Program-made: the position numbers and the translations under genes
Source: Oscillochloris sp. ZM17-4
GTDB taxonomy: Bacteria; Chloroflexota; Chloroflexia; Chloroflexales; Chloroflexaceae
Assembly (NCBI RefSeq): GCF_019599295.1
Contig: NZ_JAIEWN010000011.1
Span: forward strand, 18,205-62,621
Length of the DNA stretch: 44,417 bases
Direction: 5' to 3'
Shown here: positions 1 to 44,417 of the stretch, piece by piece
Layout of the letters: every line of letters starts with the position of its first letter
Position numbering within the stretch: position 1 is the stretch's first letter
The notes under the pieces: generated by a model
What the model saw: only the letters and a program-made list of their open reading frames with translations
Database searches by the model: none
What the model was told of the DNA's origin: nothing

Positions 1-1823
1 GCGGTGGCCAGCCAGAGCGAGAGCTTGGCCAGGTCCACCGCCAGCGGGTTCAGATCGACCCCGTAGATACAGCTCTGGGCCACCCGGCGCTTCCAGTAGG
101 CCAGGTCGGAGTCGTCGCCCAGCTCGTCCGGCGGCGTCACCCCAATCTCCACCAGGTAGCGGGCGATGAACTCCATCGCCGCGACCGGGAAGTGTCCGCT
201 GCCCATGGCCGGGTCGACGCAGTTGACGCCGAGCACCGCCGCGATCCGCTCGGCGTCCGTGGCCGCGCCGGCCACCGCCGCATCCAGGACGGGGCGCAGG
301 GTCTGCTCAACGATGTACTGGACCACAAAGTCGGGCGTGTAGTAGGAGCCGGTGCGGTGGCGCTCGCCCTTGTCGTTGACGAGGATGAGGGATGAAGGAT
401 GAGGGATGAAGGATGAAGAGTCTGCGCCTGCTGCGCTGCCTTCATCCTTCATCCTTCCGCCCTCATCCTTCTCCAGGTGATACTCCAGCAGCCCCTCATA
501 GATCGTGCCCAGGTGGCGCTCGGCCAGGTCGCGGTAGTCGATAAACTCGCGCAGGCCGGTCTGCGCGCTGACCACGCGGGCCAGCTTATCGAGAGCCAGC
601 TGGAGCTGGGCGTCGCCCACGGTGTAGCGGTCGAGGAAGGGGTGGCGCTGCGGGTCGAACAGGCCGCCGTTAAAGGTGGCGACCTTGAGCGGCGGGCTGC
701 CGCGGTTAATGATCTCGAACAGGTCGCGCAGCCTGGCCCAGGTGCGGCCCGTATCGACCAGCAGAGTCATGCCGCTATCGATGCGCCGGGCGACATCGCG
801 GGCCAGCGCGTAGAGGCTATAGTCATCGCGGTAGGCCAGGCTCTCGCGCAGCGGCAGCAGCTCGCGGGCCTCGGCGTAGAGCACAAAGAGCAGCCGGTAG
901 AGCACAATCAGGCTGTTCGTATAGATGACGTGGAGGAGCGCAGCAGCGTCCGTGGATGTGGCCCGCGCATCTGGACCTTCTGCGGGCGCTGCTGCGCCCG
1001 TACCGACGCCAAGATGCAGCCCATTGCGGCCATAGTCGAGGAAGCCCTGGGCCAGGTGGCGCAGCGCGTCGAAGACCTGGGCCTTGAGCGACTCAGACAC
1101 CCCGCGGGCGTAGTCCACGCTCTCGCGGAGCATGCCGTCGAGGGTGAGCGCATCGCCCAGCGCCGGGGCGAAGGCGGCGCGGCGGAAGAAGGCGTAGAAG
1201 TAGAGGAAGGCCTCGGGCTCGTTGGAGTCCGCCAGCTCCTGAAGGTCCACCTCATAGAAGATCTCCTCGCGGCGGGCGGTGTCCCTATGGTAGAGACGCC
1301 AGCGCCGGCCGTTGGTGAGGATGCCCCAGGCCACGCCGCTATGCAGCATATAGAAGGCGATCTGGCGGGCGGGGACGCGGCTGATCTCATCGAGCTCGCC
1401 GGCACCGGACACATCGAGCCGGCGCCCCCAGTACTTCGCGTCGCCGACGGCGAAGGCCGCGCCGAGGTCGGCCTCACGCAGCGCGCGGCCCTTATTCGCC
1501 AGGAGCGCGGCGTGATCCTGGTAGAAGACATAGTCGGGCTTCTTGGTGCCGGCGGGGGTGTGCAGGCTCGCCTGAACCTCGAAGGCGTGGCCGAGCAGCT
1601 CCAGCAGCGGGCGCACCAGCTCATACTCCGTCTGCGCCTCATTGGCCGAGGGGGTGAAGGCGGCGAGGAGCGCGCGGACCCGCGCGAGGGCGGGGGCGGC
1701 CTCATCGGCCAAGTCGAGCCAGGCATCGCGCCGGGGCAGCGTCTCGTCGAGGTAGCGGTCGGCGAAGAGCTGACGGTTATAGTGGCGCTGCGCGAGGGCC
1801 AGGGGGAGCTGGGAGGCAGACAT
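1..1823 (-). CDS. Eco57I/PglX-like restriction-modification methyltransferase, N-terminal part (runs off left edge)
   Basis: Reading the minus strand from the ATG at 1823 gives an uninterrupted frame of at least 607 codons to the window edge. The N-terminal half resembles the restriction/specificity part of type IIG enzymes: about residues 60-110 read as a nuclease-like segment with KKPDYVFY and GDAKYWGR, which fits PD-(D/E)xK chemistry. Then come RTGSYYTPDFVVQYIVEQTL and methyltransferase motif I (DPAMGSGHF, Asp537 onward) for AdoMet binding, followed by YGVDLNPLAVDLAKLSLWL. The catalytic NPPY motif should lie beyond the left edge. Expected role: adenine methylation, probably with cleavage, acting as DNA defence. 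Two stretches look inserted relative to the family: about residues 273-298 and 450-481, both encoded by palindromic repeat DNA. No strong Shine-Dalgarno was seen. A PglX-type BREX methylase is the main alternative. The family call is firm; the subtype is not. Confidence 0.85.
   Translation of the reverse strand, partial: MSASQLPLALAQRHYNRQLFADRYLDETLPRRDAWLDLADEAAPALARVRALLAAFTPSANEAQTEYELVRPLLELLGHAFEVQASLHTPAGTKKPDYVFYQDHAALLANKGRALREADLGAAFAVGDAKYWGRRLDVSGAGELDEISRVPARQIAFYMLHSGVAWGILTNGRRWRLYHRDTARREEIFYEVDLQELADSNEPEAFLYFYAFFRRAAFAPALGDALTLDGMLRESVDYARGVSESLKAQVFDALRHLAQGFLDYGRNGLHLGVGTGAAAPAEGPDARATSTDAAALLHVIYTNSLIVLYRLLFVLYAEARELLPLRESLAYRDDYSLYALARDVARRIDSGMTLLVDTGRTWARLRDLFEIINRGSPPLKVATFNGGLFDPQRHPFLDRYTVGDAQLQLALDKLARVVSAQTGLREFIDYRDLAERHLGTIYEGLLEYHLEKDEGGRMKDEGSAAGADSSSFIPHPSSLILVNDKGERHRTGSYYTPDFVVQYIVEQTLRPVLDAAVAGAATDAERIAAVLGVNCVDPAMGSGHFPVAAMEFIARYLVEIGVTPPDELGDDSDLAYWKRRVAQSCIYGVDLNPLAVDLAKLSLWLAT
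381..475. repeat. Heptanucleotide palindromic repeat inside the methyltransferase gene
   Basis: Five tandem heptamers of the GATGAAG/GATGAGG type (384-418) are followed after about 20 bp by the inverted heptamers CTTCATC (440-467), making a long hairpin. It lies within the methyltransferase frame and stays open, encoding a Lys/Asp/Glu/Gly-rich then Ser/Pro/His-rich stretch between the conserved blocks that end in LLEYHLEKD and begin NDKGERHRTG. It resembles the STRR heptanucleotide repeats known from cyanobacteria. Confidence 0.8.
934..1007. repeat. GCGCAGCAGCG inverted repeat inside the methyltransferase gene
   Basis: On the minus strand the arms GGCGCAGCAGCG and CGCTGCTGCGC flank about 38 bp. 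The same arm sequence builds the hairpins after several genes in this window (28463, 34643-34785, 38893). Here it is read in frame as an Ala/Thr/Gly-rich stretch between conserved segments (NGLH before, LLHVIYTNSLIVLYRLLF after), which suggests a tolerated insertion. Confidence 0.55.
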
Positions 1824-1908
1824 GGACTATCCTGATACTGCGGCGATTTCTGATCAGAGAGTATATCCGCCGGGCGGGATGATGTAAAGGGAGGGGCGCG
1901 GGGGAGCA

Positions 1909-2082
1909 TGGCATGTGCAACGTCGCTGGCGGCTGAAGCCGCGTCGCGGGGGCCTGCGGCCGACCGCCCACCTTGTGGGCGGATCCGGCGTCGGCGCAGG
2001 CCGACGCCCGGCGCAGCGCGCCCCCCCGGCGCGACGTCAGTCGCCAGCCGGGGGGGCGCGCAGGACGTTGCACATGCCCTAC
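1909..2082. repeat. Palindromic MITE-like element A
   Basis: This fills most of the 349-bp gap between the divergent methyltransferase and glycosylase genes. Perfect 15-bp terminal inverted repeats (ggcatgtgcaacgtc at the left and its complement at the right) enclose a GC-rich core of nested hairpins, including gcccaccttgtgggc and ggcggctgaagccgc. No ORF of its own is evident. The core resembles the elements at 9879, 15109, 30626, 33640 and 39812, but the terminal repeats differ. Confidence 0.7.
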
Positions 2083-2132
2083 GCGGCGGGCGCCCGCCCG
2101 CAAAGCGGGCCGATTCTGTCAGGTAATGCTGG

Positions 2133-2138
2133 TATGAT
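2133..2138 (+). promoter_or_regulatory. Possible extended -10 box for the glycosylase gene
   Basis: TATGAT preceded by TGG (extended -10 pattern TGn) lies 35 bp upstream of the ATG at 2173. No convincing -35 box is present, because the palindromic element A ends just upstream. Confidence 0.35.
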
Positions 2139-2172
2139 GGAGGTATGTGATACCCAACCCCCAACCCCCACT

Positions 2173-3381
2173 ATGAAGATCACCCCCGAAGCCGCTCGCC
2201 ACATGCTGCTCGCCGCCCAGGGCCTGCTGACGCCGCCGGGGGCGCCGGCGGGCAAGGCCGACGTGCTGGCCGCCATCCGGCGCATGGGCGCGCTACAGAT
2301 CGACACCATCCACATCGTGGCCCGCAGCCCCTACCTGGTGCTCTGGGCGCGCCTGGGCCAGTACGAGCCGGCCTGGCTCGACGAACTGCTCGCCGAGGGC
2401 GCGCTCTTCGAGTACTGGGCCCACGCCGCCTGCTTCCTGCCGGTCGAGGACTACCGGCTCTTCCGCCGGCGCATGCTCAGCCAGCGCGTCGAGCAGGACT
2501 CGGCCTACCAGTGGGCGCGCGCCCACCCCGAGGCGACCGAGGCCGCCCTCGCGCGGGTGCGCGCCGAGGGGCCGCTGCGCGTCGCCGACTTCGACGGCAA
2601 GGGCGGCGGCGGCGGCTGGTGGGACCACAAGCCCGCCAAGACGGCCCTGGAGTGCCTGTTCGACCTGGGCCACCTGATGATCGCCCGTCGCGAGCGCTTC
2701 CACCGGGTCTACGACCTCAGCGAGCGCGTGCTGCCCGGCTGGGACGACGCCGACACGCCGGGCGCCGACGCGGTGCGCCGCGAGCTGCTGCTGCGCGGCG
2801 TGCGCGCCCTCGGCGTCGCCCCGGCCCGCTGGGTACACGACTACTACCGCCAGAAGGATAAGCGCGCCTGCATGGCCGAGCTGGCAAAGCTGGCCGAGGC
2901 GGGCGCGCTCCTGTCGGTCGAGGTGGAGGGCTGGGGCGAGCCGGCGCTCGTCCACCCCGACAACCTGGGCCTGCTGGAGCAGGCGGCGGCCGGCGCGCTG
3001 ACGCCGACCGTCACCACCCTGCTCTCGCCCTTCGACCCGGTTGTCTGGGACCGGGAGCGGGCGCACGAGCTGTTCGGCTTCTTCTACCGGATCGAGGTCT
3101 ACACCCCGGCGGCCAAGCGGGCCTACGGCTACTTCACCCTGCCCATCCTGCACCGCGGGCGGCTGGTCGGCCGGCTCGACCCGAAGGCCCACCGCGCCGA
3201 GGGCATCTTCGAGGTCAAGGCCGTCCACCTGGAGCCGGGGGTGCAGCCCGACGACGAGCTGGTGGCCGGGCTGGCCGGCGCCCTGCGCGGCTGCGCGGCC
3301 TGGCACGGCACCCCCGAGGTGATCGTGGGGAAAAGCGACCCGCCGGAGCTGGCGGGGGCGCTCCAGCGGGCGCTGGGCTAA
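2173..3381 (+). CDS. YcaQ/AlkX-type winged-helix DNA glycosylase (HTH_42 family)
   Basis: The 402-aa protein belongs to the winged-helix family of YcaQ and AlkZ, monofunctional glycosylases that remove bulky alkylated bases and unhook interstrand crosslinks. The catalytic loop reads Gln42-Ile43-Asp44 (ALQIDTIHIVARSPYLVLWARLG). The Q-x-D form is typical of the YcaQ/AlkX branch, whereas AlkZ has Q-x-Q. Other recognisable blocks are LLAEGALFEYWAHAACFLP and, near the end, LLSPFDPVVWDRERAHELFGF and LGRLDPKAHR-like sequence. The frame stays open upstream to about 1915, but that part is repeat DNA, so the start is placed at the MKITPEAAR methionine. A start at 2134 or 2137 is possible. Its stop overlaps the convergent stop of the ComB-like gene. 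Cytoplasmic DNA repair is the expected role; the substrate is inferred from the family. Confidence 0.85.
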   Translation: MKITPEAARHMLLAAQGLLTPPGAPAGKADVLAAIRRMGALQIDTIHIVARSPYLVLWARLGQYEPAWLDELLAEGALFEYWAHAACFLPVEDYRLFRRRMLSQRVEQDSAYQWARAHPEATEAALARVRAEGPLRVADFDGKGGGGGWWDHKPAKTALECLFDLGHLMIARRERFHRVYDLSERVLPGWDDADTPGADAVRRELLLRGVRALGVAPARWVHDYYRQKDKRACMAELAKLAEAGALLSVEVEGWGEPALVHPDNLGLLEQAAAGALTPTVTTLLSPFDPVVWDRERAHELFGFFYRIEVYTPAAKRAYGYFTLPILHRGRLVGRLDPKAHRAEGIFEVKAVHLEPGVQPDDELVAGLAGALRGCAAWHGTPEVIVGKSDPPELAGALQRALG

Positions 3382-4094
3382 TCCGCGCGCCAGCGGGCCA
3401 TCGTATCCGGGCTGATCGGCTCCAGCAGCATCCGATCGGCCTCGCGGCGCACCGGCATCGCGAAGTCGAAGCGGTCGACGGCGGCGGCGTAGGCGACATC
3501 GGCGGCCGGCAGCGCCGGGTACGCGGGGGAGCCGAAGCGCCGCCCGAAGTCGGAGGCGGCGACCCGCGCCGCAAACAGGCGCGGGTCGGGCGTCTGCCCG
3601 CGCAGCAGCGCCGCCAGATAGTCGGCGCAGGCCCGGTCCTCGTCCCCGTCGCGGTCGGACCAGTCCCCCGTCACCACCAGCGTCACGTGGGCGGGGCGCA
3701 GGCGCAGCAGCAGGCGCGCGGTGGCGGCGGCGCAGACGAGGCTGCCGGCGAGCAGCGGGTCGGCCGCGGCGCAGCGCAGCAGCCCCTTGATGCCGGCGGC
3801 GGTGCAGTGGATCAGCGTCTTGCCGGCCAGGTCGTGGCCGGGCACCCGCGACGGCGCGTTGTCGAGGTCGAAGCCGGGGATCGCCCCGCCGCCGCCGACC
3901 CCGCCCATGGTGAGCGCGCCGGGCAGGCGCTCGCGCAGCTGGAATGCGTCCTCCGGCGACTCCGCCAGGTAGATCTGGCGCGCGCCGGCGGCGAAGGCGT
4001 AGGCGGCGGTCGAGAACGAGCGCAGCACATCGATCACGACCACGGCGCCTCGGCTTCCGCCGCAGCGGGCCAGGGTTGTCTGGACGATCTCCAT
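3378..4094 (-). CDS. ComB-like 2-phosphosulfolactate phosphatase family protein
   Basis: The 238-aa protein begins MEIVQTTLARCGG and carries the family signature VVVIDVLRSFSTAAYAFAAGA, then GGGGAIPGFDLDNAP and the GKTLIHCTAAG block, as in ComB-type magnesium-dependent acid phosphatases. ComB of methanogens dephosphorylates 2-phosphosulfolactate in coenzyme M synthesis. Bacterial homologues such as this one have no coenzyme M pathway around them, so the substrate is unknown. The start at 4094 is chosen over the upstream ATG at 4124 because GGAGGAGCG lies about 6-10 bp before it. The gene converges on the glycosylase gene, and the two stop codons share 2 bases (TAA at 3379-3381, TAG complement at 3378-3380). 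No transporter or sulfonate genes are nearby. Confidence 0.8.
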   Translation of the reverse strand: MEIVQTTLARCGGSRGAVVVIDVLRSFSTAAYAFAAGARQIYLAESPEDAFQLRERLPGALTMGGVGGGGAIPGFDLDNAPSRVPGHDLAGKTLIHCTAAGIKGLLRCAAADPLLAGSLVCAAATARLLLRLRPAHVTLVVTGDWSDRDGDEDRACADYLAALLRGQTPDPRLFAARVAASDFGRRFGSPAYPALPAADVAYAAAVDRFDFAMPVRREADRMLLEPISPDTMARWRAD

Positions 4095-4157
4095 CGTAGG
4101 TCGCTCCTCCGCATACGAGGGCATCTCCCACGGATACGTTATAGCACGTCATCTCTT

Positions 4158-4208
4158 GTTGTTTTGGCCAACATGGCCAGCGAAGCTGGCCATGTTGGCC
4201 AAAACAAC
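4158..4208. repeat. Perfect 51-bp palindrome centred on GCGAAGC
   Basis: Two perfectly complementary 24-bp arms flank the triplet GAA (4182-4184), so the tip reads GCGAAGC, the sequence of a known exceptionally stable DNA mini-hairpin. It lies upstream of the ComB-like gene and of the response regulator. It is followed by a second small hairpin (agggcggcagccct) and the string gccctaaag, which also follows the similar palindrome at 38381. Confidence 0.9.
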
Positions 4209-4319
4209 GTCGGTTTTTAGGGCGGCAGCCCTAAAGTTGATGCGCATGGGGCGAAGCGCAGGATGTTGCAGAAGCCCTGGCGGCGAATCCGCCGGCTACC
4301 ACCAATACGCCGAGTCAGG

Positions 4320-4325
4320 TATAAT
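4320..4325 (+). promoter_or_regulatory. Possible -10 box (TATAAT) for the response regulator/HAD pair
   Basis: A consensus TATAAT lies 38 bp upstream of the ATG at 4363. No good -35 match is seen about 17 bp further up, so the assignment rests on the -10 hexamer and its position. Confidence 0.45.
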
Positions 4326-4362
4326 CCGGGCAGGCATACGGTTCAGCGGGGAGGCGCACGCG

Positions 4363-4746
4363 ATGCGGATCCTATTCGTAGACGACAACCCGCTGATGCA
4401 GCAGGTGATCAGCCACTACCTGGAGATCCAGGGCTACGAGGTGGTGGTGGTTGGCGAGGGAGCGGAGGCCATCGACATAGCCCGGCGCGAGAGCTTTCAG
4501 CTCTACCTGATCGACATGCGCCTGCCCGACCAGGACGGCCCGGAGATCCTGGCCTCCCTGCGGACACTGCCCGATGGCGGGCGCCGCCCGGCGATCGCGG
4601 TGAGCGGGCTTGGCGAGGAGGAGCGGGCGCGCACGATGGAGGCGGGCTTTGACGCCTTTCTGGCCAAGCCGATCGACCTTGATGATCTGACGCGTATGGT
4701 GCGGCGCTTCGTGGCCCCGGACAACGCGCAGGCTGTGGGGATCTAG
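4363..4746 (+). CDS. Single-domain response regulator (CheY-like receiver)
   Basis: The 127-aa protein is a lone receiver domain. The acidic pair is Asp7-Asp8 (FVDDNP), the phosphoacceptor is Asp51 (LYLIDMRLPDQDGPEIL), the signalling Ser is in AIAVSG and the conserved Lys is in FLAKPIDLDDL. There is no output domain, so it must act by protein contact or as a phosphate shuttle. The start is supported by GGGGAGGCG about 7 bp upstream. The HAD gene begins 1 bp after its stop, so the two are very likely co-transcribed. The nearby HPt-containing protein (minus strand, to 8284) and hybrid kinase (10378) are plausible partners, but that is inference from proximity only. Confidence 0.9.
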   Translation: MRILFVDDNPLMQQVISHYLEIQGYEVVVVGEGAEAIDIARRESFQLYLIDMRLPDQDGPEILASLRTLPDGGRRPAIAVSGLGEEERARTMEAGFDAFLAKPIDLDDLTRMVRRFVAPDNAQAVGI

Positions 4747-4747
4747 C

Positions 4748-5434
4748 ATGGACCGGCTGATACTCTGGGATGTGGACGGGACGCTGCTGACGACGGACGG
4801 GATCGCGGCCGAGGCGATGCGCGCGGCGATGCGCCAGGTGGTCGGCCCCTCGGCCTCGATGGAACGCACCTCCTACGCGGGCAAGACGGACTGGCTGATC
4901 ATCCGCGAGAGCTTCCCGAGCCTGGGCGGCGACGGGGTGGCCGAGCGGCTCCACGAGTTCGCGGCGGCCTATGGCGCCGGGCTTGAGCTCCAGCGCGCGG
5001 CCCTGCGCGAGCGCTCGCAGGTCTTCCCCGGCGTGTCGGCGCTGCTGGAGGCCCTGCGGGCCACGGCGCGACAGGCTCCGCTCACCGGCAATATCGCGGC
5101 GGCGGCGCGGATCAAGCTGGAGTGTACCGGCCTGCTGCACCTGCTCGACCTGGAGGCGGGGGCCTACGGGGACGACCACTACGACCGCGCGGCCCTGGTG
5201 CCGATCGCCGCCAGGCGCGCCGCCGGGCGCTACGGGCGGGCCTTCGCCGGCCAGCAGATCATCATCGTCGGCGACACGCCCAACGATATCGCCTGCGGCA
5301 AGGCCAACGGCGCCCGCACCGTGGCCGTCGCCACAGGGCCGTATAGCCGGGAAGACCTGGCCGCCCACGGCCCCGACGCATTGCTGTCCGACCTGGGCGA
5401 CACCGACGCCGCGCTGGCCGCTATCTTGGGCTGA
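4748..5434 (+). CDS. HAD-superfamily hydrolase (phosphoglycolate phosphatase-like)
   Basis: The 228-aa protein has all HAD motifs: motif I WDVDGTLL with nucleophile Asp8 and general acid Asp10, motif II with LTGN, a downstream Lys in motif III, and motif IV VGDTPNDIACGKANGARTVAV. A helical cap lies between motifs I and II at about residues 16-85, as in phosphoglycolate phosphatase and related small-phosphometabolite phosphatases. The substrate cannot be read from the sequence. It is cytoplasmic, with no signal peptide. The ATG is 1 bp past the stop of the receiver gene, so translation is probably coupled. It converges on the gene ending at 5468 with only 33 bp between stops and no obvious terminator hairpin there. 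Confidence 0.88.
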   Translation: MDRLILWDVDGTLLTTDGIAAEAMRAAMRQVVGPSASMERTSYAGKTDWLIIRESFPSLGGDGVAERLHEFAAAYGAGLELQRAALRERSQVFPGVSALLEALRATARQAPLTGNIAAAARIKLECTGLLHLLDLEAGAYGDDHYDRAALVPIAARRAAGRYGRAFAGQQIIIVGDTPNDIACGKANGARTVAVATGPYSREDLAAHGPDALLSDLGDTDAALAAILG

Positions 5435-5467
5435 TGCTCTCGCTCGTGCAGCCGTCCTGCGCCGCAG

Positions 5468-8284
5468 CTACTCGGCGGTGCAGGACAGGGCCACCACCGT
5501 CAGGTCGTCGATCACCGAGCCGACCAGGGCCGGCAGGGCCAGGATGCGCTCGACCATCGCCGGGGCCTGGACATCGTCGCTGAGCAACTCGGCCAGGATC
5601 AAGTGGTTGTCGGCCAGGGCAGGCCACGTGTCGAGCAGCCCGTCGCTGAAGAGGATCAGCGCGTCGCCCGGGTTCAGCTGCACCTCGCCCTGGGCGTAGG
5701 GCTCGCGGGATGGCACCCCCAGGGGCACCCCGCGCGGGCTGAGAGTCTCGACGCCGCCGCCGGCCCGCCGGACAAAGACGAGGCCGTGGCCGGCGTCGAT
5801 GAACGAGAGCCGCCGCGAGACGAGATCCAGCTGGGCGTGGAACATCGTCACGAAGGCCCGCGCATTGTTCAGGTCCGAGTCGAGGGCGGTGAGGGCGTAG
5901 CGCAGGTTCACCAGGGGCGGCGTCTGCCGGCCCACCGAGCGCATCACCGCGCGCACCGTCGTCATCAGCAGGGCGGCCGGCATGCCCTTGCCCATCACAT
6001 CGCCGAAGGTCAGGTTGAGCAGGCCAGGGCCGGGGCTGTGCCAGTCGTAGAAGTCGCCGCCCACCAGGCTTGAGGGGATACAGCGGGCCGCGAGGGTGAA
6101 CCCGGGCAGGCGCGGCATCTGGCGGGGCAGCAAGTCCATCTGGACGCGCCCGGCGCGGGCGAGCTCCAGGTCGAGCTTCTGGCGCTGCTCCTCTAGCTGG
6201 TGCTGGAGCGCGCTGTTCTGTCGGCGCAGGCGCAGGCGCTCCAGGTTGCGATTGAGCACCGTCTGGAGCTCCTCGGCCTGGATCGGCTTGCGCAGGTAGT
6301 CGTCGGCGCCCCGGCGCATGGCGTTTACGGCGATTCGCTCGGAGCCGTAGGCTGTCGTGAGCACCACGGCTGCATCGCAGCCGCTGGAGCGCAGGAGGTC
6401 GAGCACCTCAAGGCCATCGACATCGGGCATCAGCACATCGAGCAGCACCAGGTCAGGGTTCATCTTCGGCACCATGGTCAGGGCCTCGCGGCCGAGCGAG
6501 GCGAACTGAACATCGTAGTTCGCCGAGCCGAGCCAGTGCTTCAGCATATCGCGCACATACGGGTCATCATCGACAACCAGCACATGCGCCTGGACCCCAA
6601 GGATCATCGTTGATTCGATCACGGTGGCCGGCGCCTGCCCGAAGGTCACGTCGTTGCGGAGCAAGTTGCGGGTGGCGAGCACGATCTGGTCGCGCCCGTG
6701 ATGCTTGGCCTGGTAGAGCGCGGTGTCGGCGCTCTCACTCAGGGTCGTGGCGTCATCGGAGGACTGGAGGCTGGACACCCCGCCGGAGAGCGTGACGCTG
6801 AACTCGGCATCGCCGGAGCGGTGGCGCACCTGGGCGAACCGCTCGCGGATCGCGTCGAGCACATTGAAGGCGCCCTGCTCATCAGTCTCGGGCATGAGCA
6901 CCACAAACTCCTCGCCACCATAGCGCCCGATCAGATCCGATATACGCAGGCGCTGCTGGAGCAGGCGTGCCAGACTCTTCAGCACCCGGTCGCCGGCGGC
7001 GTGGCCGTAGCGGTCATTCACCTGCTTAAAGTGATCGAGGTCGAGCAGCCCCATCGAGAACGGGCGTTTATTCCGGCGGGCGCGGGAGACCTCGCGGGCC
7101 AGCATATCTTCGGTGACGCTATGGTTGAAGAGGCCGGTCAGGCTATCGCGCAGCATCTGGCTGCGCATCACCCGAGCGCGGCGGATACGGCTCGTCACCG
7201 CGGCCACGAGGTGGCCCGGGTTGATCGGCTTGGTGAGGAAGTCGTCGCCGCCCTCGTCCATCGCGGCAAGCTGCGTGCCCCGATCCATCTCAGCCGAGAG
7301 GTAGACGATCGGGATGCTGTGCAGCTCAGGCTGCTGCCGCAAGACAGCGGCCAGCTCGCGGCCCTCGCAGCCCGGCATATACATATCCATCAGGATAAGG
7401 TCGGGCTTGAGATCATGGAGCTTCTCGCTGACGACGGTGGGGTCGGTGATGACCGTGGTGTGGATGCCGGAGGCGCTCAGGAATATGGCGTAGGTGTCGG
7501 CCACAAGCCGCGAGTCGTCCACGATCAAGACGTGGTACGGATCAGATCGCCGGTGCTCGGTGAGCCTGTCGAGCTGGTCGACCAGAGTGCCGACATCGAT
7601 CGGGCGCGTGAAGTAGGCGTTCCCGCCGGACCGCACGGCGTGGAGGCGGGCAGCAAAGTCGCCGTGCGACGCGATTACAATCAGCGGCACCGGCACGGCC
7701 TGCAGATGGCGCAGCCGGTCGATGGAGTCCCGGATGTCGGCGTGCTCCAGGAAGGCGATATCGAGGACGAGGGCGTCGGGCGTGGCGGCCTGCGCGGTGG
7801 CCTGTAGCTCGTCGATATGGCTGAAGACGTGCGTCTCGTAGCCGAAATTGGCCACCTGGGCGGCGATGGACGTGCCCTCATCGGCATCGGTGCAGAGGAA
7901 GTAGATATGCGCCACCGCGGCTGTGGCGGGGGCCGACGGCATATCCCCGGCGGGTGCAGGGTCTACGACGCCAGCGACGATCTGCTGAAGGCTGTGGATA
8001 AGGTCGCGCACCTTGACGCGCAGCATGTCGCCGCCGTCGCCGCCCATGATCTGGCGTAGGGCCGCCTCGATCCCGTGCGCGGTGGCGCTCACCTGCGGGA
8101 ATCCGAAGGTGCTCCCCGTGCCCGCAAGATTATGTGCTACCTGTTGGATGCCAGCAAGGGTCGCCGGATGCGCCGCCCCGGCCTCGACCTTCTTCCAGTC
8201 GTCGGCCATCTGAGCAGCTTTCTCGGCGAGCTGGACAACGTAGCTCTGGCGCAACTCTTCGAACCGTGCGCTGAAACTCTGCAT
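5468..8284 (-). CDS. Multidomain signalling protein: HPt-REC-REC-GGDEF-REC-PP2C phosphatase
   Basis: The 938-aa soluble protein has, in order: an HPt domain (about 1-103, His51 in AHNLAGTGSTFGF); a receiver-like domain lacking the acidic pair (about 125-240, possible Asp175); a full receiver (about 250-370, DD at 256-257, Asp300, TKP); a GGDEF diguanylate cyclase domain (about 378-545, GGEEF at 456-460, with an RxxD inhibitory-site motif RISD at 447-450); a third receiver (about 567-682, Asp616, RKP); a short coiled coil (about 683-712); and a SpoIIE/RsbU-type PP2C phosphatase (about 713-938, GGDFYD, GDVMGKG, SDGLLDT). It should accept phosphate through HPt and receivers and control c-di-GMP synthesis and Ser/Thr dephosphorylation. 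The start lacks a clear Shine-Dalgarno. No anti-sigma antagonist gene is adjacent. Confidence 0.9.
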   Translation of the reverse strand: MQSFSARFEELRQSYVVQLAEKAAQMADDWKKVEAGAAHPATLAGIQQVAHNLAGTGSTFGFPQVSATAHGIEAALRQIMGGDGGDMLRVKVRDLIHSLQQIVAGVVDPAPAGDMPSAPATAAVAHIYFLCTDADEGTSIAAQVANFGYETHVFSHIDELQATAQAATPDALVLDIAFLEHADIRDSIDRLRHLQAVPVPLIVIASHGDFAARLHAVRSGGNAYFTRPIDVGTLVDQLDRLTEHRRSDPYHVLIVDDSRLVADTYAIFLSASGIHTTVITDPTVVSEKLHDLKPDLILMDMYMPGCEGRELAAVLRQQPELHSIPIVYLSAEMDRGTQLAAMDEGGDDFLTKPINPGHLVAAVTSRIRRARVMRSQMLRDSLTGLFNHSVTEDMLAREVSRARRNKRPFSMGLLDLDHFKQVNDRYGHAAGDRVLKSLARLLQQRLRISDLIGRYGGEEFVVLMPETDEQGAFNVLDAIRERFAQVRHRSGDAEFSVTLSGGVSSLQSSDDATTLSESADTALYQAKHHGRDQIVLATRNLLRNDVTFGQAPATVIESTMILGVQAHVLVVDDDPYVRDMLKHWLGSANYDVQFASLGREALTMVPKMNPDLVLLDVLMPDVDGLEVLDLLRSSGCDAAVVLTTAYGSERIAVNAMRRGADDYLRKPIQAEELQTVLNRNLERLRLRRQNSALQHQLEEQRQKLDLELARAGRVQMDLLPRQMPRLPGFTLAARCIPSSLVGGDFYDWHSPGPGLLNLTFGDVMGKGMPAALLMTTVRAVMRSVGRQTPPLVNLRYALTALDSDLNNARAFVTMFHAQLDLVSRRLSFIDAGHGLVFVRRAGGGVETLSPRGVPLGVPSREPYAQGEVQLNPGDALILFSDGLLDTWPALADNHLILAELLSDDVQAPAMVERILALPALVGSVIDDLTVVALSCTAE

Positions 8285-8487
8285 AGTCTTATTGATAGTC
8301 AGCGGCTTTTCATTCGTCTCTAGTGTATATCATGTGAGGTAGTAAGTACGCAACATGTAGCGCTCTTTATGTAACAGATTCGTCACTTCTCGCAGGGCTG
8401 ATGCAACGTCGCCGCCAGGCGGGGGGTTGGGGGTAGCTCTGCTACACATGCCAGGGCTGATACAAAGGTCTGGGGCGTGCCGCATGC

Positions 8488-8516
8488 TTGACATTGCAAT
8501 AGTTTAGTTCTAAACT
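8488..8516 (+). promoter_or_regulatory. Sigma70-type promoter of the ring-cleaving dioxygenase
   Basis: A consensus -35 TTGACA (8488-8493) is separated by exactly 17 bp from TAAACT (8511-8516, 4 of 6 consensus -10 bases). Transcription would start about 40 bp before the ATG at 8565. The operator-like palindrome at 8498-8519 fills the spacer and -10 box. Confidence 0.7.
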
Positions 8517-8519
8517 ATT
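8498..8519. promoter_or_regulatory. Operator-like palindrome over the dioxygenase promoter
   Basis: Perfect 10-bp arms AATAGTTTAG and CTAAACTATT surround a central TT, an AT-rich island in GC-rich DNA. It overlaps the spacer and -10 box, the arrangement expected for repression. MarR-family repressors of quinone/thiol stress such as MhqR use comparable palindromes upstream of ring-cleaving dioxygenases. No regulator gene is present next to it, so the binding protein is inferred. Confidence 0.7.
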
Positions 8520-8564
8520 CCTGTGGAACAACGCCACAGCCACCACGAGCCAGGGAGGATCACC

Positions 8565-9515
8565 ATGGAGCTGACAGGAATCCATCATCTGACGGCGGTC
8601 TCCGCGCAGATCCGCGAGAACCACCGATTCTATACGCAGACGCTGGGCATGCGCCTAGTCAAGCGCAGCGTGAACCAGGACGACGTGCGGGCCTACCACC
8701 TGTTCTACGCCGACGCCAAGGGCAGCCCCGGCACCGACCTGACCTTCTTCGACTGGGCGGTGCCGCGCGAGCGGCGCGGCATGCGCGCGATCACCCGCAC
8801 CGCGCTGCGGGTCGCCGGCGGCGAGGCGCTGGTCTGGTGGGACCAGCACCTGCGCGCGCAGGGCGTCGAGACGGGCCAGCTCGCCGAGCGCGACGGCCGG
8901 CTGACCCTGGACTTCACGGACCCGGAGGGCCAGCGCCTGGCCCTGGTGGACGACGGCGGCGCGGGCGAGGCCCACCCCTGGGAGCGCAGCCCGGTGCCGG
9001 CGGCCTTCCAGGTACGCGGCCTGGGGCCGATCACGCTCAGCGTGCCCAACCTCGCGCCGACCGACAGCGTGCTCCAGCAGGTGTTGAGCATGCGCCCGGC
9101 ACGCACCTACCCGCACCTGGAGAACCCGCAGCACACCGTCCACGTCTACGAGATGGGGCCGGGCGGCGCGCACGCCGAGATCCACGTGGCCGTGCAGCCC
9201 AGCCTGCCGGTGGCCCAGCCCGGCGCCGGCGGCGTCCACCACGTCGCCCTGCGCACGCCGAGCTTCGAGGAGTACGACGCCTGGGCCGAGCGGCTGCAGG
9301 CCCTGGGCATCCCCAACAGCGGCAAGGTCGACCGCTACTGGTTCCGCAGCCTCTACTTCCGCGAGCCGAACGGCATCCTGTTCGAGATCGCCAGCGACGG
9401 CCCGGGCTTCGCGGTGGACGAGGACGAGGCGACGCTGGGCGAGAAGATCGTGCTGGCGCCCTTCCTGGAGCCGCAGCGCGCGGCCATCCTGGCGAACCTC
9501 AAGCCAATCGATTAG
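8565..9515 (+). CDS. Ring-cleaving dioxygenase of the glyoxalase/VOC superfamily (MhqO-like)
   Basis: The 316-aa protein has two VOC modules: residues 1-145, beginning [12 protein letters not shown], and about 150-316 with [19 protein letters not shown] and [19 protein letters not shown]. His7/His8, the His pair in GGVHHVAL and Glu in [10 protein letters not shown] are the likely metal ligands. Relatives such as MhqO/MhqE cleave hydroquinone- or catechol-type rings and are induced by quinone stress. AGGGAGGAT lies 5-12 bp upstream of the ATG. The gene has its own promoter and palindromic operator, and stands alone. A 64-bp near-copy of its 3' end lies at 10035-10098. The exact substrate is unknown. 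Confidence 0.88.
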
Positions 9516-9516
9516 G

Positions 9517-9558
9517 CTGGGGGTTGGGGGTTGGGGGCTGGGGGCTGGGGGGTGAGGG
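9517..9558. repeat. G-rich heptanucleotide repeat, potential G-quadruplex
   Basis: Five tandem heptamers of the form (C/T)TGGGGG begin 2 bp after the dioxygenase stop and run into GTGAGGG. Five G5 runs with 2-base loops match a G-quadruplex pattern on the plus strand. Shorter copies of the same heptamer are at 2153-2170 (complement strand), 8421-8436 and 10101-10122. Confidence 0.8.
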
Positions 9559-9629
9559 CCAAAGGCCACCCCAACGCCATGCGCCGCATCCGCAATCGCC
9601 CAGACGTTCGGTAGCCCCTAGATCTCCTG

Positions 9630-9804
9630 AGGGACAGGGGCTGGGCAGGGTCGTCCACAGCTCGGCCCGCCCGCCCGCGTCCAGCGGGGCGGCGCCGGCG
9701 GGCAGAATGCTCTCCAGGTTGTCGGCGATGACCATGGCCGGCTGCCGGCGCAGCAGCGGGCCGAGCGTGGCCAGGGCGATCTGGAGGTTGATAGTGGCTG
9801 GCAT
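9630..9804 (-). pseudogene. Possible remnant of an ATPase-type gene (VIADNLESILP segment)
   Basis: On the minus strand from the ATG at 9804 about 50 residues read like the Walker B region of a STAND/NB-ARC or CHAT-associated ATPase: LLRRQPAMVIADNLESILP followed by APLDAGGRAELW. After that the sequence loses resemblance to any family and runs into the G-rich repeat. There is no P-loop before it. It looks like an internal fragment of a decayed gene. The evidence is one short motif, so the call is tentative. Confidence 0.35.
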
Positions 9805-9878
9805 AGGTACTCCCGATCTGTATGCGCTGGCGCAATCATAGCCGCCGGGGGCCGCGTGTCAACGCAAGGGCGGGCATG

Positions 9879-10030
9879 GCAGGGCCACGTCATTGTTCCC
9901 GCATCCGCTCGCCCGGCGACTGACGTCGCGGGCTCGTGCTTGGCGAAGCCCACCTGCGTGGGCTTTGGAATGCCGCGCAGGCGGCATTCGCAGATTCTAG
10001 CCGGGCGGTACCACAATGACGTGGCCCTGC
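9879..10030. repeat. Palindromic MITE-like element B
   Basis: Perfect 18-bp terminal inverted repeats (gcagggccacgtcattgt at the left) enclose hairpins such as cccacctgcgtggg and tgccgcgcaggcggca and one GCGAAGC motif (9943-9949). It has the same build as elements A, C and D but its own terminal sequence. It lies between the dioxygenase and the copy of the dioxygenase tail. Confidence 0.75.
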
Positions 10031-10034
10031 GGGC

Positions 10035-10098
10035 CTGGCGCCCTTCCTATAGCCGCAGCGCGCGGCGATCCTGGCCAACCTCAAGCCGATCGACTAGG
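10035..10098 (+). pseudogene. 3' remnant of a second ring-cleaving dioxygenase gene
   Basis: These 64 bp match 9453-9516, the last 63 coding bases of the dioxygenase, at 58 positions. Four of the six differences are synonymous third-position changes. The other two turn CTG GAG into CTA TAG, creating an early stop. The reading frame otherwise keeps [14 protein letters not shown] and the terminal stop, and the G-rich heptamer repeat follows both copies. It is best read as the tail of a former tandem paralogue whose body has been lost. Confidence 0.75.
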
Positions 10099-10189
10099 GC
10101 GGGGGTTGGGAGTTGGGGGTTGTACATCTCCGTTAAGATTCCTTGCGCGCTCGGAATGGCAACTGTGCGAAACACCTCTGTACAACTGA

Positions 10190-10195
10190 TATAAT
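10190..10195 (+). promoter_or_regulatory. Possible extended -10 promoter of the hybrid kinase
   Basis: TATAAT preceded by TGA (extended -10) in an AT-richer stretch, 182 bp before the ATG at 10378. The -35 region is poor. The leader between contains the heptamer repeat at 10309-10359. Confidence 0.4.
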
Positions 10196-10308
10196 CAGAT
10201 CTCCTGATAGCCTATACTCCGGTGGTGCATGGCGCACACAGACCGCATCGCTGCGGTATTGCGTTTTGGACAAGGTTTCAGGTTGCTTTACAATTTGATG
10301 CCGTGAAT

Positions 10309-10359
10309 GGCATTCTACTGCACCAAATCTGCAATCTGCAATCTACAATCTTGTCTTGG
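10309..10359. repeat. ATTGCAG-family heptamer element (copy 1)
   Basis: It reads ggcattctactgcaccaa followed by aatctgc-type heptamers and cttgtcttgg. The same unit with the same flanks occurs in inverted orientation at 29649-29710. It ends just before the ribosome-binding region of the hybrid kinase. Confidence 0.8.
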
Positions 10360-10377
10360 CCCAGAAAGGGGTCTCCT

Positions 10378-13659
<3,282 letters not shown>

Positions 13660-13687
13660 GTAGGGACACAGCGCGCTGCGTCCCTAC
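13660..13687. terminator. Bidirectional terminator hairpin between kinase and J-domain genes
   Basis: Arms GTAGGGAC and GTCCCTAC with an inner AGCGCGCT palindrome. It begins directly after the kinase TGA. The stop codon of the opposing J-domain gene (TAG, complement at 13684-13686) lies inside the arm. There is no T-run, so termination could be intrinsic-like or serve transcript end protection. Confidence 0.65.
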
Positions 13688-15006
13688 GGTGCGATTGCCC
13701 GCAGGCTGAGCTTGGTGAACGTCGCCTCGACCGGGCCGGCGCCGGCCACGGCTAGCATCCCGTACTGCGAGGTGGGTGGCGGCGCCGCGAGGGTGAGATC
13801 CGCCACCTGCCGCCCGTTGACCCGCAGCTCGATCTGGTCGCCCTCAAGGCGGGCGACCAGCCGGTTGCTGGCGTCGACGCCGGAGAGAACCGCCAGATTG
13901 CGCTCGCTGATCACGGAGGCCACCCGGCCGGCCACGCGCTGCTCCAGGCGGAAGCTACGCTCAGCGGGGCTGACGAGGAAGGCCAGGTAGCTACCGGCGT
14001 CGCTGAAGCGCAGCACAAGCCCGGCCTCGCCGCCGCTCACCGCCACATCCACCCCCAGCAAGATATCCTCGCCGGCGGGGCTGGTGCGGTAGGCCCAGAT
14101 ATTGCCGAGCCCGGGGGCGGTCGTGATCGTGTAGGCCCCGCCGCCGCTGGCGACGCTCCAGCCGCTGCCGGAGGTCGTCGGCCAGGCGTCGCCGCGGAAC
14201 TCCTCGGCGTAGACCAGCCGGCCGTCCTCGGCCAGCGGCTCTGGCGTCGCCGTGGGTGCGGCGGTGGGTATAGCCGTCGGCGGCGGGCTGGTGGGGGCGG
14301 CTGTCGGCGGCGGGCTGGTGGGGGCGGCCGTCGGCGGCGCAGGCGTCGCCGTGGGCGCGGCGGCGGCGATGACGGCGGCGCTCGTGGGGTCTGACGCGCT
14401 CGCCGCCGTGGGCGCGGCGGAGGGCGAGGCGGCGGCCGTGTCGCGCCGCAGCCACCAGGCGACTCCGCCGACGGCGGCGAGCAGCACGCCGCCCACGCCG
14501 CCGAGCAGCAGGGCGCGCCGGCTGCGGTCGGGCACGGGCGGCGCGGGCGGCGGCGGCGGCTTACGGGGCGTCATCGACTCAGCCTGGGCCAGCAGCGCGG
14601 CGCTGTCGCGGTAGAAGGGGTTCAGCTGCTGGAGCTCGCGCAGCGTGGCGACGGCCTGGAGCGCGCGCCCGGCATCGAGGTGCTCACGGGCGCGATCATA
14701 CAGCTCCGCCTGGTGATCTCGCGGCTTCTGCGGCATCGGATGCGGGCTGGGTGGGGAGGACGCCCCGCCGCCCAGGCTGCGGTTATAGGCCGCCCGCGCG
14801 CTAAAATCGCTCAGCGCCTGGTATGCCGCGTTGATCTGCAGCGCCCGCCGGCTCGCGTAGGCCTGCTCCTCGGGCGAGGCGCCGGCGACCCGGTCCGGGT
14901 GATAGCGCCGCATCTGCTGGCGGTAGGCCTGCTTGATCTCATCGGCCGAGGCGCTGCGGCGTATGTCTAAGAGCTCGTAGTAGTCGAGCTGCGCAAAGTC
15001 GTCCAT
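13684..15006 (-). CDS. Membrane-anchored J-domain protein with extracytoplasmic beta-sandwich-like domain
   Basis: The 440-aa protein has an N-terminal J domain (about 8-76) with the HPD motif at 36-38 (RYHPDRV) that should stimulate a DnaK-type ATPase. A short TPR-like helical pair follows (about 98-142), then a Pro-rich segment and one transmembrane helix (about 166-186). Next is a Thr/Pro/Ala/Ser linker with repeated PTAAPTSPP units, and a C-terminal domain (about 265-440) resembling concanavalin/LamG-like sandwiches (AEEFRGDAW, VNGRQVADLTL). The J domain lies inside the cell and the sandwich outside. The start MDDFAQLDYYELL is preferred over an ATG 24 bp upstream because the J fold begins there and GGGGG precedes it. 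No dnaK is nearby. The coupling of J domain to an outer domain is unusual and its role unknown. Confidence 0.85.
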   Translation of the reverse strand: MDDFAQLDYYELLDIRRSASADEIKQAYRQQMRRYHPDRVAGASPEEQAYASRRALQINAAYQALSDFSARAAYNRSLGGGASSPPSPHPMPQKPRDHQAELYDRAREHLDAGRALQAVATLRELQQLNPFYRDSAALLAQAESMTPRKPPPPPAPPVPDRSRRALLLGGVGGVLLAAVGGVAWWLRRDTAAASPSAAPTAASASDPTSAAVIAAAAPTATPAPPTAAPTSPPPTAAPTSPPPTAIPTAAPTATPEPLAEDGRLVYAEEFRGDAWPTTSGSGWSVASGGGAYTITTAPGLGNIWAYRTSPAGEDILLGVDVAVSGGEAGLVLRFSDAGSYLAFLVSPAERSFRLEQRVAGRVASVISERNLAVLSGVDASNRLVARLEGDQIELRVNGRQVADLTLAAPPPTSQYGMLAVAGAGPVEATFTKLSLRAIAP

Positions 15007-15039
15007 CTCTAGCCCCCGCGTCCACCGCATAACCCTGGC

Positions 15040-15045
15040 ATTATA
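15040..15045 (-). promoter_or_regulatory. -10 box of the J-domain gene
   Basis: On the minus strand TGC-TATAAT forms an extended -10, so the transcript would begin roughly 10-20 bp before the ATG at 15006 and the leader is very short. No clear -35 was found. Confidence 0.5.
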
Positions 15046-15108
15046 GCATAGCCCCCGCGCGCGTCTCGCCCCGGCGCGGTATAATTCCACGCAGAGACAC
15101 AAAAAATA

Positions 15109-15211
15109 GTTAGCGCGAATACGTAGGCCGACGCCCGGCGCGCAGCGCCCTGGCGACGCGGCTTCAGCCGCCCGCCCCGGGATACGCTGCAAGAACATAC
15201 GTCACACCCTC
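15109..15211. repeat. Repeat element F (related to elements D and G)
   Basis: The left end gttagcgcgaata is identical to the left end of element G at 39812-39824. The right end atacgtcacaccc matches the right end of element D at 33814-33826 with one change. The core ccgacgcccggcgcgcagcg plus gacgcggcttcagccgc is shared with elements A and D. It occupies about a quarter of the 463-bp gap between the J-domain and cyclase genes; the rest holds promoter-like hexamers and nothing else recognised. Confidence 0.65.
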
Positions 15212-15293
15212 GGCGCGGATGCAGCGCAGCCGCCCCGATTTCTCCGTTTATACTGTGAGGCCCGCGCTGCGCGAGCCGCCGAGCCCAGGCCTA

Positions 15294-15322
15294 TTCTCAG
15301 CCGTAGCGCCGAGTGCTATAGT
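15294..15322 (+). promoter_or_regulatory. Probable promoter of the adenylate cyclase gene
   Basis: TTCTCA (15294-15299), a 17-bp spacer and TATAGT (15317-15322) preceded by TGC, giving an extended -10. It leaves a leader of about 140 bp before the ATG at 15470. Confidence 0.45.
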
Positions 15323-15469
15323 GCATATCTGAACCTTGGTGATCCACGCCATACCGTATCGTGCAGTGTCAGGCAGCATTTTGGACGTGGAGCAGAGGGC
15401 CGATCACACCTGGATGCGCTGCGCTCAATCTACAATCGCCAACCTGTAACCGCACGAGCGAGCATCACC

Positions 15470-18400
15470 ATGCGCCAGTGCCCGTCATGCAGCGAGCATG
15501 TGCCCGACGACCACCGCTACTGCGGCTACTGCGGCGTGCGCCTTGACACCCTGCCCGGCGCCGACCTCGCCAGCGAGCAGCGCGAGGCGACGGTGATGTT
15601 CGTCGATGTGACGAACTTCACCGCGGCCTCGCACACCATGGACAGCGAGCAGGTCTTCGCGTGGATGGACGAGACGATGCGCCTGCTGGCGGCGGTGGTC
15701 GACCGCTACGAGGGCACGATCGACAAGTTCACCGGCGACGGGCTGATGGCCCTGTTCGGCGTCCCCACCACCCACGAGGACGACCCGGAGCGCGCGGTGC
15801 GCGCGGCCCTGGAGATGCAGCAGGCCCTGGCGCCCCTGCGCGCCCGGCTGGCCAAGGAGCGTGGCGCCACCTTCCAGGTGCGGATCGGGCTGAACAGCGG
15901 GCCGCTGGTGGCCGGCATGATCGGCGGCGAGCGCCACGGCGAGTACACGGTGCTCGGCGATAGCGTAAACCTGGCGGCGCGCCTGGAGAAGGCCGCCGAG
16001 CCGGGCACCGTCCTGGTGAGCGCCAGCACCTACGCCCGCACCGCGCCCCTGTTCAGCTTCCAGCCGATGCCGCCGCTCTACGTGAAGGGCGTGAGCGAGC
16101 CGCTCCAGACCTACCGGCCCCTCGGCCCGGCCGCGCAGCCCGGGTCGCTCCGCGGGATCGCCGGGCTGCGCGCGCCCCTGATCGGCCGCGCCGCCGACCT
16201 GGATCGGCTGCAGTCCCATATTGGCGCGATCTGCGACGACCATCGGCGGCGGGCCGCCCTGATCTCCGGCGATGCCGGCGTCGGGAAGAGCCGCCTCGTG
16301 GCCGAGCTGCGCCGCAGGCTCGATGATCTCCCCATCCGCTGCATCCAGGCGACGTGTCGCTCACACACCCGCAACACGCCACTCTGGCTGGCCGGCGAGC
16401 TGCTGCGCGACTTGATCGGTGTCGGGCCGGCCGACCCGCCCGACGTGCGCGACGAGCGACAGAGCGCCTTCCTCCAGCGCCAGGGGCTCTCCCCGGCCGA
16501 CATCCTGCCCTACCTGCGCCACGCCATGGGCGAGGTCGAGCTCCACTCCGAGACGACCCGCCTGGCCGACCTTGAGCCGAGCATGCTCCAGCTCCAGACG
16601 CAGACCGCCTTTCGTCTGGCTCTGCTCGCGGAGGCGCGCACCGCCCCGCTGGTGCTCATCTGCGACGACCTCCACTGGGCCGACGACCCCTCGCGCGAGC
16701 TGCTGCGCTACGTCCTGGAGACCACCCACGAGGCGCCGCTGTGCCTGGTCATGATCCTGCGCGCCTCCGAGATCGCGCTGGCGCACAGCCTCATCGCCGA
16801 CGTGGAGTCGCAGATCTGCGAGGTTCACCTGAACGCCCTCAGCGAGACAGAGGGGCTCGCCATGATCGGCGAGCTGCTCCAGCGCCCGCCCGGATCTGAT
16901 ACCGGCCTGGCCCTGCAGATCGTTGAGCGCGCGACGGGCAACCCGTTCTATATCGAAGAGCTTATCCGTATGCTGATCGAGCAGGGCGGGCTCACGCTCG
17001 GCGCGGGCGGCTGGGAGATCGCCCCCCATGTCGGCGATCTCCTCGGCAGCGTGCCCCCCAGCCTGCGCGACCTGATCCTGGCCCGCTTCGACCGGCTGCC
17101 GATCGATCTGCGGCTCACCCTCCAGCGCATGGCGGCGATCGGCCGTGCGGCGCCCCTGCGGCTGCTGGCCCGGCTCGATGGGGGTGCGGTGCAGCTCACG
17201 GGCGAGCGACTCCGCGATCTCGAAGATCGTAGCTTCGTGACCCGCGTCGTGCGCGCGGAGCCGGGCTACGCGCTCCAGAATGCCCTCGTCCAGGACGCGG
17301 TGTACGAGACGATGCTGCGCCGTGACCGCCGCCAGATGCACACGCTGATCGCAGAGGCGGTGGTGGCCGAGAGCTGCTGGGAGCCCGATGAGCGGAGCGA
17401 TGTCCTGGCGCACCAGTACGCCGAGAGCGCCACGCCACAGCTCGCGATCTCCTACCAGATCGAGTCGGCCGAGCGCGGCGAGCGGCGCTTCGCCAGCGCC
17501 ACGGCCGCACAGCTCTACCGGCAGGCGATCACGCTGATCGAGCAGTACCCGGCGGGCCACGGCGAGCAGGCCGTCCGCGCGCGCATCGGGCTCGGCCGCT
17601 CTCTGAAGTACCTCGGCGGCTTCGCCGAGGCCAGCACGGCCCTGGAAGAGGCCCGCGAGCGGCTGCTTGTGGGCGGCCTGCCGCCTGACATGTGGCGCGC
17701 GAGCAGCGTCGCCGTCCTCGGCGAGCTGGCCGATGTGCGTACCCGCGAGGGGCAGCTCGACACCGCAGCTGATACGATCCAGTCCGGCCTGATGCTCCTC
17801 GGCCCCGCAGACCGTAGCCCGGCGTGGCGCCTGCTCACCTACAGGCTCGCCTCGGTCTACCTGCGCCAGGGGCAGATCGATGCCGCCCTGGCCCTGGCCG
17901 AGTCCGCCGTACACGAGACGGGCCCTGAGACCGACCAGATCATTCTCGCCAGCCTTTACCGCATCCTCGCGGGCGTCTACTACGAGCGCGACCGTCTCGG
18001 CGAGGCTGTCAGCTATGTCGAGCGCAGCCTGGCGATCTACCAGGAGATCGGCTACGCCCCTGGAACCGCCGCCGCCTATGATAACCTGGGGAGCCTCTAC
18101 TACGCCCAGGGCCGCTGGGGGCAGGCAGTTGAGAGCCTCGCGCAGGCGCTTCATCTGCGGCGCCAGATCGGCTATATGCCGGATCAGGCGCTGACCCTCG
18201 CGAACCTTGGGCACACCCGTATGGCGCTCGGCGACCATGACCGCGCCGCCCAGGATTTTGTCGAGAGCCGGGCGATCAGCGAGCGGCTGGGGGAGGAGCT
18301 CGGCGTCGTGCGCGCCGACCTGGGCCTTGGCCACCTGGCGCTTCTCCATAACCACCTGGGCGAGGCGAGGCGCTACCTGGATAACGCCGCCACCCATATG

Positions 18401-18811
18401 GATGCGGTCGGCGAGGATGAGACGATCCAGTTTCACCTGCTCTGCGCCCTGCTGATCGCCCGCAGCGGCGATGTGCCCGGCGGGCGAGCTCTGGCTGAGG
18501 AGGGCCTGGCGGCGGCGCGTGCGGCCAGCCTGGCTGAGCTGGAGTCGGAGGCGCTGCGTAGCCTGGGCGAGATCTGCGCGCTCCAAGGCGCATCCGATCA
18601 GGCCGGCGCGCTGCTGCGCGAGAGCATCGCCCGCTGCCGTCAGCGCGGCGATCACTACCAGCTCGCCCTCAGCCTGCTGTCGCTCGGCACGCTCGACCCT
18701 CAGGTCGAGGACTCGCGCGCCATCCTCACCGAGGCGGCCCAGGAGTTCGCGCGGCTTGGGGCATCCTACGACCTTGGCCGCGCTCGCGCCGCCCTCGGCG
18801 AATATGTGTGA
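15470..18811 (+). CDS. Zinc-ribbon adenylate cyclase fused to AAA ATPase and TPR repeats
   Basis: The 1113-aa soluble protein starts with a C4 zinc ribbon (CPSC at 4-7, CGYC at 18-21). A class III nucleotide cyclase catalytic domain follows (about 38-215). Metal-binding Asp46 (FVDVTNF) and Asp90 (KFTGDG), Lys86 and Thr160 at the base-selecting positions, and Asn167/Arg171 (GDSVNLAARLE) are all present, so it should be active and prefer ATP. Next is an AAA_16 ATPase with Walker A GDAGVGKS (267-274) and a Walker B at VLICDDLHWADD, then about ten TPR-like repeats (about 640-1090). The arrangement resembles LuxR/LAL-type ATPase switches with a cyclase in place of the DNA-binding domain. cAMP output would be gated by ligand or partner binding through the TPR/ATPase part. 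The effector is not encoded nearby. Confidence 0.92.
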   Translation: MRQCPSCSEHVPDDHRYCGYCGVRLDTLPGADLASEQREATVMFVDVTNFTAASHTMDSEQVFAWMDETMRLLAAVVDRYEGTIDKFTGDGLMALFGVPTTHEDDPERAVRAALEMQQALAPLRARLAKERGATFQVRIGLNSGPLVAGMIGGERHGEYTVLGDSVNLAARLEKAAEPGTVLVSASTYARTAPLFSFQPMPPLYVKGVSEPLQTYRPLGPAAQPGSLRGIAGLRAPLIGRAADLDRLQSHIGAICDDHRRRAALISGDAGVGKSRLVAELRRRLDDLPIRCIQATCRSHTRNTPLWLAGELLRDLIGVGPADPPDVRDERQSAFLQRQGLSPADILPYLRHAMGEVELHSETTRLADLEPSMLQLQTQTAFRLALLAEARTAPLVLICDDLHWADDPSRELLRYVLETTHEAPLCLVMILRASEIALAHSLIADVESQICEVHLNALSETEGLAMIGELLQRPPGSDTGLALQIVERATGNPFYIEELIRMLIEQGGLTLGAGGWEIAPHVGDLLGSVPPSLRDLILARFDRLPIDLRLTLQRMAAIGRAAPLRLLARLDGGAVQLTGERLRDLEDRSFVTRVVRAEPGYALQNALVQDAVYETMLRRDRRQMHTLIAEAVVAESCWEPDERSDVLAHQYAESATPQLAISYQIESAERGERRFASATAAQLYRQAITLIEQYPAGHGEQAVRARIGLGRSLKYLGGFAEASTALEEARERLLVGGLPPDMWRASSVAVLGELADVRTREGQLDTAADTIQSGLMLLGPADRSPAWRLLTYRLASVYLRQGQIDAALALAESAVHETGPETDQIILASLYRILAGVYYERDRLGEAVSYVERSLAIYQEIGYAPGTAAAYDNLGSLYYAQGRWGQAVESLAQALHLRRQIGYMPDQALTLANLGHTRMALGDHDRAAQDFVESRAISERLGEELGVVRADLGLGHLALLHNHLGEARRYLDNAATHMDAVGEDETIQFHLLCALLIARSGDVPGGRALAEEGLAAARAASLAELESEALRSLGEICALQGASDQAGALLRESIARCRQRGDHYQLALSLLSLGTLDPQVEDSRAILTEAAQEFARLGASYDLGRARAALGEYV

Positions 18812-18817
18812 CTCAGC

Positions 18818-18862
18818 AACGCAGCGCGCGAGCGGGAGAGTCTCCCGCTCGCGCGCTGCGTT
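18818..18862. terminator. Bidirectional terminator, perfect 22-bp arms
   Basis: Arms starting AACGCAGCGCGCGAG and ending CTCGCGCGCTGCGTT meet around a single G at 18840, between the convergent cyclase and subtilase genes (7 bp after the cyclase stop, 25 bp from the subtilase stop). It is a very stable GC-rich hairpin without a T-tract. Confidence 0.75.
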
Positions 18863-18887
18863 AGGCATACCTCAAGCTACACCATCG

Positions 18888-20999
18888 CTACGGCGTCTGC
18901 ACCCAGCTCGTCGTTGTGATCGTGGCCGCGTTCGGATCCATCGTGATCACCCAGACCAGCCGCCGGCTCGGCTCGATCACCGCATCGGCCCAGGTCGTGC
19001 CGCCGTCCCACTCGGTGCGACCGATCACCCAGACCAGCCGCCGGCTTGGCTCAATCGAGGTCACCGCCTGCCCGCTCAGCTCGCCGTCCAGCCAGGTCGC
19101 CTCGCCGTCCCAGATCATGCGGCTGATCACCCAGACCAGCTTGCGGCTCGCGTCTACTGTGGCGTCGGTGGACAGGGGCGTGCCGCCCACCCATGCCAGG
19201 TCCGAGTCGCCGAGGGGCGCGCCGCCGATCACCCAGACCAGCTTGCGGCTCGCCAGAATCTCCTCGTTCAGCCAGCCGTCCTGTCCGGACCAGGCGCCCA
19301 GGCCGAGGGAGCGGCCATCGGCAAAGCCGATGTAGTACAGCTGCGCCGTCCCGTCATCGCTCTGCGCCATATGCACCGGGCCCTGGTAGTGGAAGGTCAG
19401 ATCGCGATCCGACAGGAAGCCGTGCTTAAGGTCAGCCTTGATATTCATGCCAGCATTGGCGGCATCCTTCGACTTGAACGTGCCCAGAACCGCGTCGGGG
19501 GCCCAGATCCGGCCCATGCCCTGCCGGAAGACTGGGTAGACCAGCTCGGCCGGTTCGCCCACGACCGCCGGGCGGGCCGAGGCCATCAGGCGGTACTTGA
19601 CCTGATCCGGCGTGAGCTTGGGGTTGGCCTGCAAGGTCAGCGCGGCCACACCCGAGGCCACCGCGGCCGACATGCTCGTGCCGCTCATCCGGAACAGGCT
19701 CGTGGTGACGGCGCTGTCCGGGTGGATCTGCACGATCTGCTGGGATTGCGTCGGGTCCTGCGGGTCCTTGTACATAAAGGTGATGATGTTCACGCCAGGG
19801 GCGATGATATCGGGCTTGACGAAGCCATCGCCGGTGGGGCCAGCCGCCGACCAGTCGGGGATCGTGTCGTCGGCCCAGTAGCCCGGCGTGCGGTGCTCAT
19901 CGACCGCGCCGACCGTGATCACGTAGGGGTCGTTCCCCGGCACGGTGACGCTGCCCGGGGCCGAGCCGTTGTTGCCGGCCGCCGCGATGACGACGATGTC
20001 GCGCGCCCAGGCCTGCTCGACGGCCCGGTTCAGCGGGTCGACGAAGTAGGGGACCGACACGGACGCGCTGATCGAGAGGTTCAGCACCTTCACGCCGTAG
20101 CGGTTGCTGTTCTTCACCACGTACTGGATGCCCTTGATCACCGTCGCATAGGTGCCCGTGCCATCGTCCCCGAGGACGCGCACGCTGAGGATGTCGGCCG
20201 CCGGCGCGACGCCGAGGGTGACGCCCGTGTTGCTGTCGGTGAAGTTGTTCCAGATGATGCTGGCGACGGCGGTGCCGTGGCCGTAGCCGTCGGCGGTGTT
20301 GGTGTGGCTCAGCCAGCAGTAGCCATTGCCCTGGGTGCCTACCAGCTCCGTCTTACCACGCTGCTTGGTGACGGTGGCGCAGGTGTCATCGACAAAGTCG
20401 GCCTGGCCGACGAACTGCTTCGCCACGACACTCCCGAGGGTGGCGCGCACCTGCTTGTCAAAGTAGATACCCGAGTCAACCAGGGCGACCGTCACGCCAT
20501 CGCCACGGATCGGCTTGCCGGAGCGCAGCAGCGTGCTATGCAGCGTGTCCGCGCCGATATCGATCGGCACCGGGTTCACGACATTCCAGACCTTCGGGTC
20601 GGATGTGGCCTGCACGTCAGGGCGACCGTCCCACACGCTCGGCAGGGGCAGGTCTGTCACCCAGCCATCCCAGTCCGAGGATGTGACGCCATAGTTCAGC
20701 ACCACCGAGACGATCCCCGGGGCGCTGGCCAGCGCGCGCACTGCCGAGGCCGGGACATCTGCGGCCACCGCGTCGATCAGCCACAGGTCATCGGTTACGG
20801 TTCCGCCGGCCGCCTCGACGGCCTGAGCGACATTGCTGCCGCTCACGATGACGCTGACCTGGCCGACAGTCTGCGCTGCGAGCGCGGGGTCGACATAGGC
20901 GGCGGCGGCGGCAGCATTCGGGGTTGCGGGCGAGCTGCAGGTGAGCAGCACCAGAGCCGCGAATAGTGAGAACGCAGTGGATAGATGGGTGCGGTTCAT
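18888..20999 (-). CDS. Secreted S8 (subtilisin-like) serine peptidase with C-terminal SR(R/K)LVWVI repeats
   Basis: The 703-aa protein has a signal sequence (residues 1-20, hydrophobic AFSLFAALVLL) with Cys21 in a weak lipobox (LLTC), an I9-like inhibitory pro-region (about 45-110) and a peptidase domain with Asp175 (VALVDSGIYF), His241 (GYGHGTAVASI), oxyanion Asn in AAAGNNG and Ser442 (MSGTSMSAAVASG). About 50 residues lie between Asp175 and the His block. The last 110 residues carry four SRRLVWVI or SRKLVWVI units, each before Trp/Asp/Gly-rich spacers, an unrecognised tail that may bind the envelope or mediate assembly. GAGAGGAG is spaced about 7 bp before the ATG. Cell-surface or secreted proteolysis is expected. 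Confidence 0.92.
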   Translation of the reverse strand: MNRTHLSTAFSLFAALVLLTCSSPATPNAAAAAAYVDPALAAQTVGQVSVIVSGSNVAQAVEAAGGTVTDDLWLIDAVAADVPASAVRALASAPGIVSVVLNYGVTSSDWDGWVTDLPLPSVWDGRPDVQATSDPKVWNVVNPVPIDIGADTLHSTLLRSGKPIRGDGVTVALVDSGIYFDKQVRATLGSVVAKQFVGQADFVDDTCATVTKQRGKTELVGTQGNGYCWLSHTNTADGYGHGTAVASIIWNNFTDSNTGVTLGVAPAADILSVRVLGDDGTGTYATVIKGIQYVVKNSNRYGVKVLNLSISASVSVPYFVDPLNRAVEQAWARDIVVIAAAGNNGSAPGSVTVPGNDPYVITVGAVDEHRTPGYWADDTIPDWSAAGPTGDGFVKPDIIAPGVNIITFMYKDPQDPTQSQQIVQIHPDSAVTTSLFRMSGTSMSAAVASGVAALTLQANPKLTPDQVKYRLMASARPAVVGEPAELVYPVFRQGMGRIWAPDAVLGTFKSKDAANAGMNIKADLKHGFLSDRDLTFHYQGPVHMAQSDDGTAQLYYIGFADGRSLGLGAWSGQDGWLNEEILASRKLVWVIGGAPLGDSDLAWVGGTPLSTDATVDASRKLVWVISRMIWDGEATWLDGELSGQAVTSIEPSRRLVWVIGRTEWDGGTTWADAVIEPSRRLVWVITMDPNAATITTTSWVQTP

Positions 21000-21028
21000 G
21001 AGAATGCTCCTCTCCAGCTAGCTCAGTA

Positions 21029-21067
21029 GTGTCGTCATGTGTCCACGACACCTCTGGAGCTAGTATA
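21029..21067 (-). promoter_or_regulatory. Leader hairpin and possible -10 box of the subtilase gene
   Basis: On the minus strand TATACT (21062-21067) could be the -10. Downstream in the leader, GTGTCGT and ACGACAC (21029-21035 and 21045-21051) pair around a 9-base loop and outer CTCCAG/CTGGAG segments extend it. The hairpin sits just upstream of the ribosome-binding site. Confidence 0.35.
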
Positions 21068-21104
21068 AAGAGGGGGTTTCGGTGATCTTTCGGTAGCGAC
21101 GGCA

Positions 21105-21180
21105 GGGCTGGTGCAAAGCTCTGGGGCGCAGCCCCCAGACCCGGTTTTGTATTGGGTTTGGGCGGCGAAGCCGCCCCCGC
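21105..21180. repeat. Hairpin cluster between subtilase promoter and SARP-like gene
   Basis: Two hairpins: TCTGGGG/CCCCAGA (21120-21139) and GGGCGGC-GAA-GCCGCCC (21160-21176), the latter with a GCGAAGC tip like those at 4158 and 38381. The lead-in agggctggtgcaaagctctgggg resembles 8452-8475 (agggctgatacaaaggtctgggg). It may terminate the SARP-like operon, whose last stop is at 21213. Confidence 0.6.
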
Positions 21181-21212
21181 ACCCCCACTGGGAGGTGAGT
21201 TTGCAACAGGGA

Positions 21213-22226
21213 TCAGAGTTGGGCAGCCTCGCCGATGGCGATGTAGGCTGCGACGGCGGCATCCTCCCGCTCGCAGCCCGGGTCCACGCCGGATCGCTCA
21301 ATGTAGCGCCGGTAGGTGTCCTCAATGTCGATTCGCAGGCCGAGGTGATCATAGGCGCGGAGCAGCATGGCGACCACATCGTCGGCCGTCGGGTCGATCT
21401 CGAGCGCCCTGCGGCAGAAGAGGACGCACTGCCGATCGTTGCCCTGCTCCCATGCGTGGCTGGCCAGGCGCTCGGCGGCGATCACAAAGCTGTTGTCGAT
21501 CATCATCCGCCGCTCGGCGCCCCAGTCGCTCGCGCGTGGGATGGCCTGCATGTACGGGCCATCGTAGAGGGCGATCACCTGGTGGTAGAGGGCGGCCGCC
21601 TCCACGATGCCGGACTGCTCCTCGCGCTGGGTTGCCAGATCATAGGTGCGCTCGAAGTGGTCGGCGTCGCACAGATAGGTTCCGGGGCTCAGGGCACAGT
21701 GATCGCGATCAACGATAAGGGCCTGCACGGCAAACTCGGGCGACCCGAGCTGCGTGAGCATCTGGCGGAGGGCGCCGATGGTGCGCGAGAAGCTGGCGGC
21801 GCTCACGCTGCCGCCCCAGACCGCCTCGGCCAGATCGGCCCGGCTGCTGCCCCGGCGCCCGCAGTGGACGAGGTAGGCGAAGATCCCCTGCACCTTACGG
21901 CCCCCGGCCCGCCCGCTCTCGGCCTGAGACCAGTCCTGCGGCTGCACCTCACGTCCGTGGACGAAGACCTGGAGCTCGCCGAGGCAGCGCACGTAGATTC
22001 CGCGAAACGGCTCAAGCGCAATATGCAGCCCGCTCGTCTCGGCGAGCGACAGCAGCGCGGCGCGGGCCTGCCGGCACACCTCGGGGTCGGGGTCGTCGAG
22101 CAGGCGGCGCAGGTAGGTGATTCCGCGCTCGCCGTAGGTCGCAAGGAGAATGACGCCGACCTGGCGGCGAACCGCCGGGTCGGCGTTGGTGAGCAGCGGG
22201 AGATAGAGGGCCGTCGGGTTGCCCAT
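21213..22226 (-). CDS. SARP-like regulator: HEAT repeats + winged helix + BTAD domain
   Basis: The 337-aa protein starts with HEAT-like repeats (about 1-72; VRRQVGVILLATYG, PEVCRQARAALLSLAE). A winged-helix DNA-binding domain of the OmpR/SARP type follows (about 78-175; RCLGELQVFVHGREV, KVQGIFAYLVHCGRRGSSRADLAEAVWG, SFSRTIGALRQML) and then a bacterial transcriptional activator domain (about 190-330; YEGPYM-like LYDGPYMQAI, AERLASHAWEQGND, CRRALEIDPTADDVVAMLLRAY). It probably activates transcription. The ATG lies 5 bp after the stop of the GAF gene, so the two are an operon. Target genes are unknown; HEAT repeats fused to a SARP module suggest a protein-binding sensor input. Confidence 0.8.
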   Translation of the reverse strand: MGNPTALYLPLLTNADPAVRRQVGVILLATYGERGITYLRRLLDDPDPEVCRQARAALLSLAETSGLHIALEPFRGIYVRCLGELQVFVHGREVQPQDWSQAESGRAGGRKVQGIFAYLVHCGRRGSSRADLAEAVWGGSVSAASFSRTIGALRQMLTQLGSPEFAVQALIVDRDHCALSPGTYLCDADHFERTYDLATQREEQSGIVEAAALYHQVIALYDGPYMQAIPRASDWGAERRMMIDNSFVIAAERLASHAWEQGNDRQCVLFCRRALEIDPTADDVVAMLLRAYDHLGLRIDIEDTYRRYIERSGVDPGCEREDAAVAAYIAIGEAAQL

Positions 22227-22231
22227 AGCGG

Positions 22232-23332
22232 CTAGAAGAGATCGCCGAGCCAGCTTGGCGATGACACCGAGGCCAGGGCCTCGAAGAGCAGCAGCATGCC
22301 GCCCACGGCGGCGGTGATCCGCAGCAGCGAGAGATCGCTCTCGGTGAACTCGCCGTCCATCTTGTTGATCAGCTGGAGCACGCCGCGAACCTGGCCGAGG
22401 GCGACGAGCGGGACACAGAGCATCGACTTTGTCTGGAAGCCGGTCTGCTTGTCAAACGTCGCCTCGAAGCGCGAGTCCTGGCGCACATCGGGGATCAGCA
22501 GGGACTCGCCCTCGCGCGCGACCCACCCGGCGATGCCGCGGTCGAGCGACAGCCGACGCTGGCTCAGCTCATTCTGGAAGGGCCCGAGGACCACCTCGAA
22601 GACGAGTCGATTATCTGAGGGGTCGAGGCGAAACAGAGTCCCCGCCTCCACAGAGATCAGGTCGCGGACGATCATCATCAGCTTGAGCAGCGCGTCCTGC
22701 GCGGTCGCCGCCTTGGTGACGCTGCGGATCAGGGTGGCGACGGTTTGCATCGCGAAGTCGTTATGCCGCAGCTGCTCGACCGAGCTGCGCAGCTTCGCGT
22801 TGGTCCGGGCCTGATCGACGTAGCATGTCGCCAGGGCCGCCGTGTAGGGCGACAGGTGCTCATCGGCTGCGCTCGGGGGGAGCAGGCCGACGGTGGCCGC
22901 CGCTGATACGCCAGTGCTCAGGTGCGCGTCGTCGCCGGAGGCGATCAGGAGCAGGTCGTAGCTCGGCTGGCCATTGTGTGTCGGCAGCGCAGAGACGACA
23001 TCGGCGGCGACGCCGCGGCTCTCCAGGAAGGCGCACAGGGCTCGCTCGGAGCGGTGGCTGAGCACCAGGGCGCGCATGTCTGCCTGCGGTGGCTCATAGG
23101 TGTCCAGCATGGTCATCAGCGACTCACGCAGATCCTGCTGTTGGGAGAGCGCCTGCTCAAGATCGTTGCGCGAGACATAGCCGCAGCGCACCAGGATCTC
23201 GCCCAGCCGCTCATCGGGGTAGTCTTGCTGCTGGATCATCAGCGCGGCGTTAATCTGCTCCTGGGTGATGACACCCTCGGCGACGAGCAGCGCGCCGAGC
23301 AGGGGGACGAGTGGGCCCGTCGGTGATGGCAT
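22232..23332 (-). CDS. GAF-domain protein with N-terminal MshE/T2SSE-N-like domain
   Basis: The 366-aa protein begins MPSPTGPLVPLLGALLVAEG. The N-terminal part (about 8-75) has the repeating pattern of the MshE/GspE N-domain (LLVAEGVITQEQINAALMIQQ; GEILVRCGYVSRNDLEQALSQQQ), a fold that in MshE binds c-di-GMP. A middle segment (about 85-165) is of unknown fold. A GAF domain covers about 190-350 (LISVEAGTLFRLDP, GIAGWVAREGESLLIPDV, SMLCVPLVALGQVRGVLQLINK). GGAGG is 7 bp before the ATG, which decides the start over an upstream in-frame codon at 23416. It is the first gene of a two-gene operon with the SARP-like regulator and could relay c-di-GMP or small-molecule state to it; that link is inference. 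Confidence 0.8.
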   Translation of the reverse strand: MPSPTGPLVPLLGALLVAEGVITQEQINAALMIQQQDYPDERLGEILVRCGYVSRNDLEQALSQQQDLRESLMTMLDTYEPPQADMRALVLSHRSERALCAFLESRGVAADVVSALPTHNGQPSYDLLLIASGDDAHLSTGVSAAATVGLLPPSAADEHLSPYTAALATCYVDQARTNAKLRSSVEQLRHNDFAMQTVATLIRSVTKAATAQDALLKLMMIVRDLISVEAGTLFRLDPSDNRLVFEVVLGPFQNELSQRRLSLDRGIAGWVAREGESLLIPDVRQDSRFEATFDKQTGFQTKSMLCVPLVALGQVRGVLQLINKMDGEFTESDLSLLRITAAVGGMLLLFEALASVSSPSWLGDLF

Positions 23333-23534
23333 GGTTACGCCTCCGCACTGTAGAGACAGGGCGTAGCACATAGGGTACGCCTGATGTAGTATGTCATCAT
23401 ACCGCAGATCTGCCACCCCGTCATTACGGAGGCGGACGTATATATCACACGAAACGCCAATGAACTCTTACTATCATCCATAATATACCATGCCGCAGAA
23501 GTAACCCTGTGCGACGCCGCCCGCCGGGGGCACC

Positions 23535-23607
23535 GTAGGGCCGAAGCATTCGCACCGGATGAATCTGCGTGTCGCACATGCATGGGGTGCGAATGCTTCG
23601 GCCCTAC
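23535..23607. repeat. Inverted repeat, perfect 22-bp arms
   Basis: GTAGGGCCGAAGCATTCGCACC (23535-23556, 22 bp) pairs with its complement at 23586-23607 across a 29-bp loop. Its last base abuts the 40-bp palindrome at 23608-23647. Confidence 0.85.
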
Positions 23608-23647
23608 CAGCGGCCGTAGGGCGGCGCGCGCCGCCCTACGGCCGCTG
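23608..23647. terminator. 40-bp perfect palindrome overlapping the stop codon of the alpha/beta hydrolase
   Basis: A perfect palindrome with 20-bp arms (CAGCGGCCGTAGGGCGGCGC and complement). The TAG stop of the minus-strand hydrolase (23636-23638) is part of the arm. It has no T-run, but a stem of this GC content should block transcription or protect the mRNA 3' end. 23333-23534 upstream holds only the promoter region of the GAF gene and no gene. Confidence 0.8.
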
Positions 23648-24475
23648 CCGCGCGAGAAACTCCTCCATCACCGTGATGTACTCGCGGAAGCGGGTGAGCG
23701 CGGTGATATGGCCCCGGCTGTGGAAGGTGTGAGTCTCGGCGTGGGGGTAGCGCGCGCGCAGGCCCGCACGCTCGGCCGACGAGAACAGCGGGTCGGCGGC
23801 GGTCTCCAGGAGCAGGGTCGGGCCATCCCAGCAGACGGGCGGGCGGATCAGGTGCCCCTGGCGATCCATGTCGATCATGACGCGCACCCGGTTCACAAAC
23901 TCGGGCACGGTGAGGATGGCGACCACGCCCTTGAAGTAGCGCTGCCAGAATGAGTGGCTCGGCGTATCGCCCTTGAGCACGTAGGCCAGGACGGCGGCCA
24001 GGGTGGCGTGGAGGCCCAGGCGCGGCATCTGCGCGATCGCAGCGATCACGACCCGCAGCGCCAGCGCCCGATCTGGGCGGGGCACGCCGGTGTCGCCGAT
24101 CAGCAGGCTGGCGACCCGGCCGGCGTGGCGGCAGACGAGGTACTGCGCCACCATACCGCTGTAGGACGCCCCGATCAGGTGGATCGGCCCGTCGACGGCC
24201 TCGGCCGCGAGCAGGCCGTCGAGCCCGTCGAGCAGCTGCGCGAGCGAGCCGATATCGGCCGGGTAGCTCGGGGCGATCACGCGGCGATGCCGCTCAAAGG
24301 CCACAATATAGGGGAAGGCCATCTCGGCGATCCCAGGGGCTCCGGGCAGCAGCAGCAGCGTATCTGGCCCGCTCCCTCCGACAATATAGCTCCACTCGAT
24401 GCCCGCAAAGCGAGCGCGCACCGGCCGGTGCGTCGCCCGAAAGGTCGCCAGCTGTGTGTCGAGGTTGGATGACAT
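23636..24475 (-). CDS. Alpha/beta hydrolase
   Basis: The 279-aa protein has the alpha/beta hydrolase fold: oxyanion-region LLLPGAPG, nucleophile elbow IGASYSGMVAQ with Ser104, acid LLLETAADPLF and His in SRGHIT. Position +2 after the nucleophile is Ser, not the usual Gly of GxSxG. The pattern with AFPYIVAFERHRRVIAPSYP resembles the maspardin-like branch and small esterases or haloperoxidase-type enzymes. There is no signal peptide. The start at MSSNLDTQL is chosen by fold; ATG 24490 and TTG 24496 are also possible and none has a strong Shine-Dalgarno. The substrate is unknown. Confidence 0.82.
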   Translation of the reverse strand: MSSNLDTQLATFRATHRPVRARFAGIEWSYIVGGSGPDTLLLLPGAPGIAEMAFPYIVAFERHRRVIAPSYPADIGSLAQLLDGLDGLLAAEAVDGPIHLIGASYSGMVAQYLVCRHAGRVASLLIGDTGVPRPDRALALRVVIAAIAQMPRLGLHATLAAVLAYVLKGDTPSHSFWQRYFKGVVAILTVPEFVNRVRVMIDMDRQGHLIRPPVCWDGPTLLLETAADPLFSSAERAGLRARYPHAETHTFHSRGHITALTRFREYITVMEEFLARQRP

Positions 24476-24561
24476 GGTTGATGTCCACATTGACAAGAGA
24501 TGTCTGCACGATGCAGCACCCCTGATAGTGTACCAGAGCTGAGCGGTCGTGATGCCACGCC

Positions 24562-26466
24562 CTACGCCGCAGGCGCGGGCATGGAGCGCACCTCCTCGCG
24601 GATCGACTCGGCGTCCCAGCCGGAGTCGCGCGTCAGGGCGGGCGCATCGCGGTCGGCCTGCATCTGCCGCTCCAGTGCCTCGATCCGCTCGCGGGCCATG
24701 CTGACATAGCCGGCCTTGTCATCGTCCCGGCCGGTCAGCTCGCGCAGTGCCGCCTCCTCGTGGTGGCGAAACGCCTGGGCCGCGCGCAGGGCGGTGGCGC
24801 CGTGCATGCCCAGCAGGCGCATCACGTCCGCGCCGCTGCGCACGGCGGTGTCGATGTCCTCGCGGTAGACGTGGCTCACCCCGGCGGCGTAGAGCGCGTG
24901 GGTGTCGGGCCAGTCGAAGCTGCGGGCGACGATCGTCAAGTGCGGGAAGTGCGTGCGCGCCGTGTGGACGAGCTCCAGCGTCTTCTCGGGGCTGTCGAGG
25001 GCCAGCACCAGCACGCGGGCCTCGCCGGCCCCCGCCGTCTCTAGCAGGTCGTAGCGCGAGGCGTCGCCATAGTAGACCTTCAGGCCCATGCGGCGCAGCA
25101 GGTCGACGCGGTCGGAGTCGATGTCGAGGACGGTGGAGCCGACCCCGTTGGCCCGCAGCAGGCGGCCGACGGTGGACCCGAAGCTGCCGAACCCGGCGAT
25201 GATCACCGGCGACCGCTCGTTGATCGCGTCGGCCTCGCGCGCATCGCCCCGGAGCGTGCCGACGCGCGGCTGCACGAGGCGCTCGTTGATGATCAGCAGC
25301 AGTGGGGTGAGGGCCATCGAGATGGCCACGGCGGCCACGATCGGGCTGGTGATCGTCGTGTCGAGGACGCCCTGCTGGTTGGCGAAGGAGCAGAGCACAA
25401 AGGCGAACTCGCCCACCTGGGGCAGGGCGAAGGCGAAGAGCAGCCCCTGGTCGAGGCTGAGTTTAAAGGCCCGCGCGAGGCCGAAGAGCACGGCGAACTT
25501 CAGGGCGATGATCGCCAGCACCAGGCCGGCGATCAGCAGGGGCTGGGCCAGGATGAGCGCGAAGTCCACCGACGCCCCCACGGCAATGAAGAAGAGGCCG
25601 AGCAGCAGCCCCTTGAAGGGGTCGATGTCGCTCTCCAGCTCGTGGCGGTACTCGCTGTTGGCCAGCACCACGCCGGCCAGGAAGGTGCCCAGGGCTGGGC
25701 TGAGGCCGACGGCGGTCATCAGCAGGGCGATGCCGATCACCAGCAGCAGCGCGGCGGCGGTGAAGAGCTCGCGCAGGCGGGCGGCGGCGATCGCGCGCAG
25801 GGCCGGGCGCACCAGGAAGCGCCCGGCCAGCACCACCGCCGCCACCGCCCCCAGCACCGCCAGGGTCTGCGCCCAGCCGGGCAGCCCGCCCACCAGCGTC
25901 GTCGCCTCGGCGGCGTGGCCGGCATCCTCCGCGCCGCCGTGGGGCGCGGTGGCAAGCATCGGGAAGAGGGCCAGCATCGGGATGACCGCGATATCCTGGA
26001 AGAGCAGCACGGCGAAGGCGCTCTGGCCGCCCTCGGTCTTCAGGACGCCCTTCTCGGCGAGGGACTGGAGCACGATCGCGGTTGAAGATGGGGCCAGGAT
26101 CATGCCGATGGCCAGGGCCACCTGCCAGCTCATGCCGATGGCCAGGGCCACGCCGGCCACGGCCAGCACGGTCAGCAGCACCTGAAGCCCGCCCAGGCCG
26201 AGGATGGGCGCGCGCAGCCGCCAGAGCAGGGCCGGCTCCAGCTCCAGGCCCACCACGAACAGCATCATCACCACGCCGAACTCGGCGAAGTGCATCACGT
26301 CCTGGCCCTCGGCGCCCACCAGGTGCAGGCCGAAGGGGCCGATCGCGATCCCGGCTAGCAGGTAGCCCAGCACCGAGCCGAGGCCGAGGCGCTTGGCGAT
26401 CGGCACGGCCACCACGGCGGCCGCCAGGTAGATGAAGGCCTGGGCGAGGAAGCTCTCGCTGCTCAT
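24562..26466 (-). CDS. CPA2-family cation:proton antiporter with RCK/TrkA-N domain (KefB/KefC-like)
   Basis: The 634-aa protein has about 12 transmembrane helices in the first 380 residues (Na_H_Exchanger; GYLLAGIAIGPFGL, FGVVMMLFVVGLELEP, GTFLAGVVLANSEYRHELESDIDPFKGLLLGLFFIAVG). From about residue 419 an RCK/TrkA-N nucleotide-binding domain follows (VIIAGFGSFGSTVGRLL; acidic DIDSD after beta-2), then a helical tail. It matches KefB/KefC K+ efflux systems that acidify the cytoplasm during electrophile stress. AGGAGGTG sits about 5 bp before the ATG at 26466. The ATG overlaps the stop of the KefF-like gene (ATGA), so the two are translationally coupled, as in kefFC. The longer upstream frame is read-through of that gene. 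Confidence 0.92.
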   Translation of the reverse strand: MSSESFLAQAFIYLAAAVVAVPIAKRLGLGSVLGYLLAGIAIGPFGLHLVGAEGQDVMHFAEFGVVMMLFVVGLELEPALLWRLRAPILGLGGLQVLLTVLAVAGVALAIGMSWQVALAIGMILAPSSTAIVLQSLAEKGVLKTEGGQSAFAVLLFQDIAVIPMLALFPMLATAPHGGAEDAGHAAEATTLVGGLPGWAQTLAVLGAVAAVVLAGRFLVRPALRAIAAARLRELFTAAALLLVIGIALLMTAVGLSPALGTFLAGVVLANSEYRHELESDIDPFKGLLLGLFFIAVGASVDFALILAQPLLIAGLVLAIIALKFAVLFGLARAFKLSLDQGLLFAFALPQVGEFAFVLCSFANQQGVLDTTITSPIVAAVAISMALTPLLLIINERLVQPRVGTLRGDAREADAINERSPVIIAGFGSFGSTVGRLLRANGVGSTVLDIDSDRVDLLRRMGLKVYYGDASRYDLLETAGAGEARVLVLALDSPEKTLELVHTARTHFPHLTIVARSFDWPDTHALYAAGVSHVYREDIDTAVRSGADVMRLLGMHGATALRAAQAFRHHEEAALRELTGRDDDKAGYVSMARERIEALERQMQADRDAPALTRDSGWDAESIREEVRSMPAPAA

Positions 26467-27077
26467 GTCGGCACCTCCTGGCTGATCGCCCGGTCGAATG
26501 ACGGGTTGAGGCTCGGCTGGCCGCGGGCGGCATCGAGGTCGATCCGGCCCGCGTGGAGCAGGGCGAGCAGCTGGCGGTAGCGGCCCACCTCCAGCTCGAT
26601 CTCGTCCTCGTCCATGCGGTGGGTGCCCTGGATGAGATAGGGCGGCAGGTACTCCATCCCGCAGAGGTAGGCCGTCTGCTCGATCGGAGCGAGCAGCTCG
26701 CGCACGGTGAAGCGGTTGTAGCCCTCGTGGCGGTAGGCCGCCGCCGCGCCGCCGGTGGTGATCAGGCTCAGCAGCCGCTTGCCGCGCAGGGCGGCGCCCT
26801 GCGAGCCGTAGGCCCAGCCGTGCTCCAGCACCAGGTCCTCCCACTGCTTGATGATCGCCGGCGTGCTGTACCAGTAGAATGGGTGCTGGAGGATGATCAG
26901 GTCGTGTGCCGCGAGCAGCCCCTGCTCGCGGGCCACGTCGATGTCAAAGTCCGGGTAGGCGTCGTACAGGTCGTTGACGGTGATCCCGGGCAGGTCCGGC
27001 ACCGCGCGGATCAGCCGGCGGTGTACGCGCGACTTGTCCAGGGCCGGGTGGGCGAAGAGGATGAGTATTTTATTCAT
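26463..27077 (-). CDS. KefF/KefG-like flavodoxin-fold NAD(P)H:quinone oxidoreductase
   Basis: The 204-aa protein begins MNKILILFAHPALDKSRVHRRLIRAV and contains ILQHPFYWYSTPAIIKQWEDLVLEHGWAYG and SLITTGGAAAAYRHEGYNRFTVRELLAPIEQTAYLCGM, hallmarks of the flavodoxin_2 family that includes KefF, KefG and NQO1. It should reduce quinones or electrophiles using FMN/FAD and also activate the antiporter encoded next to it. The start at 27077 matches the family N-terminus; ATG 27089 is possible. It ends within the antiporter start (ATGA). It is divergent from the amine oxidase gene, whose start is 113 bp away. Confidence 0.9.
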   Translation of the reverse strand: MNKILILFAHPALDKSRVHRRLIRAVPDLPGITVNDLYDAYPDFDIDVAREQGLLAAHDLIILQHPFYWYSTPAIIKQWEDLVLEHGWAYGSQGAALRGKRLLSLITTGGAAAAYRHEGYNRFTVRELLAPIEQTAYLCGMEYLPPYLIQGTHRMDEDEIELEVGRYRQLLALLHAGRIDLDAARGQPSLNPSFDRAISQEVPT

Positions 27078-27190
27078 GGGAGTGGACATGTGAGCATTGA
27101 AAAAGAAGAGCGCCAGATTATATTGATGATACCTGAGAATACTCATATTCGCCCCTGCCCATGTGGGCGGGGCGACGAACGGCGAACGAC

Positions 27191-28459
<1,269 letters not shown>

Positions 28460-28462
<3 letters not shown>

Positions 28463-28503
28463 GGGCGTAGCAGCGCAGCGCTGCTACGCCCCCGCCGTCC
28501 CTA
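28460..28503. terminator. Bidirectional terminator carrying both stop codons
   Basis: GGGCGTAGCAGCG and its complement (28463-28475, 28479-28491) pair around CAG directly after the TAA of the amine oxidase. The TAG stop of the convergent M42 peptidase (28501-28503) is 9 bp beyond and continues in the same GGGACGGCGGGGGCG context. Confidence 0.7.
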
Positions 28504-29562
28504 CGCCGCCGGGATGAACTCGTCGGCGCTGGAGATGCTGCGCACGAAGGCGGCGATCAGGCGGGCGGCGGCCGCCACATCGGCCATATCCACCATCTCG
28601 TTGGGCGAGTGCATGTAGCGGTTGGGGATGGACACGACCCCGGTGGCCACGCCGCCGCGGGCCTTGTGGATGGCGTCGGCGTCGGTGCCGGTGTAGCGCG
28701 GGGAGATCTGCAGGCTGTAGGCGATCCCCTCACGCTCGGCGACCTCGACCAGGCGCGCGTAGACCAGCGGGCTGTTGGCCGAGCCGCGCGAGAGCACCGG
28801 GCCGCCGCCCAGCTTCACATCGCCGTACTGCTGCTTGCTGGACTCGGGGTGGTCGGTGGCGAAGGTCACATCCACGGCGATCGCCACCTGCGGGTCGAAG
28901 CTGAAGGCGGCGGAGGCGGCCCCGGCGAAGGTGATCTCCTCCTGGGCGGTGGCCACGGCGGCCACGCTGGCGGCGGGGCGATCCTGGCTGAGCAGGCGCA
29001 GGGCCTCCAGCACCGTGAACGCGCCGATACGGTTGTCGAGCGCGCGGCTGACGATGCGGCCGTGGGGCAGCTCGTAGAGCGGCGCGTCGATCACGCCGAC
29101 GCAGCCGACCCGCACACGCTCTAGCGCCTCGTCGCGGCTATCGACGCCGATGTCGATCCACATGCGCTCGATCGTGCTGGCCTGGCCGCGCTCATCGGGC
29201 TTGAGCAGGTGGATGGGCTTCTTGCCGATCACGCCGATCACCTCGCCGGCGTGGCCGAGCAGGCGCACCCGCTGGGCCACCAGCACCTGGGCGTCCCAGC
29301 CGCCGATCGTGGAGAAGGAGAGGTAGCCGCCCTCATCGATATAGCTGACCATCAGGCCGATCTCGTCGATATGGCCAGCCAGCAGCACCCGCGGCCCGGC
29401 CCCCTCGATCAGCGCGTAGCTGTTGCCGCCCACATCGGTAGAGACTCTATCGGCGAAGCCCTTCGCCTCGTCGCGCCAGACCTTCGCCGCCGCCGCCTCA
29501 TCGCCCGAGGGGCCGGGGGTGCCCAGCAGCCGCTTCAGGAATGTCATGCGTAACTCATCCAT
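28501..29562 (-). CDS. M42-family metallo-aminopeptidase (glutamyl aminopeptidase/FrvX type)
   Basis: The 353-aa protein has LLGTPGPSGDE at the N-terminus, the first zinc site LLAGHIDEIG (His64, Asp66), the bridging Asp in SRALDNRIGAFTVLEAL, the catalytic Glu pair in ATAQEEITFAGA, an Asp in AIAVDVTFATDHPE and the last His in SIPNRYMHSPNEMVD. All are expected for a di-zinc M42 peptidase, usually a 12-subunit tetrahedral cytosolic enzyme that trims peptides. AGGAG lies 10 bp before the ATG; an alternative ATG 15 bp in would also work. It is divergent from nadK. Its substrate class (acidic or neutral residues) cannot be read from the sequence. Confidence 0.92.
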   Translation of the reverse strand: MDELRMTFLKRLLGTPGPSGDEAAAAKVWRDEAKGFADRVSTDVGGNSYALIEGAGPRVLLAGHIDEIGLMVSYIDEGGYLSFSTIGGWDAQVLVAQRVRLLGHAGEVIGVIGKKPIHLLKPDERGQASTIERMWIDIGVDSRDEALERVRVGCVGVIDAPLYELPHGRIVSRALDNRIGAFTVLEALRLLSQDRPAASVAAVATAQEEITFAGAASAAFSFDPQVAIAVDVTFATDHPESSKQQYGDVKLGGGPVLSRGSANSPLVYARLVEVAEREGIAYSLQISPRYTGTDADAIHKARGGVATGVVSIPNRYMHSPNEMVDMADVAAAARLIAAFVRSISSADEFIPAA

Positions 29563-29648
29563 AGGTGTGTATGCTCCTGGGTCAGTTCAGAGATGGCGCA
29601 TTATAGCACCCTCCCTGTCGGCCTTCACGATCCATGGTATGCTTGATC

Positions 29649-29710
29649 CTAAGACAAGATTTCAGATTGCAGATTGCAGATTGCAGATTTGGTGCAGAAG
29701 AATGCCATGC
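29649..29710. repeat. ATTGCAG-family heptamer element (copy 2)
   Basis: Four ATTGCAG-type heptamers are flanked by ctaagacaagat at the left and ttggtgcagaagaatgcc at the right. The complement of this whole unit is found at 10309-10359. It lies between the M42 and nadK promoters. A degenerate partner (tctgcgatctactatcgacaatctgcaa) is at 29749-29777, close to the nadK start. Confidence 0.85.
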
Positions 29711-29792
29711 GCTGTGTGTCTCGCCCAACATCCAAGATACCTGCCCTCATCTGCGATCTACTATCGACAATCTGCAACTGGGAGAGCGCGCA

Positions 29793-30617
29793 ATGCAGCG
29801 TATCGCCATTATCTATAACCCCTTCTCAGAGGCGTCGATCATCCACTCGGCCCAGCTCACCGAGTGGCTGACCGCGCGCGGGATCGATGTATGGCGCGGC
29901 ATCTCGCAGGAGTGTCGCGAGAGCCCGGATCTGCTCGACGACGCCGACCTGATGGTGGCGATGGGCGGCGATGGCACGGTGCTGCGGGCGGCCCGCCTGG
30001 CCTTCCCCACCAGCCTGCCAGTGCTGCCGGTGGCGCTCGGGCACCTCAGCTTTATGGCCGAGATCGGGCCGCAAGAGCTGTACGAGGGCATGGAGACTCT
30101 GCTGAAGGGCGGGGGATGGCACGACGAGCGCGCCCTGATCGATGCGTCGCTCTGGCGCGAGGGCGAGCACATCCTGGACTTTGTGGCACTGAATGAGGTG
30201 GTCATCTCGCGCCGCGACGTGAGCCGGGTGATCAATGTCGAGGTGTTGATCGACGGCTCGCCGCTGACGACCTACATGGCCGACGGGGTGATCGTCGCCA
30301 CGGCCACCGGATCCACGGCCTACGCCATGGCCGCCGGGGGGCCGATCATCGACCCGCGCTCGCGGGCGCTGGCGCTGGTGCCGATCGCCGCGCACCTGAC
30401 CAATGTGCCCTCGATGGTGCTCCACGAGGCCGCGGTGGTGACGATGGCCCTGCGCAGCCGCGACAACTCCAGCATCGCCATCGACGGGCGCAATAACCTG
30501 CCGCTGCGCGAGGGCGACGAGGTGATGGCGCGCCGCAGCGCCCAGGTCTGCACCTTCCTGCGGCTACGCCCCAGCGGCCAGTTCTACACCCAGCTCGCCG
30601 CCAAGCTCAGAAGATAA
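29793..30617 (+). CDS. nadK: NAD kinase
   Basis: The 274-aa protein phosphorylates NAD to NADP. The NAD-kinase signature GGDGT is at residues 58-62 (MVAMGGDGTVLRAARLAFP). The second conserved block reads LNEVVISRRDVSRVINVEVLIDG and the third DGVIVATATGSTAYAMAAGGPIIDP. Length and order are as in bacterial and mitochondrial-type NAD kinases. The frame stays open 53 codons upstream, but that part is repeat DNA, so MQRIAIIYNP is taken as the start, with GGGAGAG about 8-10 bp before it. It is a single-gene unit followed by palindromic element C. Confidence 0.95.
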   Translation: MQRIAIIYNPFSEASIIHSAQLTEWLTARGIDVWRGISQECRESPDLLDDADLMVAMGGDGTVLRAARLAFPTSLPVLPVALGHLSFMAEIGPQELYEGMETLLKGGGWHDERALIDASLWREGEHILDFVALNEVVISRRDVSRVINVEVLIDGSPLTTYMADGVIVATATGSTAYAMAAGGPIIDPRSRALALVPIAAHLTNVPSMVLHEAAVVTMALRSRDNSSIAIDGRNNLPLREGDEVMARRSAQVCTFLRLRPSGQFYTQLAAKLRR

Positions 30618-30625
30618 ATGTGTAT

Positions 30626-30816
30626 TGGCAATACCGCAGAAGTCACGCGGTGACCTGACCGCGCCCGGCCCGTAAACGGGCGGGCTTAGGGTTTGCGAAG
30701 GCCGCCTGCGCGGCCTCAGACAGGCCGCGCAGGCGGCCTTCGCAGAACCGTAGCCGGGGGCTTCAGCCCCCCGGCGGGCGATGCCCCACCGCGTGACTTC
30801 TGCGGTATTGCCAAAA
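30626..30816. repeat. Palindromic MITE-like element C with 28-bp perfect terminal repeats
   Basis: It starts ttggcaataccgcagaagtc (28-bp left terminal repeat) and ends with the exact complement just before aagcgtc. Inside are two facing hairpins built on ggccgcctgcgcggcc, a ggcttcagccccc hairpin and the gcccgtaaacgggc hairpin. It has no ORF. It fills the 307-bp gap between nadK and the protein kinase except for the kinase promoter. Confidence 0.85.
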
Positions 30817-30839
30817 GCGTCTTGCATGGATGCGCTCGC

Positions 30840-30867
30840 ATGACAACGTATCCTACGATGCTATACT
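30840..30867 (+). promoter_or_regulatory. Promoter of the Ser/Thr protein kinase
   Basis: ATGACA (5 of 6 -35 matches, 30840-30845), a 16-bp spacer, and TATACT (30862-30867) preceded by TGC, an extended -10. The leader to the ATG at 30925 is about 50 bp with no clear Shine-Dalgarno. Confidence 0.6.
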
Positions 30868-30924
30868 ACATCTGGAAACGTTGGAGCGTTGCCGTAGTAT
30901 GTTCACCCTACCATCCACACCTCT

Positions 30925-33135
30925 ATGCATCCATCCAGCATCGGGCGCTACCAGATCATCGCCGAGATCGGCCGCGGCGGAATGGCTACTGTCTACCTCG
31001 CCCAGGATCCACAGGTAGGCCGCCAGGTGGCGGTGAAGCTTCTGCCCCGCGAGTTCCTCCACGACCCTGAGTTCCGCGCCCGCTTCTTACGTGAGGCTCG
31101 TGCGGTCGTTGCGCTCGATCATCCGGCGATCGTGCCGATCTACGACTTGGGCGAGCAAGACGGTCAGCCCTTCCTGGTGATGCGCTATATGAGCGGCGGA
31201 TCCCTCGCCGGCCGCCTGCGCAATGGACCGCTGGCCCTTCCCGATGCGGCCCGGGTTATCCAGAGCCTGGCCCTGGCCCTCGACGAAGCTCACACCAGCG
31301 GGATCATTCACCGTGACATCAAACCGGCCAACATTCTCTTCGACCAGCGCGACGCGCCGTACCTCTCTGACTTCGGCATCGCCCGGCTGAGCGAGGCCAC
31401 CGCGCAGCTCACTGGCAGCGGCAACATCGGCACGCCTGACTATATGGCCCCTGAGATCTCGCGCCCCGGTGGGCTCACGGCTCTGGTCGATGTCTACGCG
31501 TTAGGTGTGACCCTCTTCCAGATGCTGTCCGGCCGCCTGCCTTATCAGGCCGATACGCCCCTGGGCGTGCTGGTGGCCCACATCACCGAGCCTATCCCCG
31601 ATATCGGCCGGTTCCGGCCCGAGCTTCCCGCGGACTGGGTCGCCGTGGTCAACCGCGCGCTGGCGAAAGACCCCGCTGCACGCCATCAGTCGGCCGGGGC
31701 GCTGGCCGCTGATCTACGCCAGCTGCTCGACGCGCCGGCCCCGGTCACCCGGCGCATCAGTGCGCCCTCAGCCATCGAGCAGCCGCAGGGTCGCCAGCCG
31801 ACGGTCGTCGCCGAGCCGCGGACGCCCCCGATTCCGTCAGCCGCTGCCCCGGCCGAGACGGTCTATCGGACGGCGCGACCGAACCCGCGCCGCCAGCGCG
31901 TGCCGCCCCCGGTTATCGGCGCGGCGATCGTTCTGGTACTGGCGCTCATCTGGATACGCTGGGCCGCTGTGCCGGGCGGGGCGAGCACGACGACAACGGC
32001 CGGAGGTACGCCTGCCGCTGTCAGCCGGCCGGCGGCAAGCAACTGGCCAACCCCGGCGCCCGCGCCGGCCGCACGCCCGCCGCTTCCCACGGTTATCGGC
32101 GAGGTGCAGCCGTTACCGTATCGCGTCCTCGACGCGGCCTACAGCCCGGCCATCGATCGCCTGCTGCTGATCCAGGAGAGTACAGCCAGCCTCTTTATCG
32201 TCAACCCGATCGACGGGAGCACCCAGGAGGTGGATCTGCCCAAGCCGGCCACCGCCCTCGCCATCAGCCGCGACGGAGCTAGGGCCGCCATTGGTCACGA
32301 CGCTCGGGTCACGATCGTCGACCTGCGCAGCGGGCAGGTTGAAAAAAGCCTGGAGCTCAGCGCCCAGGCTTCCAGCCTCGTCCTGGCCGACAATAACCGG
32401 GTCTATGTCTCGCCGGCGCGCGATCAATGGTCGGCCATCCACGCTATCGATCTGTCCAGTGGCCGCGAGGTACTTGGGCAATCGAACCAGATCTATGCCC
32501 AGACCCAGCTGGCGCTCGGCCCGGATAGCGCTAGCCTCTACACCGCCGACCGCGGCCTCTCGCCGTCCGACATCGCGCACTTCGACATCTCAGGCGATGC
32601 GCCAGTTGCGCTCTATGACTCGCCCTACCACGGCGACTACGAGATGTGCGGCGATCTGTGGGTCGCGCCCGAGGGCCATAAGATCGTCACCGCCTGCGCC
32701 AACGTTTTTCGGGCTGCGCCTGAGCGCGAGCGCGATATGACCTATACCGGGAGCCTCAGCCCGCTCAAGGGCGTTGCCGATGCCGCCTTTGTGACCGAGA
32801 CCGGTACAATTGCTGCCCTGCCACGCTTTGCCTACGCCGACGAGGGGCGCGTCGCCGACCAGAACGAGGTCTACTTCTTCGAGTACGAGACGCTCAACCC
32901 TGAGGGGGTCGTGACGTTGCCCGACTTTAAAAGCGGCGTCACGACCTACCGCTCCTATGGCCGTCACATCTTCGCCAGCGGCGATGGTAAGAGCTTCTAC
33001 GTGATCGTGCAGACCGGCCGCCCGGCCACTGAGCCCAAACCGACCATTGGCTATGTCCCCGCGATCGATGACCCCCAACTACCGCAGGTCTTTGGTTTGG
33101 TGCGACTGAGCACGGCGGGCGACGTGGTGCGATAG
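30925..33135 (+). CDS. Transmembrane Ser/Thr protein kinase with extracytoplasmic propeller-like domain
   Basis: The 736-aa protein has a Hanks-type kinase domain (about 8-270): glycine loop IGRGGMATVYLA, Lys38 in VAVKLL, catalytic HRDIKPANILF with Asp131, DFG with Asp149, and APE in GTPDYMAPEI. After a Pro-rich juxtamembrane segment there is one transmembrane helix (about 330-348). A Thr/Ala/Pro linker follows, and an extracytoplasmic region of about 350 residues with repeating beta patterns (YSPAIDRLLLI, ALAISRDGARAAIG, VYVSPARDQWSAIHAIDLSSGREV), likely a WD40/YVTN-type propeller. It lacks PASTA domains. It should sense an external ligand and phosphorylate cytoplasmic targets. No PP2C gene is adjacent. 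Confidence 0.92.
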   Translation: MHPSSIGRYQIIAEIGRGGMATVYLAQDPQVGRQVAVKLLPREFLHDPEFRARFLREARAVVALDHPAIVPIYDLGEQDGQPFLVMRYMSGGSLAGRLRNGPLALPDAARVIQSLALALDEAHTSGIIHRDIKPANILFDQRDAPYLSDFGIARLSEATAQLTGSGNIGTPDYMAPEISRPGGLTALVDVYALGVTLFQMLSGRLPYQADTPLGVLVAHITEPIPDIGRFRPELPADWVAVVNRALAKDPAARHQSAGALAADLRQLLDAPAPVTRRISAPSAIEQPQGRQPTVVAEPRTPPIPSAAAPAETVYRTARPNPRRQRVPPPVIGAAIVLVLALIWIRWAAVPGGASTTTTAGGTPAAVSRPAASNWPTPAPAPAARPPLPTVIGEVQPLPYRVLDAAYSPAIDRLLLIQESTASLFIVNPIDGSTQEVDLPKPATALAISRDGARAAIGHDARVTIVDLRSGQVEKSLELSAQASSLVLADNNRVYVSPARDQWSAIHAIDLSSGREVLGQSNQIYAQTQLALGPDSASLYTADRGLSPSDIAHFDISGDAPVALYDSPYHGDYEMCGDLWVAPEGHKIVTACANVFRAAPERERDMTYTGSLSPLKGVADAAFVTETGTIAALPRFAYADEGRVADQNEVYFFEYETLNPEGVVTLPDFKSGVTTYRSYGRHIFASGDGKSFYVIVQTGRPATEPKPTIGYVPAIDDPQLPQVFGLVRLSTAGDVVR

Positions 33136-33179
33136 TTCACCAGCGCCGCCCGCCTGCCCACGCAACTAACCCAGCACCG

Positions 33180-33567
33180 CGTTGACCTCCTCAAGCTCTC
33201 CCGCGGGTAGCCCAGCGCGAAGGCCCGCCGCATCAGGTAGCTGGCCAGCCCCACGGCCCGCCCGCTCGCGCCGTCGATGATCGCGTGGAACAGCGGGTCG
33301 TCGCCGCCGGCCACGCGCCCCGCCCAGGCCAGATAGTCGTCCAGGCTGCCAAACGGGCCGTAGGCCAGGTAGGTCCACATGCGCCCCTCGGCGTCGGCCA
33401 GGTTGGCCGCGTGCAGGTCGGCGGCGTGGCGATCGAGATCCAGCGGCTCGACCCGGCAGAAGCGCCCGGCCATGGGCTCGCACGGCGGCCTCGACGGCGG
33501 AGACCATCCCGCCAGCGGGCGGCCGATCAGCTGGCCGAGCGGATTATGCGTGGGAGCCGAGCTTATG
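33180..33567 (-). pseudogene. Decayed GNAT acetyltransferase gene
   Basis: A minus-strand frame reads NPLGQLIGRPLAGW, then GRFCRVEPLDLDRHAADLHAA, RMWTYLAYGPFGSLDDYLAW and DPLFHAIIDGASGRAVGLASY, the first half of a GNAT N-acetyltransferase family. It then jumps to LMRRAFALGYP, a block that in relatives lies about 30 residues further on, so the acetyl-CoA-binding middle is deleted. The sequence then loses homology. There is no proper start: the frame opens just after a TGA near 33580. Not functional as read. Confidence 0.7.
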
Positions 33568-33639
33568 TCCTTTCTTCAGTCTGTGCAGTCGCCCCCAGAG
33601 TGTACAATACTCCGCAGGCTGCGGCGCGCCGCCGCGCAA

Positions 33640-33830
33640 TAGAGGGTGTGACGCATGGTTCTGCAACGGTGCCATGGCGGGCGGCTGAATCCGCGTCGCC
33701 GGGGCGCTGCGCGCCGAGCGTCGTCCTGCGCCGACGCCGGAACCGCCCGCGAAGGCGGGCGGGCGGACGCAGGCCCCCCCGGCGCGGCTTCGGCCGCCCG
33801 CCCACATAAGACTATACGTCGCACCCACAG
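33640..33830. repeat. Palindromic MITE-like element D
   Basis: Imperfect terminal repeats (gggtgtgacg at the left, cgtcgcaccc at the right) enclose a core with gcgggcggctgaatccgcg, gccgacgcc, ccgcccgcgaaggcgggcgg and ggcgcggcttcggccgcc. The right end atacgtcgcaccc is shared with element F at 15199-15211. It lies directly upstream of the beta-lactamase-like gene, occupying its promoter region. Confidence 0.65.
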
Positions 33831-33844
33831 TAGAGAGGCCACCC

Positions 33845-34645
33845 ATGTCCACCCCCGACCTCGTCGAGTCGCTCGCCCACGAGGCGGGCGGACAGATCGC
33901 CTTCGCCTTCCACGACCTGCAGACCGGCATCTGGGCACGCCACCGCGCCGACGAGCGCGTGCCCACGGCCAGCGTGATCAAGCTGCCAATGCTTGTCCAC
34001 ATCGCCCTGGCCGTCGACGAGGGGGCGCTCAGATGGGACGAGCCGATCACCCTGGCTGAAGCCGTCAAGGTTGCCGGCTCCGGCATCCTCAAGGAGCTGG
34101 GCGCCGGGCTCAGCCTCAGCCTGCGTGACCTCTGCCTGCTGATGACCGCCCTCTCCGACAACACCGCTACCAACATGCTGATCGACCGGGTCGGCATCGA
34201 GGCGATCAACGCCCGCGCCCAGGCCCTCGGCATGGCTCAGACCCGCCTGCTGCGCCGCGCTTTCAGCCCCGACACCCCGGCGAGCATCCCTTTCGGCCTC
34301 GGCGTCACCACCGCCGACGAGATGGCCGGCCTGCTGGTCAAGATCGCCCGGCGCCAGCTCGGCGACGGCGCGGCCGCCGACACAGTGCGGGACATCCTGG
34401 CCACCCAGCAAGACCGCGCCGGCATCCCGCGCATGCTGCCCGAGGGCTGGGCCTACGCCGGCAAGACCGGTGCGGTTGAGGCGCTGCGCGCCGACGCCGG
34501 GGTCATCACCGCGCCCGACGGCCGGCGCTTTGTGCTGGCCGCCTTCTGCGCCAGCATGCCCATAGTCGACTGGACGCCCGACAACCCCGGCCTGCTCGCC
34601 ATCGCCCGCCTGGCCCAGGCGCTGCTCATCCCCGACGAGGTGTAA
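33845..34645 (+). CDS. Class A beta-lactamase-like serine hydrolase without the Glu166 motif
   Basis: The 266-aa protein shows the class A fold signatures SVIK (Ser43, Lys46), SDN (104-106) and KTG (207-209). The omega-loop ExxLN motif that supplies the deacylating Glu166 is absent: the corresponding stretch reads RRAFSPDTPASIPFGLGVTTADEM. No signal peptide is seen, so it appears cytoplasmic. With no Glu166 it is more likely an acyl-enzyme-forming hydrolase or peptidase than an antibiotic-degrading enzyme; real substrate unknown. The start has AGAGAGGCC upstream. Three tandem hairpin repeats begin at its stop codon. Confidence 0.85.
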   Translation: MSTPDLVESLAHEAGGQIAFAFHDLQTGIWARHRADERVPTASVIKLPMLVHIALAVDEGALRWDEPITLAEAVKVAGSGILKELGAGLSLSLRDLCLLMTALSDNTATNMLIDRVGIEAINARAQALGMAQTRLLRRAFSPDTPASIPFGLGVTTADEMAGLLVKIARRQLGDGAAADTVRDILATQQDRAGIPRMLPEGWAYAGKTGAVEALRADAGVITAPDGRRFVLAAFCASMPIVDWTPDNPGLLAIARLAQALLIPDEV

Positions 34646-34785
34646 GGGCGCAGCAGCGCGGCGCTGCGCGCCCCGACGGGTGCCACCAGTAAGGGCGCAG
34701 CAGCGCGGCGCTGCTGCGCCCCGACGGGTGCCACCAGTAAGGGCGCAGCAGCGCGGCGCTGCTGCGCCCCGACGGGTGCCACCAA
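34643..34785. repeat. Three tandem 47-48 bp hairpin repeats starting at a stop codon
   Basis: Copies at 34643-34689, 34690-34737 and 34738-34785. Each starts taagggcgcagcagcgcg, folds with the following gctgctgcgcc, and ends gacgggtgccaccag (last copy ccaccaa). The first copy contains the TAA of the beta-lactamase-like gene and has a slightly changed right arm. They are contiguous with no spacers, so this is not a CRISPR array. Probably an amplified terminator. Confidence 0.9.
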
Positions 34786-34865
34786 TCCCTCCTCATGATC
34801 ACAGAGTCAGACCACTAGAACAAAAGATCGGCCCCACGAACCATGCAAAACCTGTGACGGTAGGC

Positions 34866-34871
34866 TATAAT
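34866..34871 (+). promoter_or_regulatory. -10 box upstream of uvrB
   Basis: A perfect TATAAT, 109 bp before the uvrB ATG. The -35 region is weak (atgcaa at 17 bp). No SOS/LexA-type palindrome was recognised between here and the start. Confidence 0.5.
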
Positions 34872-34881
34872 ACTGATAGCC

Positions 34882-34951
34882 GTCAGGAGTCAGGAGTCAG
34901 CCGCCCCGGCGCAGCGCAGCGCCACCGGGCCTCTGGCTTCTGGCTTCTGAC
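34882..34951. repeat. GTCAGGA/TTCTGGC heptamer palindrome in the uvrB leader
   Basis: Two GTCAGGA heptamers plus GTCAGCC (34882-34902) face CTCTGGC, TTCTGGC, TTCTGAC (34931-34951) across a GC-rich centre, forming an imperfect hairpin in the 5' leader of uvrB. It belongs to the same style of 7-bp repeat as those at 384, 9517 and 36986. Confidence 0.7.
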
Positions 34952-34979
34952 GTATCATTGCTGAATAAAGAGCGCCCCT

Positions 34980-36986
34980 ATGACCTTTCGTGTTGAGGCA
35001 CCCTATACGCCGACCGGCGACCAGCCCGAGGCGATCCGAAAGCTGGTGGAGGGCCTGGGCGAGGGCCACCGCCACCAGACCCTGCTGGGGGCCACGGCTA
35101 CCGGTAAGACGGCCGTCATGGCCTGGATCTTCGAGCAGGTCAAGCGCCCGACCCTGGTGCTCGCCCATAACAAGACGCTGGTCTCCCAGCTCTGGGCCGA
35201 GTTCCGCGACTTCCTGCCCGACGCCGCCGTCGAGATGTTCATCTCCTACTACGATGAGTACACCCCTGAGGCCTACGTGCCCAGCAAGGACCTGTACATC
35301 GAGAAGGAGGCCAGCATCAATGAGGAGATCGACCGGCTGCGCCACGCCGCCACCCAGGCTCTCTTCACCCGCCGCGACGTGCTGATCGTCGCCTCGGTCT
35401 CGGCGATCTTCGGCCTCGGCTCGCCCCAGGACTACGGCCAGGTGGTCATCCCCATCCGCGCCGGCGAGGTGCGCAACCGCGACAAGCTGCTGCGCCAGCT
35501 GATCGACCTGCAGTTCGAGCGCAACGACATCGACTTCCACCGCGGCACCTTCCGCGTCCGCGGCGATACCCTCGACATCATGCCGGCCAACAGCGAGACA
35601 GCCGTGCGCGTCGAGTTCTGGGGCGACGATGTCGAGCGGATCGTCGAGCTCGACCCGCTCACCGGCGAGATCCTGCTCACCCGCACCGCCGTGGACATCT
35701 ACCCGGCCAAGCACTTCGTCACCACCAAGGATAAGCTCGCCGGCGCCGTGCGCAGCATCCAGGACGAGCTCGGCGAGCGCCTGCGCGAGCTTGAGGCGAA
35801 CGGCAAGGTCCTGGAGGCCGCCCGCCTCAAGCAGCGCACCATGTACGATCTGGAGATGCTCGGCGAGGTCGGCTACTGCTCCGGCATCGAGAACTACTCG
35901 CGCCACATGGACGGCCGCAGCCCCGGACAGACGCCCTGGACCCTGATCGACTACTTCCCCGACGACTTCCTGCTCTTCGTCGACGAGAGCCACATCAGCC
36001 TGCCCCAGGTGCGCGGCATGTATAAGGGCGACCGCTCGCGCAAGGAGACGCTGGTCGACTTCGGCTTCCGCCTGCCCTCGGCCCTCGACAACCGGCCCAT
36101 GCACTTCGAGGAGTTCGAGGAGCATATCTACCATGCGATCTATGTCTCGGCCACCCCCGGCCCCTACGAGCGCGAGCACAGCCAGCAGGTCGTCGAGCAG
36201 ATCATCCGGCCCACCGGCCTAGTCGACCCGATGATCGAGGTGCGCCCCTCCAAGGGCCAGGTGGACGATCTGGTGTCCGAGGTGCGCAAGCGGGTCGAGA
36301 AGGGCCAGCGCGCCCTCGTCACCACCCTCACCAAGCGCATGGCCGAGGATCTGGCCGACTACCTCAAGGAGACCGGAGTGCGCACGATGTACCTGCACTC
36401 CGACATCGACACCATGGAGCGGGTCGAGATCCTGCGCGACCTGCGCCTGGGCGTGTATGACGTGGTGGTCGGCATCAACCTACTGCGCGAGGGCCTCGAC
36501 CTGCCCGAGGTCAGCCTTGTCGCCATCCTCGACGCCGACAAAGAGGGCTTCCTGCGCTCGGAGACCTCGCTCATCCAGATCATCGGCCGGGCCGCCCGCC
36601 ACCTGGAGGGCCGGGTGATCATGTACGCCGACAGCGTCACCAACTCGATGGACGCCGCGATCAAGGAGACCCGCCGCCGCCGCGACATCCAGATCGCCCA
36701 CAACGCGCGCCACAACATCGTCCCGGTGGGCATCTCCAAAGGCGTGCGCGACCTCTCCGACCGCCTGCGCAAGATGGCCGAGGAGCGCGGCGAGTACCAG
36801 GTCAATGGCAAAGGCGCGCAGGCCAAGCCGATCATCGCCGAGATCCCGCGCGACGAGCTGAACAAGCTGATCAAAGACCTGGAGAAGCAGATGAAGCAGG
36901 CCGCCAAAAACCTCGAGTTCGAGAAGGCCGCCGCCCTGCGCGACCAGGTGATGGAGCTGAGGAAGACGCTGGCCCTCGATGCATAA
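34980..36986 (+). CDS. uvrB: UvrB, excinuclease ABC subunit B
   Basis: The 668-aa protein is the damage-verifying helicase-like subunit of nucleotide excision repair. The P-loop is GATATGKT (37-44), unlike the common GVTGSGKT. The beta-hairpin that clamps DNA reads [14 protein letters not shown], with Glu where most UvrBs have the third Tyr of YYDYYQPEAYVP. Helicase motifs include [53 protein letters not shown] and [21 protein letters not shown]-terminal UVR domain (about 628-663) contacts UvrC. Length and order are complete. The ATG has no strong Shine-Dalgarno. uvrA and uvrC are not in the window. Confidence 0.97.
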
Positions 36987-37049
36987 TTGCAGATTGCAGA
37001 TTGCAGATTGAGCTCTGCAATCTGCAATCTGCAATCTGCAATCTACAAT
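36986..37049. repeat. ATTGCAG heptamer palindrome between uvrB and the NERD gene
   Basis: Three ATTGCAG heptamers and a fourth partial one (36986-37013) are followed by four TCTGCAA heptamers and TCTACAA, giving a hairpin of about 60 bp. It begins at the last base of the uvrB stop and ends 7 bp before the NERD start, so it is the entire intergenic region and leaves no room for an independent promoter. Confidence 0.9.
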
Positions 37050-37056
37050 AATCTGT

Positions 37057-38379
37057 ATGGCAGTCCAAGTCTGGATCGGCGAGAAGCCAGAACACCCCAA
37101 CGAGCGACGTGCGATCATGGCCCTGGCGAACGGTCTCGACCGGCTGGACGGCCTGCATCTGATCCTGGCCAACTTTAGCGTCGGCGGGCGGACAGTCGAC
37201 ATGGTGATCATCAAGCACGACGCGATCTTCATCGTCGAGCTGAAGCACTGCGACGGGCGGGTGATCGGCAGCGTCAACGGCCCCTGGTTCGTGGAGGGCC
37301 GCAACGGCGAGCGCAAGCGGCTCAACCCCGGCCGCAAGAACCCCTACAACCAGGTCATCTCCTACTTCCACGCCCTGACCAACTTCCTCAACGAGCACCG
37401 CCGCGAGTTCCTCTCGCAGCAGAAGGCCAACGACATCGACTTCCGCACCTGCAAGCGCGCGGTGGTGATCTCGCCCACGATGCAGGAGGGCTCGGAGATC
37501 GAGCTGGACTGGAAGGTCGAGCTGAAGGGACTCGACGAGCTGCCGGCCTACCTGATCACCGAGCGATCATCGGAGATCGAGCTCACCGACGATGAGATGC
37601 TGGCCATCCCGCAGATGCTCCACTGCACCCCCTGGGACGAGATCAACACCGTGATCCGCGGGGTGATCAGCGAGCCGGATGCGCCGCCCCCTGCGCCCGC
37701 CCCGCCCATCGAGGTAGCTCCACAAGACGAGTCGCCGCCCGGCCTCTGGCAGCGGATCGTGGGCATCCTGCGCACCACCACCGGCCGGGTCGCCGCCGGC
37801 CTCGCCCTGATGGTCGCCGTGCTCTTCATCGCCCTGATCATGCGCCCGGCCCAGGTGATCATCCCCGACGCCGACCAGCCCCTCGTGCCGATCGCCGAGG
37901 TGACCGGCGTCCCCACCGGGGGGGCGCCCCTCGCCGACGACGCCCCCGACGGCGGATGTCGCTGGTCGAGCTACCAGCTGGTCGGCAAGCGCTGGGACGG
38001 GGCGAGCGGCGGCTGGGTCAGCGTCGCGGTCGGCGAGGGCAGCGCCGGCCTGCTGCCCGAGGTGGTGGTGGCGCTGGAGCAGGTGGCCACGTGCAGCGAC
38101 CAGATCACCCTCACGTGGAGCGTCCAGAACAACAGCGCCAAGGAGATCAGCTTCCCCCTGCGCAGCGACAACATCCAGATCAGCGACAGCCTGGGCAACG
38201 ACTACCAGATCACCGACGATGCCTCGCAGCCCAACAATATGCGGGTGGCCCCCGGGGCCAAGGAGCGCGGAGTGTCTGTGTCCGACCGGCCGGTGAGCCG
38301 CAGCGCCTCCTCGCTCCTCGTCCGCCTCAAGAACCAGCCCTTCGGCGAGGCCAGCTTCGTCGTGTCGCTGCAAAAATAA
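37057..38379 (+). CDS. NERD-domain membrane protein with extracytoplasmic C-terminal domain
   Basis: The 440-aa protein has an N-terminal NERD nuclease-related domain (about 1-130). Asp48 (TVDMVII) and Glu61-x-Lys63 (FIVELKH) match the D...ExK core of the PD-(D/E)xK fold. A segment with WKVELKGLDELPAYLI follows, then a Pro-rich stretch and one transmembrane helix (about 245-263; AGLALMVAVLFIALIM). The outer domain of about 160 residues has a beta-rich pattern like DUF4352/Ig-type domains (VTLTWSVQNNSAKEISFPL-like). The nuclease-like part is inside and the beta domain outside. It sits directly behind uvrB, separated only by a heptamer palindrome, so co-transcription is likely. Function is unknown; nuclease activity is predicted only from the residues. 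Confidence 0.82.
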   Translation: MAVQVWIGEKPEHPNERRAIMALANGLDRLDGLHLILANFSVGGRTVDMVIIKHDAIFIVELKHCDGRVIGSVNGPWFVEGRNGERKRLNPGRKNPYNQVISYFHALTNFLNEHRREFLSQQKANDIDFRTCKRAVVISPTMQEGSEIELDWKVELKGLDELPAYLITERSSEIELTDDEMLAIPQMLHCTPWDEINTVIRGVISEPDAPPPAPAPPIEVAPQDESPPGLWQRIVGILRTTTGRVAAGLALMVAVLFIALIMRPAQVIIPDADQPLVPIAEVTGVPTGGAPLADDAPDGGCRWSSYQLVGKRWDGASGGWVSVAVGEGSAGLLPEVVVALEQVATCSDQITLTWSVQNNSAKEISFPLRSDNIQISDSLGNDYQITDDASQPNNMRVAPGAKERGVSVSDRPVSRSASSLLVRLKNQPFGEASFVVSLQK

Positions 38380-38380
38380 T

Positions 38381-38435
38381 GCATAGCAAAGGGTGAAATG
38401 GCTAGCGAAGCTAGCCATTTCACCCTTTGCTATGC
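38381..38435. repeat. Perfect 55-bp palindrome centred on GCGAAGC
   Basis: Two 26-bp arms (gcatagcaaagggtgaaatg at the outer end) flank GAA (38407-38409). The tip reads GCTAGCGAAGCTAGC. A second hairpin, GGGCGAAAGCCC, follows at 38445-38456, then taaag. It lies between the convergent NERD and thioesterase genes and starts 1 bp after the NERD stop, so it could terminate both. Same design as 4158-4208. Confidence 0.9.
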
Positions 38436-38457
38436 GGTAATACCCTGGGCGAAAGCC

Positions 38458-38877
38458 CTAAAGCGCCGCGCGACGCCTGAGCTCATCCGGCACCGGCACC
38501 GTCCTCCCCGCCGCGTAGTCATACATCACCAGCACGCTGCGGGCGCTGGCGATCAGCGCCTCGTCGGCGGCGCGGGCGATGGCGTACTCCATCGAGAAGC
38601 TCTTGGTGCCGAACGAGGCGATCCGCACCCCGACGCCCAGCCGGTCGTTGAAGAAGGCCGGCGTCTTGTAGCTGATCGTCAGCTCGGCCAGGATGATGTT
38701 CAGCTGCTCCAGCGGCAGGCCGGTGAGCTGGCTGTAGAAGTCGATCCGCGCCGACTCCAGGTAGGTCGCGTAGACGGCGTTGTTCACGTGACCCAGCGAG
38801 TCCAGGTCGCGGAAGCGCACGTCGAGCCAGTGGATAAACGGGAAGCCCGCAAGCGGGGCTGGCATATCGCGAGACAT
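38458..38877 (-). CDS. Acyl-CoA thioesterase of the 4HBT/YbgC-FadM family
   Basis: The 139-aa protein has the single hot-dog fold signature VRFRDLDSLGHVNNAVYATYLESARIDFY, with Asp26 the likely catalytic residue, and ISYKTPAFFNDRLGVGVRIASFGTKSFSMEY in the second half. It should hydrolyse acyl-CoA or related thioesters as a tetramer in the cytoplasm. AAGGAG is 7 bp before the ATG at 38877. It follows the nitroreductase gene by 48 bp, which are mostly a perfect hairpin, so its expression may depend on partial read-through. Confidence 0.9.
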   Translation of the reverse strand: MSRDMPAPLAGFPFIHWLDVRFRDLDSLGHVNNAVYATYLESARIDFYSQLTGLPLEQLNIILAELTISYKTPAFFNDRLGVGVRIASFGTKSFSMEYAIARAADEALIASARSVLVMYDYAAGRTVPVPDELRRRAAL

Positions 38878-38892
38878 AGATGCTCCTTCAGC

Positions 38893-38929
38893 GTAAGGGC
38901 GCAGCAGCGCGGCGCTGCTGCGCCCTTAC
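38893..38929. terminator. 37-bp hairpin between nitroreductase and thioesterase genes
   Basis: Perfect 17-bp arms GTAAGGGCGCAGCAGCG and complement flank CGG. The TAA stop of the nitroreductase gene (38926-38928) is part of the arm. The sequence is the same unit as the triple repeat at 34643. Confidence 0.8.
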
Positions 38930-39765
38930 TTCAGCGGGAAGCCCAGCCGCCCCAGGCTGGCCCGCAGCGTGTCGCGCCCGGAGAGCGTCTCGGGGCCGGC
39001 GACCCGGCGGGCCGAGTGCTCGACCCAGTCGCCGCGCACGCGCATCTGCTGCTCGGCGTAGAACGCGTCCATGGCCCGGCCGTACTCCTCCAGGGCGGCC
39101 GGCTCGGCCGCCGTATCGTAGCGCTCGCGGTGCAGCACCGCCGCCTGGGGCAGCCGCGGCTTGATCGCGGCCGCGCTGTCCTCGACGGGGTAGCCCACGC
39201 ACATCCCGAAGACGGCGAAGGCCCCGGGCGGCAGGCCCAGCTCGGCGGCCACATCCTCGGGGCGGTTGCGCATCCCGCCGATGTAGACCACGCCCATGCC
39301 CAGCGACTCGGCGGCCACGGCGGCGTTCTGGGCGGCCAGGGCCGCGTCCACCGCCGCCAGCAGAAACATCTCGGTGTAGTCCAGGGCCGCGTGCGGCATC
39401 CCCCGCGCCTCGGCCGCGCGGGCCAGGCGCGAGAGGTCGGCCAGCCAGACCAGGAAGAGCGGGGCCTGGCGGATGTGGGCCTGGTCGCCGGCGAGCTGGG
39501 CCAGGCGCCCCCTGCGCGCGGGGGTCTCGACGGCCACCACGCTCCAGGCCTGCAGATTCGAGGAGGTCGAGGCGGACTGGGCGGCGGCAACCAGCAGCTC
39601 CAGAGCGCCCTCTGGCAGGGGCGTCCCCTGGTAGCTGCGGATCGAGCGGTGCTGGAGGATCGCGCTGATCGCCGCGCTCCAGCTCTCGCCGGCGGGCAGG
39701 CGGTCGGCACCGTAGCGGGCGCGCAGCAGCTCGGCTGCGGTGGTGGCAGGTTCAGTAGTTGTCAT
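38926..39765 (-). CDS. NADPH-dependent nitroreductase/FMN oxidoreductase (NfsA-like)
   Basis: The 279-aa protein has the nitroreductase fold: HRSIRSYQGTPLPEGALELLVAAAQSASTSSNLQAWSVVAV near the N-terminus binds FMN, GMGVVYIGGMRNRPEDVAAELGLP and AVFGMCVGYP are the typical second block, and a C-terminal arm of about 60 residues is as in NfsA/NfrA. It should reduce nitroaromatics, quinones or flavins. The start MTTTEPATTAAELL lies inside the end of the upstream amidase-like reading frame (14-bp overlap), preceded by CAGGGT. The gene ends in the hairpin at 38893. Confidence 0.9.
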   Translation of the reverse strand: MTTTEPATTAAELLRARYGADRLPAGESWSAAISAILQHRSIRSYQGTPLPEGALELLVAAAQSASTSSNLQAWSVVAVETPARRGRLAQLAGDQAHIRQAPLFLVWLADLSRLARAAEARGMPHAALDYTEMFLLAAVDAALAAQNAAVAAESLGMGVVYIGGMRNRPEDVAAELGLPPGAFAVFGMCVGYPVEDSAAAIKPRLPQAAVLHRERYDTAAEPAALEEYGRAMDAFYAEQQMRVRGDWVEHSARRVAGPETLSGRDTLRASLGRLGFPLK

Positions 39766-42103
39766 ACCCTGAATCGTACCACAACCTGCGCCGCCTCCCG
39801 GCGGAATTTTTGTTAGCGCGAATAAGTCCTGGGTTAACCTGGGAGCGTCGGTGGCCCCGCTCGCGACTGAAGTCGCAGCGCGGGGGCCTCCGGCCAACGA
39901 ACACGAAGTCCACTGTCACGGTGGCCGGCGCGGGGTTGGGGTTGCTCACGCACAGGTAGTAGCTGGCGTCGCGGGTGCGCCCGTCCACGAAGGCCCAGCT
40001 GTAGCCGGGGGCCAGCGCCCCGGCGCCCACCGATCCGGCCGCGCCGCCGTTGAAGGTCATGGCCCGCTCCACGGCCACCGGCCGGTCGGCAGTCACCTCA
40101 GTAGAGACGCCGAGGTCGGGAACAACATCGTTGACGTTAATCACGAGCTGGGAGCGCGGCGGGATGGCGTAGCGCCGCACGTCGCTGGCGCCGTCCGGCC
40201 CCATAAAGACGGCCTCGGTGTTGGCCGGCTGGTCGTTGGGGTTAAGCACCAGCAGGCGCATCTGGAAGCCATTCTCGGTGGTGCCCTCGGCAAAAAGCCA
40301 GCGCCGCGAGAGCGTGTCGATGCCGCGCCCGGTGTGCAGGCCGGGCGCCGCGCCCTCGGGGCTGCGTCCGAAGCGCATGGTGCGCTCGACGGCGATCGGC
40401 TGGGCGGCGATCACCCGCGCGCCGAAGCTGGCGTCCGGCAGGACATCGTGTACCGCCACCACTAGCCGGTCGCGCGCGCTAATCTGCACCTTCTGCTCGA
40501 ACTGCGTGCCGTCGCTGCGCATGTAGGTGATCGTCGCCGAGACGGCGGCGGCCTGGGGGTTGAAGAGGATCAGGTAGGTGCTGTTGGTGCCCTCGGTGGA
40601 CCCCTCGGCGAAGTACCAGATCCGCGAGAGCCGGCTGATGCCGGGGCCGCCGTCCACATCGGTGGTCAGGTTCATGCTGCGCTCGGCCAGGAGCGGCGCG
40701 CTCGACTCGACGATGGCTGGCAGCGAGGTGGTGCCCGAGATCACATCGTTGAGCACGAGGTCGCTGCGTGCGCCGGCGGGCACGCCGACGATCCGGGTCA
40801 GCGGCGGCTCGCCGGGGGGGATGAGCGTGACCTTCGCGTCGGCCTGGGCGCCGGAGAGGTTGAGAAAGCTCAGCCGCTCGCTGTAGTCGGCCACATTCCC
40901 CTCGGCGAAGTACCAGCGCGCCCGCACCGTCGACTGGTCGGCCAGGCTGCGGATCTGCGGCAGCAGGGCGAGCGTGGCCTGGGCCGGGTCGGCTGCGGCT
41001 GGGTCAGCCTCGCTGTGGGCGGCGATGTTGGGGCGCTGGGCGCGCGCGTCGCCCACGAGTACGATGTGCTGCCCGGCAGGCGCGATGTCGTAGGCCTGGC
41101 CGAGCCAGGCCAGCAGGCCGATCAGGGCGCCCTGGGCCTCGGCGCTCGGCGCGGCACCCTGGGGGGCGACCAGCGCGATATGGATGGTCACATCGCCGCC
41201 CGAGAGCCGGCCCACGTCCGAGGTCGGCCCGCCAAGGCGGCCCTCGTAGAGGTTGCCGCCGGCGTCGATCACATAGTGGTAGGCCAGATCGTCCCAGCCC
41301 AGCACATCGGTCTGGTAGGCCAGCAGGGCGCGCATCAGGTCGAGGCTGCTTTCGGACGGGTCAGCGGCGATCTGGTGGATGATGATGCCGCGCGGGTCGC
41401 GCCGGGCGGGCTGGGCGGCCGCGACGGTGCCGCTCCAGTCGCTGCGACCGATCAGCACCGGCCGCTGGGTCAGCGTCTCCCGGCCGGAGAGGATCGGGCG
41501 GCGCGGCAGGCCGGCGGCCAGGGTCGGCGTGGGCTGGGCGGTGCGCAGATAGCTCACCGTCACCGCGCTGAGCGTGGCCGAGGCGCGGGCGACCTGGCTG
41601 GTCAGGCTGGCCCGCAGCTGGAGGTAGGCGCTGTCGGCGGGGAAGGCGAGGACATCGGCGGTGGCCAGGGCGCCGTCGTCGGCCTGGGAGCGGGCGTCGC
41701 CGCTCTCAAGGGGCTGCCAGGCGCCCCAGCCATCGTCGGGGTTGCCCCCGGCGGGCGGCGGCGGGGTGGCGCGGGCGCGCAGCTCAAGCCGCACGCCGGT
41801 GCCCTCGATCAGGTCGGCGTGCCAGACGGCGCCGGCCGCGTTGAAGGCGAAGGCCGTGGCGAAGGGCGCCGAGAGGAACGCCCCGGCGACCTGGTCCTCG
41901 GCGAGGCGCAGCTCGCCCCCGGCGTTGTTGGTGATCAGCAGGCCGCTCGACGCGCCGGCCTCCCAGTCGGCGACATCGCTCAGCTGCCAGGAGTCCGCCT
42001 TCACCTGCGGGGCCTGCTGCGCGCGGGCGGGCGCGGCGAAGGGGAGCAGGGCGGCGACGAGCACGAGGGCGAGGAGGTGGGGGAGGGCGGCGCTTCGGCT
42101 CAT
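39752..42103 (-). CDS. Secreted PGRP/amidase-like protein with WYFAEG repeats and an altered C-terminus
   Basis: The 783-aa protein has a signal peptide (1-28, ending ARA-QQ), a beta-rich N-terminal region (about 35-180) and a type-2 amidase/PGRP-like domain (about 205-380) with RPVLIGRSDWSG, GIIIHQ (His243) and DDLAYHYVIDAGGNLYEGRLGG. The CPG zinc-ligand block is degenerate (AAHSEADPAAADPAQ: Cys replaced by Asp). Four repeats follow with the key RWYFAEGN, IWYFAEGS, RWLFAEGT and SWAFVDGR, at about 394-480, 490-575, 585-670 and 690-735. The fourth stops early: the last 48 residues are encoded by repeat element G and flanking DNA and look non-native. AAGGAAG precedes the ATG at 42103. Peptidoglycan binding or remodelling is the likely role; catalysis is uncertain. 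Confidence 0.85.
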   Translation of the reverse strand: MSRSAALPHLLALVLVAALLPFAAPARAQQAPQVKADSWQLSDVADWEAGASSGLLITNNAGGELRLAEDQVAGAFLSAPFATAFAFNAAGAVWHADLIEGTGVRLELRARATPPPPAGGNPDDGWGAWQPLESGDARSQADDGALATADVLAFPADSAYLQLRASLTSQVARASATLSAVTVSYLRTAQPTPTLAAGLPRRPILSGRETLTQRPVLIGRSDWSGTVAAAQPARRDPRGIIIHQIAADPSESSLDLMRALLAYQTDVLGWDDLAYHYVIDAGGNLYEGRLGGPTSDVGRLSGGDVTIHIALVAPQGAAPSAEAQGALIGLLAWLGQAYDIAPAGQHIVLVGDARAQRPNIAAHSEADPAAADPAQATLALLPQIRSLADQSTVRARWYFAEGNVADYSERLSFLNLSGAQADAKVTLIPPGEPPLTRIVGVPAGARSDLVLNDVISGTTSLPAIVESSAPLLAERSMNLTTDVDGGPGISRLSRIWYFAEGSTEGTNSTYLILFNPQAAAVSATITYMRSDGTQFEQKVQISARDRLVVAVHDVLPDASFGARVIAAQPIAVERTMRFGRSPEGAAPGLHTGRGIDTLSRRWLFAEGTTENGFQMRLLVLNPNDQPANTEAVFMGPDGASDVRRYAIPPRSQLVINVNDVVPDLGVSTEVTADRPVAVERAMTFNGGAAGSVGAGALAPGYSWAFVDGRTRDASYYLCVSNPNPAPATVTVDFVFVGRRPPRCDFSRERGHRRSQVNPGLIRANKNSAGRRRRLWYDSGYDNY
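39812..39905. repeat. Repeat element G inside the 3' end of the amidase-like gene
   Basis: It begins gttagcgcgaata, the same left end as element F (15109-15121). It contains gctcgcgactgaagtcgcagc and gggggcctccggcc, the core pattern of elements A-D. The amidase-like frame runs through it and departs from its repeat family exactly here. Confidence 0.65.
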
Positions 42104-42133
42104 GGGCTTCCTTACCTCTATCAGAAGAGTCGC

Positions 42134-42163
42134 CCCCCTCTCCCGCCGCAGCGGGAGAGGGGG
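42134..42163. terminator. Hairpin between the DUF4015-like lipoprotein and amidase-like genes
   Basis: Arms CCCCCTCTCCCGC and GCGGGAGAGGGGG around CGCA. It lies 20 bp after the stop of the upstream gene and 30 bp before the ATG of the amidase-like gene. There is no T-tract, so it may only attenuate. Confidence 0.7.
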
Positions 42164-42183
42164 CAGTGGGGGGAGGGCCGGGG

Positions 42184-44292
42184 CTACCTCTCGGGCTTGA
42201 CCGCGCCGCCGAAGGCCCCGCGGTAGGCGTTGGCCGAGTCGTAGAGCATCCAGCCGTCGATCTGCGAGAACTGCTCGGTGGCGTCGATCTGGGCGCGCAC
42301 CTGGGACGGGCCGTACTGCACCACCTTGTAGGCCCAGGGGTCGGTGTGGTCCTGGAGCCAGGGGCGCAGGCGGGCGTACTGATCCTGGATCTGCGCGACC
42401 CCGGCGGTGTTCGCGGCGTTCAGCACGGCGGCCGGCTCGTCCACCGGCGAGTCCAGGCCGAAGGCGCCGGGCCACCAGAGCGAGGGGTAGACCATCGGGG
42501 CGATGTAGTCGGTGTAGGCGCCCATGCGCCCAATGTCCTGGGCGATCGTCATCGAGGGGCCGAGCACCACCCGCCCGAACACATCGATCGACATATACGC
42601 CCCTGCGCCGTTGACCGCGCGGTGGGCCTGCTGCATAAACTCGGTCAGCGTGTTGAACATCAGGTCCGGGTTATCGACCGGGTCGATCGGCACGGAGAAC
42701 TGTAGCGTATCGCGGAAGCTGGCCTTGTCGCCGTACCAGTCGGGGAAGCGGATATAGTCATAGTTGATCTCGTCGAAGCCCATCATGGCCGCCTCGACGC
42801 CCAGCTGGATGTTGTAGTCCCACACGTTGCGGTTGGTCGGGTCGAGGTAGGCGTAGCGGATGCCGGGGCCGGGGTAGTCGGCGAAGACCTCGCCGGTCTC
42901 CTTGAGGTGGATCGCCCAGTCGGGCCGGGCGTCGGCCAGGACGTTATCATGCGAGAAGAGCTGTACGCGGGCGATGGTATAGATGCCCTTGGCCCTGAGG
43001 CTCTGCACGAGGCCGCGCATGTCGATGTAGTCCCGAGAGAGGCCGAGCTCCTTGGCCAGGGGCACCTGCGAGTCATAGTAGACCATGCCCAGGTCGTCGC
43101 GCAGGTCGCTCTTGATGTCGATGATGATCGTGTTCAGCTCGGTGGTGTCGATCAGGTCGATATACTCCTGGAGCGCCTTGGATGAGCTGGCGACGGCGGC
43201 GGTGACGTAGAGCGCCTTGACGGTGAAGCGGTCGAGGGCGATCTCGCTGGGCAGGTTGCCGGGCTTGATCTCGATCACCTGCTTGGCGTAGCCGGGCGAG
43301 AGCACCTGGAGGTAGCCCTGCTCGGGCAGGCCCTTGAGGGTGAAGCTGCCGTCGCTGCTGCCCTTGACCTGCGTATATGCCACATCGGTGCCGGGCAGGG
43401 TGGCGGTGGCGATCAGGGTCGCGTTGGCGATCGGCGCGCCGGTGCCCTTGTCGATCAGGCGGCCGCGCAGGGTGTCGGGGCGCAGCACCGAGTCCAGGCT
43501 GGTCGTCTGGCCGATCTCCTCAGAGAGCGGCGCGTAGCCGTCGGCGACAATCTCCACCGTCTGCTCGCCCTCGGCGATGCCGACGACCTTATAGCGCCCC
43601 TCGGCGTCGGTGGTGGCCTTGGCCGCGCCAACCGTGACGATGGCCCCGGCGACCGGCCCGCCGCTGAAGCGGTCGGTCACCTGTCCGGCGAGCACATCCG
43701 GGCGCAGGGCCGGGCTGTAGCTGGTGGTGCGGCTGAGCTGCTCGGCGACGGGCGCGTGGTCGGGGGCGCTCACCGCAAGGCTGAACTGCTCGGGGACGCC
43801 CTCGAAGCTGTAGCTGCCGTCGGCGGCGCTCTGGGCGCGCAGGGTGGTGCTGATATCAACCGTGATCGCCAGGTCGGCCCCGGCCAGCGGCCTGCCGCTG
43901 AAGGTGTCGCTGACCACGCCGCGCAGCGTGTTCGGGCGCAGGGCGGTGTCGAGCGTGATCGTCAGCGTGCCGCTCGCGGCGATCTGCGGCTGCGCCTCCA
44001 GAGGCAGTGCCACCGGCTCATAGTCGGGCGCCGTCACCGCCAGGGTGTCCGTCTTGCGCCAGCTCGGCGCCTTGAAGACCCCGTTGGCGTCGGTGGTCAC
44101 CGTCGTCTCGCCGACCTGCACGCTGGCCGCACTTATCGGCGCGCCCGTGTAGGCGTCCTTGATGGTGCCGGTGAGCACAGGGTCGGGTGCGGCGCAGGCG
44201 GACAGGGCGGCAGCGAGCAGGAGTATGATCAAGGCGGCGAGCGGCCGCCGGGGGGGGCGCAGGGGCAGAACGGCAGGGTTCAGTCGGAGCAT
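42184..44292 (-). CDS. Lipoprotein with carboxypeptidase-regulatory-like repeats and a DUF4015 (glycosidase-like) domain
   Basis: The 702-aa protein has a lipoprotein signal peptide with a good lipobox (LSAC, Cys33). Four carboxypeptidase-regulatory/PEGA-like beta domains follow (about 38-345), each opening with a motif like GTIKDAYTGAPISAASV, GVVSDTFSGRPLAGADL or GQVTDRFSGGPVAGAIV. A C-terminal DUF4015-type TIM-barrel domain covers about 355-690 (FTVKALYVTA, NTIIIDIKSDLRDD, IYTIARVQLFSHDN, GFDEINYDYIRFPD, YTDYIAPMVYPSLWWPG, DGWMLYDSANAY). DUF4015 is related to glycoside hydrolases, with acidic residues at strand ends (DEINYDYIRFP). It is anchored outside the membrane and probably acts on envelope polysaccharide. 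AAGGAAAGGGA precedes the ATG. It heads a four-gene minus-strand cluster with the amidase-like gene. Confidence 0.88.
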   Translation of the reverse strand: MLRLNPAVLPLRPPRRPLAALIILLLAAALSACAAPDPVLTGTIKDAYTGAPISAASVQVGETTVTTDANGVFKAPSWRKTDTLAVTAPDYEPVALPLEAQPQIAASGTLTITLDTALRPNTLRGVVSDTFSGRPLAGADLAITVDISTTLRAQSAADGSYSFEGVPEQFSLAVSAPDHAPVAEQLSRTTSYSPALRPDVLAGQVTDRFSGGPVAGAIVTVGAAKATTDAEGRYKVVGIAEGEQTVEIVADGYAPLSEEIGQTTSLDSVLRPDTLRGRLIDKGTGAPIANATLIATATLPGTDVAYTQVKGSSDGSFTLKGLPEQGYLQVLSPGYAKQVIEIKPGNLPSEIALDRFTVKALYVTAAVASSSKALQEYIDLIDTTELNTIIIDIKSDLRDDLGMVYYDSQVPLAKELGLSRDYIDMRGLVQSLRAKGIYTIARVQLFSHDNVLADARPDWAIHLKETGEVFADYPGPGIRYAYLDPTNRNVWDYNIQLGVEAAMMGFDEINYDYIRFPDWYGDKASFRDTLQFSVPIDPVDNPDLMFNTLTEFMQQAHRAVNGAGAYMSIDVFGRVVLGPSMTIAQDIGRMGAYTDYIAPMVYPSLWWPGAFGLDSPVDEPAAVLNAANTAGVAQIQDQYARLRPWLQDHTDPWAYKVVQYGPSQVRAQIDATEQFSQIDGWMLYDSANAYRGAFGGAVKPER

Positions 44293-44320
44293 AGTCCCTT
44301 TCCTTGGGAGTCCGTAGGGT

Positions 44321-44355
44321 GATTGCAGATTGCAGATTGCAGATTGCAGATTGCC
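44321..44355. repeat. GATTGCA heptamer repeat upstream of the lipoprotein gene
   Basis: Five tandem GATTGCA units, the same family as 10309, 29649 and 36986, located 28 bp upstream of the lipoprotein ATG. The remaining 62 bp to the window end hold no recognisable gene. Confidence 0.85.
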
Positions 44356-44417
44356 TGCTGCGCATTCTGGAATCTTCTCTGGGCGCTAGTGGTAGATAAT
44401 ACTGGCCATGATAAAAT

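Follow-up and report, generated by a model that had tools for sequence, protein, structure and literature searches.

In a stretch of DNA from Oscillochloris sp. ZM17-4, several genes seem to end just where a hairpin begins, and the question is what supplies their stop codons. The window, meaning the whole stretch of 44,417 nucleotides that was analyzed, is C13:18205-62621 of a 6.69-Mb draft genome, labelled G000 below. An initial annotation had proposed that at least six genes end with the stop codon as the first bases of a hairpin arm, in a pattern TA(A/G)GG(G/A)CG. It offered two interpretations: an element that targets TAA/TAG ends or a coupling of translation termination with folding of the transcript end.

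Gene ends in the window

All six stop codons are present where they had been placed, and Pfam bears out the six gene names (amine oxidase, M42, DnaJ domain, alpha/beta hydrolase, beta-lactamase family and nitroreductase). The repeats and stops at these ends are collected in Table 1. The proposed pattern is kept less strictly, since the alpha/beta hydrolase end (TAGGGCGG) is not a strict fit. The bare 8-mer TA(A/G)GG(G/A)CG is only weakly above chance in the window, with 11 matches where 4.5 would be expected and at least as many in 1 of 100 shuffles. The motif GTARGG (R is A or G) ends 7 of the 27 complete genes, namely the same six and the gene ending at 24562. As to the position of the stop in the hairpin, the claim stands for three of the six: in the predicted RNA fold, the stops of the DnaJ-domain, hydrolase and nitroreductase genes (13684, 23636 and 38926) are paired and form the first bases of an arm. 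The amine oxidase stop is unpaired, and the stem starts right behind it; the stop of the beta-lactamase-family gene is mostly unpaired, with the stem starting just behind; and the M42 stop is nine bases outside its stem. The observation is thus confirmed in part: the six stops are real and their pattern extends genome-wide, as described below, while the placement in a hairpin arm holds for some of them.

Table 1. Repeats and stop codons at gene ends of the window, in window coordinates.
Feature	Position	Strand	Relation to gene end
One-ended GTAAGGGCG palindrome	28459..28491	+	Holds the amine oxidase stop (TAA 28460-28462), followed by a perfect stem 28463-28491
GTAGGGACG	28496..28504	-	Holds the M42 peptidase stop (TAG 28501-28503), which is outside the stem
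Two-ended 28-bp palindrome, one mismatch	13660..13687	-	Gives the DnaJ-domain gene stop 13684-13686
24-bp palindrome GTAGGGCGGCGCGCGCCGCCCTAC	23616..23639	-	Gives the alpha/beta hydrolase stop 23636-23638; palindromy runs into both flanks
73-bp element, GTAGGGCCGAAGCA...TGCTTCGGCCCTAC family	23535..23607	.	Adjoins the 24-bp palindrome 23616..23639
Three tandem ~48-bp units starting GTAAGGGCGCAGCAGCGCGGCGCTG	34642..34783	+	First unit gives the stop 34643-34645 of the beta-lactamase-family gene
Complete perfect 37-bp palindrome GTAAGGGCGCAGCAGCGCGGCGCTGCTGCGCCCTTAC	38893..38929	-	Gives the nitroreductase stop 38926-38928
GTAGGG-context stop, no hairpin detected	24562..24565	-	Gene 24562-26466

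The 28-bp palindrome at the DnaJ-domain gene is also directly preceded by the TGA stop (13657-13659) of a gene on the plus strand. Some of the individual ends can be followed into relatives. The M42 gene has a GTAGGG stop in the same-genus genomes G005 and G002 as well, there standing before other sequence, and lacks it in G003. At the corresponding place, the hydrolase gene of G001, G003 and G004 reads GTAGGG or GTAGGA, and neither is present in G002 and G005. The amine oxidase is 51% identical to a Chloroflexi MAG record. Among the matches listed, its gene (27161-28462) has no DNA match between its neighbors in the syntenic stretch of G005, and a 73%-identical match to the gene end sits elsewhere in G005.

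The window contains other repeats. A second class of hairpin, at 36986-37042 and 382-471, has arms made of tandem heptamers (e.g., GATTGCA, GTTGAAT, GGGGACA and GATAGCC). Such hairpins are also found at other gene ends in G000 and G005, where some begin at the stop codon, and the heptamers differ at some orthologous sites. Dispersed repeats of ~185, ~130 and ~90 bp are located at 30628-30812, 33672-33801 and 39809-39898; among the matches listed, they have at least several to many copies in G000, and the first two occur in relatives too. Long perfect hairpins with arms of 22-26 bp are located at 4158-4208, 18818-18862 and 38381-38435, two of them with GAA triloops.

GTARGG stops and two-ended palindromes in the genus

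Genes were called with a home-made hexamer gene finder in a 1.24-Mb sample of G000, which yielded 1019 genes, 1018 of them with enough flanking sequence at the end. Aligning these ends on the stop codon, as the initial annotation had suggested, shows GTA(A/G)GG with its TAA or TAG as the in-frame stop at 126 of 1018; the matching motif for TGA, GTGAGG, occurs at only 8 of 354 TGA stops. The same-genus G005 has 64 GTARGG ends in 620 genes, and two genomes of the same order have 3 in 149 and 1 in 175, so that the genus count of 190 in 1638 compares with 4 in 324 for the same-order genomes (Fisher 2e-11). In these Chloroflexota-like bacteria, GTAAGG or GTAGGG marks the end of about every eighth to tenth gene, and the placement of GTARGG at gene ends in G000 is well beyond chance. 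Stop usage in the G000 sample is TAG 456, TGA 354 and TAA 209 out of 1019. In G005, too, TAG is used more than either of the other stops (284 of 620), unlike in the two same-order genomes (33 of 149 and 42 of 175).

GTARGG starts a scored hairpin at 66 of the 126 ends, and 60 lack one (74 and 52 by a second hairpin method). Since about half of the GTARGG stops are the first bases of a palindromic repeat, small repeats appear to supply many gene ends. Counted over all gene ends, a strong hairpin starts between -20 and +70 of the stop at 356 of 1018, against 4 in a coding control window. The initial annotation had taken hairpins at random distances from stops as the outcome that would speak against it. 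This is borne out partly: the hairpin starts around the stops of G000 are widely spread, yet 30 of them form a spike at -1. A T-run follows 24 of 344 hairpins read from the upstream gene, which is not the pattern of intrinsic terminators. In intergenic regions of 40-600 bp, hairpin density is 5.36/kb between convergent genes, 2.68/kb between tandem genes and 0.65/kb between divergent genes.

The clearest form of the element is a two-ended palindrome, GTARGG...CCYTAC. After merging of overlapping elements (83 to 81 in G000 and 32 to 27 in G005), there are 81 of these in the G000 sample. For a 37-bp form, GTAAGGGCGCAGCAGCGCNGCGCTGCTGCGCCCTTAC, a pattern of 32 of the bases is matched exactly at 58 forward and 67 reverse sites in G000; when the pattern is widened slightly and as many as two mismatches are allowed, there are 134 forward and 129 reverse matches. 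The 37-bp pattern is found in 5 of 31 genomes, all of the same genus, and in none of the 25 genomes outside it; of the five other genus members, four have 3-13 matches per strand and one has none. The GTAGGGCCGAAGCA...TGCTTCGGCCCTAC family, whose exact ends are set by the search pattern used, numbers 105 copies with exact ends in G000, 3 in G003 and 0 in the other four genus members.

The register of these elements with respect to genes is sharply defined. Among the 162 ends of the 81 elements, 53 supply the stop of the incoming gene. A further 45 have a stop at most 50 bases before them, 11 have one at 51-300 bases, and 52 face no gene end; one gene reads through an element end in another frame, and 2 elements are inside a gene. 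The stop-supplying ends form a lone peak, with 53 at offset +1 and otherwise no more than 4 per offset. Finding 53 of 54 in register by random frames has a binomial probability of ~2e-24 against an expectation of one-third, a bias that could come from selection against tails as well as from targeting. G005 replicates the result: of the 54 ends of its 27 elements, 26 supply stops, 0 are read in other frames, 13 have a stop within 50 bases, 2 have one farther away and 13 face no gene end. The idea that the hairpins are repeated elements whose own end is often the stop is therefore upheld in both genomes. Since the element is symmetric, one copy can stop two convergent genes, and 11 of 81 palindromes in G000 and 8 of 27 in G005 do so.

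The elements are dense between convergent genes and nearly absent between divergent ones. Of the 81 in G000, 43 are in tandem context, 34 convergent, 2 divergent and 2 inside a gene; among intergenic regions of 40-600 bp, the 116 convergent ones have 22 elements, the 447 tandem ones 38 and the 145 divergent ones 2. Direct repeats flanking the element, as a target duplication would leave, are rare in a set of 108 elements (one of 3 bp, two of 4 bp and two of 6 bp). Palindromy reaches at least 5 bases into the flanks at 12 of the 108. At two places in G000, C13:69091-69119 and C106:130913-130940, the ten bases that lead up to the stop are identical in both convergent genes, each on its own strand, and the palindromy therefore continues from the element into both genes.

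Moving stops and changing stems

Comparison of orthologues in G000 and G005 bears on whether the stop was already in place when the motif arrived. From 487 of the 1018 gene ends with a match, 461 pairs were kept. In 376 pairs without GTARGG on either side, the stop is at the same codon in 305. Where one gene ends in a two-ended element and its partner lacks the motif, the same codon is the stop in 11 of 27 (6 of 18 from the G000 side and 5 of 9 from the G005 side; Fisher p ~1e-5 against the controls), with two-ended defined more loosely than in the register count of 81. The stop is within nine bases in 22 of these 27 cases and in 350 of the 376 controls. For all GTARGG ends with a partner lacking the motif, the stop is kept in 18 of 36 (G000) and 19 of 29 (G005), and of all 56 GTARGG ends in G000 with an orthologue, 37 keep the stop position. 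Where both species have the motif, the stop is common to 19 of 20 pairs, but the stem is often different. Since the stop is kept less often than in the controls, the GTARGG motif often accompanies a moved gene end. This weakens the earlier proposal of an element that targets TAA/TAG ends, and it means that the end of the protein is often altered along with the motif. Of the initial interpretation, then, repeated elements with the stop often as their own end survive, and stop-codon targeting is not supported.

The stems turn over. At 91 hairpin sites of G000 with both flanks found in G005, the hairpin is conserved at 19, replaced by another hairpin at 40, absent at 30 by a strict threshold that counts imperfect or heptamer-repeat hairpins as absent, and reduced to one arm at 2. 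No clean empty site for an element was found. The 40 sites with a different hairpin, out of 72 non-conserved, fall within the 35-64% hairpin background of tandem and convergent regions, and so no hotspot is claimed. Fold-back copying of a local arm was also considered. From 329 hairpins entered, an isolated pre-existing arm is present at just 4 of 154 sites (2 of 91 and 2 of 63), which leaves simple snap-back of local sequence unsupported.

In one family, the middle of the element is hypervariable. Among 18 sampled copies, picked for the same outer end so that outer-end identity is set by the pattern used, identity of the middle stems from copy to copy is 34%, and the two arms of a given copy are 99.4% complementary. 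Stems that are copy-specific yet self-complementary point to a process at the DNA level. Perfect hairpins in the G000 sample (arm of at least 12, loop of 0-8, not de-duplicated) number 284, of which 131 have a 3-base loop; 113 of these loops read purine-N-A on one strand, and 123 are closed by a C-G pair. In G005, 52 of 167 (likewise not de-duplicated) have a 3-base loop, 42 of them purine-N-A and 46 closed by C-G. The C-(purine-N-A)-G triloop is of a kind known for very stable DNA hairpins. A role of the triloop in RNA was considered and set aside: in tandem contexts, purine-N-A is on the mRNA strand in 26, on the template strand in 31 and otherwise placed in 10, so that there is no RNA-strand bias. 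A literature search on GCGAAGC hairpins showed no matching system among the papers listed.

RAYT-like genes and the origin of the elements

RAYT-like genes give 5 matches at 4 places in G000, and 18 of the 31 genomes have matches. The RAYTs do not include two Pfam Y1 matches in G004 and G005 that are among the strongest; these adjoin a second reading frame, which we take to be TnpB-like. All 10 aligned RAYT-like members match NCBIfam REP_Tyr_transpos, and 2 of the 10 also match transpos_IS200, with the bit scores shown (58.5, 61.8 and 69.4) below the NCBIfam cut-off of 80. H81, H83 and Y159 are invariant in the alignment. In a PDB sequence search, E. coli TnpA-REP 4er8 is the sole match at E up to 0.1 (2.7e-5). 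The fold search returns the HUH-transposase fold, with ISDra2 (IS200/IS605 type) at the best E-value and 4er8 at rank 10. Upstream of the G002 RAYT-like gene, within ~1.1 kb and on one side only, are three two-ended GTAGGG elements. No two-ended element is present in the available flanks of the G000 genes, where the C1 place is partly N and others are at contig ends. Separately, RAYT-like genes of G000 (C128) and G003 (C137), L192 and L158, have a GTAGGGGCGCAGCAG element inside the open frame. Two-ended palindromes, hardly any target duplication and the presence of RAYT-like genes together point to single-strand mobility of the REP type, and we infer that the RAYT-like transposases would be the mobilizing enzymes.

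In REPINs, two inversely oriented copies of a conserved end reportedly enclose a middle that is conserved less, an arrangement also seen here; unlike in REPINs, many copies here have a middle that is close to a perfect palindrome in its own right. GTAG-tagged REPs, in the sections drawn on here of Di Nocera et al. 2013 (PMC3733652) and of Nunvar et al. 2010 (PMC2817692), where REPs are tabulated with their RAYTs, are short palindromes with a GTAG end, located mostly between convergent or unidirectional genes, with termini that often provide a TAG stop, and Chloroflexi are among the hosts. The elements described here resemble them in form and in position behind mostly convergent or tandem genes, in occurring singly or in tandem clusters, in giving TAG stops and in sharing the genome with tyrosine transposases. 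They are high in copy, dispersed and intergenic, and have a 5' tag next to the stem, which is GTAG in several families and GTAA in the 37-bp subfamily. The tag of the published REPs, as those sections describe it, is unpaired and at one end, whereas here 81 elements have a base-paired tag at both ends and one-ended forms occur too (28459-28491). They also differ in having a major subfamily with GTAA, which gives a TAA stop, in that one element can stop two genes, and in the hypervariable middle stems of one family. A RAYT that recognizes GTAG and palindromes is described for the S. maltophilia Group 3 TnpA-REP/REP system (PMC8266576). From the part of that report used here, its REP is a perfect palindrome of 23 nt with an 8-bp stem and a short loop of 3 nt, in which some positions tolerate no change, and binding largely withstands changes to GTAG. 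Here too there are perfect palindromes closed by a short loop, in elements of 24-75 bp. The pattern is real, strong and at the level of the genus, and the elements are a two-ended variant of GTAG-tagged REPs. The stop-supplying effect is already published for other bacteria; the scale and the symmetry here are unusual.

We consider it rather likely that the hairpins are mobile, REP-like repeats with a GTAG or GTAA tag at both ends, and that the stop of the gene is formed by such an end. Starting from the observed sequence, register, context and repeat family, the lack of target duplication and the transposase genes, the course of events would be as follows. An element with GTAGGG or GTAAGGG at one end and the complement at the other, a two-ended form within the GTAG-tagged superfamily, would spread through single-stranded DNA, most likely by the RAYT-like HUH/Y1 transposases encoded in the genus, and would survive mainly right behind genes. 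Where the tag lands at a gene 3' end so as to read xxG-TAR, its TAG or TAA would become the stop. Read in either of the other two frames, the 37-bp element is free of stops; insertions in those frames would therefore add a tail and would presumably be purged. Stems would turn over with loss of the hairpin while GTAGGG stops could persist, which may explain many of the GTARGG stops without one. As part of the RNA, the hairpin probably serves to mark or stabilize the end of the transcript or makes ribosomes slow down at the stop; the coupling of translation termination with transcript-end folding that the initial annotation suggested is plausible as an effect. For comparison, REPs at most 15 nt from a stop are related to ribosome stalling in E. 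coli (PMC12306157), and bacterial inverted repeats are reported to peak 50-80 bp behind stops (PMC13155455). Counting against this explanation are the tag, which pairs with the opposite end where that of the published GTAG REPs is unpaired, the 60 of 126 GTARGG stops without a hairpin, the 11 of 27 that keep the stop position as direct targeting predicts, the sub-cut-off RAYT scores, the rank of ISDra2 above 4er8, the one-sided array in G002, the absence of two-ended elements from the available flanks of the G000 RAYT-like genes and the lack of a clean empty site.

Other explanations account for parts of the same evidence. If an element recognized an existing stop, or GTAR at a gene end, and rebuilt it, the protein end would not change; the lone peak of 53 ends at +1, the 11 of 27 unchanged stops and the recurrence of the M42 and hydrolase GTAGGG/GTAGGA stops before other sequence in several relatives would follow. 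We think this unlikely in view of the 305 of 376 background and of the 45 ends that sit behind an intact stop within 50 bases. A literature search on stop-codon targeting showed no matching system among the papers listed. Alternatively, the hairpins might be resident terminators that evolved in place and are coupled to the stop, their likeness arising from selection or gene conversion in place of transposition. The 356 of 1018 strong hairpins near stops, against 4 in the control window, and the strong depletion between divergent genes fit that account. It is made improbable by the large number of dispersed, near-identical copies, which are scarce or missing in sister genomes, by only 19 of 91 sites being conserved in G005 (the others having a different hairpin, none or one arm) and by T-runs behind just 24 of 344.

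The symmetric GTA...TAC ends could also mark a DDE-type MITE with a TA target duplication, GTA-element-TAC deriving from a GTAC target, and there is a slight excess of 2-bp flank identity (0.13 vs 0.075). With longer flank duplications rare and the G and C outside the TA constant, given the element definition used, this is very improbable. Chance in a GC-rich genome with short intergenic gaps could be entertained for the bare 8-mer, at just ~2.5 times expectation in the window, but the genus counts against those of the order and the frame bias already refute it, leaving it a negligible probability. A doubtful but broader reading is that DNA structure, more than sequence, may spread at gene ends: a constant tag and outer stem, a copy-specific self-complementary middle and the C-(purine-N-A)-G triloop would reflect a single-stranded DNA process that rewrites the 3' borders of genes, with the GTAR stop fixed and stop usage shifted toward TAG. 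That process may be RAYT action together with templated fold-back synthesis or palindrome correction; template switching, for its part, can create and maintain RNA hairpins (PMC8794818).

Under the preferred explanation of mobile two-ended repeats, small palindromic, probably mobile repeats can set the ends of proteins on a broad sample of genes, 66 of 1018 here. One repeat, 28-73 bp long, can be enough to stop two convergent genes, and the turnover of repeats is thereby linked to C-terminal evolution and to stop-codon usage.
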